From the NCBI GenBank assembly GCA_016200325.1, contig JACQEZ010000020.1:186001-250000 (forward strand): DNA of 64,000 nt, read 5' to 3'. The notes beneath the pieces are model-generated. The model ran no database searches and was not told where the DNA came from. It was given only the letters and a program-made list of their open reading frames with translations. Below, piece after piece: positions 1 through 64,000 of this stretch. The position numbers and the translations under genes are program-made. Origin of the DNA: Candidatus Manganitrophaceae bacterium. GTDB lineage: Bacteria > Nitrospirota > Nitrospiria > SBBL01 > Manganitrophaceae. Position 1 is the stretch's first letter; each line of letters begins with the position of its first letter.

Positions 1-1301
1 ACGTCGGCATATTCGGTGACATCAGACTCTGGATAGTCCGACAACGGTCCGGACTTGTAGACCAGAACCCGCGCGAGCGCGGGGCGCTGAGAGAGACGGC
101 GTGCCATCATTTGGAACGAGCGGACATGCTCGCCCTCAGCGCTCTTGGAGTCCAAGGGCCGTCTCCTTAAGTCCGCGATGGTGTATGTTGTCGGATCATC
201 GCCGAAGGCCGATGTGACTGCCGCCCGGCGAATCAGGCAAGGAACGCAGAACCCGCAATGCCCCGGTGCGAGCCCGAGCCAGCGTGCTTTGGTAATTGAC
301 GAACAAGAAATCGTGTCCCCGACGTGTTGGCGCGCCAGATCCACATTGGCACATGCGCCGAGCATCTCGCCTTTGGTTTTAAAGCGGTACGGATTTTCCA
401 ATGTCGCGGCGATCTCGAGTCCATCAAGAATAGCCTGCCAGCGTGCCATGTAAAACGGGTGTGTCGTTCTTGTGCTCCAAGCGCCGACGCGCAGCGGATC
501 GAGCGGCACGTTCAGTGAAATCAGACCGTTTTCCGGCACATAGATGACGGGTCGTTCCCTGAAATCGCTGGCGGCGAGAGAAGCGAGTGCGAAGAAGAGA
601 AAGGACCGGCCCCGTGTTGTTGATTCCCCGTCCATCTGGTGAGTGAAATCGTTCTTGTCGAAGCGAACATTTGCGCGCACATGCCCTGGTCGCATGTCCC
701 CGTATTCTCTTGCCAGACGCTGAGCACATAGCATCTGCGAACTGGTACTACTGTCGCCGTAGTGGCTCACGAGGAGCGGCATCTGCCCTGCCGCGAGCAA
801 GTCGATGGCACCGATGAAGCTGTCGAGGCCACCTGAGAACAGGCACACCGATGTGAACGGTGCCCCTGCGGGACCGGTAGGGCGGGTGATGAGTTGCTGG
901 TTGCCTGCGTGCCGTTCGCGGAAAAACAACCGCCAATGGTCTCCGGTCAGGAAGTTGAGTGTTCGGACAAGCAAGGGTGTCAGAATGGTCCAGCGCGGCA
1001 GGTCGTGAACAGGGATATACAAGTCAATCTCGCGTGTCCAGCTATCCTGAGCGTCAATGGCGCGGGAGATCCTGGTGTCGGCCGCCGTCACCATTGCCGC
1101 CAGAATAGCGAGATCGACGCTGACCTCGGAGGGAACAACCCCGAGCTGAGTCAACTGATCGATCACCTGGCCGATGCCGAATCCGAGTCGAAGATAGCCG
1201 TCGACAAAACGAATCTCCGTGCGGAGCGATTCCGTCTGGACGACCGTCACCTGCCCAGTGTCGCTCGGTCCAAGCCTGGCGATCATGCTATGACGTCTCA
1301 T
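1..1301 (-). CDS. qatC: QatC, QueC-like protein of the Qat anti-phage system (runs off the window edge)
   Basis: The reading frame is open from the ATG at 1301 leftwards to base 1, giving 433 visible residues with no stop, so the C-terminus lies outside the window. Residues 156-161 read SGGLDS, the PP-loop motif of QueC-type 7-cyano-7-deazaguanine synthases. Cys333 followed by a CGFCVPC cluster (Cys349, 352, 355) matches the QueC zinc site. About 150 residues precede the PP-loop, which plain QueC lacks and QatC proteins have. The gene follows qatB by 45 bases and is in the same orientation. GGGAG lies about 10 bases before the chosen ATG; a second in-frame ATG is at 1286. The family is required for phage defence in Qat systems, but its exact reaction is unknown to me. 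The expected qatD (TatD-like nuclease) would lie beyond the left edge. Confidence 0.88.
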   Translation of the reverse strand, partial: MRRHSMIARLGPSDTGQVTVVQTESLRTEIRFVDGYLRLGFGIGQVIDQLTQLGVVPSEVSVDLAILAAMVTAADTRISRAIDAQDSWTREIDLYIPVHDLPRWTILTPLLVRTLNFLTGDHWRLFFRERHAGNQQLITRPTGPAGAPFTSVCLFSGGLDSFIGAIDLLAAGQMPLLVSHYGDSSTSSQMLCAQRLAREYGDMRPGHVRANVRFDKNDFTHQMDGESTTRGRSFLFFALASLAASDFRERPVIYVPENGLISLNVPLDPLRVGAWSTRTTHPFYMARWQAILDGLEIAATLENPYRFKTKGEMLGACANVDLARQHVGDTISCSSITKARWLGLAPGHCGFCVPCLIRRAAVTSAFGDDPTTYTIADLRRRPLDSKSAEGEHVRSFQMMARRLSQRPALARVLVYKSGPLSDYPESDVTEYAD

Positions 1302-1346
1302 CCTTCAGCATCTCCCTGTGTGACGAGCAGATCCCAGGCTTCCTGA

Positions 1347-2159
1347 CTAGGTTTGATTGACGATCGCGCGGACCTGTTGATCAGACAGTGTTGCCGGTGC
1401 CGACAGGTCACCTGAGAAAGAATCACGCACAGAACGCCGAATATAGCTTTTGAGTTGAGCATCAAACTCAGCGATGCTGGCGAGGTCAACAGCGAACTTG
1501 AATCCGTTCGCACCAATATCCTGTAGCAGCCGGCCCACTACCGAATGCGCGATGAAGGTGAGGAAAATATCGCGGATCTGGTCCGGTGGGAGTGCGGCGG
1601 GGTCTGCAACATCTAAACCGTCGAGTTCTGCGATTGTCTCCAGCCAAGCCTCACGCGCTATTCCCTCGTCGATCGAACCGCCGTCCCCGCAGATAACATC
1701 GGTCAGTCCGATGAATATGTGCTCAAGAGGACGGCCGGCTAGGTCACTCAGATTCAGACGCGCGAGCGTTGGGTTGACACCTTCACGCTGGAAATCCCGG
1801 AGCACGCCGAGCACACCGCGCGCCGTTGTTCGCGATGCACCCATGCGGCGCGTAGCGTTGCCGCTGCCGCGCATCCCTGAGCGGACATAATCGCGGACGG
1901 CGCGGCGCAAAGCGCGGTGATCGCTACCGCCTGAGCCTGTAAATATCGAAAAGTTACGGCGTGAGGACGTGAACCGACCGGGCGGTGGCGCAGGTGGTAG
2001 TGGTGGCAGGGGTTGTGACTGGCCGGGATTGTCGGGCTGACCACTATCAGGCGGTTCGCTGTCACCATCCGCAGGCACCGCGCCTGGTCCGTCGTCCAGC
2101 CATGACGGCACGAGCGGCGTGCGGGGATTGGGTCCGTTTGAGGGGCCGGATGTGCCCAT
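1347..2159 (-). CDS. qatB: QatB, Qat anti-phage system protein
   Basis: A 270-residue protein. It starts MGTS and has a glycine/proline-rich, probably disordered first 60 residues, including the short motif PLVPSW that I associate with QatB N-termini. The rest is a soluble, mostly helical domain of unknown function. Its ATG overlaps the stop of qatA (ATGA at 2162-2159), so the two are translationally coupled, and qatC follows. The assignment rests mainly on position between a KAP ATPase and a QueC-like gene, which is the qatABCD order, and on the N-terminal pattern. No catalytic residues are recognisable. Confidence 0.82.
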   Translation of the reverse strand: MGTSGPSNGPNPRTPLVPSWLDDGPGAVPADGDSEPPDSGQPDNPGQSQPLPPLPPAPPPGRFTSSRRNFSIFTGSGGSDHRALRRAVRDYVRSGMRGSGNATRRMGASRTTARGVLGVLRDFQREGVNPTLARLNLSDLAGRPLEHIFIGLTDVICGDGGSIDEGIAREAWLETIAELDGLDVADPAALPPDQIRDIFLTFIAHSVVGRLLQDIGANGFKFAVDLASIAEFDAQLKSYIRRSVRDSFSGDLSAPATLSDQQVRAIVNQT

Positions 2160-4090
2160 CAGCGAGTCCCTCTGCGAGGCGTAGTAATCGCCTGAGCGGC
2201 TAGCTTTTTGAGCTGCTCATTGTCGTTCTGTGATGCCCAGCGTATGAGCAGCTCTTGTAGCTGTTTGACCGCCAAGGGTTCGGTGATGATGTCGTTCCAG
2301 CCTTTCACTACCCAGAATCCGAGCGCCTTAGCATCTGCGCTGCTGAGCAACCCGAGAAGCTCGGTCTGAAACTGCGGATGGTGTTTGGCAACTATCATCA
2401 GACCTCCGAAACCTGGCGGTTCAGTCGTAAATTTGCCGTGGCGCACGACACGCTCCAGCAGCGTCGCAAACACTTGTGTGGCGTCGGCCAGTTGCAGGGC
2501 CTTCACCTGCGGCTCGACGCTACGTACGGCGACGTCCGAATTGGACATCAATGTCTCGATCAGACTCTCCAGGCCGTTCGATTCAGTGGCGGAGGCAAGA
2601 ATTCGCTTTTCTCTGGCGACGAACACATACGGGCGAAGGTCGACTTCTCCGAGAGGGGGTTCGATTTTCAGCCAGCGAACAAGCCATTCGCGTTCGAGCC
2701 ATTTGGCGGCGTCCTGTTCGGGCCCTATGGCAGATTTCTCACCCTTACTATCCTTCTTGCCTTTTGCTGTCTTGGCGTCTTTGCGCACGGCTGTTTCTAT
2801 CTCCTGTAGCTCGGAAATTTTGCCGTTCGGGTTAAGCATGGCCTCGGAGGCGAGGTGGTCGTAGAAATCCTGCTGAAAGCGTTCGGCAAGCATCAACTTG
2901 CCCAGCGCTGCCGGATTCATGCTATCTTGAAACCCTCGTTCCTTTGCGATAGTGAGCCTGATCGACAAGGAGTTCAGGAAGCGTTTGATCTGGCGCGGGT
3001 TCCCTTTAGTCCCTTCGGCGAGGATCGGGCCAATCTGCTGTGTGAGGACGAATGCGGCGTCGAGTACGTCGTGCCGTGTGGGATCAACGGCACGAACGTC
3101 AGCCTGGCTGATGCCTCCGCCAAGCCACGGTTGATTCAGACTCTTTCGCGCTTTGGCAAGCAGAGTCTTGAAGCCGACATGGTCCTCTCCCACGAGCGCC
3201 TGCACAAGTAGAAGCGTGACGTAGGCGCGCGACTCCTGCACGCCCAGGGCTGGGATGCGAAACGGCACCTGGATGAGCTTCTCAAGGTAGTTCCGCGTAT
3301 AGGGCACCCCTCCCGAGCCGAGCGGCAAGTTTGGGAAATGCTGTCGGACCGCGTACTCGATCATGCCCTCATCGGCGCCGATGACAAACGCGGTCTTGGG
3401 TACGAACAGGAACAAGCGTATGGCTTCGAGAGTATCGATTGCGGTTGCCGGAAGGCAGCGGTCGAGATCATCTATTAGCACGACGAGCTGGTCGATTTTG
3501 GCCTCTTCCAACAGTTTTGCGAATTCCTTGCGGAAGTTGTGTATCTGGTCTGGAACGCTACGCTCCTCAGCCGACTTTAGGAACGAGGCGGCTTCGGTAA
3601 GCTTGGTCTCGATGTCTGCGGGGGACATTGACTTGACGCTACCCGCGAGACTCTGGATGTTGTCCATAACCGTACTAATCTGGTCGAGAGGGGGCAGGCC
3701 GGTCGCCAGCGTGAACGCGAGGCTACCACCACGCCGAGCCAGCTTCAGCCAGTCCACCCTCTTCAGCAGGCCCTTGCTGATTTCTTTGACCTTGCCAACC
3801 GCCGAACGCTGCCGGCACAACTCGCTAATAATCACCTCGATCAAGACCGTCTTCGCGTCGTCGAAGCCCTGAAATGCCCAGCCGTTGAACCAGAGGCACG
3901 CGACCTCCTTGTCGCCAGCCATAGCGGATTCGACCATCTTAAGGACACTGGATTTCCCTGCGCCCCAGTCCCCATGGATGCCGATGGTGAGCGCACGCTG
4001 ACGGTTGTCCTTCAGTAGTTCGACGACCGTCTTGGAGACGGCCTCGTAATTTAGAAAGTCAACGGCGGTTTCATGGTCCGGAATCAGCAT
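2159..4090 (-). CDS. qatA: QatA, KAP-family P-loop NTPase of the Qat anti-phage system
   Basis: A 643-residue ATPase. Walker A is GDWGAGKSS near residue 40. The KAP-type Walker B is LVVLIDDLDRC near residue 205, preceded by a long insertion with hydrophobic stretches as in other KAP NTPases. The C-terminal third has a Lys/Glu-rich linker and a helical domain. It is the first gene of the qatABC run and overlaps qatB by ATGA. KAP ATPases occur in several defence systems; the neighbouring qatB and qatC make Qat the best reading. No strong ribosome-binding site is seen before the ATG (GAGAAG is 15 bases upstream). Confidence 0.88.
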   Translation of the reverse strand: MLIPDHETAVDFLNYEAVSKTVVELLKDNRQRALTIGIHGDWGAGKSSVLKMVESAMAGDKEVACLWFNGWAFQGFDDAKTVLIEVIISELCRQRSAVGKVKEISKGLLKRVDWLKLARRGGSLAFTLATGLPPLDQISTVMDNIQSLAGSVKSMSPADIETKLTEAASFLKSAEERSVPDQIHNFRKEFAKLLEEAKIDQLVVLIDDLDRCLPATAIDTLEAIRLFLFVPKTAFVIGADEGMIEYAVRQHFPNLPLGSGGVPYTRNYLEKLIQVPFRIPALGVQESRAYVTLLLVQALVGEDHVGFKTLLAKARKSLNQPWLGGGISQADVRAVDPTRHDVLDAAFVLTQQIGPILAEGTKGNPRQIKRFLNSLSIRLTIAKERGFQDSMNPAALGKLMLAERFQQDFYDHLASEAMLNPNGKISELQEIETAVRKDAKTAKGKKDSKGEKSAIGPEQDAAKWLEREWLVRWLKIEPPLGEVDLRPYVFVAREKRILASATESNGLESLIETLMSNSDVAVRSVEPQVKALQLADATQVFATLLERVVRHGKFTTEPPGFGGLMIVAKHHPQFQTELLGLLSSADAKALGFWVVKGWNDIITEPLAVKQLQELLIRWASQNDNEQLKKLAAQAITTPRRGTR

Positions 4091-4159
4091 GCGTCAGTTA
4101 TCCACTTCTCTCTTGAAAATTCCTACAAGCCATAATGGGATTATTACCAATTCCCATGG

Positions 4160-4348
4160 TTATTCGAAGAAAATCCGATTAAGAAAGAGTAGAATGATTA
4201 CCAGGACGAGCCATACATCTAAGGGAATTAATCACCCTTTTATCTCCCTCGATAATGGAATTGGCTTAATCTTCCTTGCACAGTGCGGACACACGGTTGC
4301 TGATATTCTTGCGGGCTCTTTGCAATAGGGGCAGAGACGCTTTGGCAC
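4160..4348 (-). pseudogene. Small zinc-ribbon plus membrane-segment ORF interrupted by in-frame TGA
   Basis: From a GTG at 4348 the minus strand encodes 38 residues with CPYC, ten residues, then CPHC, a classical zinc ribbon. It ends at TGA (4234-4232). The same frame continues for 23 codons to TAA at 4160. That second part is strongly hydrophobic (LVLVIILLFL), a likely transmembrane helix. Zinc ribbon followed by one membrane helix is a common small-protein design, so the two halves probably belong together and the TGA is a nonsense mutation, a sequencing error or a read-through codon. The ORF lies about 70 bases upstream of qatA on the same strand. Function unknown. Confidence 0.45.
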
Positions 4349-4613
4349 ATGTATATTCTAATTCCCATCTGTTCTAGGTCTCCATTAAGGAATTCTATAA
4401 GAGGGGGGGCATGTCTGCCCCTCGGCTCATTTTTATAACTGTTGTCCGGTTCTTTACCAGTCGATATTTCCGGGGTGATTCAGTTTAGGGTATAACCCAG
4501 GGGGCAATCTATCACGGCATCATGAAAGGTGTCAATCCACAAGTTTGTGGGTGAAAAAAGAATGAATAATTAGACGATAGGAATAAAACGAGCAGAAGCA
4601 GATTCTAAAAATG
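4349..4613. other. AT-rich intergenic boundary between the Qat operon and metG
   Basis: About 265 bases, visibly AT-richer than the flanks. It holds a short hairpin (GGGGCA/TGCCCC, near 4406-4422) followed on the plus strand by CTCATTTTTA, which resembles a terminator but has no plus-strand gene before it. No gene is supported here. It probably marks the junction between acquired defence genes and core chromosome. Confidence 0.4.
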
Positions 4614-6590
4614 CTACTTAATCCGCGTCCCCGGCGGAATCTCTTCCATAAAGGTCGCCAACTCCAAAACTTCTTCCGCCCCCGCCGCCAAAAGCATCCC
4701 TTGCGACTCCACCCCCATAATCTTCGCCGGCTGAAGATTCGCAACGAGCACAATCCGCTTTCCGATCAGCGCCTCCGGCGCATACTTCGTCCCGATGCCG
4801 GCGACGACCTGCCGCTCCTCCGAGCCGAGCGAAACGCGCAGCTTGAGGAGCTTCTTCGAGCCGGGAACTTTCTCGGCGGTGAGAATCACCGCGACCCGCA
4901 GGTCGATCTTGGCAAAGTCATCATAAGCAATGGCCGGCTTAAATCCGGTAGGGGAGGCCGGGGTGCTCTTTTTCTCGGCAGGGACGTTTTCCTTCGGTGC
5001 GGGTGTGTTGGCGGTAGGGTTGTTTTCCAATGGAGTCTCCATTTTCTTTTCGATTCGTGGGAAGAGCGATTTTCCTTTGGCGATCGGCATCTCGGCCGGC
5101 AGCCGGCCCCATTGCGCCGCCTCCTTCAGAGAGATCCCCTCGAAGAGGGAGGGAAGCCCCATCTGCCGGGCCATCTCCAGTGCCGTGTTCGGCATGAACG
5201 GGGAGATGAAGAGGGTGATGATCCGGAGCGCTTCGGTCGTGTGGTAGAGGACGGTCTGGAGACGCTCCGCTTTGGCGGGATCTTTGGCCAGGACCCACGG
5301 GGCGGCGTTTTCAATATACCGGTTCGCCTGGCTGACCGCCTCCCAGATTTCGATCAATGCCTTCTGAAATTCCAATCGACCGAGCAGCGTATCGATCTTC
5401 TCCGGCAACCCTTCCAACTTCCGGCGCAGCGCCAGATCTTCCGGCTGCTTCCCCTCGTGCGCGGGGGGGGTGCGGCCGCCGGTGTAGCGCTCCAGCATCG
5501 TCAGCGTCCGGGAGAGGAGGTTGCCGAGGTCGTTGGCGAGATCGCTGTTGATCCGGTTGACGAGCGCCGTCTCGGAGAAGTCGCCGTCTTGGCCGAAGGG
5601 AACTTCCCGGAAGAGAAAATAGCGGAAGGGATCGACGCCGTAGCGTTCGATCACATCGCCGGGGTGAACGACGTTGCCGAGGCTCTTCGACATCTTCTGC
5701 GCATTGAGCGTCCACCAGCCGTGCGCGAAGAGGGTTTTCGGGAGGGGGAGGCCGAGCGCCATCAAGATCGTCGACCAGTAGATGGCGTGCGTCGTCAAAA
5801 TATCTTTTCCGACAAGATGGAGATCGGCCGGCCACCATTTTTGAAAGCGGGCCGGGTCGGTCGCATAGCCGGGGATCGAGATGTAGTTGACGAGCGCATC
5901 GATCCAAACATAGGTGACATAATTTGAATCGAACGGAAATTCGATTCCCCACGGCAGGCGGCTCTTGGGGCGCGAGATGGAGAGATCGGTGAGCGGTTTT
6001 TCCAAAAAGCCCAAAACCTCGTTTCGCCGGCTCTCCGGCCGGATGAAGTCGGGGTGATCGCGGATGTATTGCCGAAGGCGGTCTTGATATTGGCCCATCT
6101 TGAAGAAGTAGTTCTGCTCGGAGAGATGCTCCACCGGTCTTCCACAGTCGGGGCACTTGCCGTCGACGACATCCTTTTCGGTCCAGAACCGCTCGTCGGG
6201 GAGACAGTACCATCCCTCATAGCTGCCGGTGTAGAGCTCTTTCCGGTCTTGAAGTTCTTGGAGGACGGTCTGCACGACCCGCGTGTGCCGCTCCTGCGTC
6301 GTCCGGACGAAGTCGTCGTTGGAGATGTTCAGCTTTTTCCAGAGCGCCTGAAAACGGACGACCATCTCGTCGGCATGTTGCTGCGGGGGGACGTTCCGCT
6401 TGGCCGCCGCCTGCGCCACCTTCTGGCCATGCTCGTCGGTGCCGGTAAGAAAGAAGACGTCGTGTTGAAGGAGACGGTGGTAGCGGGCGAGAATGTCGGC
6501 GGCGATCGTCGTATAAGCATGGCCGATGTGCGGCTCGTCGTTGACGTAGTAGATCGGCGTGGTGAGATAAAACTTTTCGTGCGACTTCAT
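4614..6590 (-). CDS. metG: Methionyl-tRNA synthetase
   Basis: A 658-residue cytosolic class I synthetase that charges tRNA-Met. The HIGH-type motif is PHIGHAYTT near residue 20. A single CPDC zinc knuckle lies near residue 145. The KMSKS motif is in AQKMSKSLGN near residue 300. The anticodon-binding helical domain follows. A low-complexity linker (about 525-550) leads to a C-terminal EMAP/Trbp111-type tRNA-binding domain (DLRVAVI ... GMLLAAG). Length and domain order match MetG forms that dimerise through the C-terminal domain. Its ATG overlaps the holB stop (ATGA), making a tmk-holB-metG operon. Confidence 0.97.
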   Translation of the reverse strand: MKSHEKFYLTTPIYYVNDEPHIGHAYTTIAADILARYHRLLQHDVFFLTGTDEHGQKVAQAAAKRNVPPQQHADEMVVRFQALWKKLNISNDDFVRTTQERHTRVVQTVLQELQDRKELYTGSYEGWYCLPDERFWTEKDVVDGKCPDCGRPVEHLSEQNYFFKMGQYQDRLRQYIRDHPDFIRPESRRNEVLGFLEKPLTDLSISRPKSRLPWGIEFPFDSNYVTYVWIDALVNYISIPGYATDPARFQKWWPADLHLVGKDILTTHAIYWSTILMALGLPLPKTLFAHGWWTLNAQKMSKSLGNVVHPGDVIERYGVDPFRYFLFREVPFGQDGDFSETALVNRINSDLANDLGNLLSRTLTMLERYTGGRTPPAHEGKQPEDLALRRKLEGLPEKIDTLLGRLEFQKALIEIWEAVSQANRYIENAAPWVLAKDPAKAERLQTVLYHTTEALRIITLFISPFMPNTALEMARQMGLPSLFEGISLKEAAQWGRLPAEMPIAKGKSLFPRIEKKMETPLENNPTANTPAPKENVPAEKKSTPASPTGFKPAIAYDDFAKIDLRVAVILTAEKVPGSKKLLKLRVSLGSEERQVVAGIGTKYAPEALIGKRIVLVANLQPAKIMGVESQGMLLAAGAEEVLELATFMEEIPPGTRIK

Positions 6591-7681
6591 CCTGAGGTCT
6601 TCTGCTCCTGATTGATCAATTTGTCTTTGAGCTGCATCAACAGATTTTCGAGGGAGAGCTGCCGGTTGACGTTGCGGATCTGCGCCTGCTGGAGGATCTG
6701 AAGGTTGGAGAGGAAGGTGGCGACCTCATTTGTATTCATCCGTCCGGCCCACCGCTTGATCTCTTCATGCCGCCAGCTGTAGACGAGCCAGGAAGGATCG
6801 AGCATCGACGGGTTGGGGACCGCCTGCAGCACCAGCACATCGCGGAACCAGGCGGCGAGGTAGTGGAGCGATTTGGCCATCACCTCTTCGTCCCGGGAGT
6901 AGGTGGTGGCGACCTCGAAGAGCCGTTCGTAGTTCATCAACGTCTTCTCGGAGACGAGGGTATAGAGCCCCTCTTCCATTTCCCGGGCCGCTTCGAGCGA
7001 CAACGAGAGCGCCTCGCCGAGATGGCCGCCGGTCAGCGCGGCGATCAGGCGGGCTTCCTGAACCGACCAGTGGTTCCGCTCTGCCAGGAGCTTTTCGACC
7101 TGCGAGAGGGAGAGGGGATAAAAGGAGATCTTCTGGCAGCGGGAGAGGATCGTCTCGGGAAGCGAGTAGGGCTTGGCGGTGATCAAGATCAAGACGGCAT
7201 GCGCGGGGGGCTCTTCCAATGTTTTGAGGAGACCGTTGGCGGCGGCCCCGTTCATCTTGTCGGCGGGATCGATCAGGATGATCCGCCTCGGTCCGTCGAT
7301 CGGCTTGTATATGATCCGGTCCTGCAGGGTCCGGACCTGCTCGATTTTAATCGCGCTCCCCTCCGGCTCGATCGTCATGAAGTCGGGATGATTTCCCGCG
7401 GAGAGCTTTTGACAGGAGAGGCAGCGGCCGCACGGCTCGATCGGTCCTTCTTCGCCCTCCGGTCCTTCGGGCATCTGCCGTTCATGGCAGAGGAGGGTCT
7501 GCGCAAAGGCGCGGGCGACGGTTCGTTTGCCGATCCCTTCTTCTCCCATGAAGAGGATCGCATGGGGAATCTCATCCGAGAGGAGCATCGATTGGAGGAT
7601 GTCGATCGCGCGGGAATGTCCGATAATTTCACCAAAGCCGCGCGGCGCATCCGATTTTTCAGGCGTTTCGGAAGTAGTCAT
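6587..7681 (-). CDS. holB: DNA polymerase III delta-prime subunit
   Basis: A 364-residue clamp-loader subunit of the AAA+ family. Walker A is GEEGIGKRT near residue 42. A zinc module with an upstream Cys and a CGRCLSC cluster lies near residues 75-95. The sensor region carries TLEEPPAHAVLILIT, and SRC follows it, where other clamp-loader subunits carry the SRC arginine finger. I chose ATG 7681, preceded by AAAGGTGG, over a TTG at 7708. It overlaps the 3' end of tmk by 23 bases and metG by 4 bases. The tmk-holB pairing is a common bacterial arrangement. Confidence 0.95.
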   Translation of the reverse strand: MTTSETPEKSDAPRGFGEIIGHSRAIDILQSMLLSDEIPHAILFMGEEGIGKRTVARAFAQTLLCHERQMPEGPEGEEGPIEPCGRCLSCQKLSAGNHPDFMTIEPEGSAIKIEQVRTLQDRIIYKPIDGPRRIILIDPADKMNGAAANGLLKTLEEPPAHAVLILITAKPYSLPETILSRCQKISFYPLSLSQVEKLLAERNHWSVQEARLIAALTGGHLGEALSLSLEAAREMEEGLYTLVSEKTLMNYERLFEVATTYSRDEEVMAKSLHYLAAWFRDVLVLQAVPNPSMLDPSWLVYSWRHEEIKRWAGRMNTNEVATFLSNLQILQQAQIRNVNRQLSLENLLMQLKDKLINQEQKTSG

Positions 7682-8285
7682 CAACCACCTTTCTAATTTT
7701 TTGGGCAATCTCGTCGACCGCTCCGTCGGTGGAGACCACCTGGATCCGGCGCGGGTTTCGTTTGGCGAGATGGAGATATCCTTTTCGAACCGCCTCGTGA
7801 AACTGAAGCGCTTCCCGATCGAGTCGGTTGATCTCCTCCCGGCCTTTCAGACGAGCGAGCCCTTTCTTAGGATCGATATCGAGAAGGAGGGTGAGGTCGG
7901 GCTGACGCCCCTCGGTGACGAACCGGCCAATCTGCTCGATCCCCCGCTTCGACAGGCCCCGTCCAACTCCCTGGTAGGCATAGGTGGCGTCGGCGAACCG
8001 ATCGCAGAGAACGACTTTGCCTGTTTCCAAAGCGGGGAGGATCACCTCTTTGAGGTGTTGGGCCCGGCTCGCCAAATAGAGAAGGAGCTCCGCCTTGGCA
8101 TCCATCGTCTGATTTTTGGAATCAAGGATCAGCGCCCGGATCGCATCGCCGATCTTCGTTCCCCCCGGCTCGCGGGTCCGGACGACCGAGAGACCGCGGG
8201 TTTCTAAATCGTCCGCCAAGATCGCCAGCTGGGTCGTCTTCCCGCTCCCTTCGACCCCTTCGAATGTGATAAAATGACCCGTCAC
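7659..8285 (-). CDS. tmk: Thymidylate kinase
   Basis: It phosphorylates dTMP to dTDP in the cytosol. The P-loop EGVEGSGKTT lies near residue 8, REPGGT (DRX-like loop) follows, and the lid/substrate region is DRFADATYAYQG. I chose GTG 8285 because GGGAGG sits four bases upstream and the resulting 208 residues equal the usual family length. A longer frame back to 8384 reads through an unrelated repeat and is not credible. First gene of the tmk-holB-metG operon. Confidence 0.95.
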   Translation of the reverse strand: MTGHFITFEGVEGSGKTTQLAILADDLETRGLSVVRTREPGGTKIGDAIRALILDSKNQTMDAKAELLLYLASRAQHLKEVILPALETGKVVLCDRFADATYAYQGVGRGLSKRGIEQIGRFVTEGRQPDLTLLLDIDPKKGLARLKGREEINRLDREALQFHEAVRKGYLHLAKRNPRRIQVVSTDGAVDEIAQKIRKVVDDYFRNA

Positions 8286-8340
8286 CACCCCTCCCGCGAA
8301 CGGTTTATCATACATGGAGGGGAGGCGGAATTGCAATGAA

Positions 8341-8465
8341 GATGTTCGAATTGCGGAATGCGGATTTCGGATTGCGGGTTGCAAAAGGATTGCAAAGATG
8401 AGAAGGAAAACCTCTTTTGAATTTTATCTGCTACGCCGCAATCCGCACTCCGCAATTCGCAATGA
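8341..8465. repeat. Inverted pair of short ATTGCGGA-type repeats between tmk and the YheT-like gene
   Basis: Bases about 8348-8385 carry a quasi-tandem series of units like ATTGCGGAATGCGGA. About 8435-8465 carries the reverse complement (GCAATCCGCACTCCGCAATT), so the pair can form a long imperfect stem around a roughly 50-base loop. A shorter copy occurs at 25939-25958. It lies between two divergent genes and inflates both predicted N-termini when read as coding. Confidence 0.6.
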
Positions 8466-8482
8466 ACCGGTTGGGTGTTCTG

Positions 8483-9493
8483 ATGGACAGTGACGACTTT
8501 CGGCCTGCCTGGTGGTGTCCCGGGCCGCATGTTCAGACCGTTTGGCGGCGTCTTTATGGGATGACCGAGGCGCTGCCGCTTCGGCGCGAGCGGTGGGAGA
8601 CGCCGGATGACGATTTTCTCGATCTCGATTTCCTCGATCCCGAACCGGCCGAGGGGGACACCGCAACACCGACCGTCTTGTTCCTCCATGGGCTGGAGGG
8701 CTCTTCCCGGGCGAAGTATATTCTCGGCATGCATCGGGAGGCACGACGGCTCGGCTGGCGGGGAGTCGCCCTCAACTTTCGATCGTGCAGCGGGGAGATG
8801 AACCGGCAGCGTCGGTTTTACCACTCGGGGGAGACGACCGATCTTGATTGGGTCGTCCGGCAACTCCTCTCGCGCTTTCCCGGATCGCCGCTCTTCATCG
8901 TCGGTTTCTCGTTGGGGGGGAATGTCCTCCTCAAGTGGCTCGGCGAGCAGGGGACGGCGGCGCCGGAGGCGGTTCGGGCCGGGGTGGCGATCTCGGTGCC
9001 GTTCGACCTGGCGGCGGCGGCCCAAAACATCGACCGTGGGTTCAGCCGGATTTATGGACGGGTCTTCTTGAAGACCCTCAGGGAGAAGGCGGTGTTGAAG
9101 GAGCGGCGGTTTCCGGGGCTGGTCGATCCGGCGCGGGTCCGGCGGATCGCCTCCTTCGCCGAGTTTGATGACCTGGTGACGGCGCCGATCCATGGCTTTC
9201 GGAGCGGGTTTGATTATTGGACCCGCAGCAGCTCCAAGCGGTTTCTCGATGCGATCCGTCGGCCGGTCCTCCTGATCAACGCGCTGAACGATCCCTTCCT
9301 TCCGAGACATTCCATCCCTTTAAAAACAATTGAAGCGTCGAAGTGGCTGACCGCCCTGTTTCCCCCGTTCGGCGGCCACACCGGGTTCGTCGAGGGGCGG
9401 TGGCCCTGGCAGGCGCGTTATTGGACCGAGGCGCGCGCCTTTGCTTTTCTCTCCGCGCTGCAAACCGACCCGAACCGGTTGAGATCAATTTAG
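8483..9493 (+). CDS. YheT-like alpha/beta hydrolase
   Basis: 336 residues from ATG 8483. An in-frame ATG exists at 8462, but it lies in a repeat. The start RPAWWCPGPHVQT is the N-terminal signature of the YheT/UPF0017 hydrolase group. The oxyanion region is LFLHGLEG and the nucleophile elbow is GFSLGGN (Ser about 165). The catalytic His is likely in GGHTGF near the C-terminus. Probably an intracellular esterase; substrate unknown. It is divergent from tmk and 80 bases upstream of an amidohydrolase gene. Confidence 0.85.
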   Translation: MDSDDFRPAWWCPGPHVQTVWRRLYGMTEALPLRRERWETPDDDFLDLDFLDPEPAEGDTATPTVLFLHGLEGSSRAKYILGMHREARRLGWRGVALNFRSCSGEMNRQRRFYHSGETTDLDWVVRQLLSRFPGSPLFIVGFSLGGNVLLKWLGEQGTAAPEAVRAGVAISVPFDLAAAAQNIDRGFSRIYGRVFLKTLREKAVLKERRFPGLVDPARVRRIASFAEFDDLVTAPIHGFRSGFDYWTRSSSKRFLDAIRRPVLLINALNDPFLPRHSIPLKTIEASKWLTALFPPFGGHTGFVEGRWPWQARYWTEARAFAFLSALQTDPNRLRSI

Positions 9494-9572
9494 AAAACGC
9501 AAAGGGCGGGTCTTCCCGGAGGAATTCACCGGGAAGTTGTGATAGAATTTCCAGATCTTATAGGAGTCACGG

Positions 9573-10418
9573 ATGCGGGCGATCGATATGCATGTCCATC
9601 CCGGAACGCGGGAGTATCTGGTGGAGGCCGGGGGGAAATACCTTTCCGATGCGCTCCATTATTTCCATCGCCACGATGCCGTCGTCAGCTTGGAGGAGAT
9701 GGCGGCCTATTACCGGCGGGCCGAGATGCTGGCGGTGCTGCTCGCCTGGGATGCGGAGACCCACACCGGCCTCCCGCCGGTGACCAACGACTATGTCGCC
9801 GACGCGGTCCGACAGTATCCCGACGTTTTCATCGGTTTCGCCAGCGTCGATCCCTGGAAGGGGAGGATGGCGATTCGAGAGCTCGAACGAGCCGTGAAAG
9901 AATTAAAGCTGCGGGGGTTGAAGATCCACCCGATCGCCCAGGCGTTTGAGCCGAACGACCGCCGGTTTTATCCCCTCTGGGAGTGTTGCCAGGGATTGAA
10001 GGTGCCGCTTCTGATTCACACCGGGACGACCGGCGTCGGCGCCGGGGTGCCGGGGGGAAATGGGCTGAAGCTCAAATACGGTCGGCCGATTCCGGCGATC
10101 GACGACATCGCCGCCGATTTTCCGGGGCTGACGATCATCGGGGCGCATCCCTCCTGGCCGTGGCAAGAGGAGATGCTTGCCGTCGCCGTTCATAAAACGA
10201 ATGTCTACATCGATCTCTCCGGCTGGTCGCCGAAATATTTCTCCCCCTCGCTGGTCCAGCATGCCAACTCGCTGCTGCAAGACCGGGTGTTGTTCGGCTC
10301 GGACTATCCCTTTCTGACCCCGGAGCGCTGGATCGCCGATTTCGAGAAGGCGGGGTTTAAGCCGGAGGTCCGCGAGAAGATCCTCCTCGGGAACGCGAAG
10401 CGGCTCTTGGGACTCTAG
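9573..10418 (+). CDS. Amidohydrolase-2 family metal-dependent hydrolase
   Basis: 281 residues. The metal-binding HxH is in DMHVHPG at the N-terminus, followed by LKIHP, the conserved GAHPSWPW, and an Asp in FGSDYPFLTPERW near the C-terminus. These are the landmarks of the TIM-barrel family PF04909, which includes decarboxylases and lactonases. Substrate cannot be told from sequence. The ATG is preceded by a weak AGGAG-like site (TAGGAGTCACGG). Confidence 0.85.
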   Translation: MRAIDMHVHPGTREYLVEAGGKYLSDALHYFHRHDAVVSLEEMAAYYRRAEMLAVLLAWDAETHTGLPPVTNDYVADAVRQYPDVFIGFASVDPWKGRMAIRELERAVKELKLRGLKIHPIAQAFEPNDRRFYPLWECCQGLKVPLLIHTGTTGVGAGVPGGNGLKLKYGRPIPAIDDIAADFPGLTIIGAHPSWPWQEEMLAVAVHKTNVYIDLSGWSPKYFSPSLVQHANSLLQDRVLFGSDYPFLTPERWIADFEKAGFKPEVREKILLGNAKRLLGL

Positions 10419-10576
10419 CCTGTTTCTATTCAAACCCCGAAAAAAGGATTGAAAGCGGGATAAAAAGTCAGGTATATTCTGTCGTTTAAGTTATAATTCA
10501 AGGGATAAAGAAGCGATCCCCCAAAATCCCCCAAAGACGAGGGGTGTCACCCACCGGAAGATTGGGTTTAAAGTAA

Positions 10577-12067
10577 ATGAAGGATCAGGAAAGAAGGGAA
10601 AAGGGACCGGCGCCGGAAAAGAAAGCGGCCCCGGCGGCGGAGCGGCGTTCTCTCAACGGCGGCTCCGGGGGCGAGGCGGCGATCATCCTGGCGGCCGGCC
10701 AGGGGAAGCGGATGAAGTCGACCCTTCCCAAGGTCCTCCACCCCCTCTCCGGCAGCCCGATGCTTTTCTACATCCTTGATCTGGTCAAACAGGCGGAGAT
10801 CCAAAAGAGCTTCGTCATCATCGGGCATCAGGCGGAGCAGGTGTCCAAGGCGGTCGCGGACCGGGGGGTGACCTGTCTCCTTCAAGATCCGCCGCTTGGC
10901 ACCGGCCATGCCGTCCTTCAAGCGAAGGAAGCGCTCTTCGGTTTTACCGGCTCGGTCCTGATTTTAAGCGGCGACACGCCGCTGCTCCGGCCGGAGACCC
11001 TCCGGCAGCTGCGAGAGGCGCACCGGAGCGCCGGCGCGACGATGACGATTCTAACAACCCGGCTTGCAAATCCATACGGCTACGGCCGGGTGATCCGAAA
11101 AAAGAACGGCGCGATTCTGCAGGTGATCGAAGAGAAGGATGCCACGCCGGCGCAGCGGGCGATTGACGAGGTGAACACCGGTGTCTATATAATAGAGGCC
11201 CCTTTTCTTTTTGAGGCGTTGGGGGAGGTGCAGCCGAACAACCAGCAGAAAGAGTATTACCTCACCGATCTGATCGGGATCGCCGCCCGTCGCGGGGAGC
11301 CGCTCGCCGGGGTGGAAGCCGATCCGGACGAGGTGATCGGGGTCAACAGCCGCGCCGACCTCGCCCGGGCCGAGGCGATTCTCCAAAAGCGGATCGTCAC
11401 CCATTGGATGTCCGAGGGGGTCACCTTCATCGATCCGGCGCAGGTTCGGATCGGCCCCGCCGTCGAGATCGGGCGCGATGTCCTCATCTATCCGGGCGTT
11501 ACGCTGGAGGGGAAGAGCGCGATCGGGGAGGGGTCAACCCTTTATCCTTGCCGGATCAAGAACAGCCGGCTCGGCGCGCAGGTGGTGGTGAAAGATTACT
11601 CTGTCGTCGAAGATTCGGAGATCGAATCGGACGCGTCGGTCGGCCCCTTTGCCCACCTGCGGCCCGGCACGGTGCTTCGGCGCGGGGCGAAGGTCGGCAA
11701 TTTCGTCGAGATCAAAAAGAGCGAGCTGGGAGAGGGATCGAAGGCGAATCATCTGACCTACATCGGCGACACGGTCGTCGGCAAAGGGGTCAACATCGGC
11801 GCCGGAACGATCACCTGCAACTACGACGGCGAGAAGAAATATCGGACGATTATCGAGGATGATGTCTTTATCGGGAGCGACACCCAGTTGGTGGCGCCGG
11901 TGCGGGTCGGGGCGGGCGCGTTGATCGCCGCCGGAACGACCGTCACCCGCGATGTTCCGCCGGGGTCGTTGGCGATCTCCCGCGTTCGACAAGAGAATAA
12001 GGAAGGCTGGGCAGCTAAAAAGAAGTCAAAGAGAGCTGAGGGTGGAGGCGAACGGGGGAAAGAGTAA
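10577..12067 (+). CDS. glmU: Bifunctional GlmU: N-acetylglucosamine-1-phosphate uridyltransferase and glucosamine-1-phosphate acetyltransferase
   Basis: It makes UDP-GlcNAc for peptidoglycan and LPS. The N-terminal pyrophosphorylase motif LAAGQGKRM is near residue 38. The GTGHA substrate loop and a left-handed beta-helix of hexapeptide repeats with HLRPG and NFVEIK (about 270-470) complete the acetyltransferase half. At 496 residues it is 35-45 longer than usual. The extra length is a charged N-terminal extension of about 33 residues and a basic tail. No later in-frame ATG precedes the catalytic motif, so the extension seems real. glmS follows directly, so the two UDP-GlcNAc steps are linked. 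Confidence 0.96.
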
Positions 12068-12129
12068 AAGAGGCAGCCTTTCTTTTCCCCCCGGCCTGTC
12101 ATGCTTCAGCTCCTATTCGGAGTCTTCAC

Positions 12130-13959
12130 ATGTGTGGGATCATCGGGTATATCGGTGAGAAAAATGTGGTGTCGGTCTTGGTCGACGGGCTTCGGCGGCT
12201 CGAATACCGGGGGTATGATTCCGCCGGGATCGCTTACTTTGCCGACGGCGCGCTGGATGTCCGGCGATCGGTCGGAAAGCTCGCCGCGCTCGAAGCGAAC
12301 CTCTCACCGATTCCGCCGAACGGACATTCCGGAATCGGCCACACCCGCTGGGCGACCCATGGGAAGCCGTCGGAGGAGAACGCCCACCCGCATCGCGCCG
12401 GCTCCCTCGTCGTCGTCCACAACGGGATCATCGAGAACTACCTCTCGCTGAAGAAGGGCCTCCAAGCGCAGGGGCGGCTCTTTACCTCCGACACCGACAC
12501 CGAGGTGATTGTCCATCTGATCGATCAGTTCTATCAGAGCGGGATGCCGCTGGAGAAAGCGGTCCAGGGGGCGATCGAACGGATGGTCGGAAGTTACGCG
12601 ATCTGTGTTCTCTCCGAGAAAGAGCCGGAACGCTTGATCGCCTTCCGCTCCGGCTGTCCGCTGGTCGTCGGCGTCGGGGAGAAGGAGTTCTTTGTCGCTT
12701 CCGATATTCCGGCCTTCTTAAGCCACACCCGCGAGGTGATCTTCCTCGACGATGGAGAGCTGGCGGTGATGACCCGCAGCGGCGCCGAGATCTTCGATCT
12801 CAAGGGAGCGCTCCTCTCGAAGAAGAGCCAACATATCTCGTGGGACCCGGTGATGGCCGAAAAGGGGGGCTACCGCCATTTCATGCAAAAAGAGATTCAC
12901 GAGCAGCCGCGCGCCCTCGTCGACACGATCCGGGGCCGGGTCGGCCAGGAGGCGGGAGAGGTCTTTCTGGAAGAGGTCGGTTTATCGGCGAAAGATCTCC
13001 AGAATTTCCGACGGGCGATCTTGGTCGGGTGCGGGACATCGTGGCATGCCGCCCTGGTCGGAAAGTTTTTGATCGAGTCGCTCTCCCACCTTCCGGTCGA
13101 AGTCGACATCGCCTCCGAATTTCGCTACCGGAACCCGCGGCTCGCGTCGAACGATCTGTTGGTGGTGATTTCACAGTCGGGCGAGACGGCCGATACCTTG
13201 GCGGCATTAAAAGAAGCGAAGTCGAAGAAGGCCCGCACCCTGGCGATCTGCAACGTGGTCGGGAGCAGCATCAGCCGCGAGGCCGAATCGATCTTTTATA
13301 CCCACGCCGGCCCCGAGATCTCCGTCGCCTCCACCAAGGCCTTTACCACCCAGCTGACCGCGCTGACCCTCTTGGCGATCGACTTCGGCCGAAAGCGGGG
13401 GGTCCTTCAGGAGGAGCAGGGAAAACAGCTGATCCACGCGTTGGTCCATCTCCCCAAACAGATCGAAGAGCTCCTCCGCCATGAGGAGCGGGTGGCCGCC
13501 ATCGCCAAACGGTTTTTCCGCCATCGCGACTTCCTCTACCTCGGCCGGGGGATCCAATATCCGGTCGCGCTCGAGGGGGCGCTGAAGTTGAAGGAGATTT
13601 CTTACATCCACGCCGAGGGGTATCCGGCGGGGGAGATGAAGCACGGTCCGATCGCCTTGATCGACGAGAACATGCCGGTGGTCGTGTTGGCTCCCAAGGA
13701 TGAGGTCTACGACAAGATGGTCAACAATGTGATGGAGGTGAAGGCGCGCGGCGGAATCATCATTGCCTTCGCGGAAGAGGGGGATAACGAAATCGCGTCG
13801 CTCGCCGACGAGGTTTTCTTCGTCCCGAAGGTCCACCCTCAGCTCAGCCCGATTCTGATGACGATCCCGCTGCAGCTGCTTGCCTATTATATCGCGGTGC
13901 TGCGGGGGAGCGATGTCGACCAGCCGAGAAACCTGGCAAAAAGCGTCACGGTAGAATAA
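12130..13959 (+). CDS. glmS: Glucosamine-fructose-6-phosphate aminotransferase (isomerising)
   Basis: 609 residues, normal length. It starts MCGIIGYIG, so Cys2 becomes the glutaminase nucleophile after Met removal. Two SIS sugar-isomerase domains follow (SQSGETADT near residue 350). The C-terminus [13 protein letters not shown] is the highly conserved GlmS tail. It makes glucosamine-6-phosphate from fructose-6-phosphate and glutamine. It lies 62 bases after glmU. The leader shows no recognisable glmS ribozyme. Confidence 0.98.
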
Positions 13960-14029
13960 TTGCTCGGAGCTCAAAATCGAGGGGTCCGAATTCAAGAGGA
14001 GGGGTGAGTCTTTTCTTCTCTTTCGGATG

Positions 14030-14059
14030 TTGACGTCCGACTTCTTTATCCCGTATTAT
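14030..14059 (+). promoter_or_regulatory. Probable sigma-70 promoter for pcrA
   Basis: TTGACG at 14030-14035 and TATTAT at 14054-14059 are separated by 18 bases and end about 30 bases before the pcrA ATG. The match to the -35/-10 consensus is good, but no transcription data support it. Confidence 0.55.
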
Positions 14060-14089
14060 CCATATTTGATTTAAGAATTTAAGGCCCCG

Positions 14090-16378
14090 ATGACAGACAT
14101 CCTCAGCAATTTGAACCCGCGGCAGCTCGAAGCGGTCCAGCATACCGAAGGGCCGCTTCTTATTTTGGCCGGGGCGGGGAGCGGCAAGACGCGCGTCCTC
14201 ACCCACCGGATCGCCTACCTCGTCGAGCGGTGCGGTGTCTCTCCCAGCCGGATCTTGGGGGTGACCTTTACCAACAAGGCGGCGGAGGAGATGCGGGAGC
14301 GGATCATGAAGCTGGTTCCCGGCGAGCCGGGGCGCCGGCTGACGATCTCGACGTTTCATGCCGTCTGCCTGAAGATCCTTCGCCGGAACATCCATCGCCT
14401 CGGATACAAAAACGACTTCGTCATCTACGACTCCGCCGATCAGCTCGCGTTGGTGAAGGGATGCACCGAAGCCCTCGGGGTGAACGAGGATCTCTATCCC
14501 CCCCGAACGTTTCTGACCCGGATCAGTCAGCTGAAGCATCAATTGATCACCCCGCATGAATACCTGGACAAGGGGGCTGACTTCGGCTTGGAAGACAAGC
14601 TCAAGAAGGTCTATGCGCTCTATCAAGAGCGGTTGACGGCGGCCCAGGGGCTCGACTTCGACGACCTGATCGGGACGACGATCCGCCTCTTTACCTCCAT
14701 TCCGGAGGTGCTGGAGCGTTACCGAGAACAGTTCGAATACATTTTGGTCGATGAGTACCAAGACACCAACGCGGCCCAATATCGGTTGATTCATCTTCTC
14801 ATCACCGAGCGGAGAAACCTCTGCGTTGTGGGGGACGACGATCAGTCGATCTACGCCTTTCGCGGCGCCGACGTCGGGAATATCTTGAGCTTCGAGCGCG
14901 ATTTTCCCGACGCCAAGGTGGTGGTCCTGAGCCAGAATTACCGCTCGACCGGGATGATCCTCTCGGCCGCCGCGGCGGTGATCGAAAACAACACCCGGCG
15001 GAAATCGAAAGACCTCTTCACCGAAAATCCGACCGGCGAGCCGCTCCTCTGGGCTCAGGTCGAAAATGAGGAGGACGAAGCGCGCTTCGTCCGTGACACG
15101 GTTCGGAGCCTACAGGACCGCGAGGGAAGGACCCTCTCCGAGTTCAGCATCCTCTATCGGACCAATGCGCAGTCGCGTGTGATGGAAGAGGCGCTGCGCA
15201 ACGCGGGGATTCCGTATATCATCGTCGGCGGTCTTCGCTTTTATGAGCGGAAGGAGATCAAAGACCTGATCGCTTATCTTCGACTGGTCGTCTATCCGGG
15301 AGATGCGATCAGCCTCCGGCGGGTGATCAATCTGCCGCAGCGGGGGGTGGGGGCGACCTCGCTGGAGCGGCTCGACGCCTATGCCGAGGCGGAGCGGCTT
15401 TCCCTTTTTGATGCCATCGGCCGGATCGTTTCGGTCGATGACGGAACGCTCGCGGCGGAGATCGGCCTCTCCACCAACGCCCGGCGCGGGCTGTCGGCGT
15501 TTTATCGGTTTATCGAAACGATTCGGATCGTCTCGGAGACCCAGACCCTTCCGCAGCTGGTTCGCTACCTGGTCGATGAGCTGAATTACCTCGAGTTTAT
15601 CCGAAAAGAGTATGCGCACGAAGCGGAGGGGCGGATCGAAAACATCCTCGAGTTCATCAATGCCGCCGATCAGTTTGAGCCGATGATAGAGGACGACGCG
15701 CCGGAGGGGAGCGATCCGGCGGAGACGTCGACCGGGCTGAAAGCGTTTCTCGACCAGATTGCGCTGGTCGGCGCCGGGGATGAGCCCGATGCCACCGGCG
15801 GCGGGGTGACGCTGATGACCCTCCATTCAGCGAAAGGGCTCGAGTTCCCGGTCGTCTTCTTGATCGGAATGGAGGAAGGGCTCTTTCCGCACTCCCGGTC
15901 GTTGACCGACCTTCGCGAGATGGAGGAGGAGCGGCGGCTCTGCTACGTCGGGATGACCCGCGCGCGAGAGAGACTCTATCTCATCAGCGCCGCGCAGCGC
16001 CGGCTTTATGGCAGCTCGCAGTGGAATTCCCCCTCCCGGTTTATTCAAGAGCTCCCCAAAGAGGGGATCACGATCGTCAGCCGGAAACCGTCTTACCCGG
16101 CGGGGCGCGACCGACTCCAACCCCACAATTACGATCGATCCCGCAACTGGCGGCCCCGGCAGGAGCCGCGACCTTCCGACGATCCGGTGTATACCGACCT
16201 TCAAGAGAGCGAGGGGGCCTTTCCGATCGGATCGATGGTGCGCCATCCCCTCTTCGGAATCGGGCGGGTCCAGCGCTGCGAGGGCGAAGGGGAAGAGGCG
16301 AAGGTGACGGTGACCTTCTCTTCGGTGGGGACGAAGAAACTGGCATTGAAATATGCTAAACTGGAGAAACATTTTTAG
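14090..16378 (+). CDS. pcrA: UvrD/PcrA-type superfamily 1 DNA helicase
   Basis: 762 residues with the complete SF1A motif set. Walker A is AGAGSGKT near residue 28, motif II is VDEYQDTN, and motif III is GDDDQSIYAFRGAD. The later motifs LSQNYRS, TLHSAKGLEF and YVGMTRA are all present. The C-terminal 60 residues form the Tudor-like domain typical of PcrA (GSMVRHPLFGIGRV). It unwinds DNA 3' to 5' in excision repair and fork rescue. Whether to call it PcrA or UvrD is a naming matter; the C-terminal domain favours PcrA. Confidence 0.95.
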   Translation: MTDILSNLNPRQLEAVQHTEGPLLILAGAGSGKTRVLTHRIAYLVERCGVSPSRILGVTFTNKAAEEMRERIMKLVPGEPGRRLTISTFHAVCLKILRRNIHRLGYKNDFVIYDSADQLALVKGCTEALGVNEDLYPPRTFLTRISQLKHQLITPHEYLDKGADFGLEDKLKKVYALYQERLTAAQGLDFDDLIGTTIRLFTSIPEVLERYREQFEYILVDEYQDTNAAQYRLIHLLITERRNLCVVGDDDQSIYAFRGADVGNILSFERDFPDAKVVVLSQNYRSTGMILSAAAAVIENNTRRKSKDLFTENPTGEPLLWAQVENEEDEARFVRDTVRSLQDREGRTLSEFSILYRTNAQSRVMEEALRNAGIPYIIVGGLRFYERKEIKDLIAYLRLVVYPGDAISLRRVINLPQRGVGATSLERLDAYAEAERLSLFDAIGRIVSVDDGTLAAEIGLSTNARRGLSAFYRFIETIRIVSETQTLPQLVRYLVDELNYLEFIRKEYAHEAEGRIENILEFINAADQFEPMIEDDAPEGSDPAETSTGLKAFLDQIALVGAGDEPDATGGGVTLMTLHSAKGLEFPVVFLIGMEEGLFPHSRSLTDLREMEEERRLCYVGMTRARERLYLISAAQRRLYGSSQWNSPSRFIQELPKEGITIVSRKPSYPAGRDRLQPHNYDRSRNWRPRQEPRPSDDPVYTDLQESEGAFPIGSMVRHPLFGIGRVQRCEGEGEEAKVTVTFSSVGTKKLALKYAKLEKHF

Positions 16379-16389
16379 GGGAGAATGCG

Positions 16390-16677
16390 GTGAAAATCGA
16401 TCGAGAAGAGGTGTTGCACGTGGCAAAGCTGGCGCGGCTCAGTTTGTCATCCGAAGAGATCGACCGGCTCACCGATCAGCTCAGCAACATCCTCACCTAT
16501 GTCGAGAAGCTCAACCAGGCGGATACGAAGAATATCGAGCCGACGTCCCATGTCCTCTCCCTCTCGAATGTCTTCCGAGAGGATCGGGCGAGACCGTCGC
16601 TCCCGGTCGAAAAAGCGCTGGAAAACGCGCCTGAAAAGGAAGGGGCGTTCTTCCGGGTGCCGAAGATTATCGAATAG
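16390..16677 (+). CDS. gatC: Aspartyl/glutamyl-tRNA amidotransferase subunit C
   Basis: 95 residues. The conserved pattern EEVLHVAKLARLSL at the start and the DR...AEN-type C-terminus fit GatC, the small linker subunit that stabilises GatA-GatB. It starts at a GTG (16390). gatA and gatB lie downstream but interleaved with panD and a GGCT-like gene. Confidence 0.95.
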   Translation: MKIDREEVLHVAKLARLSLSSEEIDRLTDQLSNILTYVEKLNQADTKNIEPTSHVLSLSNVFREDRARPSLPVEKALENAPEKEGAFFRVPKIIE

Positions 16678-16728
16678 AGAATCGGCGAGAGGCCTATTGT
16701 CCCCTCGCCCTATTTAAAGAGGAATCAG

Positions 16729-17090
16729 ATGTTAAGACAAATGTTACGATCCAAAATACACCGCGCCACCATCACCGAGTCGGAGCTCCATTATGAAGGG
16801 AGCATCACCGTCGACCGCGCGTTGATGGAGGCGGCCGGGATGCTTCCGTATGAGCAGGTGATGGTCTCCAACTTGAGCAACGGCGAGCGATTCATCACCT
16901 ACCTTTTGCCGGGCGACAAAGGCTCCGGGACGATCTGTCTCAACGGGCCGACGGCGCGCAAAGGGGTGGTCGGCGACAAGGTGATCATCTTCTGCTATGC
17001 CGCCTATAACGAGGAAGAGCTCAAGGGATACCTGCCGAAGGTGGTCAAGGTCGATGAAAAAAATCGGGTGGAGTCTGTCAGGAGTGGCAT

Positions 17091-17094
<4 letters not shown>
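16729..17094 (+). CDS. panD: Aspartate 1-decarboxylase
   Basis: 121 residues. The self-cleavage site is the Gly-Ser in HYEGSITVD (Ser about 25), which yields the pyruvoyl cofactor. The catalytic Tyr region lies in [12 protein letters not shown]. It makes beta-alanine for pantothenate and CoA. Its stop overlaps the TTG start of gatA (TTGA), so the genes are coupled despite unrelated functions. Confidence 0.97.
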
Positions 17095-18547
<1,453 letters not shown>

Positions 18548-18551
<4 letters not shown>

Positions 18552-18997
18552 TCTACTTCGCCTACGGTTCGAACATGGATCATGACCAGATGCAGGCCCG
18601 CTGTCCGGGACACAAGGTGATCGGCGTGGGCCGGCTGTCCCACTACACCCTTGCCTTCACCCGATGGTCCCGGTCGTGGAACAGCGGCACCGCCGACATC
18701 CTGCCCGAGCAGGGAAAAGAGATCTGCGGCGTCCTCTTCGACCTGACGCTGGACGATCTCAAGCGGATGGACAAATTCGCCGATTATCCGAACTCCTACG
18801 TCCGCCAGGATGTCATGGTGGAGCGGCCGGGAGCGCAGCAGGGGGAGCGGCTTCCCGCACTCACCTACGTGGCGATCCGCCAAGGGGCGTTTCTCCCCTC
18901 CAAAGCCTATCTCAGCAAGATGATCCAAGGGGCGGAGAAGAACCAGCTCTCGGCCCAGTACATCCAATTTTTGAAATCGCTTCGGACCCATGATTGA
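18548..18997 (+). CDS. Gamma-glutamylcyclotransferase (GGCT/AIG2)-like protein
   Basis: 149 residues from a GTG at 18548 that overlaps the gatA stop (GTGA). The start YFAYGSNM is the substrate-binding signature of the GGCT-like fold, and the rest ([10 protein letters not shown]) fits that family. A longer frame to 18416 reads inside gatA and is not supported. Members cleave gamma-glutamyl amines or act on other gamma-glutamyl compounds; the substrate here is unknown. Confidence 0.85.
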
Positions 18998-19072
18998 TAG
19001 AAAGGATTGCGTCGGTCGCGATCGATCCGACCGAGCCTTTTTCTTTCGTAAAGATAATCTAAGGATACTGTG

Positions 19073-20506
19073 ATGAAGTATGAAGCTGTCATCGGACTGG
19101 AAGTCCACGCGCAGGTCTTGACCGAATCGAAGATTTTCTGCGGCTGCAGCACGAAGTTCGGTCAGCCTCCCAACAGCCAGACCTGCCCGATCTGTCTCGG
19201 GCATCCGGGAGTCCTCCCGGTGCTGAATCAAAAGGTGGTGGAGAACGCGATCCGGATGGGGGTGGCGACCCATTGTCAGATCGCGCCGCACGCCCGGTTT
19301 GCGCGGAAGAACTATTTCTACCCCGATCTTCCCAAGGGATATCAGATCTCGATGTATGAGCTCCCCCTGGCGGAGCATGGCTACATTGAGATCGCGGTCA
19401 ACGGAGCGACCCGGCGGATCGGACTGACCCGAATTCATATGGAAGAAGATGCGGGGAAAAACCTTCATGAGGGGATCGAGGCGGCGAGCCACGTCGATCT
19501 CAACCGCGCCGGCGTCCCGCTGCTGGAGATCGTCAGCGAGCCCGACATTCGCACTTCGGACGAAGCGGTCGCCTATCTCAAAAAGCTCCGGCAAATCTTA
19601 ATCTACACCGGCGTCTCCGACGCCGACATGGAGAAGGGGAATTTTCGCTGTGATGCGAACGTCTCCATCCGCCCGGTCGGGAGCGAGAAATTCGGCACCC
19701 GCGCCGAGGTGAAGAACATGAATTCTTTCCGCTTCATTCAAAAAGCGATCGAGTATGAAATGGTGCGCCAGGAGAAAATTCTGGAGGAGGGGGGAAAGAT
19801 CGTTCAAGAGACCCGCCTCTGGGACACCAAGAGCGGGATGACCTTTTCGATGCGAAGCAAGGAAGCGGCGCACGACTACCGCTACTTCCCGGAGCCCGAC
19901 CTGGTCCCGCTCGCGGTCGATCAAAAGTGGATTGACACAATTACCGCGACCCTCCCTGAGCTTCCCGATGCGAAGCGGGCGCGCTTTGTCTCGGCCTATC
20001 AGATTCCGGACTATGACGCCGTGATCCTGACCGGCTCGGAGGGGCTCGCCGATTTCTTCGAGAAAGCGGTGAAAGCCTATCCGAAGCCGAAGATCGTCAG
20101 CAACTGGGTGATGGGCGATCTCCTCCGCGAGCTCAACAATGAAAATAAAGAGATCGAACAGGCGCCGATCCGTCCCGAGCAGTTGGCGGCGATGTTGAAG
20201 ATGATCGAGGACGGAACGATCAGCGGAAAGATCGCGAAGACGGTCTTCGAGGAGATGTATCGGAGCGGCGCCGATCCGGAGAAGATCGTTCAAGAAAAAG
20301 GGCTGGTTCAGATGAGCGATACCTCGGCGCTCGAGGGGGTGATCGACGAGGTGATGACCGCCAATCCGAAAGAGGTCGAAGGATACCGCGCCGGCAAGGA
20401 GAAGCTCCTCGGGTTCTTCGTCGGCCAGGTGATGAAGCGCTCCGGTGGAAAGGCGAATCCCGGGATGTTGAACGAACTGTTAAAGCGGAAGCTGGCGCCG
20501 AAATAA
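19073..20506 (+). CDS. gatB: Aspartyl/glutamyl-tRNA amidotransferase subunit B
   Basis: 477 residues. The start [16 protein letters not shown] is diagnostic. The zinc-binding cysteines (CGCS and CPICLGHPG) and the C-terminal YqeY-like tail ([12 protein letters not shown]) are present. It binds and activates the misacylated tRNA. ATG 19073 has AAGGA eight bases upstream; an adjacent GTG at 19070 is possible. It completes GatCAB with the upstream subunits. Confidence 0.97.
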
Positions 20507-21811
<1,305 letters not shown>

Positions 21812-21924
21812 TCAGGCCGATGCTTCCGCCGCGGCACTAAATCGCATTTTCGGGTATCCTTGTCTATAGTTTTGAGCCCGTTGAGGGTGACTTCACCGAC
21901 TGAGAACCGACAGAGGAGAGCGGA

Positions 21925-22653
21925 ATGCGGCAAAAGGGACGGCCCGGAAGGGGCGGGGGAGCGGCGCGCGGATGGCGATTCGCGAAATTTCTTTTCTTTT
22001 TTTCCGGAATTTTATTGCTGATCCGGATGTCGGAGGCGCAGGCGGGGGTGATCGGCGATCCGACCGCTTCGGGGAAGCCGAACACCCTCTCCCAGTTCAA
22101 CCTTGATTATGACCTGACCCAACGTAAACTGCGGGCCGGGGAAGACGGATTCGGCGGGCAGGCGACGAGCGAGCGGATCCTCCTTCAAGGGATCTACGGT
22201 CTCACCCCTTTCGTCGATCTCTACCTTCGGGTCGGCATCGCCGATCTGGAGACCAACTCCCGCGAGTTCGAGGGAGATTTCGGTCCGGCATTGGGGGGCG
22301 GGGGACGATGGACCCTTTTTCAAAAGGGAGATTTCAAGGTCGGCGTCGGGATTCAGTTCTTGGAATTCTTCAGCCGCGACGGCGGCTCGCCGACGCCGCG
22401 GGTCAATTGGGGCGAGTTGGAGTCGTTCATCGGCGGCGCTTTGCAGGGGATGGAGCGCTTCACCCCTTATATCGGGCTCTCCTTTTCCAAGGTGCAGGCC
22501 AAGTTTAAGAACGGCCCGACCGCCCGATCAGACGGCTTCATCGGTGTTTTTATCGGCGCCGAATTTCTGATCTATCAAAACTATTACTTTGCAAGCGAAG
22601 CGCGGATCTCCAGCGAGAATTCTCTAACGCTTCAGCTCAACTATCACTTATAA
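21925..22653 (+). CDS. Putative outer-membrane beta-barrel protein
   Basis: 242 residues. A basic N-terminus and hydrophobic stretch (FLFFFSGILLLI), then a probable cleavage site after EAQA, form a signal peptide. The mature part has alternating hydrophobic strands and turns (YGLTPFVDLYLRVG, FKVGVGIQFLEFF), with a final LQLNYHL whose pattern suits an outer-membrane barrel. Family and cargo are unknown. AGAGGAG precedes the ATG. It lies between eno and an FtsB-like gene. Confidence 0.6.
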   Translation: MRQKGRPGRGGGAARGWRFAKFLFFFSGILLLIRMSEAQAGVIGDPTASGKPNTLSQFNLDYDLTQRKLRAGEDGFGGQATSERILLQGIYGLTPFVDLYLRVGIADLETNSREFEGDFGPALGGGGRWTLFQKGDFKVGVGIQFLEFFSRDGGSPTPRVNWGELESFIGGALQGMERFTPYIGLSFSKVQAKFKNGPTARSDGFIGVFIGAEFLIYQNYYFASEARISSENSLTLQLNYHL

Positions 22654-22692
22654 TAACGTGAGGGAGCGTGCCTCACGTGATTTTCCATAAAG

Positions 22693-23016
22693 ATGAGAAA
22701 CCGAACCCGGGGAGAGATCGAACAACGGCGGGCCACGATGAAGCGCCTCTTCGGCGCGGTGGCCCTCTTTATCAATGGTTATCTTCTTCTCTCCTTCCTC
22801 TTCGGCGAGATGGGGCTGCTCAAATACATTAAAATGAAGCAGGCCTATTCCCAGGTCAACGAGGAGAACCGGACGCTTCGGAGCGATAACGAAAAGCTCA
22901 CCCGCCGCATCGAGGCGCTGAAGACCGATCGATTGACGATCGAGCGGATGGCGCGGGATCGGCTTGGATTGGCGCGAGAGGGAGAGCTGATTTATGAATT
23001 TTATGAGCCTCAATAA
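22693..23016 (+). CDS. ftsB: FtsB/DivIC-family septum formation initiator
   Basis: 107 residues: a short basic cytoplasmic end, one membrane helix (about residues 18-36), a coiled coil (QVNEENRTLRSDNEKLTRRI) and the conserved end RMARDRLGLAREGE. It would act in the FtsQLB divisome complex at the inner membrane. An internal ATG at 22738 would leave only the helix and coil; the start is uncertain because no clear ribosome-binding site is seen. It sits downstream of eno, as ftsB does in many bacteria. Confidence 0.85.
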   Translation: MRNRTRGEIEQRRATMKRLFGAVALFINGYLLLSFLFGEMGLLKYIKMKQAYSQVNEENRTLRSDNEKLTRRIEALKTDRLTIERMARDRLGLAREGELIYEFYEPQ

Positions 23017-23101
23017 AAAAATCAAAAGCTAGACAAACGCTAGAATCGATCTGAACTCTTTTTACCTGACCTTCACATTCCTTCTTGTTTGATTTGATCT
23101 T

Positions 23102-23986
23102 ATGGCTTACCGTTCCGGATTCATCGCGATCATTGGACGTCCCAACGTCGGAAAATCAACCCTGCTCAATCAGCTTCTGGGGCAGAAGGTTTCGATCATC
23201 TCCGACAAGCCGCAGACCACCCGCAACCGGATCTTGGGGGTCAAGACGATCGAAGCGGGGCAGATGGTCTTCTTCGACACCCCCGGCATTCATAAGGCGA
23301 AAAGCCGGATCAACCAGCGGATGGTCCAGACGGCGATCAATTCGCTCCAAGAGGTCGATCTGATCTTTTTTCTCATCGAGCCCGATGCCGAGCCGGGGGA
23401 AGGGGACCGGTTCATCGCGGAGCGATTGGAGCAAATTAGAACCCCCAAGATGTTGATCGTCAATAAGATCGACCTGGTCAAAAAAGAGCGCCTCATTCCC
23501 ATTCTCGACTCTTACCAGCAGAAGGGGATCTTTTCCGAGATCATCCCGATCTCGGCGCTGACCGGAGAGAATACCGACCGTCTTATTGCCGCCGCGCTGA
23601 ACCACCTTCCCGAAGGGGAGCCGATCTTTTCCGAGGACCTCGTGACCGACCAGCCGGTCCGGTTTCTTGCCGCCGAGCTGGTCCGAGAGAAGGTCTTTCA
23701 GAAAACGCACGAAGAGATTCCCTACGCCGTCGCCGTCCATATCGACGAGTTCAAAGAAGAAGAGGAGAAAAACCTGATCACCATCCGCGCCACCCTCTTC
23801 GTCGAGCGCGACTCGCAGAAGGGAATTCTGATCGGTCAAAAGGGACAGATGTTAAAAGAGATCGGCAAGTCGGCCCGTGAAGAGATGGAAACCCTCCTCG
23901 GAACCCGCGTTTTCCTGGAGCTCTGGATCAAAGTCAAAAAAGGCTGGAGCAAAGATGACGCCTTCCTGACCGATTTAGGAATTTAG
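23102..23986 (+). CDS. era: GTPase Era
   Basis: 294 residues. It needs G1 GRPNVGKST, switch G3 DTPG and G4 NKID, all present, with a C-terminal KH domain (GILIGQKGQMLKEIG). Era binds the 3' end of 16S rRNA and acts in 30S maturation. Length and order are canonical. The leader contains an AT-rich stretch but no obvious promoter. Confidence 0.97.
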   Translation: MAYRSGFIAIIGRPNVGKSTLLNQLLGQKVSIISDKPQTTRNRILGVKTIEAGQMVFFDTPGIHKAKSRINQRMVQTAINSLQEVDLIFFLIEPDAEPGEGDRFIAERLEQIRTPKMLIVNKIDLVKKERLIPILDSYQQKGIFSEIIPISALTGENTDRLIAAALNHLPEGEPIFSEDLVTDQPVRFLAAELVREKVFQKTHEEIPYAVAVHIDEFKEEEEKNLITIRATLFVERDSQKGILIGQKGQMLKEIGKSAREEMETLLGTRVFLELWIKVKKGWSKDDAFLTDLGI

Positions 23987-24243
23987 CAAAGCATGCGGCG
24001 TGTATCGTCCATTAAAGAGGCTGCGCGCAAAGAGGCTGCTGCGCGTTTGCTGCCGGTTTTCCTCCCTGAAGCATTTTCCAAAAAAGGTTAAGGTCTTTTC
24101 TCCATCCACTTAATGTCTCCTCCCAATGCTCTGAATCGGCCGATCTGTTATTCTACCCTTAGCCCGGCCCCGGCTTGAGATCTGATCCCGATCAAACCGC
24201 TCACCCGACGGCCATTTTTAATCTTTCGCAAGGAGATAAAAAG
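23987..24243. other. Intergenic stretch between era and the DUF3108 gene
   Basis: About 257 bases with no credible ORF. A short direct repeat of AAAGAGGCTGC occurs at 24014 and 24030. Nothing else is recognised apart from the ribosome-binding site AAGGAGAT before 24244. Confidence 0.4.
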
Positions 24244-25035
24244 ATGCAGAGGCGCCTGCGCATCCTATTTTTTTCCGCTTTTGCACTTCAGCTCCTCCTC
24301 CCCGATGCTTTTAGCGCCATCCCGCCGATCTCCTACGTCACCCCCTTCCCCTTTGTGGCGGGAGAGCGGCTCTCCTACCAGGTGACACTGGATCAGATGA
24401 AGATCGGGAAGGCGATCATGAAGGTGATCGAGAAGGTTCAATTTGAAGGAAAAGAGGTTTATCACCTCTCCTCCGAGGTCAAGACGAGCGGTTTTCTCTC
24501 CCTTTTCACCCGGATCAACGACCGGGTCGAGTCGTACATGGATGCCGAGGGGCTCTTCTCCCGGCGGGTCGAGGTCCGAAAAGAGCGGCGGATGAAGACC
24601 GATGAAAAGGTGGTGACGTTCGATCAGATCGGACACCGTGCGGTTCAATGGAAGAACAACCGGGAGGAGGTTTTCGAGATTCCCCCGCGTGTCCAAGATT
24701 CGCTCAGCTCACTCTACTACTTCAGAACGCAGCGGTTCCCCGAAATCGGCGGGGCGCTTTTTATCGACGTTCATGAGAGCGGGAAGAACCGAAAGATCGA
24801 GGTGCGGGTCCTTCAGCAAGAGCGGGTGACGACCCCCGCCGGAACCTTCGACACCATCAAAGTCCAGACCGCCCTCCCCAAAGAAGGGGCCTTCTCCGGC
24901 AATGGCGATCTCTTCATCTGGTTTACGAATGACGACCGGCGGATGCCGGTCCTGCTCCAGTCGGAGAGCCAGCGGGGAACGGTGACCGTCGCCCTGGAGG
25001 CGCAACAGCGTGGAGAGGGGAGCGGATCGCTCTGA
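24244..25035 (+). CDS. DUF3108-family exported protein
   Basis: 263 residues from ATG 24244, which follows AAGGAGAT. A signal peptide spans about residues 1-25. The mature protein opens PFVAGERLSYQV and continues as all-beta with WKNNREEVFEIPPRVQDSLSSLYYFR, the pattern of DUF3108 periplasmic proteins. Function unknown; some relatives neighbour envelope genes. The frame is open back to 24175 but has no matching start signal there. Confidence 0.75.
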   Translation: MQRRLRILFFSAFALQLLLPDAFSAIPPISYVTPFPFVAGERLSYQVTLDQMKIGKAIMKVIEKVQFEGKEVYHLSSEVKTSGFLSLFTRINDRVESYMDAEGLFSRRVEVRKERRMKTDEKVVTFDQIGHRAVQWKNNREEVFEIPPRVQDSLSSLYYFRTQRFPEIGGALFIDVHESGKNRKIEVRVLQQERVTTPAGTFDTIKVQTALPKEGAFSGNGDLFIWFTNDDRRMPVLLQSESQRGTVTVALEAQQRGEGSGSL

Positions 25036-25058
25036 TCGGCGCGCTCCTTTCTCTTCCC

Positions 25059-25703
25059 TTATCGCTTTAAGAGCGGTTCAATCACCGGCCAAATCCGATC
25101 GACGATAATTCGATACCCCTGCGCCGTCGGGTGAATCCCATCGGCCTGGTTCAAGTTCGACTGGGCGGCGACCCCATCGAGGAAAAAAGGGATCAGCGTC
25201 AGGTGATAGCGCGCCGCCAGCCTCGGATAGATTTTCTCAAACCCCTCCGTGTAGCCTCTTCCATAATTCGGCGGCAACTTCATTCCTGCCAAGATCACCA
25301 CCGCCCCTGTTTTTTGAAGCCGCTCGATCATCGCGGCGAGGTTTTTTTCGGTCTCCCCCAGATCGAGCCCGCGCAGACCGTCATTGGCGCCGAGCTCTAA
25401 AATCACCAGATCCGGCCGGCTTCGAAGGACCCAATCGACACGGCGGAGCCCGCCGGCGGTTGTCTCCCCGCTGACCCCCGAATTGATGATGCGATAGGAG
25501 TAACCGGCCGCTCTCAGCTTTTGCTCCAGCACCGCCGGATAGCCCTCATTCGGAGCGACCCCTAGTCCGGCCGTCAGGCTGTCGCCGAACGCAACGATCA
25601 CCCGCTCACGGACCGCTCCTTGGGCCCGGGCAACCGCTGGCGACACCCCACTCCCTCCAAAAAGAAGAACGGCCAGCACCCAAAAAACGACCTTCCGTTT
25701 CAA
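25059..25703 (-). CDS. tesA: TesA-like arylesterase / SGNH hydrolase
   Basis: 214 residues from a TTG at 25703, preceded by AAGGAGG at five bases. The signal peptide (KVVFWVLAVLLFGG) points to the periplasm. SGNH blocks: FGDSLTAGLG (nucleophile Ser), the Gly in NSGVSGET, GANDGLRG, and DGIHP with catalytic Asp/His near the C-terminus. The TesA group has thioesterase, esterase and lysophospholipase activity. It is divergent from a YbbA/YbbP-type exporter, the same grouping as tesA-ybbAP in enterobacteria. Confidence 0.88.
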   Translation of the reverse strand: MKRKVVFWVLAVLLFGGSGVSPAVARAQGAVRERVIVAFGDSLTAGLGVAPNEGYPAVLEQKLRAAGYSYRIINSGVSGETTAGGLRRVDWVLRSRPDLVILELGANDGLRGLDLGETEKNLAAMIERLQKTGAVVILAGMKLPPNYGRGYTEGFEKIYPRLAARYHLTLIPFFLDGVAAQSNLNQADGIHPTAQGYRIIVDRIWPVIEPLLKR

Positions 25704-25992
25704 ACGCGCCTCCTTCGATATGCAGAAAAGTTTTAAGATTGATTGTGTCATAAACAGGAAAGGTGATCAAGCCTTCCAAGTAGAGAGCCCTCCGTCCTGG
25801 GCCGCTGTAATTCTTTACGGTATAAAAATTTAGGATAAATTTAACGAACAGGGCGGAAGGGGGGTCGGATGCAGACACGGACACAGGACGCCGATGCGTG
25901 TAGGCTCTTTTTTACTTCTCTCTGATTTCTGCCTTTAAACTCCGCAATCCGCAATCCATTCTTCCCTTCTATTTCTTCTTTGATTGCTCGTG

Positions 25993-25998
25993 TATAAT
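25993..25998 (+). promoter_or_regulatory. Perfect -10 hexamer upstream of the ABC exporter
   Basis: TATAAT in CGTGTATAATACG, 31 bases before the ybbA-like ATG. No convincing -35 box is present at 16-18 bases; the TGTG just upstream may give an extended -10 promoter. Confidence 0.45.
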
Positions 25999-26028
25999 AC
26001 GAATTCGTGTCTGGAGCGGGGGTGTTTC

Positions 26029-26709
26029 ATGATTGAGATTGCTGACCTCACGATGCAGTTGACCAGTGGGGGAAGGAGGGTGACGATCCTCGACCGGATC
26101 GACCTTTCGGTGCCGGCGAAGCAGTTTTTGGCGGTCATCGGGCCCTCCGGGAGCGGGAAGTCGACGTTGTTGGGGTTGATGGCGGGGCTCGATCGTCCCA
26201 CCTCCGGGTCGATTCGCATCGAGGGGGTCTCTCTTTCGGAGCTGAGCGAGGATGATCTCGCGCGGCTTCGCCGCGAGAAGATCGGGATGATCTTTCAGTC
26301 GTTTCATCTCATTCCGACCCTGACGGCGCTGGAGAATGTTCAAGTTCCACTTGAGCTTCGTGGGGAGGCCGGTGCCGATCGGGAGGGGTATCGGCTCCTC
26401 GAAGCGGTGGGGCTGGGCGATCGGAGCGGGCATTATCCGGTCCAGCTTTCGGGCGGTGAGCAGCAGCGGGTCGCCGTTGCCCGCGCCTATGCCGCGAAGC
26501 CGCGCCTTCTTCTCGCCGATGAGCCGACCGGCAACCTCGATTCGGCGAATGGCGCCCGGGTGATCGACCTTCTCTTCCAGCTCCACCGAGACCAGGGGAC
26601 GACGCTGATCTTGGTGACCCACGACCCGACGCTGGCGGCGCGCGCGGAGCGGACGATCTCTCTGCGAGATGGCCGGATCGTTGACGATCGGACTCAAGGA
26701 GCCCCATGA
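26029..26709 (+). CDS. ABC transporter ATP-binding protein, YbbA/LolD type
   Basis: 226 residues. Walker A is GPSGSGKST, the signature is LSGGEQQRVAVARA, and Walker B is LLLADEPTGNLD with the H-loop in VTHDP. This sequence is typical of the LolD/MacB/YbbA subfamily that drives extrusion of lipids or lipoproteins rather than import. I chose ATG 26029; the frame back to 25984 overlaps the promoter. It overlaps the permease gene (ATGA). Confidence 0.9.
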   Translation: MIEIADLTMQLTSGGRRVTILDRIDLSVPAKQFLAVIGPSGSGKSTLLGLMAGLDRPTSGSIRIEGVSLSELSEDDLARLRREKIGMIFQSFHLIPTLTALENVQVPLELRGEAGADREGYRLLEAVGLGDRSGHYPVQLSGGEQQRVAVARAYAAKPRLLLADEPTGNLDSANGARVIDLLFQLHRDQGTTLILVTHDPTLAARAERTISLRDGRIVDDRTQGAP

Positions 26710-29243
26710 GCCGATTTGTTCTCCGGATGGTCTGGCGGGAGGCGCGCGGCTCCTTTCGACATTTTCTCTCCTTCCTCCTCTCCATCGCGTTGGGGGTCGG
26801 ATCGATCGTCGGCGTCGGCAACATCGCCGCCAATCTACAGGAGATGAGCTTTCACGAGTCACGCAACCTTCTCGCCGGCGATCTGGAGGCGCGGCTGAAT
26901 CGGCCGCTTTCTCCGGCGGGGGAAGGGGCCCTTTCCGATCTGCCGCAGGGGGTTCAATTCATACGGGTCACCGAGGTGATCGGCATGGCGGCGACCGAGG
27001 CGGCCTCTCAGTCGCAGCTGGTCGAGCTCAAGGCGGTGGAGCCGGGCTATCCGTTCTACGGACGGCTGTTGCTCGACCCGCCGGCGGCCGATCCGTTTCA
27101 TGATCCCGATTCGGTCTGGGTCCAAGAGGGGCTGTTGATCCGGCTCGGCCTCCATGTCGGAGACCTCCTTCGTCTGGGGGAAGGACACTTCAAGATCGGC
27201 GGAATCATCCGCAAAGAGCCCGACCGGTCGGTCGGCACCTTCAGCCTCGGACCGCGGGTCCTTCTCTCGCAAGCGGCGTTGGAGAAAGCCCATCTGGTCC
27301 AGATCGGAAGCCGGGTCACCCGGCGTCTCCTTTTTAAAACCGATTTGCCCGCCACCCCGGAATTTTTAAAAGACGACTTGAAGCAGCGGTGGTCCTCGGA
27401 GTCGGTCCGCCTGCAGACCTATCGGGAGGCGCAGCCGCGGCTCGGACGTTTTCTGGAGAACTTCGCCACCTATCTCGGTCTCGTCGGGCTGATTACGTTG
27501 ATGATCGGCGGGATCGCCGTCGCGAGCAACATCCATGCATTCCTCTCCGAGCGGATGCAGACGATTGCGATCCTCAAGTCGCTCGGCACGCCGACCTGGG
27601 GGGTGATGGCGGTCTATCTCCTGCTGGCGCTGCTCCTCGGCGGGATCGGCAGTCTGCTCGGGGTGGCGCTGGGGATTGGCGTCCACCATGCGCTTCTCTC
27701 CCTCCTCGCCCCCTTCCTCCCCTCCGGCTTTTCCTTTCGGCTCGCCCTCGTACCGGTGGCCCGGGGGGTTGCGATGGGACTCTGGACGACCCTTCTCTTT
27801 ACCCTCTGGCCGCTGCGGCAGGTGTGGCAGGTCTCTCCGGCGCGGGTCTTCCGCCAAGAGGTGGAAGCCGATCTTTTCGGCGGAGAAAAGCGGCGCCGAT
27901 TCTTCTCCCCCCGCGCCGTTCAACTGGGGGCGCTCATCGTGGTCGGATGGGCCGCGCTGGCGGTCTGGCAGGCGGGGTCGTGGCGGCTGGGAGGATGGGT
28001 CGTCTTGGGGATCGGCGTCGCCGTGCTCCTGCTGCTGGCGGCGACGGCGGCGGCCCTCTCCTTCATCAAGCGGATCGGCCGTCCCCGGCCGTTGATCCTC
28101 CGGTATGGAATCGGAAATCTCACCCGCCCCGGGCGGCAGATCGGGATGATCGTCCTCTCGATCGGGATCGGGGTCTTGATCCTTCTCACCTTGATCCAAG
28201 TGGAGACCAATCTCCTCTCGGAGCTGCAGCAAAATATTCCGGAAGATGCGCCGAGCCTCTTCTTCATCGACCTTCAGCCCGATCAAAAAGAGCCGTTCGA
28301 GGCGACGCTGGCGAAGTGGAATTTAAAAAAGCCGGCCGAGCTGACGCCGCTGGTCCGCTCGCGCCTCTCCGAACTTGACGGCAAGAAGGTCTCGGAGATC
28401 CAGACGGAGGAGCGGCCCGACGGCTGGTACTTTACCCGGGAGTATGTTCTCACCTATCAGCGCGATCTTCCCAAGCACAATTCGATTCTCCAGGGAGCCT
28501 GGTGGAAAGGGGGGGCCGAGGGGGGCGGGGCGGCCGAGGTTTCGGTCGAGGAGGAGGCGGCGCGGCACCTCGGCATTCATCTCGGCTCCCGCATTACATT
28601 CGATATTCAAGGGGTGGCGGTGGAGGGGGTGGTGACGAGCCTCCGCGAAGTCGATTGGGGGAGCCTCTCGACCAACTTCTTTTTTATCTTTCAGCCCGGC
28701 GCGCTCGACGGCGCGCCGATGACCTATGTCGCCACCGCGACCGACCGGCCCGAAGAGGATGTTCCGATTCAAAATGCGGTGATCAAATCCTTTCCCAACG
28801 TCACGGTGATCCATCTTCGGGAGGTGTTGGAAACGGTCGTCGGCATCCTCACCGAAATTACCCGGACCGTCCGGTTCATGGCGGCCTTTGCACTCGCCGT
28901 CGGATTGATCGTTCTTGCGGGGAGCATCGCCGCGACCCGGGCCCGCCGCCTTCACGAAATGGTGCTCTTCAAGACGCTCGGAGCGACCCGGTCGATCCTC
29001 CTTTCCATCCTGGCGGTCGAATATCTCTTGCTCGGTCTGATTGCCGCCTTAGTCGGCGGCCTCCTCTCCATCGGGCTCTCTTGGGGGATCGTCCACTTCT
29101 TTCTCGATCTTCGGTGGCGGTTTGACGGAATCTCTCTTCTCCTCGGACTGATCGCCGTCCTTCTGTTGACCCTCGTCACCGGGTTTTTGATGAGCTATCG
29201 GCTCCTCAAACAAAAGCCGCTCGCGGTCCTGAGAGCCGAATAA
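26706..29243 (+). CDS. FtsX-like ABC exporter permease, YbbP type
   Basis: 845 residues with an N-terminal membrane helix, a periplasmic domain, and about ten hydrophobic segments arranged as two FtsX domains (about 250-400 and 700-845). A third cluster lies around 410-490. The size and duplicated FtsX layout match YbbP. It is translationally coupled to the ATPase gene. Substrate unknown; the neighbouring tesA suggests a lipid or ester compound. Confidence 0.85.
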   Translation: MSRFVLRMVWREARGSFRHFLSFLLSIALGVGSIVGVGNIAANLQEMSFHESRNLLAGDLEARLNRPLSPAGEGALSDLPQGVQFIRVTEVIGMAATEAASQSQLVELKAVEPGYPFYGRLLLDPPAADPFHDPDSVWVQEGLLIRLGLHVGDLLRLGEGHFKIGGIIRKEPDRSVGTFSLGPRVLLSQAALEKAHLVQIGSRVTRRLLFKTDLPATPEFLKDDLKQRWSSESVRLQTYREAQPRLGRFLENFATYLGLVGLITLMIGGIAVASNIHAFLSERMQTIAILKSLGTPTWGVMAVYLLLALLLGGIGSLLGVALGIGVHHALLSLLAPFLPSGFSFRLALVPVARGVAMGLWTTLLFTLWPLRQVWQVSPARVFRQEVEADLFGGEKRRRFFSPRAVQLGALIVVGWAALAVWQAGSWRLGGWVVLGIGVAVLLLLAATAAALSFIKRIGRPRPLILRYGIGNLTRPGRQIGMIVLSIGIGVLILLTLIQVETNLLSELQQNIPEDAPSLFFIDLQPDQKEPFEATLAKWNLKKPAELTPLVRSRLSELDGKKVSEIQTEERPDGWYFTREYVLTYQRDLPKHNSILQGAWWKGGAEGGGAAEVSVEEEAARHLGIHLGSRITFDIQGVAVEGVVTSLREVDWGSLSTNFFFIFQPGALDGAPMTYVATATDRPEEDVPIQNAVIKSFPNVTVIHLREVLETVVGILTEITRTVRFMAAFALAVGLIVLAGSIAATRARRLHEMVLFKTLGATRSILLSILAVEYLLLGLIAALVGGLLSIGLSWGIVHFFLDLRWRFDGISLLLGLIAVLLLTLVTGFLMSYRLLKQKPLAVLRAE

Positions 29244-29291
29244 TCCGCTCAGGACTTGCATAGGGCCGCCAGGGTGCCCTAGAATGAGGCT

Positions 29292-32200
29292 ATGGTGGGG
29301 CAAGAGATTAATCCAATTCAAACCGAATGGAAACGTTTCATCGAAGGGCTCCCCCCCGCCGGCCTAGTGTCCCGTGTCATCCTCGATTCCTGGAAGCGAA
29401 GCCGCGCCGCCGGCGTCCATCCTCATCCGATGAAGTTGATCCTCCATCCGGTTTCCGAACAGATCCTTCGTCATCGATTGGACGTCAACCAAGAGTTCAT
29501 TGAGGTCGCCGCGCTCCACCTCGACTGGATCTCCTCCTCCCTGTCCGGTTTGCGCCATACCGCGTTTTTGGTCGATCGGGACGGACTAATTCTCTATGCG
29601 ACCGGAAACGATCATTTGATGCGCGAGGCCTTTTATGTCCTCCCCGGCTATGACTGGTCGGAGCGCCGGATGGGGACGAATGCCGTCGGAACCGCCCTCG
29701 CGACCAACCAGCCGATCGCGGTCTCCGGGCCGGAGCATTACATCCAGCTCTTTCATGGGTATACCTGCACTGCGGCGCCGATTCGAGTCCACGGCAGCAC
29801 CCTCGGCGCGATCGGCATCGGTACGCCGGCGACGGAGGGCAATCCGGAGCGGCTGATCCTAACGGCGCATACCGCCTATGTCGTCGAGCAGGCGCTGATG
29901 CACCGGCGGACGGAGCGGATGGCGGAGTCGATGAAGACCGAGGCGACGGCCCTCCTCTCCAATGCGCTTGACTATAAAACGACCCTTTCGAACATCGCCC
30001 GTCTCGTCGTCCCCCGTTTCGCCGATTGGTGTTTGATCAACATGCGTGAGGAAGATCGGTCGATCAGCCGGGTGGCGGTGGCGGCGGCCGATCCGGCCCA
30101 GGCAAACCTGGCAGAAGACCTTCAGCGCCAGCCGCTCGATCCCGATGGGCCTTATGGCGCCGCCCGGGTGATACGGACCGGTCTATCGGAACTCTATCCG
30201 GAGATTTCCGACGCCGTTGTCATAGGAGCGGCTTCGGATGCAAAGCATCGAACCTTGTTGGAGCAACTCCGGATGAAGTCGGCGATGGTGGTCCCGATTA
30301 CCGGCCGACAGGGGGTGCTCGGCGCGATCACCTTTATCTCAGTCGAATCCGATCGGCAATACAGCCGGGTCGATCTCGCTTTGGCCGAAGAGTTGGCCCG
30401 CCGCGCGGCGCTGGCGATTGAAAATGCCCGGCTCTATCGCGACGCCCAGCAAGAGATCGCGCGACGGAAAGAGGTGGAAGCGGCGCTCCGGCAGAGTGAA
30501 GAGCGCTTCCGGCGGCTCGGCGAGAGCGGTGTTCTGAGCATCGCCTCATTTGATCTTTCCGGTTCCATCACCGATGCCAACGATGCCTTCCTGAAGATGA
30601 TTCAATACAGTCGGGAAGAGCTGCGGGCCGGAAAGGTCCGCTGGGACCCCCTGACGCCGCCGGAGTGGATCGAGCGGACGCGGCAGGCCGTTGAGGAGAT
30701 GAAGCAACATGGGAGCTGTGTTCCTTATGAGAGGGAATATCTCCGAAAAGACGGCAGCCGGTTCTGGGGCCTGTTCGGCGGCGCCCTGCTCAATGAGGGT
30801 TCGGAAGGGGTCGCCTTTGTGATCGATACCACCGAGCGCAAGCGGGCCGAGGAGGGATTGCGCCACTCCGAGGAGAAATATCGGACTCTCTTCGAGACGA
30901 TGACGCAAGGGGTCGTCTATCAGGATGAGGAGGGAAAAATCCTCTCGGCGAACCCGTCGGCGGAGCGGATCTTGGGGTTGACGATCGACCAGATGCAGGG
31001 GCGGAGTTCCTTCGATCTCGATTGGCGGGCGATCCGGGACGACGGGTCGGCGCTCCCGGGAGAAGCGCATCCGGCGATGGTCGCCCTGAGAACCGGGGCG
31101 CCGGTGAAAAATGTGATCATGGGGGTTTTCCATCCCGAAGAGAAGGGGTACCGCTGGATCAATGTGAATGCCATCCCGCAATTCCGACCGGGAGAGAAGA
31201 AGCCATATCAGGTTTACGCCACCTTTGCAGATATCACCGAGCGGCGGCAGGTGGAGGAGCAGATCCGCTTTCAGGCCAATCTGCTCGATGTCGTCGAACA
31301 GGCGATTATCGTCACCGATCTCGCCGGGGTCATTCTTTATTGGAATCGGTTCTCGGAAAAGCTCTACGGCTGGAGCGCCAAAGAGGTGTTGGGCCGAAAC
31401 ATCACCGAAGTGACCCCTTCCGATCTTTCGTATGAAGAAGGGGTGAAGATCATGCGCCGGCTGGCGCTGGGAAGGGGATGGTCGGGCGAGTTTCAGGTCC
31501 GCCGCCGGGACGGAAGCCTCTTTACGGCAATGGTCGTCGATACGCCGATTCGGAATGAAAGAGGGGAGTTGATCGGGGTGATCGGCGTCTCCTTCGACAT
31601 CACGGCGCGCAAGCAGGTGGAAGAGGCGCTGAACCAAAAGAAGGTCGAGGCCGAAGAGGCCAGCCGGGCCAAAACGCAATTTGTCTCGATGATCTCCCAC
31701 GAACTCCGGACGCCGCTGAACGCGATCATCGGCTACGCCGACCTTCTCAGCCGGCCGCGTCCGGTGGAAGATCCGGCCAAACTCAAAGAGCGGGTCGACC
31801 GGATTTCCTATAATGCCCGCATCCTGCTCGACCTGATCAACAATCTGCTCAACCTCAACCGGCTGGAAGCGGGGCAGATGCCGGTGACGGTCGAAACGGT
31901 CTTCCTGGTCGATGTGGTCGAAAAGATCGTTGATAACCTGAGGACGATGGGAGAAGAAAAAGGACTGAAGGTCGATCTGATCAATGAGGTCGGCCCCTTC
32001 GCGATCCGCTCCGATTTAAAGAAGATCGAGCAGATCGTCCGAAATCTGGTTTCCAACGCCATCAAATTTACCGACCGAGGCTCGGTGACGGTCCGGCTGT
32101 TGGATTTCCCCGCCGAGCAGCGGGTCGGCGTCGAGGTCTCAGATACCGGGATCGGAATCTCCGGAAAAGACCTCTCCCGCCTCTTTGAGCCGTTCTACCA

Positions 32201-32360
32201 GGCCGACACCTCCGATACCCGCTCCCACGAAGGGTCGGGGTTGGGACTGTCTATTGTCAAGAAATTCGCCGACCTCCTCGGTGCGACGGTGCAGATCGGC
32301 AGCGCGGTCGGGGTGGGAACGACGGTGACGGTTCGGATTCCTTATGATCCTCCGGCTTGA
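29292..32360 (+). CDS. Multi-domain sensor histidine kinase (GAF-GAF-PAS-PAS-PAS-HisKA-HATPase)
   Basis: 1022 residues, no membrane helix, so a cytosolic sensor. The N-terminus (DSWKRSRAAGV, then RRMGTNAVGTALATNQP) resembles the sensory GAF domain of DhaR/AcoR-type activators. A second GAF follows (about 215-365), then three PAS/PAC units (about 385-505, 510-640, 645-765). The phospho-acceptor His is in MISHELRTPLN (about 805). The ATPase domain shows an N-box (NLVSNAIKFTD) and G-boxes (DTGIGI, GSGLGLSI). No response regulator adjoins it, so its partner is unknown. Confidence 0.9.
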   Translation: MVGQEINPIQTEWKRFIEGLPPAGLVSRVILDSWKRSRAAGVHPHPMKLILHPVSEQILRHRLDVNQEFIEVAALHLDWISSSLSGLRHTAFLVDRDGLILYATGNDHLMREAFYVLPGYDWSERRMGTNAVGTALATNQPIAVSGPEHYIQLFHGYTCTAAPIRVHGSTLGAIGIGTPATEGNPERLILTAHTAYVVEQALMHRRTERMAESMKTEATALLSNALDYKTTLSNIARLVVPRFADWCLINMREEDRSISRVAVAAADPAQANLAEDLQRQPLDPDGPYGAARVIRTGLSELYPEISDAVVIGAASDAKHRTLLEQLRMKSAMVVPITGRQGVLGAITFISVESDRQYSRVDLALAEELARRAALAIENARLYRDAQQEIARRKEVEAALRQSEERFRRLGESGVLSIASFDLSGSITDANDAFLKMIQYSREELRAGKVRWDPLTPPEWIERTRQAVEEMKQHGSCVPYEREYLRKDGSRFWGLFGGALLNEGSEGVAFVIDTTERKRAEEGLRHSEEKYRTLFETMTQGVVYQDEEGKILSANPSAERILGLTIDQMQGRSSFDLDWRAIRDDGSALPGEAHPAMVALRTGAPVKNVIMGVFHPEEKGYRWINVNAIPQFRPGEKKPYQVYATFADITERRQVEEQIRFQANLLDVVEQAIIVTDLAGVILYWNRFSEKLYGWSAKEVLGRNITEVTPSDLSYEEGVKIMRRLALGRGWSGEFQVRRRDGSLFTAMVVDTPIRNERGELIGVIGVSFDITARKQVEEALNQKKVEAEEASRAKTQFVSMISHELRTPLNAIIGYADLLSRPRPVEDPAKLKERVDRISYNARILLDLINNLLNLNRLEAGQMPVTVETVFLVDVVEKIVDNLRTMGEEKGLKVDLINEVGPFAIRSDLKKIEQIVRNLVSNAIKFTDRGSVTVRLLDFPAEQRVGVEVSDTGIGISGKDLSRLFEPFYQADTSDTRSHEGSGLGLSIVKKFADLLGATVQIGSAVGVGTTVTVRIPYDPPA

Positions 32361-32405
32361 TCCTTCCCGGCCGATTCGAAATTCTGATTCGGGATTGTGA
32401 GAGTC

Positions 32406-32440
32406 ATGGGGTAAAACCTCACGCCTTCAGACTGCAGGCC
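32406..32440. repeat. Fragment of a dispersed repeat upstream of the P450 gene
   Basis: ATGGGGTAAAACCTCACG followed by CCTTCAGACTGCAGG matches the plus-strand right arm at 34451-34480 with few differences. With the two arms at 33910 and 34369 it forms a repeat family bordering the P450 gene. Confidence 0.5.
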
Positions 32441-32508
32441 GGCCGCAGACAGATGCAAAGCCCCGCTCCCCCTTGAGATTGCGCGCCGATTCAGGTATTC
32501 TCCACTCC

Positions 32509-33855
32509 ATGTCCACGAAAGAATACTCCTTTCCGCCGGGCCCGTCCGGCAAGCCGCTGGTCGGCCACCTCTTCGCCTTTCGCCGCGATCCGATTCGTTT
32601 CCTCATGCGGCTTGCCAAAGAGTATGGCGACGCCGCCTCTTTCAAAATCGGCTCTCAGGAGATGGTCCTCCTCAGCCATCCCGAAAGTATCAAAGCGGTC
32701 TTGACGACCGACCACCGCAACTTTACCAAGGGCCGGGGGTTGCAATGGGCCAAACGGCTTCTCGGCGAGGGGTTGCTCACCAGCGAAGGGGAGTTCCATC
32801 GCCGCCAGCGGCGGATCGCCCAGCCGGCTTTCCACCGGCAGCGGATCGCCTCCTACGGCGAGATCATGACCGGCTATGCCGCCCGGATGCGTGAGGGGTG
32901 GAAGGCGGGGACGCCGTTTGATCTGCATGCCGAGATGATGCACCTGACGATGGGGATTGCGGCGAAGACCCTCTTCGATGCCGATGTCGATTCGAAAGCG
33001 CACGAGATCGGGGAGGCGCTCTCGACGGCGGTCGAGTTCTTCAACCGATTCACCCTCCCGTTCGCCGATCTGATGGCGGAGCTGCCGATCCCGAGCACCC
33101 TCCGGTTTAAAAAGGCGAAGCAGCGCCTCGACGAAACGATCTACCGGATGATCGCCGAGCGGCGGGCGAGCGACGAAGACCGCGGCGACCTTCTCTCGAT
33201 GCTGCTCCATGCCACCGATGAAGAGGGGACCGGCGGGATGACCGACCTTCAGCTGCGGGATGAGGCGATGACGATTTTTCTCGCCGGCCACGAAACGACC
33301 GCAAACGCCCTCGCCTGGACCTGGTATCTCCTCTCGCAGCATCCCGAAGTAGAGGCGAAATTACACGCGGAAATCGATCTCCTCTTAGGCGACCGGCTGC
33401 CGACGGTCGACGATCTCCCCAAACTTCAATATGTCGAGAAGGTGCTCGCCGAATCGATGCGTCTTTATCCCCCCGCCTGGCTGGTCGGCTATCGCGCGAT
33501 CGACGATTATTCGTTCGAAAAATATAACGTGCCCGGGGGGACCATTTTCCTGATGAGCCAGTATGTGGTCCACCACGATTCCCGCTATTTTCCCGATCCA
33601 TTTCGTTTCGATCCGGAGCGGTGGACGCCGGAGGCGAAAGCGGCCCGGCCGAAGTTTTCCTACTTTCCCTTCGGCGGCGGCCCCCGCGTCTGCATCGGGG
33701 AGACGTTCGCCTGGATGGAGGCGATTCTGGTGATGGCGGCGATCGCCCGGCGCTGGCAGCTTCGGTTGGTTCCGGGCCACCCGGTGGTGCTTCAGCCGTT
33801 GATTACGCTGCGGCCCCGGTATGGGATGAAGATGGTTGCGACGCGGCGGGGATAG
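32509..33855 (+). CDS. Cytochrome P450
   Basis: 448 residues, soluble. The heme-binding loop is [13 protein letters not shown] (Cys about 400), the I-helix oxygen-activation motif is AGHETTAN, and the K-helix Glu-x-x-Arg is in ESMRLYPP. The N-terminus lacks a membrane anchor and begins with the proline-rich PPGPSGKP. Sequence style recalls bacterial fatty-acid or terpene hydroxylases, but the substrate is not inferable. No ferredoxin or reductase gene adjoins it. It is flanked by members of a repeat family, suggesting it moved as a unit. Start ATG 32509; an upstream in-frame ATG at 32473 is possible. Confidence 0.93.
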
Positions 33856-33909
33856 GGGCGCGGGCGGATAGAGGCGCCCTGAGTCAGCTCAGAGTATGCT
33901 GCTGAGTAC

Positions 33910-34016
33910 GGCTGAAGGTCGTGGGGTTTCACCCCACCCTCCACCGAGGGGGCGCCTCGTCGCGCCCCCTCCGGCTTCCCCAGACGCCGGGGGTGGAACC
34001 CCCTGGCCCCCCTGCG
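33910..34016 (+). repeat. Left arm of a long imperfect inverted repeat
   Basis: About 107 bases beginning CTGAAGGTCGTGGGG. Compared by eye with the reverse complement of 34369-34477 it is about 80 percent identical, with small indels. The composition is unusually rich in G and C homopolymer runs. Confidence 0.7.
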
Positions 34017-34368
34017 GCCGAACTCGGCGCGACCGCACAAGGATAGTGCGGACTGCGCCTCAGACAGGCGCCCTGAAAAGGTAGGTGGAACGTTTTCATT
34101 ATAGCGGTGGCGCACTGCGTCCTCGCTCCACCCATCCCCCCGTGGGGCCCTTTCTCTCCGACACAGCGTGCCACCGAGCAGATAACCCCAAATCTAGTAC
34201 TGTTTTTGTTTGAATTAAAAAAGATCGTAAGCGACTGCGCGGCAAGGGCGTACTCCGCCCCCCCACGCTGCTGCGTTTTATATCCGACGGTTTACCTACC
34301 GAATCAGGTCACCTGTCGAAGCCCCATCCGCGGTGCCCTTCCCGCGCGTGGTGCAAGTTGTGACCGTA
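34017..34368. other. Non-coding core between the two inverted-repeat arms
   Basis: Roughly 350 bases with no ORF that resembles a protein. AGGCGCCCTGA occurs at about 34066 and again at about 33871 outside the left arm. I see no transposase, tRNA or structured RNA that I can name. Confidence 0.4.
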
Positions 34369-34477
34369 AGGGGGGAGCGGGGGGGATCTCTCCCCCCGGC
34401 TGCACGGGGAGGCCGGAGGGGGCCGGGCAATCGGCCCCCACGGTGGGGGGTGGGGTAAAACCCCACGACCTTCAGGC
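34369..34477 (-). repeat. Right arm of a long imperfect inverted repeat
   Basis: Ends GGGGTAAAACCCCACGACC followed by TTCAGG, the reverse complement of the left arm at 33910. The arms enclose about 350 bases of non-coding sequence. The pair may be a non-autonomous mobile element or a large hairpin between the P450 gene and trmJ. Confidence 0.7.
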
Positions 34478-34556
34478 AGTCAGGTCAAGAGCAGCGCCCC
34501 ATCCCAACCCATTTGATTCTACCTGAGGCCCTTCTCTTCTTCTTCGCGGTCCAGCA

Positions 34557-35324
34557 TTACCGCTCCGGCGCTTTTCTCCTCGACGCCTGGCGAACCTCCC
34601 GAAACATCGCCCTCAAAATCTTCGCCTCCTCCAGATCCATCTCCGCCCGCAACCATAATGTCCGGAGCATCCTCACCATCTTTTTATCCGCCGGCGGTTT
34701 TAAAAATCCAATTTCCCGGAGCGCTTCTTCCATCTCTTCGAACAACGGCTCCAACGCCCCGACGGGGAGGAGCGCGCGGCGGGCGTTTTTTTCTTTCGGA
34801 CCGGCGTCGGCAGGAGCGGTCCGAAGGAGCGCCGCCGCCGTGAGGAGGACCGCTTGGGCAAGATTCAGCGATGAGAAGGAGGGGCCGGTCGGGATGAAGG
34901 CGGTGCGGTGACAGCGGGCGAGGATCTCATTGTTCAAACCGGTTCCTTCGGAGCCGAAGAGGAGGAGGATCTTTTGATCCTCCGCGCGCCGCCAGATCTC
35001 CGGCGCGAGCGCTTCAATCGAGGTATGGGACCGCCTCTGTTTCTTCGGTTCGCGGCCGGTCAGGCCGACGACCCAGTGGGCCTCGGCGAGCGCGGCGTCG
35101 AGATCGGGAAAGTGCGCCGCTTGGTCGAGGAGCTCACGCGAGCGGTAGGCCATCCGAATCGATTCCTCTCCGCGCGGATCGGTCGGGGAGACGAGGGCGA
35201 GCCGGCTGAACCCCATGTTTTTGAGGGCGCGGGCAGCGGCGCCGACGTTGCCGGGGCTTTCCGGATGGACAAGGCAGAAGGTGATCCGTTCCGATCGGTC
35301 CGGCGCGATCGCCTCGTCGCTCAC
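34557..35324 (-). CDS. trmJ: TrmJ-like SPOUT RNA methyltransferase
   Basis: 255 residues from a GTG at 35324 that overlaps the stop of the upstream kinase (GTGA). SPOUT landmarks: N-terminal LVHPESPGNVGAAARALKNMG, the SAM-knot motifs LLLFGSEGTGLNNE and IPTGPSFSSLNLAQAV. TrmJ makes the 2'-O-methyl at position 32 of tRNA. The helical C-terminal extension (LRTLWLRAEMDLEE) also fits TrmJ. It is the last gene of the signalling operon, an unexpected neighbour. Confidence 0.88.
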   Translation of the reverse strand: MSDEAIAPDRSERITFCLVHPESPGNVGAAARALKNMGFSRLALVSPTDPRGEESIRMAYRSRELLDQAAHFPDLDAALAEAHWVVGLTGREPKKQRRSHTSIEALAPEIWRRAEDQKILLLFGSEGTGLNNEILARCHRTAFIPTGPSFSSLNLAQAVLLTAAALLRTAPADAGPKEKNARRALLPVGALEPLFEEMEEALREIGFLKPPADKKMVRMLRTLWLRAEMDLEEAKILRAMFREVRQASRRKAPER

Positions 35325-36958
35325 CGCGCCGGTTCGGGAGAGGGAAGGGGGGGCTCTGCCGGCAGCCAAACGGTGAACCGGCTGCCGACGCCGGGTTTGC
35401 TCTTCACCTTAATCTTCCCTCCCATCGCTTGGACGATGCCATGGATGATCGTCAATCCCAACCCGCTCCCGTCATAGCCGGAGGTATGATTGAATGGATC
35501 GAAAATCTGGTTGAGCCGCTCCGGCGCAATCCCGATACCGGTATCGAAGACGGTGATCTGAACCCCCTCCCGGTTGCGCTCCTTGACCTTTCGAACGCCG
35601 ATTTCGATCGATCCCAAAACGGTGAATTTGGCTGCATTGGAGAAGAGGTTGGAGAGGATATGTTTAATCATGTCGGGTTCGGAGACGGGGAGGCGGACAT
35701 CGGGTTCCACCCGGCTCTTTATGTCGATTTCCTTTCCGAAGAGAAGGGGAGCCAGTTCGTTTTGGATCTGCTCCAGAACGAGCGCGCTGACGTCGACCTC
35801 CACCGCGCCGCTCATTGTATAGCGAAATTCATTGAGCCCCCGGTCGAGGATTCGAAGGAGCTCTTTCGCGTTGGCGAGAATCCGCTTCAGCGCCTCCTCT
35901 GCTTTTTTCGAATCCATCGCCCGATCGAGAAGGAGGGAGGTAAATCCGAGGATGGCGTTCAAGGGTGTTTTGAGGTCATGCGACGCATAGGAGAGAGCGG
36001 TTTTGCTCCGCATCGCCTCTTCGCGCAGTTTCAGGTTGGAACGGGAGAGGGTCTCGTTCATCCGTTGCAGATAAAGATAGGCTTCCTGATTTAAGAGCGC
36101 CGAGGTGAGGCGGGAGGAGAGGACCTCGAGCGGCTGCTCCTCCTCCGGGGAGAGATCATTTTTCGGGAGGGCGATCAATAAAATCCCTTTGCTGTACTCT
36201 TGGTAGACAAGGGGGGAGAGGGCCAGCCCGTCGAAGGTGAGACCCCGCAACGCCGCTTCCAAAAAGGGGTCCCTGTCGACCTCCGCCCGGGAGGCAACGA
36301 TCATCCGTCGTTTACTCAAGGCGCGGGCGAGCAGACCGGAAGGGGGTTCGGTTCCGGCATTCGGGACCGCCTCGATTCCGGTAAAGAGTCCGCCGGTCAA
36401 GAGCCAACGGAATGCGCCTTCGGCGCGGTCGCGGTAAAAGACGCCGGCGCCGACTCCGTCGAACATCGCCATGATCTTCTCCGGGATCCCCGGCGAAAAC
36501 CGGCCGTTCGTCAGGGAGGTAAAGAAAAGATTCCCGATCTCCGCCAGCAGCTGAAAGCGCCGGGTCTCGCGCTGCGCGCGGTCATAGTAGTATTTGGAGC
36601 GGAGATTGCTGTGGACGCGGGCGAGCAATTCCGCCTTGTTGATTGGCTGGGCAAGGTAGTCGATCGCTCCGGTTTCCAGGCCGCGGACGCGGCTCTCGAG
36701 GTCATAATAGGTGGCGGAGGTCATCAGAATCGGGATGACTTCCGTTCTCGGATCTTTCTTGAGCCGGTCGCAGACCGAGAAGCCGTCGATGTCGGGCATA
36801 TTGATATCGAGGAGAATCAGGTCGGGCTTCTGCAGGGCGCCGGCCAGCGCACCGGCGCCGTCCGCCGCCGTGATCACGCGAAAACCGTCGGCCTTGAGAA
36901 TTTTTTCTAAGACATACCGGTTGGTTTCAACATCATCGACCACCAAGATCGTTGCCAT
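35321..36958 (-). CDS. Hybrid receiver-GAF-histidine kinase
   Basis: 545 residues. Receiver domain 1-120 with phospho-acceptor Asp in LILLDINMPD and Lys in the usual position near QPINKAE. A GAF-like region spans about 140-290. The HisKA helix has SYASHDLKTPLN (His about 335), and the HATPase domain shows NLFSNAAKFT, DTGIGI and GSGLGLT. A receiver at the N-terminus suggests it is itself switched by an upstream kinase, likely the RsbT-like/kinase fusion in the same operon. It lacks an output domain. Confidence 0.9.
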   Translation of the reverse strand: MATILVVDDVETNRYVLEKILKADGFRVITAADGAGALAGALQKPDLILLDINMPDIDGFSVCDRLKKDPRTEVIPILMTSATYYDLESRVRGLETGAIDYLAQPINKAELLARVHSNLRSKYYYDRAQRETRRFQLLAEIGNLFFTSLTNGRFSPGIPEKIMAMFDGVGAGVFYRDRAEGAFRWLLTGGLFTGIEAVPNAGTEPPSGLLARALSKRRMIVASRAEVDRDPFLEAALRGLTFDGLALSPLVYQEYSKGILLIALPKNDLSPEEEQPLEVLSSRLTSALLNQEAYLYLQRMNETLSRSNLKLREEAMRSKTALSYASHDLKTPLNAILGFTSLLLDRAMDSKKAEEALKRILANAKELLRILDRGLNEFRYTMSGAVEVDVSALVLEQIQNELAPLLFGKEIDIKSRVEPDVRLPVSEPDMIKHILSNLFSNAAKFTVLGSIEIGVRKVKERNREGVQITVFDTGIGIAPERLNQIFDPFNHTSGYDGSGLGLTIIHGIVQAMGGKIKVKSKPGVGSRFTVWLPAEPPLPSPEPAR

Positions 36959-37005
36959 GGCGTCTCCTTTTCCGTCTGATTATTGAAAGTCATTCAACCG
37001 CTTCT

Positions 37006-37404
37006 TCACCCGGCAAGTGCGGCCGGTCCCTTATGTTGATCGGGATCGGAGAGGATCTGTAAGACCTTCTCGACGATCTCGCGATATTGGATCGGCTTGG
37101 AAAAGTAGGCGGCGCAGCCAAGGCTCAGGCAGGACTCTTTGTCTCCCGGCAGGGCGTCGGCGGTCACCGCGATAATCGGCACGGCGGAATTGTTCCGCCG
37201 GATCTCCGGAATCGCCTCGTAGCCGCTCATGTCGGGAAGGCGCATGTCCATCAAGATGACATCGGGGGCGTCGCTCTCCGCTTTCCCGATCGCCTCTCTT
37301 CCGTTGCCGGCCTGGATGACTTCGAATCCCTCTTTGAGAAAGACCCGCTGGAGAACGTAGAAATTGGCCGGCGTGTCCTCGACGATCAAGATCCGTTTCG
37401 GCAT
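37006..37404 (-). CDS. Single-domain response regulator (CheY-like)
   Basis: 132 residues, receiver only. Acidic pocket near residues 8-9 (IVEDT), phospho-acceptor Asp in VILMDMRLPD, Thr/Ser switch in IIAVTAD and Lys in YFSKPIQ. With no output domain it likely shuttles phosphate or binds a partner. It lies three bases after the RsbT-like/kinase fusion gene and 47 bases before the hybrid kinase. Confidence 0.93.
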   Translation of the reverse strand: MPKRILIVEDTPANFYVLQRVFLKEGFEVIQAGNGREAIGKAESDAPDVILMDMRLPDMSGYEAIPEIRRNNSAVPIIAVTADALPGDKESCLSLGCAAYFSKPIQYREIVEKVLQILSDPDQHKGPAALAG

Positions 37405-37407
37405 TTC

Positions 37408-38763
37408 CTACTCCTGCACTTTAAAGCCGGCCGGCGCGTCCGACTGGGGAAGGGTAAAGGTAAAGGTCGACCCTTTGCCGACGGCGCTGTTGGCCCAGAT
37501 TCTCCCTCCCATCAGTTCGACCAACTGTTTGCAGATAGACAGCCCCAGACCGGTCCCGCCAAACTTACGGGCCGCGCTGCTGTCGATCTGATGGAACGGC
37601 TCGAAAATGTAGCCGAGGTTCTTCGGCTCGATTCCGATTCCGCTGTCTTTTACAGAAATAAAAAATTCCTCTTTTCCCTCTCCATTTTTTCCGAGGGAAA
37701 GGGTGACCCCCACCCGTCCGGAGAGGGTGAATTTGACCGCATTGCTCAGGAGGTTGAGTGCGATCTGGCGAACGCGCGCTTCGTCGGCAAAGACGGAAGG
37801 GAAGGAGGCCGGCGGGTCGAACCGGAGGGTCAGCCCCTTTTTCTGAGCGAGCGGCTCGACACTCTTCACCGCCTCTTGAATCACCTTCACTAGATCGATC
37901 CAGGCTTTCTCGATCCGAACCTTCCCCGCCTCGATTCGGGAGAGGTCGAGGATGTCGTTGATCAGATGCAGGAGCTGCTCGCCGGAGTTCTGGATCATCC
38001 CGACCTGCTTTTCCTGCTCGGCGGCCAGCTCGCCGTCGATCCGATCAAGGAGAATCTGGCTCAGCGCCAAAATCGAATTCAGCGGGGTTCTCAGCTCGTG
38101 GGACATGTTTGCGAGAAAGGTCGACTTCATCTGATTGGCGCGGGAGAGCTCGGTGTTCTTCTCATCGATTTCCCGATAAAGGGCGATGATCCCCTCATTG
38201 GTGACGCTCAGCTCTTTGTTCAACTGGTCGATCAACTGCTCTTTTTCCCGAAGGGAGGTGACGAGGTCTTCGACGTCGGGCTGAAGCGTGAGCATCTGGT
38301 AGAGGCGGGCGAGACGGCTGTCGTCGAGTCGTTGCACATCGAGGCGGCCGATCCGAATCGAACCGCGCGCCTCGGTCCCTTCGCCCAGGGCGGTGCTGAT
38401 CTCCAATTCATCGAGAAGGCGTTTGGCGGAGAGGATTCCCAGACCGCGTCCGGGCGAAAAGCGATAGGCCCCCTGCAGGATTTCGTTGAGACGGGAAATG
38501 CCGGGTCCCTTGTCGGAGAGGACGAAGGTGATCGACCACTCCGATCCCTCTTGCGCGGCCGACAGGGTCAGCTCGCCCGATTTCGCATAGAGGATGGTGT
38601 TCCGCATCAACTCGGAGAGGGCGATGATCAGCCGGTTCTGTTCCCGGCGCGGGATATCGAAATAATCGAGCACCGTCCGGATCTTGTTCCGGATGGTGAG
38701 GAGCTGGGTCTGTCTTCCGATCGCTACGGAGAGAACCTTCTTCTCCATCGTGAGATTCATCAT
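37408..38763 (-). CDS. RsbT-like switch ATPase fused to a histidine kinase
   Basis: 451 residues from ATG 38763, overlapping the stop of the upstream gene (ATGA). Residues about 10-140 are an RsbT/RsbW-type ATPase with N-box SELMRNTILYAKSG, DKGPGI and a glycine-rich GRGLGI. A coiled linker follows (about 160-220). A standard kinase then has FLANMSHELRTPLNS (phospho-acceptor His) and HATPase motifs NLLSNAVKFT, DSGIGI and GTGLGLS. The first domain could dock on the RsbR/RsbS complex so that release from it controls the kinase; that is inference. Fusion of an RsbT-like domain to HisKA is not an arrangement I know as common. Confidence 0.88.
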   Translation of the reverse strand: MMNLTMEKKVLSVAIGRQTQLLTIRNKIRTVLDYFDIPRREQNRLIIALSELMRNTILYAKSGELTLSAAQEGSEWSITFVLSDKGPGISRLNEILQGAYRFSPGRGLGILSAKRLLDELEISTALGEGTEARGSIRIGRLDVQRLDDSRLARLYQMLTLQPDVEDLVTSLREKEQLIDQLNKELSVTNEGIIALYREIDEKNTELSRANQMKSTFLANMSHELRTPLNSILALSQILLDRIDGELAAEQEKQVGMIQNSGEQLLHLINDILDLSRIEAGKVRIEKAWIDLVKVIQEAVKSVEPLAQKKGLTLRFDPPASFPSVFADEARVRQIALNLLSNAVKFTLSGRVGVTLSLGKNGEGKEEFFISVKDSGIGIEPKNLGYIFEPFHQIDSSAARKFGGTGLGLSICKQLVELMGGRIWANSAVGKGSTFTFTLPQSDAPAGFKVQE

Positions 38764-39788
38764 GATCCGATCCGTCCGATGACGACCGTGGCGTCGTCGT
38801 TCGCCCGCAGCTGGTCCCGCAGCAGGAGCGCCCCGAGCAGTAGGGGAGAGGGGTCTGTCCTTTTCAGATAATGGCTCGGCTCCCACTTGGTGGAGAGGCC
38901 GTCGCTTGCAAGGATGAAGAGGTCTCCCTTCCCGAAAGAAAACGATTCCTCCCGACACCGGGGCGGAACGACCCCGAGCGAGCCGTTGACCGAAATCGGT
39001 CTTGCGGGCTGACGGCCGTAGATCCGGCAGTCGATGTTGCCGATCCCGGCATAGGTCGCCCGTCCCTCCCTTAAATCAAGCCGGAGGAGGCCGATCACCG
39101 CCCCCTGCGTTTTTTGAAGCTCGATGTGGAGCTGGTCGAGGAGGTCGGCCAAGGGGAGCGTGCCGCTTCCTTTCAGTTTTTCCCGGGCCGCCTTGGCCGC
39201 CTTGCTCGCCCCCAATCCATGTCCCAGGCCGTCGATGACTGCCACCTGCAGCCGGCCGTCGCCCGGCGCGTAGGAGACGCCGTCGCCGTTGTCGGTCTCA
39301 CCCGGTTTCGGCCGGGTCAGCGCCTCGCAGTCGAACGGCTCGGAAGTGGGGAGCCGGCTCCAGGTGCGCGAGATCACCACCGTCCCGGGAAAGGCGACCC
39401 CCGGACGGACCGGCTCGGAATAGATGGCGAAGTCGTCGGAGAGCCGGCGGATCGCCCCGAGCCCTCCCCCCAAGGTGCCGGAGGTCGAAAAATGATCTTG
39501 AAGCGCCCGGTCCAGATCGGCGATGCCGGGGCCGCGGTCTTCCGAGAGGATCAGCAATCCCTTCTCCCCCTGCTCGGAGAGGGTGATCCCATAACGGATC
39601 ATCGGGGAGGCGGCGCGGTGCTGCGCCAGGTTGGTCGCCATCTCCGTGGCGACCAGGCCGACATTCGAACATTTCTCCTCGGAGAGGCCGATCGATTTCG
39701 CGATGCCTGTCATTCGGCGGCGGATCTCACCGGCCCATGCTTCTCCTTCGGGGACAATCGAGGAGAGCTCCGTCACCTTTAACGCCAT
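38760..39788 (-). CDS. RsbT-like ATPase fused to a PP2C/SpoIIE-type phosphatase (RsbT-RsbX-like)
   Basis: 342 residues. Residues 1-140 form an HATPase switch domain (LVATEMATNLAQHRA, EDRGPGI, GGGLGAIRR). Residues 150-342 are a small PP2C phosphatase with metal Asp residues in VAVIDGLGHGLGA, LFILASDGLS and ANDDATVV, like RsbX. RsbX resets stressosomes by dephosphorylating RsbR and RsbS, so this protein probably provides that reset with its own docking domain. It overlaps rsbT by 10 bases and the next gene by 4. Confidence 0.88.
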   Translation of the reverse strand: MALKVTELSSIVPEGEAWAGEIRRRMTGIAKSIGLSEEKCSNVGLVATEMATNLAQHRAASPMIRYGITLSEQGEKGLLILSEDRGPGIADLDRALQDHFSTSGTLGGGLGAIRRLSDDFAIYSEPVRPGVAFPGTVVISRTWSRLPTSEPFDCEALTRPKPGETDNGDGVSYAPGDGRLQVAVIDGLGHGLGASKAAKAAREKLKGSGTLPLADLLDQLHIELQKTQGAVIGLLRLDLREGRATYAGIGNIDCRIYGRQPARPISVNGSLGVVPPRCREESFSFGKGDLFILASDGLSTKWEPSHYLKRTDPSPLLLGALLLRDQLRANDDATVVIGRIGS

Positions 39789-40186
39789 TTGGCGACCGTG
39801 ACCCGCGTTCCCTTCCCGACCTCCGACCAGATGTCGAAATCGTCCATCAACCGCTTTGAGCCGGGCAATCCATATCCGAGGCCGTTGCCGGTGGTATAAC
39901 CTTCTTTCATCGCCAGCTCGAGATTGGGAATGCCCGGTCCTTTGTCTTCACAGACAATGCGGAGCCCGGAGCGGGTGCCGTTCTGGAGGATTTCCATCTC
40001 GAGGGTGCCGCCGCCGGCATACTTGAGCATGTTCCGGATCAGCTCGCTCGCCGCGGTGGTGATTCGGGTCTGATCGACGATGCTGAACCCGATCGCCTGG
40101 GATTTGAGGCGGACCTCCTGTCGGGCCCGGACCACATCGGTCTCGTTTGCGATCGAAAGGCGGGCCGCCTTATTAACGATGGCCAT
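39779..40186 (-). CDS. rsbT: RsbT-like serine kinase / switch protein
   Basis: 135 residues from ATG 40186, overlapping rsbS by 14 bases. GHKL ATPase motifs: AASELIRNMLKYAGGG (N-box), EDKGPGIPN and the lid GYTTGNGLGYGLPGSKRL. This is very like RsbT, which phosphorylates RsbS and RsbR and is then freed to act on a downstream partner. The usual partner RsbU and sigma-B genes are not in the window. The frame back to 40252 lies inside rsbS and is unlikely to be used. Confidence 0.93.
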   Translation of the reverse strand: MAIVNKAARLSIANETDVVRARQEVRLKSQAIGFSIVDQTRITTAASELIRNMLKYAGGGTLEMEILQNGTRSGLRIVCEDKGPGIPNLELAMKEGYTTGNGLGYGLPGSKRLMDDFDIWSEVGKGTRVTVAKWR

Positions 40187-40616
40187 TCTGGGAGCGCTCC
40201 TCCATCCATCCCAAGTCGTCCGCGCCGGCGCCGTTGCTTTCCCCCTCTTCATCGTCCCGCTCGCCGATCTTCTGTCGCAGCAGCTGGAGTCCGAGCTCGA
40301 CGTTCAGCGCGGTCGGGATCTGTTTTAAATCCAAGCCGAGCTCGATGAGGGTAATCGCGACGGAGGGTTGGATCCCGACGACCACGACGACGGCGTTCAT
40401 GATCCGCGCCATCGAGGCGGTGTCGGAGAGAACCCGTCCCAGAAAAGAATCGACAATGTCGAGGACCGAAATGTCGATGATCACCCCGCGGGCCGACGTC
40501 TTCTCAATCTTGGTGAGCAGATCGCTCTGCATCGACATGGCGACCTGATCTTGGAGGTCGGTTTGGATCGAGACGAGGAGGGTGTCGCCCACTTTGATGA
40601 TCGGGATCTTCTCCAT
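40173..40616 (-). CDS. rsbS: RsbS-like STAS-domain stressosome scaffold
   Basis: 147 residues: one STAS domain (1-115) and a short acidic tail. The target Ser of RsbT is in DIVDSFLGR, matching the known RsbS phosphorylation site. Its ATG directly follows the rsbR stop with no gap. It would form the mixed RsbR/RsbS core that holds RsbT in unstressed cells. Confidence 0.93.
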   Translation of the reverse strand: MEKIPIIKVGDTLLVSIQTDLQDQVAMSMQSDLLTKIEKTSARGVIIDISVLDIVDSFLGRVLSDTASMARIMNAVVVVVGIQPSVAITLIELGLDLKQIPTALNVELGLQLLRQKIGERDDEEGESNGAGADDLGWMEERSQNGHR

Positions 40617-41528
40617 TTAAGCCCGTCCCTTCTGGGGTGCGGCGGCCTGGGTTGCCGCTCCCTTTTCCAAGGGGGTCATTCCGTTCCGTCGGTCGTCGGT
40701 CAATTGTTGTTTGGTCATTCGAAGGGCGAGCTTGAGCCCCTCCGCCATGGTGGCCCGGGTCAGAATGCCGGAGAGATCGACCCCCAGGTGGACGATCGTC
40801 TGCGCGATCGCCGGGGAGACGCCGGTGATGATCACCTCCGCGCCGAGCAGCCGGGTCGCCGCCACCGTTTTCATGATGTGGTTGGCGACCAGGGTGTCGA
40901 CCGTCGGGACGCCGGTGATGTCGAGAATCGCGACGGTCGCCGCCGTATCGACAATTTTTTGAAGCAGTTTTTCCATGACGGTCATCGTCCGCCGGGAATC
41001 GAGGGTGCCGATGAGCGGCAGGGCGAGAATCCCCTCCCAAATCTTGACGACCGGGGTCGAGAGCTCCGACATATCGAGCTGTTGCCGGGCGATGACCTCC
41101 TCGCGGGAGTTGAGGTAGAACTCGAAGGTGAGGAGCCCCAGCTGGTCGAGGAGGGTTGAGAAGGGCATCACCTCGCTGGTAAAGGTCTCCTCGCTCTTGG
41201 CGAGCGGCTGGAGGAGGGGAAGGACCACCTCTTTCAAGCTGAAGACGAAGGTCGCCGTTTCGGTCGGGGAGAAGCCTTTCAGCACCTGCTCCCTGGAGAA
41301 CTCTTTGAGAAATTCAACGATCGGCGCCGCCTTGGGGTGATGAAGATCGAGCGATGCTCCGCTCTCCACGACATTTCCCAAGAGCTCCAGAAACTCGCCG
41401 CACTTGCGGCGGAATTCTTCCGGGGTCAGCCCCGCTTTGCCCGCCAGAGAAAGTTGCTGCTTGGTCCAACTTCCGACGATTTCTTCCCTTCGTTTTTTCA
41501 AGATCTCAGAAAATTTTTGTTCTTTCAT
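40617..41528 (-). CDS. rsbR: RsbR-like stressosome sensor
   Basis: 303 residues. The N-terminal half (1-155) is a helical RsbRD-type sensor region; the C-terminal half is a STAS domain (about 165-280). Both phospho-acceptor threonines of the family are in place: TVDTLVANH and SPAIAQTIVHLG. An Ala/Gly-rich tail follows. It is the first gene of an eight-gene operon, with GGGGAGAG upstream of its ATG. The signal sensed is unknown. Confidence 0.93.
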   Translation of the reverse strand: MKEQKFSEILKKRREEIVGSWTKQQLSLAGKAGLTPEEFRRKCGEFLELLGNVVESGASLDLHHPKAAPIVEFLKEFSREQVLKGFSPTETATFVFSLKEVVLPLLQPLAKSEETFTSEVMPFSTLLDQLGLLTFEFYLNSREEVIARQQLDMSELSTPVVKIWEGILALPLIGTLDSRRTMTVMEKLLQKIVDTAATVAILDITGVPTVDTLVANHIMKTVAATRLLGAEVIITGVSPAIAQTIVHLGVDLSGILTRATMAEGLKLALRMTKQQLTDDRRNGMTPLEKGAATQAAAPQKGRA

Positions 41529-41849
41529 CCTCGATGCTCTCCCCGTGATCAGGATGAAATCCGACGCCGGAAGATCAGGATCGGATCACTCCTTGGTTTT
41601 GAACGATAATCATGGATCGGTTAAAAAAGGCTGAAAAAAAGGGTAATCCTAAATTACACCGATCCTCTTAAGGAAGTCAATCCTTCCGGTGGTTTTATGC
41701 CGCTCGGCAGGGTCGATGTAATGTCGAATGTAATAGAGATGACAAAAGAGGCCGAACGGGGTAAAGTAGCGGTGTTTACGCGTCCCGTGCCGTCGGTCCG
41801 GCCTCGACGCAACGTCGATTTAAAGCCCGGGCAGGGCCCTCGGTGATTC
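41529..41849. other. Divergent intergenic region between rsbR and the MFS gene
   Basis: About 320 bases between two outward-facing genes, so it should hold both promoters. I could not pick a convincing -35/-10 pair on either strand. Apart from A/T runs near 41624-41660 nothing is recognised. Confidence 0.4.
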
Positions 41850-43103
41850 ATGACGACACTTCGTAAAAAGCTCTTCTGGGTGGCGATCCTTTATTTCGCG
41901 GAGGGGTTTCCCTTCGGCCTGATCATCGACGCCTTGCCGGTTTACTTCCGCGTCCATGGGGTGAGCCTGAAGGAGATCGGTCTCTTCAGCCTCGTCGGAC
42001 TCCCCTGGACGCTGAAATTCCTCTGGGCGCCGGCGGTCGATTTTTGGGGACGGCGCCGCAGTTGGATGATCGCCTGCCAAGCCGCAATGGCGACCACCCT
42101 CTTGATTCTCATTGCCCTTCCCGCCGGAGACACCGGCCCCTTCTTCTGGTTCTTGATGGTCGCCCTCGCCTTCTTCTCCGCCACGCAAGATATCGCCATC
42201 GACGCCTACACGATCGAGCTCCTCGATTCGAGCGAGATGGGGGAGGCGAACGGCATTCGGGTGACGACCTATCGGATCGCCCTCATCGCCGCCGGGGGGC
42301 TCTTTGTCGCGCTCGCCGGATCGATCGGCTGGCGGGAGGCCTTTGTCGCCGCGGCGGCGCTTCTCTTCGTCATCGCGGCGATCTCCAGCCGCGCCCCGGA
42401 GGAGCGCCGGGGTCGCTCGCTTGCCGCCTCCAGCCCGACCGCGTCGCCGGTGTCCGACGCCATCTTAACCCCATTGAAGCAATTCGCGTCGCGGCCCGGC
42501 TTTCTCTTCGTCGCCCTGTTCATCCTCCTCTTCAAGGTCGGCGACATGGCGCTCGGGCCGATGGTAAAGCCGTTTTGGGTCGATCGAAACTTCACGCCGG
42601 TTCAGATCGGGATGGTGCCGGGGACGCTCGGGGTGGTGAGCACGATCGCCGGAGCGCTTCTGGGGGGGATGCTGACGAGCCGCTGGGGGATCTTCAAAGG
42701 ACTTTGGATTTTGGGAATCGCCCAGGCGGTCTCGAATCTTTTCTACGCCGGCGCGGCGTCGCTTCCGCCGTCGGACGGGCTGATGTATCTTTCGTCGGTG
42801 GTCGAGTCGTTCTGCGGCGGGTTGGGGACGGCGCCGTTTCTTGCGTTTTTAATGAGTATCTGCGACAAGCGGCATGCGGCGACGCAGTATGCGTTGTTGT
42901 CGGCGCTGTTCGGATTGGCGCGGAATGTGGCGGGGGCGTTCTCCGGGGTGGCGACGCAGCATCTGGGGTATGCGACCTATTTTTTGGCGACCTTTTTTCT
43001 TTCTTGGCCGGCGTTTGCGTTGTTGCCTTGGGTGAAGGGGTGGGTGGTTGAGAAGGAAGCGCCGGAGGTGGCGACGGGGGAGCCGGCGGCGGGGATTGAG
43101 TAA
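41850..43103 (+). CDS. AmpG-like major facilitator transporter
   Basis: 417 residues with about 12 hydrophobic helices. The N-terminus (FWVAILYFAEGFPFGLI) and ATQDIAIDAYTIELL in helix 4-5 resemble AmpG muropeptide permeases and relatives. It may import anhydro-muropeptides for cell-wall recycling, but related proteins carry other solutes, so the substrate is open. The last third has a marked run of TTG and GTG codons unlike its first part. Confidence 0.75.
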   Translation: MTTLRKKLFWVAILYFAEGFPFGLIIDALPVYFRVHGVSLKEIGLFSLVGLPWTLKFLWAPAVDFWGRRRSWMIACQAAMATTLLILIALPAGDTGPFFWFLMVALAFFSATQDIAIDAYTIELLDSSEMGEANGIRVTTYRIALIAAGGLFVALAGSIGWREAFVAAAALLFVIAAISSRAPEERRGRSLAASSPTASPVSDAILTPLKQFASRPGFLFVALFILLFKVGDMALGPMVKPFWVDRNFTPVQIGMVPGTLGVVSTIAGALLGGMLTSRWGIFKGLWILGIAQAVSNLFYAGAASLPPSDGLMYLSSVVESFCGGLGTAPFLAFLMSICDKRHAATQYALLSALFGLARNVAGAFSGVATQHLGYATYFLATFFLSWPAFALLPWVKGWVVEKEAPEVATGEPAAGIE

Positions 43104-43321
43104 ATTTAGCAGCTTTAGCGACCGCGCGCAGGGCAGCGACGGACTGCTGCATCGGCTGACCGAATGCGGCGGATGGGGTGTTTGATTGTAAGAAGAGATA
43201 TGAGGGATGGAGCGAGGCCTGACACATGGGGGCGCTTTGTTAGGATTGTTCGTTTTTGATTTCTTGGAATTATATGGTATGATCGGCGGCTGATAAGGTC
43301 ACTTTGTTGGGAGGGGTTGGG

Positions 43322-43915
43322 ATGGATCAGGAGTTTAAGAAGGCGGTCGATTTTCATCGGCATCTTTGTCTCGATATTGCCGTCGGTTATCGGGCGGCGA
43401 AGCTGTTGATGCGGGAGATGGGGGACCAGATGAAGAACATGAAGGAGCTGGTGGCGCTGGTCGGGAATGAGACCTGCGCGCTCGATGCGATCCAAGAGAT
43501 CACCGGCTGCACCTTCGGCAAGCGAAACCTTTATCTCACGAACGTCGGCAAGCCGGTCTATATCCTCCAAAATACGAAGAGCGGAAAAGCGGTTCGGGCC
43601 TACTGCACTTACTGGGACACCTTCGACCATGGCCTGCTCCGGAAGCTGCGAAAAGAGGCGACCGGCCCCGATGCCACCGCGGCACAGAAGGAGGCCTTTC
43701 AGAAGCTGACCGACGACAAGATCAATGAGATCCTGACCGCGGCGGAGTCAGTCCTCTTTAAAATCGACCATGTGACGCTGCCCCCCCCGCCGAAGTCGGG
43801 AAAGTACGACGCCGAAGCGTGTGGCGAGTGCGGCGAGCAGACGAATGTGGCGCTCCTCAAAGCGCAGGGGGGAAAGAAGCTTTGCAAGGAGTGTCTTCAG
43901 GTCGGCGTGCACTGA
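43322..43915 (+). CDS. FmdE-like zinc-ribbon protein
   Basis: 197 residues from ATG 43322, preceded by GGGAGGGG. It starts with FHRHLCLDIAVGYRAA and ETCALDAIQEITGCTFGKRN, the conserved blocks of the FmdE family. The C-terminus is a zinc ribbon (CGECGEQ ... LCKECL). In methanogens FmdE goes with formylmethanofuran dehydrogenase. Here no partner subunit is near, so it is a stand-alone homologue, probably metal or thiol binding, of unknown role. Confidence 0.85.
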   Translation: MDQEFKKAVDFHRHLCLDIAVGYRAAKLLMREMGDQMKNMKELVALVGNETCALDAIQEITGCTFGKRNLYLTNVGKPVYILQNTKSGKAVRAYCTYWDTFDHGLLRKLRKEATGPDATAAQKEAFQKLTDDKINEILTAAESVLFKIDHVTLPPPPKSGKYDAEACGECGEQTNVALLKAQGGKKLCKECLQVGVH

Positions 43916-43982
43916 GCCGCTTGAATGATCGAGTGGATTTATCAGGGCGGGTCGGTGACCCGCCCGTTTTTTGGGAGCGGCG

Positions 43983-45041
43983 ATGTCGGGAAATACGTTT
44001 GGAGAGATTTTTCGTGTCACGACTTTCGGCGAAAGCCATGGGGTCGCGCTCGGCGCCATCGTCGACGGCTGCCCCGCCGGGCTTCCCCTCTCCGAGGAGG
44101 AGCTCCAGAAAGACCTCGACCGCCGAAAGCCGGGTCAGAGCAAGCTGGTGACCCAGCGAAAAGAGTCCGACGCGGTTAAAATACTCTCCGGAACGTTCGA
44201 AGGAAAAACCACCGGCACGCCGATCGGCCTGATCATCTACAATGAAGATGCCAAATCAAAAGATTACGACGCAATCAAAGAACTCTTCCGTCCCGGCCAC
44301 GCCGACTACACCTACTTCAAGAAATATGGCTTCCGGGATTACCGCGGCGGCGGACGGTCGTCGGCGCGTGAAACGGTCGCGCGGGTGGCGGCCGGCGGCA
44401 TCGCCCGGAAGCTGTTGGCCCGCGAGGGGGTGGAGATCGTCGGATATGTCGTCCAGGTCGGCGCAGCGCGGATCAAGAAGATCGATTACGCTCAAATTCA
44501 CCAAAACCCGCTCTTTTGTCCCGACCTCGACGCGGTCGAGGAGATGATCCGGGTGATTCAGGAGGCGCAGTCGGCGAAAGACTCGGTTGGGGCGATGGTC
44601 GAGGTGGTGGCGAAAGGGGTTCCGGCCGGTTGGGGCGAGCCGGTTTTTGACAAGCTCGACGCCGCGCTCGCGGCGGCAATGATGTCGATCAATGCGGTGA
44701 AAGGGGTGGAGATCGGAGCGGGGTTTAAGGTCGTCGAGATGCGGGGGAGCGAGAACTGTGATCCGATTACGCCGACCGGCTTTAAATCAAATCATGCCGG
44801 CGGGATTCTCGGCGGGATCTCCAACGGTGATGAGATCGTCGTCCGGATGGCGGTAAAACCGACCTCGTCGATCGCCATCGAGCAGGAGACGATCGATATC
44901 CATGGCAACCCGGCGAAGATCGCCACCAAAGGCCGCCACGATCCGTGCGTGGGGCTTCGCGCCGTCCCGATCGCCGAGGCGATGATGGCGCTGGTCCTCG
45001 TCGATCATTTTCTGCGGAATAAACTTTCAAAACTGAATTGA
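43983..45041 (+). CDS. aroC: Chorismate synthase
   Basis: 352 residues. It removes phosphate from EPSP in an FMN-dependent step to give chorismate. Landmarks are [17 protein letters not shown] at the start, [17 protein letters not shown] and [22 protein letters not shown] 43983 has GGGAG six bases upstream; an in-frame TTG at 43971 is less likely. Confidence 0.97.
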
Positions 45042-45045
45042 TCCG

Positions 45046-45615
45046 TTACTGATTGGGATTGTCGACCGACCGCATCATCTTCTCAATCTCCGCCTCTTGT
45101 TGCTTCTGTGCCGCCTCCACCTTGCCGACCGCTTTCTTCGCCTCGTTGATCGGGGCGGGGGTCGGGAGGTAAGGCGCGGCCGCGTTCTGTAGGGCGGCCG
45201 GGGAGAGGGGGTTGTCTTGCATCACGACGACGCTGTAAATGGCGGCGCCGAGAAAACCGACGAAGAGAAGCTTCATCACCATCTTCAGAAGAAAGCTCTC
45301 CGTTTTGTGCTGGACGAAGAGCATGACGATGGAGAGCGCAATGAAGACCATCATATATTTAGAGAGGGGATTGTCGATCCAGCGGTCATAGGTGGGACGC
45401 GGGTGAGACAAGGCCGGGGTCGGCGTGGGGGCGGAGGGCGACGGAGTCGGCTCGATCTTCTGAACCGCCGGCCGTTGCTCCTGCGGAACGTTCTCGATGT
45501 TGTCGGTAAAGGCCACCGCGCCGTTTTTGTCGATGTATCGGAAGACATCGGCCCGACCGGGGGTGGGAAGGAACAGGGTCAGGAGTGCGAAGAGAAAGAG
45601 AATTGAACGGATCAA
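45046..45615 (-). CDS. DUF4124-type exported protein with a C-terminal membrane region
   Basis: 189 residues from a TTG at 45615 that follows GGAGG by nine bases. Signal peptide (SILFLFALLTLFL), then a DUF4124-like stretch (DVFRYIDKNGAVAFTDNIENVP). A proline-rich linker leads to two hydrophobic segments (about 90-110 and 117-135), then a charged coiled tail. Probably an inner-membrane protein with a periplasmic N-terminal module. Function unknown. Confidence 0.65.
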   Translation of the reverse strand: MIRSILFLFALLTLFLPTPGRADVFRYIDKNGAVAFTDNIENVPQEQRPAVQKIEPTPSPSAPTPTPALSHPRPTYDRWIDNPLSKYMMVFIALSIVMLFVQHKTESFLLKMVMKLLFVGFLGAAIYSVVVMQDNPLSPAALQNAAAPYLPTPAPINEAKKAVGKVEAAQKQQEAEIEKMMRSVDNPNQ

Positions 45616-45678
45616 ACGAATCGGGCCTCCATACGGTATGGATTCTACTCTAGCCGGTTGCAATTATTCTGTCAATTC

Positions 45679-46134
45679 ATGATGAAGCAGGTCATTCGGA
45701 TTGCAAAAACACAGGAAGATTACTTCGGGCTGATCCGCCTGCGGGAGGCGGTCTTCGTGATCGAGCAGCGGGTTCCGCTCGAGATTGAGCTCGACGGAGA
45801 GGACGACCGGGCAATTCACTTCGTCGCCCTTTCCGGCAAGAGAGTCGTCGGAACGGCGCGGCTGGTGGTGAAGGGAAGGTCGGGTCGGTCGGGGAAAATC
45901 GGCCGGATGGCGGTCTCTCCAGATTGGCGAGGAAAAGGGGTCGGAACCGCTTTGATCGATTTTATTAAGTCAGACGCACGGAAAAAGGGGTTGGCCCGGC
46001 TTTATCTTCATGCGCAGGCCCCGGCCATCCCTTTCTACGAGCGGCTTGGATTTGTCACGGAAGGGGATGGTTTTTCCGAGGCCGGCATTCCCCACCGAAA
46101 GATGGTTTTGAAACGACCGAAGCGATCGAAATAG
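45679..46134 (+). CDS. GNAT-family N-acetyltransferase
   Basis: 151 residues. The acetyl-CoA-binding motif A is MAVSPDWRGKGVGTALI, and motif B includes LYLHAQAPAIPFYERLGF. The N-terminal half (REAVFVIEQRVPLEIELDG) resembles the ElaA/YjcF-like GNAT group. Acceptor substrate unknown. Adjacent ATG codons at 45679 and 45682 are both possible starts. It is divergent from the DUF4124 gene. Confidence 0.88.
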   Translation: MMKQVIRIAKTQEDYFGLIRLREAVFVIEQRVPLEIELDGEDDRAIHFVALSGKRVVGTARLVVKGRSGRSGKIGRMAVSPDWRGKGVGTALIDFIKSDARKKGLARLYLHAQAPAIPFYERLGFVTEGDGFSEAGIPHRKMVLKRPKRSK

Positions 46135-46217
46135 AACGGTCGAAAGAAACCGGCCGTTTCTCTCCATTTCGTCCGCGTCTCGTATGGCCGCGACGAAACG
46201 CCTGCCCCCTCCTTATA

Positions 46218-46601
46218 TTACGATTTAATGTGCGCCTTTAGGATTTCGCTGCTCATGATTCTCGGGTCATCCGTTCCGAGTGATTTTGCACTCTTGAACG
46301 CCTCCGTCGCCTCTTCCTGTTTTCCCATCCCGTCTAATGCAACCCCCAAGTTAAAATAGGGTTCAGGAAAACTGGGAGAGAGCCGGATCGACTCTTTAAA
46401 GAAGGGCGCTGCCGTATCCCAATGCGATTTAAGCAGGTGGTCGACCCCCTCATTGTTCTTTGCAGAGGCCTCTTCGTTGGGCCATCCGGACGGGGAGCTG
46501 AAATGGGGAATCTTTGAAACAGCCGCCTTTCCATAACAGGCGGTGAGTGTGGAGAGCGCAATTAAAATCACGAAAAGAGATCCGAACTGTTTTATCTTCA
46601 T
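46218..46601 (-). CDS. Small TPR lipoprotein
   Basis: 127 residues from ATG 46601, preceded by AAGGAGA. The N-terminus has a hydrophobic stretch and a lipobox LTAC (Cys about 22), so it should be lipid-anchored. Tetratricopeptide repeats follow from about residue 45 (PYFNLGVALDGMGKQEEA). Likely a protein-protein interaction module in the envelope; partner unknown. Confidence 0.75.
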   Translation of the reverse strand: MKIKQFGSLFVILIALSTLTACYGKAAVSKIPHFSSPSGWPNEEASAKNNEGVDHLLKSHWDTAAPFFKESIRLSPSFPEPYFNLGVALDGMGKQEEATEAFKSAKSLGTDDPRIMSSEILKAHIKS

Positions 46602-46933
46602 CTGTCTCCTTTGCCTCATTAGAACGTTCTCTGACCGGTTCGCTTCTTGTTCTCTTTCCTATTTTTCTTCTAGGCTTCCTGGTCCTGATCCATCCTCCGG
46701 CCAGGCGGTTTGGGCTGGCTACAGTATGCTGTAATGATCCATTGCTGTCTGGTCAAAATTGCTCAGTTTCGGGGATCGGCCGGCAGTGCGCTAGTGCGTC
46801 AAAAAAAACTCTCCCGGGATCATAAGAGCAGGAGATCGCCCCGAAATTTTTTTCATGGTACCCCCGCCAAAATCGTCGATTTTGGATATACTAAACAGGA
46901 CCTCAGTTTCAGTCCTACCTCAGCGGGGAGACC
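46602..46933. other. Intergenic region upstream of a conserved-looking small gene
   Basis: About 330 bases between two divergent genes. ORFs on the plus strand here have no protein-like character. A perfect palindrome AAAATCGTCGATTTT lies at about 46869-46883, about 50 bases before the next ATG, and could be an operator. Confidence 0.4.
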
Positions 46934-47287
46934 ATGGCTCAGACGATCAGACGCAAAGATATTCAAAAAGTCTTAATCGGTTGGCAGAAGGGAAAACTCA
47001 CGGCGAAAGAGGTTCACGCCTGGGCGGAAGATCGCTACGCGGCGTACAATTGGGATCCGGAAGACGATGTCGTCAACGAGGTCCTGGGGCGCTTGGACCT
47101 CTTGAATATGACGCTGACAACGCCGGAGGACATCCCCGCTTTTCTTCAGACCCTCTCCTACTCTTCTGATTGCCTCCAGCAGGCGGTGGAATATCTGGAA
47201 GGGTATGAGTCCGAAGTCGATATCGAGCAGAGAAAGCGGGCCTGCGCCCACGATCCGTTGTATGCCCCGTTCTGCGGCCAAGCCTAG
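46934..47287 (+). CDS. Hypothetical protein, 117 residues
   Basis: A soluble, mostly helical, acidic protein, MAQTIRRKDIQKV at the start and ending in CAHDPLYAPFCGQA, with two cysteines in the last third. GGGGAGACC precedes the ATG. The codon use fits the neighbourhood, so it is likely a real gene. I recognise no family. Confidence 0.6.
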   Translation: MAQTIRRKDIQKVLIGWQKGKLTAKEVHAWAEDRYAAYNWDPEDDVVNEVLGRLDLLNMTLTTPEDIPAFLQTLSYSSDCLQQAVEYLEGYESEVDIEQRKRACAHDPLYAPFCGQA

Positions 47288-47588
47288 TCGTCGAGCGTTC
47301 GAGCAGCCCTTCAAGCGCTCCTTCTTGAAACAGGCCGGCAACGCCTTCCGACCGTCTCTTCCCTGTTGCTCCCCGAAATGCCCCTGGTTCTTTTTTGAAG
47401 GACACCCTGAATTCGATGAGGCCCTTCTTTCTTGGTTATAATCAACTTTCGGAATCTTAGATCTACTTTTGGATGAGTAATATATCTTACAGTCGCTTTT
47501 CCTTTTGGATGTTACGGTTTAGGGAGTTCCCGTTTAGGGAGTCGGATAAACGGGCCTTCACCCTTTAGCGAAACAAAAGGAGAGTTAA
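47288..47588. other. Intergenic region with an 11-bp direct repeat
   Basis: About 300 bases, AT-richer than the flanks, with no gene seen. GTTTAGGGAGT occurs at 47517-47527 and again at 47532-47542 (15-base period), about 50-70 bases before the next start, a possible regulator-binding site. Confidence 0.4.
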
Positions 47589-48128
47589 ATGCGAGCAAAC
47601 AAATTCATCAATAGATCGATCTTCACAACAGCGATTTTGAGTCTATTCCTTCTCAGCGCCCCGCTTCTCTCTTCCGCGGATTCCCCCTCGGAGACACAGG
47701 GCCACCGGACCTTGAAGGCGACGGTCACAAAAGTTTCCCCCGACATGATCTCTTTTACCACCGAGGAAAATACGACCCGGAATTTCAGCACGAAAGTGTT
47801 GGAGAATTTTGAGAATGTCAAAAATCCAAAGGTGGGCGATCGATTGGTGCTTGGGCTCGACGAAGGAAACTCAATCATTTATATCGATCGCCTTGAGAAT
47901 TATCAGGCTACAGGAAATCGGGTCAATCCGATCGTCAGCGGCGAGTTGGTGAAATTTGATTCCGCGGAGCGGAAGGCGACCCTCAAACTCAAAGATGGGA
48001 GCACGAACACCTATCGGCTGATTCCGCCGGCCGGCATTAAAATGGCGACGGTTCCGGAAGGGTCGATGGTTTCGATTGAGATTGATGAACAAAACGGACT
48101 GGTCAAAGATGTTCATCGGAAGGGTTAA
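47589..48128 (+). CDS. Hypothetical exported protein, 179 residues
   Basis: Signal peptide at residues 1-30 (SIFTTAILSLFLLSAP), probably cleaved after SSA. The mature part has two similar beta-rich modules (VTKVSPDMISFTTEENTTRNF and LVKFDSAERKATLKLKDGS), each like an OB-type repeat seen in small periplasmic proteins. AAAGGAGAG precedes the ATG. No named family recognised. Confidence 0.65.
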   Translation: MRANKFINRSIFTTAILSLFLLSAPLLSSADSPSETQGHRTLKATVTKVSPDMISFTTEENTTRNFSTKVLENFENVKNPKVGDRLVLGLDEGNSIIYIDRLENYQATGNRVNPIVSGELVKFDSAERKATLKLKDGSTNTYRLIPPAGIKMATVPEGSMVSIEIDEQNGLVKDVHRKG

Positions 48129-50921
<2,793 letters not shown>

Positions 50922-50938
50922 ATTTAGTAATTTTTAAC

Positions 50939-50978
50939 AAAAAGCCTGAGGCGGAGTGATTCTGCCTCAGGCTTTTTT
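50939..50978 (+). terminator. Rho-independent terminator of icd
   Basis: The stem GCCTGAGGC/GCCTCAGGC with an 11-base loop, extended by A/T pairing, is followed by TTTTTTGTTTT. It has a near copy at 58229-58268. Confidence 0.9.
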
Positions 50979-51323
50979 GTTTTCAGCCCGGGTAGATTGC
51001 GCGGCCGGTGTCCAATGTTATCGTGTGCGCTTTAAAGCACATGTAGGTGACTGACTTCATCGTCCAAGAGACTCTAAATGGACCCAGGCCCAAACGCCAG
51101 CCTTTTACCCTTGACAGATTTTTTCATGGATGCTCCCGATCACGCGCGGGAATAATCTCACATTAGAATGCCGGGTGGTCCTGAAATTGACTTCCGGTAG
51201 AGTTATAGGGTAGATTCTCATACTGAATAATAATTAAAAATAAGCCTTTCATTCTAGTCTGAGCAATGAAGTGTTCATGGACAATTGCTTCAAACGAAGA
51301 TCAACCGACAAGAGAGGTGCGGC
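50979..51323. other. Left edge of the island, no gene seen
   Basis: About 345 bases from the icd terminator to the first island gene. No ORF is credible. The composition drops towards AT near 51200-51290. I could not identify an insertion-sequence end or attachment site. Confidence 0.35.
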
Positions 51324-52634
51324 ATGAAAACATTATCGCTTTTTATTTTCTTCGTATTTGCAGGTACGGCGTGGGGGCAAGTTCGAGTGAACTCGATGAT
51401 TGACGGGGGTCAGCGTGAACCTTCCATTGCGGTCACTCCAACCGGAAATATCTTTATCGGTTATATCAATACGGTTGATGGGACGGTGCACCTTAACAGA
51501 TCGACAAACGGAGGAACAACTTGGGTTGAGCTGACACCCGGAATCCCCGGTGCAGACCCGACTCTCGCGGCCGATTCGAGTGGAAGGCTTTATTTTGCTT
51601 TCTTGAACGATACCGTTAAGATTGTCCGCACCGACAACCAAGGGCTATCGTTCCCTTTAGTAAATCAGGCTTTAACGCCTAGTGGAAGTGATCGGCCCTG
51701 GATTAAAATAGGTCCTGCCGATGCGGTGTATCTGACCTATGCGGGATATTCTTTCCCACCGGATACATGCTCAGTGTCCGCATATAAGTCGGATATCTAC
51801 TTTAAAAAAAGTCTCGATCTAGGTGCGACTTGGCATCCGACACCACAGGAACCACAAACGATATTAACCGCTCCGATCGCATCGAATAATTATCGATGTT
51901 CCTCGGGACCGATCGCGGTCGGCCCGAATGGTGAGATTTATGTGCTACTGAATTGTTTTGTTTTCGACCTATCGAATAATTGCGCGGCGCTTACGATACA
52001 GGAACATCATGTTTATTTAACCCGAAGTGATGATGGGGGAAACACATTTCCATTAGCGAATTTTCGGGAACTGCCCAATGTAAACCCAATAGAAAACCAA
52101 GCGGGATATGCTGCATTCTCAACAGCGAATAAACGAATGAACATGGCGAGTATTGCTGTCCTCCCTCCCAACCCGCCCAGCCCCGGTTCTCCCGGTGTGG
52201 TTGGCATCGTATGGCCCTGTGATTCCGGAGAAGATTTTGATATCTGTTTCCAAGCTTCGGCGGATAAGGGCGTGAGCTTCCCCTTCTTAAATAAAGTAAA
52301 TAGCGACGCGGTAAAAGCCTACCGCTTCTTTCCTGCAATCGTTGCCGATATGACAGGTTTCCATGTGATCTGGATGGACAGTCGGGAAACAGGGCTGGAT
52401 ACATCCAATCCAAAGTGGGCTGCCTATCGTGCGGATGGTTTGTCTACTTGGACGAATCAAACGATGGTCAGTAGTGTCGCTGCCCCGGGTAATGACATTA
52501 ATTCAGACGAGGGCGGGGTGCCGGACCCTCAAGGATTCGGAGACTTCTTTGAGATTACTTCGCGCAATAACAATGTCTACTCGACCTGGAGTGATACTTC
52601 TTTGGGAACAGCCGACATCTATTTTGGAAGGTAA
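51324..52634 (+). CDS. Secreted BNR/sialidase-like beta-propeller protein
   Basis: 436 residues with a signal peptide (LFIFFVFAGTAWG). The mature protein repeats a pattern of Ser/Thr-Asn-Gly-Gly-x-Thr-Trp (NRSTNGGTTW, SLDLGATW, SDDGGNTF), the Asp-box signature of sialidase-like propellers. I see no clear catalytic Arg triad, so enzymatic activity is unproven. GAGAGGTG precedes ATG 51324. Its last 150 coding bases are duplicated at 55199-55380. GC content is lower than in core genes. Confidence 0.7.
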   Translation: MKTLSLFIFFVFAGTAWGQVRVNSMIDGGQREPSIAVTPTGNIFIGYINTVDGTVHLNRSTNGGTTWVELTPGIPGADPTLAADSSGRLYFAFLNDTVKIVRTDNQGLSFPLVNQALTPSGSDRPWIKIGPADAVYLTYAGYSFPPDTCSVSAYKSDIYFKKSLDLGATWHPTPQEPQTILTAPIASNNYRCSSGPIAVGPNGEIYVLLNCFVFDLSNNCAALTIQEHHVYLTRSDDGGNTFPLANFRELPNVNPIENQAGYAAFSTANKRMNMASIAVLPPNPPSPGSPGVVGIVWPCDSGEDFDICFQASADKGVSFPFLNKVNSDAVKAYRFFPAIVADMTGFHVIWMDSRETGLDTSNPKWAAYRADGLSTWTNQTMVSSVAAPGNDINSDEGGVPDPQGFGDFFEITSRNNNVYSTWSDTSLGTADIYFGR

Positions 52635-52666
52635 GTTCCAGATCCAAATTCTGCAGACAATCGATA
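52485..52666 (+). repeat. 182-bp direct repeat, copy 1 (3' end of the sialidase-like gene)
   Basis: From CCGGGTAATGACATTAATTC through GACAATCGATA. Copy 2 is at 55199-55380. I find a single base difference by eye (AACAATGTC versus AATAATGTC), so the duplication is recent. Confidence 0.9.
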
Positions 52667-52675
52667 TATAAAGAA

Positions 52676-52745
52676 AAGGGGCCAGGTTTAGAAATTTGAC
52701 TTTAGCAGGAAATCATCTTTAAATATCCATTTTCTAGACCTGGCC
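52676..52745. repeat. REP-like palindrome with GGGGCCAGGT ends
   Basis: AAGGGGCCAGGTTTAGAAA and TTTTCTAGACCTGGCCCC pair as an imperfect 17-base stem around about 35 bases. It resembles the palindromic units mobilised by Y1 (RAYT) transposases. A diverged relative lies at 55134-55196. Confidence 0.65.
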
Positions 52746-52793
52746 CCGATCAACTCTCATGGGCCCCGATCAACTCCTCAACAAGAAAACACC

Positions 52794-53564
52794 ATGCGAC
52801 GACGCGACGACGATAAATCATCACACTGGGCAGCCAAGCTCCAAGGCGCTGATTTCCAATGGGTGCATGAAACTATCGCTCTTATGTTCCAGATGACCGA
52901 AGAGGAGGCGAAGCAGCAAGGTGGATATTACGCCTATAAGACAGAGTTTCTTGAGGTGCTGCGCCCATTCATGGCGAATCCATGTCTCGAAACCGCCATC
53001 GCCCTCTTAAATGCGGAAGAATCTTTGTTGTCAGTTTTTGAGCAGTCCAAGCATCCATTCGTTCGCTCGATGACAATGCCCACCGAACCCACACATGCTG
53101 AAATCGAGAATGCACAGCAGATGCCAGTTATTGAATGCGGCGTATCTAGCATTAAGCTCGGAATTTTTACACGGCTGTCCCGCAAGTTCGTGCGAACACA
53201 CGACCCCGAGCGAGCCATATCGCTTGCATTTTGCGTGACGAGTTCCATTCTTTGCGAGCCGATTCAGCAGGCGACGTTTCATGCTTTCGCCGACAGTAAT
53301 TCGGACTTGATCGAGCGTGAGATTCGCGACGTTTTTGCCGACAAGCAGCTATCCGAGCCGATTCTATTGGCCTACGCCGCGCGTATAATTTTACTTGGTT
53401 GGGAGACACGCAATCCGCTCAATCCTATTGCTACCCAACTTACAGAGAGAGCGACTGATAACAATATGGAGATTCCCAACATTGTTCGCCTGTGGGGAGC
53501 ACAAGCCATTGTCACATTCTTTCAGCGTGCCCAACAATTTATGGTAGATACACTAAGCGCCTAA
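52794..53564 (+). CDS. Integron cassette gene, hypothetical protein of 256 residues
   Basis: A soluble, mainly helical protein with no membrane segment and no family that I recognise. Its TAA stop lies inside the first half-site of an attC (GCCTAAC), the usual position for a cassette ORF. That makes it a mobile cassette gene. No convincing ribosome-binding site is seen; the start is the first ATG after a palindromic repeat. Confidence 0.7.
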   Translation: MRRRDDDKSSHWAAKLQGADFQWVHETIALMFQMTEEEAKQQGGYYAYKTEFLEVLRPFMANPCLETAIALLNAEESLLSVFEQSKHPFVRSMTMPTEPTHAEIENAQQMPVIECGVSSIKLGIFTRLSRKFVRTHDPERAISLAFCVTSSILCEPIQQATFHAFADSNSDLIEREIRDVFADKQLSEPILLAYAARIILLGWETRNPLNPIATQLTERATDNNMEIPNIVRLWGAQAIVTFFQRAQQFMVDTLSA

Positions 53565-53675
53565 CCATACGATGCAGCTAACAGGCTCCGCGCGTCACGG
53601 TAGCTGCTGCCCACAGATCCGCCGCGCAGCTACCGCGCCGTGCTCCGCCTGTAGCTGATCTTGTTATCGTTAGGC
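53559..53675 (+). other. Integron attC site, 117 bp
   Basis: The outer half-sites are GCCTAAC (53559-53565) and GTTAGGC (53669-53675), a perfect RYYYAAC/GTTRRRY pair. The inner half-sites CAGCTAACAGG and CCTGTAGCTG pair imperfectly, and an inner stem GGTAGCTGC/GCAGCTACC follows. This folding plan is that of attC recombination sites. Confidence 0.9.
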
Positions 53676-53694
53676 GTCATAGGAGCGCGCTGTG

Positions 53695-53797
53695 GAAAAT
53701 CTTAACAGGGGTCAGGTCTTTAATGACCTAAGGAATAATTAAGGAATTCAAAATACAAGACTTGACCCCTTTTGGGCGGTGACCCCTTTTGGGCGCT
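53695..53797. repeat. REP-like palindromic repeat, copy 1
   Basis: GAAAATCTTAACAGGGGTCAG to GACTTGACCCCTTTTGGGCG. Outer GGGGTCAGGTCTT/AAGACTTGACCCC are inverted around an AT-rich core. Copy 2 is at 55391-55510 with small changes. Confidence 0.75.
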
Positions 53798-53846
53798 GGT
53801 CGTAGGCAGCACTCGTTCGGGTGACCGGCAAGAGAGGAAGAGGCCC

Positions 53847-54914
53847 ATGAGACACACTCGCATCATTGTTACTCACTATGGCGGACCCGATGCACTTCAG
53901 GTGGTTGAAGAAGAGTGCCCAGAACCAAAAGATGGAGAAGTGCGTGTTAAAGTGTTGGCCGCCGGTGTCGGCTTGCCTGACATCATGGCGCGTGAAGGCA
54001 TTCATCCCGAAACGCCCCCCGTGCCCTTCACCCCGGGATGGGATCTGGTCGGCATCGTGGATCGGCTCGGCGACGGTGTCGATGGCATCGAACCAGGACA
54101 ACGGGTTATCGCAATGCCGATCCATGGTGCGTACGCAGAATTTGTCTGCTTGCCTAAAGATGAACTGGTTCCAGTGCCATCCGGATTAGATCCCGCCGAA
54201 ACGGTCAGTATGGCGTTGAACTACATCACGGGATACCAGATGCTCCATCGTTCGGCTCACGTCAAATCGGGCCAGCGCGTGTTGATTCATGGCGCGGCAG
54301 GCGGAGTCGGCACGGCACTCTTGCAGCTTGGGCGCCTGGCCGGGCTGGAGATGTACGGAACCTGTTCATCGCGAGGGGCGTCGGCCGTTTCCGACCTGGG
54401 CGCTATCCCGATTGATTACCAGCATGTGGATTTCGTAAAGGAAATTCGCCGTCTCACGACCGATGGTGTAGACGTCGTCTTTGATCCCATCGGTGGCGCT
54501 CATCTCTGGCATTCCCGCAAGGCCCTCCGTCCTGGGGGGAGGGTGGTGGGCTACGGTCTCATTACTTCGATACGTGGTCAGGGATTGACATCAAGTCGTC
54601 CAGGTCGTCGCCAACGCTTTCGTGGAACCGCTATCTTCGCAATGTATATCGCCGGTGGCTGGCTTCTACCGGGCCGGAAACGGGTGCTCCCCTACAGCAT
54701 CCAGACTCTCAAACGGTTAAAACCTGAATGGTTTCGACAGGATTTGACCCTCCTGCTCGACCTCCTTCAACAGAAAAAAATCAAACCGCTCATCGCGCAG
54801 CGATTTCCCCTTGCCGAGGCAAGACAGGCGCACGAATTGCTCGCGAAGGGAGGCATAGTAGGCAAGATCGTGCTCGTGTCCAACGTATCATCACTTGAGT
54901 CAGGAGCGGCGTAA
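53847..54914 (+). CDS. Cassette-borne medium-chain dehydrogenase/quinone oxidoreductase
   Basis: 355 residues from ATG 53847, preceded by GAGGAAGAGG. MDR fold: an N-terminal GroES-like half (GVGLPDIMAREG, PFTPGWDLVGIV) and a Rossmann half with HGAAGGVGTALLQLGRLAG. The catalytic zinc cysteine/histidine set of alcohol dehydrogenases is absent, so it fits the quinone-oxidoreductase branch using NADPH. Its TAA lies in the attC half-site GCGTAAC, so it is a cassette gene. Confidence 0.85.
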   Translation: MRHTRIIVTHYGGPDALQVVEEECPEPKDGEVRVKVLAAGVGLPDIMAREGIHPETPPVPFTPGWDLVGIVDRLGDGVDGIEPGQRVIAMPIHGAYAEFVCLPKDELVPVPSGLDPAETVSMALNYITGYQMLHRSAHVKSGQRVLIHGAAGGVGTALLQLGRLAGLEMYGTCSSRGASAVSDLGAIPIDYQHVDFVKEIRRLTTDGVDVVFDPIGGAHLWHSRKALRPGGRVVGYGLITSIRGQGLTSSRPGRRQRFRGTAIFAMYIAGGWLLPGRKRVLPYSIQTLKRLKPEWFRQDLTLLLDLLQQKKIKPLIAQRFPLAEARQAHELLAKGGIVGKIVLVSNVSSLESGAA

Positions 54915-54968
54915 CAATGGCATGCAGCGGACGGTGCTTCGCGCCGCCGCTGATGCCGGATGTTATAC
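54909..54968 (+). other. Integron attC site, 60 bp (59-base element type)
   Basis: GCGTAAC (54909-54915) and GTTATAC (54962-54968) flank an imperfect hairpin, GGCATGCAGCGGACGG against CCGCCGCTGATGCC, with a single extra base in one arm. The length and bulge are those of classical 59-base elements. The GTTATAC half deviates at one base from GTTRRRY. Confidence 0.88.
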
Positions 54969-54986
54969 CCACAAGGAATTTAGCGC

Positions 54987-55133
54987 GTGAGAGAGATTGT
55001 CGAATCAGCATTAAATGACGCAATTGAACAGCGATTGAGAGCGGATGCTGAAATTCTGATCGCGGATGTTAATGAACGAACAATATCTCACCGCATGGCG
55101 AGTTACTTGGAGCCCCATTTCCTCCGAAAGTAG
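54987..55133 (+). pseudogene. 5' part of a disrupted cassette gene
   Basis: From a GTG at 54987 with AAGGA eight bases upstream, 48 residues are encoded (REIVESALNDAIEQRL ... NERTISHRMASYLEPHF) before a TAG. It begins right after an attC, where a cassette gene is expected. The sequence then runs into a palindromic repeat. The probable 3' part of the same gene resumes at about 55511. Confidence 0.6.
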
Positions 55134-55198
55134 GAAAAGGGGCCTAGCCTAGAAATTTGGCTTTTAGCGAGAAAATAAATCCGTCCCCTTTTCCTCCT
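55134..55198. repeat. REP-like palindrome, diverged copy
   Basis: GAAAAGGGGCCTAGCCTAGAAA to TCCGTCCCCTTTTCC, related to the unit at 52676-52745. It marks the left end of the sequence inserted into the cassette gene. Confidence 0.55.
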
Positions 55199-55380
55199 CC
55201 GGGTAATGACATTAATTCAGACGAGGGCGGGGTGCCGGACCCTCAAGGATTCGGAGACTTCTTTGAGATTACTTCGCGCAATAATAATGTCTACTCGACC
55301 TGGAGTGATACTTCTTTGGGAACAGCCGACATCTATTTTGGAAGGTAAGTTCCAGATCCAAATTCTGCAGACAATCGATA
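55199..55380 (+). repeat. 182-bp direct repeat, copy 2
   Basis: A nearly exact copy of 52485-52666 (end of the sialidase-like gene plus about 30 non-coding bases). It encodes a promoterless 49-residue tail and is not a gene by itself. Confidence 0.9.
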
Positions 55381-55390
55381 AATAAATAAA

Positions 55391-55510
55391 GAAAATCTTA
55401 ACAGAGAAAATCTTAACAGGGTCAGGTCTTTAATCTTGATATAAGGAATAATTAAGGAATTCAAAATACAAGACTTGATCCCTTTTGGGCGCTTGACCCC
55501 TTTTGGGCGC
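55391..55510. repeat. REP-like palindromic repeat, copy 2
   Basis: A near copy of 53695-53797 with the leading GAAAATCTTAACAG duplicated in tandem (55391 and 55405). It ends where the second part of the broken cassette gene begins. Confidence 0.75.
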
Positions 55511-55601
55511 TCTCACGCATCCCCAGTGGCGAGATGTTGTGGACAAGCGTCTTCAGTTTGTTGAGTCCCAAGCACGCGAGATACTGAACAGTGTGGTCTA
55601 A
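55511..55601 (+). pseudogene. 3' part of the disrupted cassette gene
   Basis: An open stretch with no start encodes LTHPQWRDVVDKRLQFVESQ and nine more residues, then TAA inside the attC half-site GTCTAAC. It is the tail of a cassette gene whose head is probably 54987-55133, split by about 377 bases of repeats. Confidence 0.6.
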
Positions 55602-55646
55602 CCCTTCGCTCAACCGGACCCGCCACGGCAGGCGGGCCAGTTAGGT
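55596..55646 (+). other. Shortened attC-like site
   Basis: GTCTAAC (55596-55602), then CTTCGCTCAAC and an inner stem GGACCCGCC/GGCGGGCC, closing with GTTAGGT (55640-55646). The left half matches attC well; the right inner half-site is missing, so it may be a degraded site. Confidence 0.6.
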
Positions 55647-55779
55647 CGAAGGTAAGAGATCGCTGAGAATATGTTCACACACAGGACAACTGAGGAAACA
55701 AGACAATACCATATTAAATAGAAAATAATCCGTCCTCTTTTCTTTATAAGTCAGCGAAGGTCGTACAGCGTTGACTTGC

Positions 55780-55905
55780 CTAACCCGGCATCCAATCGGT
55801 CCGGATGGAGTAATGTTTCAGGCGGATGATCTCCCGGACCTGGTCAAGTAGCTTTTTCGGTTGAGGAGCGGAGGGCTGCACATGGGTCAGAAGAGGGGAT
55901 TTCAT
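55780..55905 (-). pseudogene. intI: N-terminal relic of an integron integrase
   Basis: From ATG 55905 the minus strand encodes 41 residues ending at TAG 55780. The run KKLLDQVREIIRLKHYSIRT aligns with the start of integron tyrosine recombinases (for IntI1: [22 protein letters not shown]). The homology stops right after it, and none of the catalytic R/K/H/R/Y region is present anywhere nearby. Orientation away from the cassettes at 56285 and beyond is that of intI in an integron. The break occurs next to a GTTAGGC core sequence, which may be meaningful. Confidence 0.75.
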
Positions 55906-56284
55906 GTTTTGACCGATCAATCCCTCACGACGGGTTTACACATACTGTATTGATTTTAGAAATTCCATGTGATATACCCCAGGCGACCATAATTTTAGAG
56001 TACAAAATTTTCTGCTTATCTCCGGTTTGGGTCTTGACTACTTTATAATTTCAATATGTTAGGAATGATCGACAAGAGATAGACAGAAAAATTTCCATAA
56101 AATAAGGCAGAAATATTTCTGTCCATTTATATGTCAGGCGGCCAAGACTCCAAGGGAAGGACACGGGCCTCTTCGTCCTCCTGGCCAACCCTAGCTCTCG
56201 TGGTCGTACCTTCGCGCCGGGAGGAGCCGGCCGGGCGGTCCGGACCACGTTGACCCTCCCGGCGAGCAGACGCAAGGAGGAACG
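55906..56284. other. Candidate attI / cassette-promoter region
   Basis: Between the intI relic and the first cassette gene to its right. AT-rich to about 56140, then abruptly GC-rich. TTGACT at about 56034 followed by an AT-rich stretch with TATGTT could be a cassette promoter. I could not identify a consensus GTTRRRY attI core; the nearest is GTTAGGA at 56058. Confidence 0.4.
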
Positions 56285-56710
56285 ATGCCGATCGTCTATC
56301 ACATCGACCGGGAGAGGGGGTACTCCCTCGCCCGCTGGTTCGACGTTACCACGGCGGAGGAGTTCCGAGCGCACATCGGCCGCATGATCTCGGACCCCGA
56401 CTGGCCCCCGCGGAAGCTCACCCACCTCGTCGATCTCCGGTCGGGCTCGCTCGACCGCTCGATCGACGCGGGGGTCCTCAAGGAGGCGGCGAACGCCTAC
56501 GGGGACGCCCCCGAGATGTCGCGGCTGAGGTGCGCCATCGTGGCGGGCGTGGCCTTCTATGAGGCGGTCCAGTTCGAGCGGTACATCTCCCCGCACGGGA
56601 CCACCGTGATCGTGTTCAACATGATGGACACCGCTTGTGCCTGGCTCGGCCTGTCAGCGCCGGAGGTCGAGCGGGCCCTCAGTCGCATGGCGCCCGATGG
56701 CGCGCGGTAG
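56285..56710 (+). CDS. Cassette gene, hypothetical protein of 141 residues
   Basis: Soluble alpha/beta protein (MPIVYHIDRERGYSLARWF), whose pattern of strands and helices resembles a SpoIIAA/STAS-like fold. I cannot assign it. AGGAGGAACG precedes the ATG. GC content is much higher than in the preceding 300 bases, and an attC begins 14 bases after its TAG, so it arrived as a separate cassette. Confidence 0.7.
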   Translation: MPIVYHIDRERGYSLARWFDVTTAEEFRAHIGRMISDPDWPPRKLTHLVDLRSGSLDRSIDAGVLKEAANAYGDAPEMSRLRCAIVAGVAFYEAVQFERYISPHGTTVIVFNMMDTACAWLGLSAPEVERALSRMAPDGAR

Positions 56711-56723
56711 AGGCCGGGAGGCC

Positions 56724-56823
56724 GCCTAACCCTTCGCTCAAGCGGGCACGGCGCGGCGCGATGTTTCCGCTCTGATGCAGCATAAACTGCCCGCGCTCGT
56801 GCCGCTTAGCGCCACCATTAGAC
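56724..56823 (+). other. Integron attC site, 100 bp
   Basis: GCCTAAC (56724-56730) and ATTAGAC (56817-56823) with inner arms AAGCGGGCACG and CGTGCCGCTT, paired apart from one bulged base. This is the attC plan; the right outer core has A in place of the usual G. Confidence 0.82.
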
Positions 56824-56837
56824 GCCAAGGAGACATC

Positions 56838-57314
56838 ATGACGGTCAAGCGTATGGACAACGTCGGCATCGTGGTGGAAGACATGGATGCCGCCATTGCG
56901 TTCTTCACCGAACTGGGTCTCGAGTTCGAGGGGCGCGCCCCAGTCGAAGGAGACTGGGCAGATGGCGTCACTGGATTGCGCGGCATGCGCGTCGAGATTG
57001 CCATGATGCGTACGCCGGACGGTCACAGTCGGCTCGAGATGTCCCGTTTCCTCGCGCCGCCCGTGGTCGCCGATCACCGCAGCGCCCCAGTGAATGCTCT
57101 CGGCTACCTACGCGTCATGTTCACCGTGGAGGACATCGACGATACGCTCGCCCGGCTCGGCAAACGCGGCGCGAAGCTCGTCGGCGAAGTGGTCCAGTAT
57201 GAAGACATGTATCGGCTCTGCTACATCCGGGGTCCCGAAGGAATTCTCATCGGGCTCGCCCAGGAGCTCGGGCAGCAGACTTCCAGAGCGAACCCCATGA
57301 AAAGTAAGCGTTGA
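56838..57314 (+). CDS. Cassette-borne VOC (glyoxalase/bleomycin-resistance) family protein
   Basis: 158 residues from ATG 56838, preceded by AAGGAG. VOC pattern: MDNVGIVVEDMDAAIAFFTE at the start and LGYLRVMFTVEDIDDTLA for the second module, with a Glu metal-ligand candidate near RLEMSRF and IRGPEGILIGLAQELG at the end. Members include glyoxalases, dioxygenases and drug-binding proteins; the substrate is unknown. VOC genes are frequent integron cassettes. Confidence 0.85.
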   Translation: MTVKRMDNVGIVVEDMDAAIAFFTELGLEFEGRAPVEGDWADGVTGLRGMRVEIAMMRTPDGHSRLEMSRFLAPPVVADHRSAPVNALGYLRVMFTVEDIDDTLARLGKRGAKLVGEVVQYEDMYRLCYIRGPEGILIGLAQELGQQTSRANPMKSKR

Positions 57315-57331
57315 GAACGCAAGCATTGGCG

Positions 57332-57352
57332 TCTAACCCGCCGCGCAGCGCT
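57332..57352 (+). other. Truncated attC left half
   Basis: GTCTAACCCGCCGCGCAGCGC is a typical left half of an attC (RYYYAAC plus inner arm). No matching right half follows at normal distance, so the site was cut by a deletion or fusion with the next cassette remnant. Confidence 0.6.
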
Positions 57353-57564
57353 AACGTTAAACCGCTTTTTTCTTTGGGGTCGAAAGGTACACTGGATGCT
57401 TCGATTTCAGTTCGTTGAAGCTTCAGCCGGCTGGGTTGCGGGGAAGCCGTAACCGGTTTGCGCCGGAAGACGCGCACAAGAAGTTCCAGAAAGAGCTGTT
57501 GCATTTTTGGGATGTCCTGGTCGCACGGGGCGTTTCTAACAATTCACCGGAGCCGACCGCATAA
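57353..57564 (+). pseudogene. 3' remnant of a cassette gene
   Basis: A frame without a start codes for about 70 residues ending in AHKKFQKELLHFWDVLVARG, then VSNNSPEPTA and a TAA inside an attC. A tail of this form (NNS-x-x-PT) is seen where cassette ORFs read into an attC. The 5' part is missing. The upstream half of the frame has little protein character, so the true homology may begin near 57430. Confidence 0.55.
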
Positions 57565-57620
57565 AGTCGTCGCATTTTAAAGCCGCATCTTTTCGCGGCG
57601 GCTCAGTTCCGTCGTTAGAT
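57534..57620 (+). other. Integron attC site, 87 bp
   Basis: TTCTAAC (57534-57540) and GTTAGAT (57614-57620). The inner arms GAGCCGACCGC and CGCGGCGGCTC pair imperfectly. The sequence TCTAACAATTC ... CGTTAGATG closely follows the commonest attC consensus. Confidence 0.9.
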
Positions 57621-57713
57621 GGAACCAGGTCTCAGGCCAACTTACTCCCCGTCGAGATCGGCCCGAGACATGCAAACGGAGGACAGCATCGTGCAGCAGC
57701 GCAATCGAATAGT

Positions 57714-58145
57714 ATGACGGACAAACCGATGGCTGCCATCGACGGCCTGAGTTCGCAGCGGTTCTACCATGGTACGAAGGCCGACCTGAAGCCGGGGGAC
57801 CTGATCAAGCCCGGCAATAACTCTAACTACGGTAAGAGGAAGAAGGCGGCCTACGTCTATCTGACCGCCACCTTGGACGCGGCCACTTGGGGGGCCGAAC
57901 TGGCCCTCGGCGAAGGACCCGGCAGAATATACACGGTGGAACCGACCGGCCCGATTGCAGATGACCCCAATCTGACGGATAAGAAATACCCGGGCAATCC
58001 GACGAAGTCATACCGCTCCCGAGATCCGCTTCGGGTCACGGGTGAGGTTACGGATTGGAAGGGGCACTCTCCCGAAGAGCTCAAAGCCATGAAGGATCAC
58101 CTTGAGCACCTTAGGCGACTTGGCGTTGAAGCAGTCGAGGACTGA
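57714..58145 (+). CDS. arr: Rifampin ADP-ribosyltransferase (Arr family)
   Basis: 143 residues. The start FYHGTKADLKPGDLIKPG followed by YGKRKKAAYVYLTATLDAA and PGNPTKSYRSRDPLRVTGEV is the Arr signature. Arr inactivates rifamycins by ADP-ribosylating the ansa chain with NAD+. It is the cassette that follows the 57534-57620 attC. No attC follows it; instead a degraded copy of the icd 3' end begins six bases after its stop. Resistance is a family-based prediction. Confidence 0.93.
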   Translation: MTDKPMAAIDGLSSQRFYHGTKADLKPGDLIKPGNNSNYGKRKKAAYVYLTATLDAATWGAELALGEGPGRIYTVEPTGPIADDPNLTDKKYPGNPTKSYRSRDPLRVTGEVTDWKGHSPEELKAMKDHLEHLRRLGVEAVED

Positions 58146-58150
58146 ATCCG

Positions 58151-58206
58151 GCAAGGTAATGCGTCCGAGCCGACGTTAAACGCGATCGCCGACGCGATTA
58201 AATAAA
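58151..58206 (+). pseudogene. Remnant of the icd 3' end
   Basis: GCAAGGTAATGCGTCCGAG and the following bases match codons for the last 16-17 residues of icd (50866-50921). There is a one-base deletion and several silent-type substitutions. The homology continues through the terminator. It is the right border of the island. Confidence 0.85.
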
Positions 58207-58228
58207 TAGATCTCGGAAGGTTTTCAAG

Positions 58229-58268
58229 AAAAAACCTGAGGCGGAGTGATTCCGCCTCAGGTTTTTTT
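58229..58268 (+). terminator. Second copy of the icd terminator
   Basis: CCTGAGGCGG/CCGCCTCAGG with loop AGTGATT is followed by TTTTTTTGTTT. It differs by a few compensatory changes from the one at 50939, so both stems are preserved. Confidence 0.9.
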
Positions 58269-58372
58269 GTTTGGCCCTGCCCATTTTCCAGGCCTGGTCG
58301 AAGGTGCCTCTGGTGAAGTAATTTCAAGTCATGCTATCATGACAAGGAACAGCCTGTGGAGGCACTGGGGAG

Positions 58373-58612
58373 ATGAATATTATCATTTATAAAAAGACCG
58401 GTTGCCCGTGGGCGGCGGCGGTGGCGGCTTTTCTCAAGGCGCAAGAGATACCGTATGAGGAAAGAGATATTCTGAAAAATCCCGAGTTCAAAAAGGAAGT
58501 TGAAAAGAAATCGGGTCAGAGTAAAAGCCCGACGTTGGATATTGACGGGGAGATTCTTCCCGATGCCAGCGTGGAGCAGGTGCACGAAGCGTTGCAGAAG
58601 AAGAGAGGATAA
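58373..58612 (+). CDS. Glutaredoxin-like protein, monothiol type
   Basis: 79 residues: one thioredoxin-fold domain with TGCPWAAAVAAFL at the active site. Only the first Cys of the CxxC pair is present. KSPTLDIDGEIL contains a Thr-Pro-like turn in altered form (SPT) and a Gly-Glu loop. Likely a cytosolic thiol or iron-sulfur related protein. It is the first gene after the island. Confidence 0.75.
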   Translation: MNIIIYKKTGCPWAAAVAAFLKAQEIPYEERDILKNPEFKKEVEKKSGQSKSPTLDIDGEILPDASVEQVHEALQKKRG

Positions 58613-58648
58613 TTTTTTCTCTGAAATACCTCCATTCAGTCCATCCTC

Positions 58649-59428
58649 TTATTTCTCGTTATCCTTTCCTGAAGGACGAATCCGGTACCACCCGGTCAGC
58701 ATCGACCGGACGTTATTCCAGAACCCCGTCAACAGCAGCAGAACGAGATGGACCACCGTATAGCCGATCAAGAGAAGGGTGATGTCGAAGTGGAGCGCCT
58801 TCGCCCTTTGCCTTGTCCCAAAGAGGTCGGCCAGGGCGGGAAGGAACGCTTCGCCCCGTGGCGAGCTCACCAAGCCGGTCAGAAGGATCAGCGGCCCCAG
58901 CCCGAAAACGACCCCGGCATATCCCATCTTTTGAAGGATGTTGGCAATGCGCAGACCGATCTGCCGGAAGCCTTCCTCTCCGTTCGGACGGCGAAAGAGA
59001 AGGTCCCCAAGGCCTTTGCCGATCATATGCAGATACGACCGGGCCGGAAGGAGATTTTTGAAGTGCCCGGTTCGGACGGCATAGGCGGTATAGACGAGTC
59101 CGTTGAGGGCAAAGATCCAGGCAAAAAAGTAGTGGTGCCATCGGCCGAGTCCGAACCAGTAACGGCCGGCAGAGATCTGAAGGCCGCTGATCGACAAGAC
59201 CAACAGGCAGAGTGCATTGATCCAATGGGTCAAGCGGACGATGAGAGGATGGCGGAAATACCCTGTTCCGGGATCCGGTTGGGTCGATCCGGTTTTCGTC
59301 CGGCCGGACGGGGGAGGAGAAGAGGCTTCGGAGGGGGTTTGATTCGATGGGACAGTGATGGATGGAGAGACATTGTCTTGTCCGTCCATCTCGCCCCGCT
59401 CTTGATCCTTCTCACCGCGTCGCGCCAT
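58649..59428 (-). CDS. Cytochrome b561-like membrane protein
   Basis: 259 residues. A polar, low-complexity N-terminus of about 60 residues leads to a four-helix membrane domain. Candidate heme ligands are His in VRLTHWINAL, WHHYFFAWIF and ALHFDITLLLIGYTVVH. This layout is that of the di-heme cytochrome b561 / formate dehydrogenase gamma / hydrogenase cytochrome family, which passes electrons between quinone and a periplasmic partner. No partner oxidoreductase gene adjoins it. Confidence 0.82.
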   Translation of the reverse strand: MARRGEKDQERGEMDGQDNVSPSITVPSNQTPSEASSPPPSGRTKTGSTQPDPGTGYFRHPLIVRLTHWINALCLLVLSISGLQISAGRYWFGLGRWHHYFFAWIFALNGLVYTAYAVRTGHFKNLLPARSYLHMIGKGLGDLLFRRPNGEEGFRQIGLRIANILQKMGYAGVVFGLGPLILLTGLVSSPRGEAFLPALADLFGTRQRAKALHFDITLLLIGYTVVHLVLLLLTGFWNNVRSMLTGWYRIRPSGKDNEK

Positions 59429-59540
59429 CCGAAGGCCTCTGATAAGAGGTGAGGATACTCCGGATGATTCCGGATTGTCAAAAGCGATTCCAGAACCGAT
59501 CTCGAACGTCGAAAGGAATCCGGTTCCATCCGATCCGGAG

Positions 59541-60749
59541 TTAAATCAGTTTGACCTGTTGATTTTTCGGGGTCGGTGATTGAGAAGCAGATTCACCAGG
59601 CATTCCCCCGCCCCGCTTGAGGGCCGATTCTCCGTATTTCGACGCGATGAGATCGGCCGCCGCGTCGAGGCGGCGCTGTTTCTGCGTCGCTTCGTCTAAG
59701 AAAAGCTCTCCTTGTGCCGGCTCGCCGACCGCCAGCTGGCTGACCCCCATCCCGATCAATCGAACCCCGCCCTGTTTTTCCGGAAGCCCGGCTTTCAGAA
59801 GATCGACGGCGGCCTGCACCAGATCTTGCGTCGTCTGCGTCGCTTTTGGCAAAGTATGCGACCGGGTGATCGTTTTAAAATCGGCAAAGCGGATTTTAAC
59901 CTCCACCGTGCGGGCGCGCAGGCCGTGACGGCGGAGACGGCGCGCCACCTGCTCCGTCAGCTCCACAAGATAAGCGCGAAGGAGCGGGAACGAACGATGA
60001 TCGGTTTCGAAGGTCGTCTCGTGGGAGATCGATTTTGCTTCCTGGTCGGGGAGGACGGCGCGGTCGTCCCGACCGTGGGCGAGCTCCCAAAGGTGATCGC
60101 CCCATTTTCCGAGGAGGTCGTGGAGCTTGCGGGGCGGCTGTTGCCGGAGTTGCTGGATGGTGTCGATCCCTTTCTGTTGCAGTAATCGGCCGGTCACCTT
60201 CCCGACCCCCCAGAGGCGGCCGACCGGAAGGGGATCGAGAAAGGCCTGAACCTCCTCCGGTCGGACGACGACGAAGCCGTCCGGTTTTCCGAGGTCGCTC
60301 GCCACCTTCGCCACGAATTTGTTCGGAGCGATTCCGACCGAGGCGATCAGGCGGAGCTCTGCTTTGATTTTCTGCTTGACCGCTTTTCCGATCGACTCCG
60401 CGCCGCCATAGCGCTTTTCACTCGCGGTGATGTCGAGAAACGCCTCGTCCAGAGAGATCGGCTCGATCAACGGGGTGTAAGCCTGGAGGATCTGATGAAT
60501 CTGCTCGGAGACCGCCGCGTAGTAATCGATCCGCGACGGCAGGAAGATGGCGGCGGGGCAGAGCCGGAAGGCTTTGGAAGAAGGCATTGCGCTGTGGACG
60601 CCGAATTCGCGGGCTTTGTAGTTCGCCGCGGCGACCACCCCGCGCCGCTCGGGGCTACCGCCGACGATGACCGGCTTTCCCTTCAGCTCGGGCCGCTCCC
60701 GCTCTTCGATCGAAGCATAAAATGCGTCCATATCGACATGGAGGATCAT
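59541..60749 (-). CDS. dinB: DNA polymerase IV (Y family)
   Basis: 402 residues. Catalytic acidic residues are in ILHVDMDAFYASIE and SLDEAFLDIT, with PVIVGG and YKAREFGV between them. The helix-hairpin-helix region (VGRLWGVGKVTGRLLQQKG) and little-finger domain complete the enzyme. It is an error-prone lesion-bypass polymerase. No LexA-type box was recognised upstream. Confidence 0.96.
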   Translation of the reverse strand: MILHVDMDAFYASIEERERPELKGKPVIVGGSPERRGVVAAANYKAREFGVHSAMPSSKAFRLCPAAIFLPSRIDYYAAVSEQIHQILQAYTPLIEPISLDEAFLDITASEKRYGGAESIGKAVKQKIKAELRLIASVGIAPNKFVAKVASDLGKPDGFVVVRPEEVQAFLDPLPVGRLWGVGKVTGRLLQQKGIDTIQQLRQQPPRKLHDLLGKWGDHLWELAHGRDDRAVLPDQEAKSISHETTFETDHRSFPLLRAYLVELTEQVARRLRRHGLRARTVEVKIRFADFKTITRSHTLPKATQTTQDLVQAAVDLLKAGLPEKQGGVRLIGMGVSQLAVGEPAQGELFLDEATQKQRRLDAAADLIASKYGESALKRGGGMPGESASQSPTPKNQQVKLI

Positions 60750-61057
60750 TCGGTATTTTAGGATCTCAAGATTCGGATGTCAACCAAAACGCTTCAATCC
60801 CCATAGTGGGTCATTTTGGGTGAGGGATTCATTTCTTAGCCGTCATTCCCGAATGTCTAATCAGGAATCCGCGGGCATGACAAAGTTTAAACGGACCCAC
60901 TTTCCTTCAATCCGCTATGAAGCGGAAAGGGGATTGCTATCTGGAATGTGATTCGCTACGATCCAAAATCGTCCATTTTAATCGGTTGGGTCTATGAAGT
61001 TGATTTCAGCATTCAGCGAACGGGAGCGGAGCGCATGGCGCGCCGGGAGTCATTCCG
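60750..61057. other. Intergenic region with an inverted-repeat element
   Basis: About 308 bases with no gene. AGTGGGTCATTTT (about 60801) and AAACGGACCCACT (about 60890) are imperfect inverted ends about 100 bases apart. Between them is GTCATTCCCGAATG ... GCGGGCATGAC, a second nested palindrome of a type widely scattered in bacterial genomes. It looks like a small non-autonomous repeat element. Confidence 0.5.
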
Positions 61058-61948
61058 ATGTCGCCTAGGCGGCTCTTTGTCCTGACGTTGCTCGCCATGA
61101 TCGCCTTCGCGGGAAATTCCTTGCTCTGCCGATCGGCGCTGAAGCAGACCGGGATCGACCCGGCGAGTTTCACTTTCATTCGAATCGCTTCCGGCGCCCT
61201 CGCCCTTTGGATGATTGTCAAGATGCGGGGCGGCGCGCGGGGAGCGGGCAACTGGCCCTCTGCGGTTGCCCTTTTTGTCTATGCCGGCGGGTTCTCGTTT
61301 GCTTATGTCACGCTGCCGGCGGCGACCGGCGCGTTGCTCCTCTTCGGCGCGGTGCAGGCGACGATGATCGGCTACGGGCTCTGGAGTGGAGAGCGACTGA
61401 CGGGAGGACAGGTTGTGGGACTAATCGTCGCGTTCGGCGGATTGATCGGTCTGTTGCTGCCGGGACTCACGGCGCCGCCGCTCCGGGGCGCGCTCCTGAT
61501 GCTCGGCGCCGGCGCCGCTTGGGGGATCTACTCCTTGCGCGGCAAAGGGGCGGGGGATCCGACCTCGGTGACGGCGGGGAACTTTTTGCGCGCCGTCGCT
61601 CTGGCGGCGGGGTTGAGCATCGCGACGCTTCCATCGGCTTCGCCCGATCGTTCCGGTTTTGTCTATGCGATGTTGTCGGGCGCATTGACCTCGGGGGTCG
61701 GCTATGCGATCTGGTACACCGCCTTGTCCGGGTTGAAGGCAACCAACGCGGCCACGGTACAGCTCAGCGTCCCGGTGATCGCGGCGGCGGGGGGCATTCT
61801 CTTCCTCGGAGAGCCGATCACGCTCCGCCTGCTGCTCGCCTCGATCGCCATCCTCGGCGGTGTCGCATCGGTTATTTTTGTCAAGCAGCGCGCCGAGGAA
61901 AAGCCGAATTGTAACCGGACCGAGATAGTGTCGCAGGAAAAGAAATAG
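61058..61948 (+). CDS. EamA/DMT-family membrane transporter
   Basis: 296 residues with ten hydrophobic helices in two similar halves, the EamA (RhaT-like) layout. The start MSPRRLFVLTLLAMIAFAGNSLLCR and the second-half motif SGVGYAIWYTAL are typical. Substrate unknown; relatives export amino acids or other metabolites. A terminator follows within 35 bases. Confidence 0.88.
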   Translation: MSPRRLFVLTLLAMIAFAGNSLLCRSALKQTGIDPASFTFIRIASGALALWMIVKMRGGARGAGNWPSAVALFVYAGGFSFAYVTLPAATGALLLFGAVQATMIGYGLWSGERLTGGQVVGLIVAFGGLIGLLLPGLTAPPLRGALLMLGAGAAWGIYSLRGKGAGDPTSVTAGNFLRAVALAAGLSIATLPSASPDRSGFVYAMLSGALTSGVGYAIWYTALSGLKATNAATVQLSVPVIAAAGGILFLGEPITLRLLLASIAILGGVASVIFVKQRAEEKPNCNRTEIVSQEKK

Positions 61949-61980
61949 GATAGGTCATTTGAGGGAACGAATCGCGACAA

Positions 61981-62023
61981 AACAGAAGCCTGAGGTAGAT
62001 GTTTGTCTCAGGCTTCTGTTTTT
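61981..62023 (+). terminator. Rho-independent terminator after the EamA gene
   Basis: AACAGAAGCCTGAG/CTCAGGCTTCTGTT is a perfect 14-base stem with a 12-base loop, then TTT. The core AGCCTGAG is shared with the icd terminators. Confidence 0.85.
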
Positions 62024-62240
62024 GGATCCGGGTCTATCTTGACTCCTTGACCGTCGATTGACGGTCAAGGCCCCTTCATGGCCGATGACGACGAAGCTGT
62101 CGTTGCCGATGTATTGCACCGCCACGGCCTCGTTCTGTTCCCTGCGGATGAATCCAGCGGTTCCGATCGTGGTTGCCGTCGGTAGGAAGGGCGTGTCGAG
62201 CCCGATCGATTTTTAAATCGATCCTGTCCGGGGAAAAATA
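62024..62240 (-). other. Intergenic stretch with a possible gene remnant
   Basis: One minus-strand frame reads DTPFLPTATTIGTAGFIRRE and continues AVAVQYIGNDSFVVIGHEGA, which has protein-like composition but no start or known family. It may be the remnant of a lost gene. A palindrome TTGACCGTC/GACGGTCAA lies at 62052-62075. Confidence 0.3.
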
Positions 62241-62245
62241 TTTTC

Positions 62246-62273
62246 TTGACACGATTCCAAAGAACAATATAGA
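62246..62273 (+). promoter_or_regulatory. Probable sigma-70 promoter of the MarR-type gene
   Basis: A perfect -35 TTGACA (62246-62251) and TATAGA (62268-62273) with a 16-base spacer, about 30 bases before the ATG. Confidence 0.7.
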
Positions 62274-62274
62274 G

Positions 62275-62303
62275 TTAGGTCTCCTAATAGTAAGGAGTCC
62301 TAA
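62275..62303 (+). promoter_or_regulatory. Probable autoregulatory operator of the MarR-type gene
   Basis: The arms TTAGGTCTCCT (62275-62285) and AGGAGTCCTAA (62293-62303) are inverted repeats with one mismatch and a 7-base spacer. It sits between the -10 box and the start codon and includes the ribosome-binding AAGGAG, a position where a bound dimer would block the gene. Confidence 0.75.
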
Positions 62304-62938
62304 TGAAAAGCACCCGTCCTCCTAAAGACCCGTTCGATGATGATCTTCCCCTCGATCAAAAGATCCTCATCGGCCTGGAGCAGGTCGGTCAGGCGATTGC
62401 CCTTCTCTTTGAGACCGAAAGCCGGAAGGAGAACCTCAGCGCGCTGCAAATGAGAATTGTTCTCTCGCTCCTCGAGCCGCACCATCCCGATACGGTCGGA
62501 ACGCTCTCTCGCGAGATGGGGGTGACGGCGCCGACGGTGAGCGACGCCACCCGCACCCTTGAGAAAAAAGCCTATCTGAATAAAAAGCGAAGCGAAGGGG
62601 ACAGCCGGGTTGTCCAGCTCTCTTTGACATCGGAGGGGAAACGGTTGGCGCGCGGCTTAAACGGGAAACGGGCGCGGCTCCTGGAGGTGATCGCCGGGCT
62701 TTCGGGCGACGAGAAGTCGACCCTCCTCTCCGTGCTGATCAAGCTGACCCGGGGGCTGCAGGACCACGGCTTGATCTCCGTCTCCCGGATGTGCGTCAGC
62801 TGTGAGTTCTTCAAGCCGAACGCTTATCCCGGCTCGGAAAAGCCGCATCACTGCGGTTTCGTCGACGCCCCCTTTGGGGAGCCGGAGTTGCGCCTCGACT
62901 GTCCGGAGCATATTCCAGCAGAAGCATCGTCGAAATAG
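62303..62938 (+). CDS. MarR-family regulator with a C-terminal cysteine-rich extension
   Basis: 211 residues. A winged helix-turn-helix is seen at about 40-125 (TLSREMGVTAPTVSDATRTLEKKAYL, then the wing KRSEGDSRVVQLSLT). After residue 155 an extension carries Cys residues in MCVSCEFF, PHHCGF and RLDCPEH, with two His in the middle. Together they could bind a metal or iron-sulfur cluster. It is followed after 31 bases by a copper nitrite reductase-like gene and probably controls it. Confidence 0.88.
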   Translation: MKSTRPPKDPFDDDLPLDQKILIGLEQVGQAIALLFETESRKENLSALQMRIVLSLLEPHHPDTVGTLSREMGVTAPTVSDATRTLEKKAYLNKKRSEGDSRVVQLSLTSEGKRLARGLNGKRARLLEVIAGLSGDEKSTLLSVLIKLTRGLQDHGLISVSRMCVSCEFFKPNAYPGSEKPHHCGFVDAPFGEPELRLDCPEHIPAEASSK

Positions 62939-62969
62939 TAAAGCATCCCACTTTCAACCAGGAGAACGA

Positions 62970-63848
62970 ATGTCAAAAAAATATTTTCAAATCGGTTTTG
63001 GTTTGATCCCGCTCTTTTTCTTTTTCCTCGTTTTATTGGCCGTTCCGCTGCCGGTCCTGGCCGAGACGGTAAAGATCCACCTGGTTGCAATTGAAAAGGA
63101 GGTGAAGGTCGCGGACGATCAGACTTACGCGGCCTGGACCTTCAACGGGACGATCCCCGGACCGGTCCTTCGGGTGAAAGAGGGAGACACGGTCGAGTTC
63201 ACGCTGGAAAACAAGGGGACGATGCCTCACTCGATGGACTTTCACGCGGCGCAGACGGCGCCCGATCGAAATTATGTCGTTGTCGCCCCCGGCAAGTCGC
63301 TGACCTATACTTGGAAGGCGCAATATCCCGGCGTCTTTTATTATCACTGCGGCGCCCCGCCGATGGTTCAGCATATCGCCAACGGCATGTATGGCGCGCT
63401 GATCGTCGAGCCGAAAAACCCCCTTCCCAAAGCCCGCGAATATGTCTTGGTTCAGGGGGAGCTTTATGCTTCTTCGACCGACGTCGCCGCGATGATGGCC
63501 AAGACGCCTAAAAATCTAATGTTCAACGGCGCCGTTAATAAACATGTCGCCGAGCCGCTTCAGGCGCGTCCCGGAGAGCTGGTCCGGATCCATGTCGTGA
63601 ATGCCGGTCCGGGTCTCTTCTCCGCCTTTCATGTCATCGGCGGCATCTTCGATAAAGTTTATGAGAGCGGGAACCCCGCCAATGTGCTCCGCGGCATCCA
63701 GACCTGGACGATCCCACCCGGCGGCGGCGCGACATTTGACATTACTTTCCCGGAAGCCGGGACCTATCCCTTCGTCACCCACTCCATTCCCGACGCGCTT
63801 CATGGCGGCCTGGGGCTGATCCGGGTGAGCGAAGAGGTCAAACCTTAA
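62970..63848 (+). CDS. nirK: NirK-like two-domain copper protein (putative nitrite reductase)
   Basis: 292 residues from ATG 62970, preceded by AGGAGAACGA. Signal peptide (FFFFLVLLAVPLPVLA). Domain 1 has MPHSMDFHAA and YYHCGAPPMVQHIANGMYG, giving type 1 (His, Cys, His, Met) and type 2 (His, His) copper ligands plus the catalytic Asp. Domain 2 has AFHVIGG and a His in VTHSIPDALHGG, in the place of the remaining type 2 His and catalytic His. It is shorter than classical NirK (about 340-380). It may reduce nitrite to NO, or be another two-domain multicopper oxidase. Confidence 0.8.
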   Translation: MSKKYFQIGFGLIPLFFFFLVLLAVPLPVLAETVKIHLVAIEKEVKVADDQTYAAWTFNGTIPGPVLRVKEGDTVEFTLENKGTMPHSMDFHAAQTAPDRNYVVVAPGKSLTYTWKAQYPGVFYYHCGAPPMVQHIANGMYGALIVEPKNPLPKAREYVLVQGELYASSTDVAAMMAKTPKNLMFNGAVNKHVAEPLQARPGELVRIHVVNAGPGLFSAFHVIGGIFDKVYESGNPANVLRGIQTWTIPPGGGATFDITFPEAGTYPFVTHSIPDALHGGLGLIRVSEEVKP

Positions 63849-63926
63849 CGGACTCCGATAGGCGCGCTCCGGCCGGAAGGGAGAAAAGCGTCGGTTGATA
63901 AAATTGATTTAGAGGGAGGAGGTCTG

Positions 63927-64000
63927 ATGGGAGATCCGGAGAAGGTTTCTATTTTATGGATCGAAAGCCGGCCCGATTCTCTCCTTTCTCCGATTTTGTT
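63927..64000 (+). CDS. Start of an unidentified gene, cut by the window edge
   Basis: ATG 63927 follows a strong GGGAGGAGG, and 24 codons are visible (MGDPEKVSILWIESRPDSLL) with no stop. It cannot be assigned, although ILWIESRPD recalls the first strand of a receiver domain. Confidence 0.5.
   Translation, partial: MGDPEKVSILWIESRPDSLLSPIL

Follow-up and report, generated by a model that had tools for sequence, protein, structure and literature searches.

A near-identical copy of a gene tail lies between two palindromes in a cassette island downstream of icd in a Manganitrophaceae genome

The window, that is, the whole 64,000-nt stretch of Candidatus Manganitrophaceae bacterium DNA that was analysed (G000:C20:186001-250000), contains a low-GC island downstream of icd, the gene for monomeric isocitrate dehydrogenase. 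The parts of the island are described on the plus strand. The end of icd and its terminator (50863-50982) form the left border of the island, and a second icd end with a terminator (58148-58272) forms the right border. The two ends are 82.5% identical over 126 nt and stand as direct repeats at both borders. Because the icd end and terminator recur at 58148-58272, the intervening DNA (50983-58147) is read as an island of 7.2 kb. Its GC content was 41-50% in 7 of 12 measured segments (50983-58145) and 51-69% in the other five, which are mostly cassette genes; the GC content of the window left of the island is 59%. The layout resembles a genomic island at the 3' end of a gene whose end has been restored, as the second icd end and terminator lie across the insert. 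It differs from such islands in that no integrase was found inside and the second end is 83% identical to the genome's own icd. The DNA after icd in the four sister genomes in which icd was read through (G002-G005) differs from that of the window, and G002 and G005 are alike for about the first 0.8 kb. The sister genome G001 gave no icd match.

Four attC-like sites are distributed through the island. The first (53559-53675) has canonical R'' and R' boxes, the second (54909-54968) has degenerate boxes, the third (56724-56823) has a degenerate R' box, and the fourth (57534-57620) is degenerate. A relaxed attC scan of 450 kb of the contig returned 11 plus-strand matches, and the four in the island were the most stable of them; a strict motif leaves 53559-53675 only. 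The minus strand gave seven matches, including two island sites picked up from the opposite strand. Four cassette genes accompany these sites. They comprise a gene without a family match (52794-53564), a zinc-type quinone oxidoreductase/alcohol dehydrogenase gene (53772-54914), a gene of the glyoxalase family (56775-57314), and, as the last cassette of the island, a gene for a rifampin ADP-ribosyltransferase (Arr; 57714-58145; 221.8 bits against a cut-off of 130). The arr gene is a common cassette gene.

The island is similar to a CALIN or integron cassette array in several respects. Its attC-like hairpins share one orientation and each lies 3' of a gene. It carries the classic arr cassette, and no integron integrase (TIGR02249) match above cut-off was found in any of the six genus genomes. 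The matches below cut-off in this genome (G000) are on contigs C1, C9, C13, and C19 and none is on C20; the scan of island proteins found no integrase either. Furthermore, the glyoxalase cassette is common to the sister genome G003, where the similarity (95.3%) begins at the attC R' box TTAGACGCC and continues onward, placing the breakpoint at attC. Unlike a CALIN, the island has one canonical attC site only, palindromes interspersed among its cassettes, and a damaged cassette. Rfam and tRNA scans of the window returned nothing. A separate repeated element, also without an Rfam match, lies far to the left at 34007-34471, with inverted arms at 33912-33993 and 34393-34475. It is about 92% identical to C20:332569-332976 and also matches the very start of contig C20 (95% over 166 nt).

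Near the left end of the island is a gene for a 436-aa protein (51324-52634) that has a 62% paralogue on contig C11. The initial annotation called it sialidase-like. The sole basis for this label is a weak signal for BNR/Asp-box repeats of the sialidase-type propeller, and both matches stay below the curated cut-offs (BNR, 19 bits against 27; BNR_2, 19.9 against 31.4). The protein had no PDB match, its single-sequence AlphaFold model was unusable (pLDDT 31), and its class-level protein matches were weak only. No relatives of the gene were found in genome_contigs or viral_contigs. Likewise, its tail DNA had no relative in plasmids, and an exact 30-mer gave 0 hits in viral_contigs.

The tail of this gene is present twice. 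Copy 1, the source (52485-52666), consists of the last 49 codons of the propeller-like gene and its 3' flank, and copy 2, the derived one (55199-55380), lies about 2.7 kb downstream in direct orientation. An ungapped comparison over 182 nt found a single mismatch, at 52571, where copy 1 has C and copy 2 has T. By position arithmetic, 52571 is a third codon position of the 51324-52634 frame, and as AAC and AAT both encode Asn, the C/T difference is silent in copy 1. Self-BLAST extended the pair to 192 nt at 98.4% identity (52485-52676 with 55199-55390), a match far above chance (E ~1e-90), and its similarity ends abruptly on both sides. The duplication is confirmed as real. It is also young relative to its neighbours: divergence is ~0.5-1.6% for the gene tail, ~8% for the palindrome B pair, and ~16-20% for the palindrome A pair described below. 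Thus, the initial description of a very recent 182-bp duplication, with copies that differ at a single base amid repeats that have diverged, holds in each of these points. Gene conversion between the copies could, on the other hand, make an older duplication look young. The genome-wide search for further copies that the initial annotation proposed, run on the whole 4.21-Mb genome (E<=0.001), returned the two known places and no third copy. Among 44 listed repeat pairs from 450 kb of the contig, the three island pairs are the sole local, apparently non-paralogous repeats of similar size, as picked by eye.

Could the second copy have been created by the assembly? Contig C20 starts inside a multi-copy repeat, as contigs of fragmented assemblies do, and this lends the idea some weight. 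However, one base and both flanks distinguish the copies, and the pieces on either side do not resemble each other. The copies are identical over at most 95 consecutive nt (52572-52666). Reads are commonly longer than that, and ambiguity at the scale of a read would not be enough for a simple collapse or a false join. An assembly artefact is very improbable.

Each copy of the gene tail is adjacent to palindromic DNA. Palindrome A (GAAAAGGGGCCAGG...CCTGGCCCC; 52673-52750) begins directly 3' of copy 1. Palindrome B (GGGGTCAGGTCTT...AAGACTTGACCCC; 53695-53797), whose right end is a short tandem repeat, is located further downstream. Two related palindromes are at the other copy: palindrome A' (55134-55193), whose left half is like palindrome A, lies directly left of copy 2, and palindrome B' (55391-55512), whose ends are tandemly repeated, lies directly right of it. 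The B pair is 91.6% identical over 107 nt and the A pair is 80-84% identical over 31-41 nt. Another half palindrome (AGAAAATAATCCGTCCTCTTTTC), like the right end of palindrome A', occurs at 55690-55760. Palindrome B had no match in plasmids.

Copy 2 occupies an exact position between these palindromes. It starts 6 nt past palindrome A' and ends where palindrome B' begins, and if copy 2 is removed the two palindromes are only 6 nt apart. In a post hoc test of 5279 insertion points across the body of the island, 7 gave an equally good fit. At their right ends both copies share (A)TAAAGAAAA and then run into different palindromes; microhomology at the left junction is just ~2 nt. On the far side of palindrome A' is the start of a truncated cassette gene (54987-55133), whose 48 codons (54987-55130) resemble the start of longer nuclease-like proteins. 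From a reading of its motifs, this piece is presumably the start of a PD-(D/E)XK-like family member. It has matches in four of 295 phylum genomes, its own included, and the three relatives in the other genomes have frames of 172-258 aa. On the far side of palindrome B' is a 29-codon open piece that ends in an attC-like R'' box (55512-55601). The order from the 48-codon start to this piece is therefore palindrome A', copy 2, and palindrome B'. No tie between the 29-codon piece and the family of the 48-codon start was found, and it had no match in plasmids. In other words, the earlier view that copy 2 sits with palindromes in a disrupted cassette gene stands for the 48-codon start and for the palindromes, but the 29-codon piece is not tied to the same gene.

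That the two halves of the supposedly disrupted gene were not shown to belong together fits a different history of the locus. The DNA between the copies (~52667-55198, holding two cassettes and the cassette start) may have been added by homologous or Campbell-type recombination with donor DNA that bore the same gene end. The two tails would then be borders, like the icd ends around the whole island, and the gene would originally have been followed by palindrome B'. The copies do flank a block of cassettes as direct repeats, and the icd ends repeat this layout one level up. Against it, such an insertion requires a donor molecule in which this very gene end happened to lie next to palindrome A'. 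Neither a donor nor an empty site turned up, and the gene lacks a close relative in the collections searched. This history is rather unlikely, if still one to be reckoned with.

A second possibility is that a transposase moved the palindromes along with the adjacent gene end. A passage of Di Nocera et al. 2013 (PMC3733652) gives GGGGWSAS as the TIR consensus of RAYT-like transposases and states that such TIRs are in many cases organised in dimers or clusters. When the island sequences are set against this published motif, GGGGTCAG in palindrome B fits it, palindrome A is one base off, and palindrome A' differs. Of 295 phylum genomes, 13 contain palindromes of the GGGTCAGGTCTT type, and a control pattern scored 0 among the matches listed. 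The genome also contains a single Y1_Tnp (IS200-like) transposase gene (L054, 1195-1869), which has GGGACAGACACTATTTT ends and tandem GTCCCTATTTTCTT pieces. The island elements thus resemble the TIRs of TIRYT/RAYT-type IS200-like transposases, as far as that passage describes them, in the fit of palindrome B to the consensus, in their pairing, and in the presence of Y1_Tnp in the genome. They differ in having no cognate transposase beside them and few copies, and in the one-base deviation of palindrome A.

Did a RAYT/TIRYT (IS200/IS605-like) enzyme then capture the gene end? In favour of such capture, TIR-type palindromes bracket copy 2, their motif is one published for enzymes of this kind (in the same passage of PMC3733652), and the tandem end repeats of the resident Y1_Tnp gene, which has GGGACAG-type ends, are of the same style. 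However, a palindrome is missing to the left of the source. The ends of the resident gene are of the GGGACAGACAC type and are unlike palindromes A and B, which do not flank it. Strict GGGGWSAS palindromes number five in the genome and matches to the control pattern two, which means that the family has not expanded here. A high-copy REP population of the host finds no support in the same counts. Likewise, no resident-like Y1_Tnp was seen around REP-B-type elements of other genomes (L081-L100, flanks of up to ~1.5 kb). Given the other ends on the single Y1_Tnp gene and the scarcity of strict palindromes, the data do not show that A and B are substrates of an active transposase, and capture by such an enzyme has a small chance of being correct.

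Larger units of duplication are also at odds with the data. The initial annotation had suggested that a composite piece was copied and inserted. This does not agree with the ages of its parts: the flanking palindromes are older than the gene tail (B pair, 92%; A pair, 80-84%), which argues that no composite unit moved as one. Moreover, the source tail has no left palindrome and the genome contains no second composite. A tandem duplication of a 2.7-kb block was rejected as well, since it would have left all repeat pairs equally far apart, and their spacings are 2714, 2461, and ~1711 nt. Copy 2 might instead be the remnant of a longer duplication, of the whole gene or of a 2.7-kb block, whose other parts were deleted. 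Such decay happens, as a cassette copy in genome G172 retains just a start and a palindrome after internal deletion. Near copy 2, however, self-BLAST detected nothing of the gene body upstream of the tail and, apart from palindrome A', nothing of the downstream flank of copy 1, even though the tail itself is nearly unchanged, and two further deletions would be required in a short time. The chance that copy 2 is such a remnant is slim.

The reading preferred here, with a probability of roughly 0.5, is a local, one-off templated copying of the gene end into a place between abutting palindromes. Several features fit a templated copy of this kind: the insert is small and directly oriented, it ends abruptly, it sits between hairpins that abut, and at the right junction the palindromes share a GAAAA-type start. 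The ~192-nt 3' end of the 51324-52634 gene would have served as a template during repair or replication restart ~2.7 kb downstream. The recipient spot would have been the place where the hairpin-forming palindromes A' and B' abutted inside an integron cassette that was already decaying. Synthesis of the new strand would have begun at CCGGG and proceeded rightwards as far as the left end of palindrome A at the source, which is of the GAAAA type. It would have continued at the recipient from the left end of palindrome B', which is similar (AT-rich and GAAAA-type). The outcome would be a non-functional gene end between two palindromes, within a CALIN-like cluster without an integrase in the variable region after icd. 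The template switch and the role given to the palindromes are what one may infer from the junctions and the layout.

Templated insertions by microhomology-mediated template switching are known mainly from eukaryotes, in the excerpts of the literature considered. As described there, they resemble the gene-tail copy in that a short stretch from nearby is copied in direct orientation, the ends are abrupt, and a short sequence is shared at a junction. They differ from it in that the mechanism of the gene-tail copy is inferred only and was never observed in progress. The literature covered on RAYT/TIR elements, integron cassettes, and templated insertions reported no gene-end copies between TIR palindromes, an absence that is unproven.

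Parallels were sought by self-comparison of 24 loci, and most of them showed no gene fragments beside such palindromes. Two cases came closest. In G002, a second icd end is 90.1% identical over 91 nt to the genome's own icd and has GGGGACAC-type palindrome ends on both sides. This end is closest to the icd end of G003 (95% over 92 nt), and its horizontal arrival with an island is also plausible. In G172, a 66-nt cassette start is duplicated at 100% identity beside GGGTCAGG palindromes, on a contig with putative attC-like sites. A copied cassette that later lost an internal part is the better reading of this case. Both cases are leads and loose parallels, and neither is a clean repeat of the same event. 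A 3.3-kb contig of G172 (L121, G172:C47), whose first ~70 bases recur at its end (circular or tandem), carries putative attC-like sites and a toxin-antitoxin-like pair. It also has two GGGTCAGG palindromes, and a putative ATPase-like cassette gene contains one of these.

What would the gene-tail copy mean beyond this locus? One broader idea is that cassette arrays have local capture points in the form of TIR-type palindromes, at which breaks or nicks by an HUH transposase repeatedly lead to the copying in of nearby gene ends. Gene ends (propeller in G000, icd in G002) and cassette starts (G172) would spread in this way without an integron integrase. This idea is a long shot. The duplication has the look of an accident of local copying where the DNA is unstable, and does not seem to be an element of a new kind. 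For now it is a single, well-preserved local duplication within an unusually patchy and unstable cassette island, and its main value lies in helping to reconstruct how the DNA after icd was put together. If palindromes do guide such copying, cassette arrays that lack an integrase would still have a means of rearranging and truncating genes, and fragments flanked by palindromes could serve as a footprint of this process.
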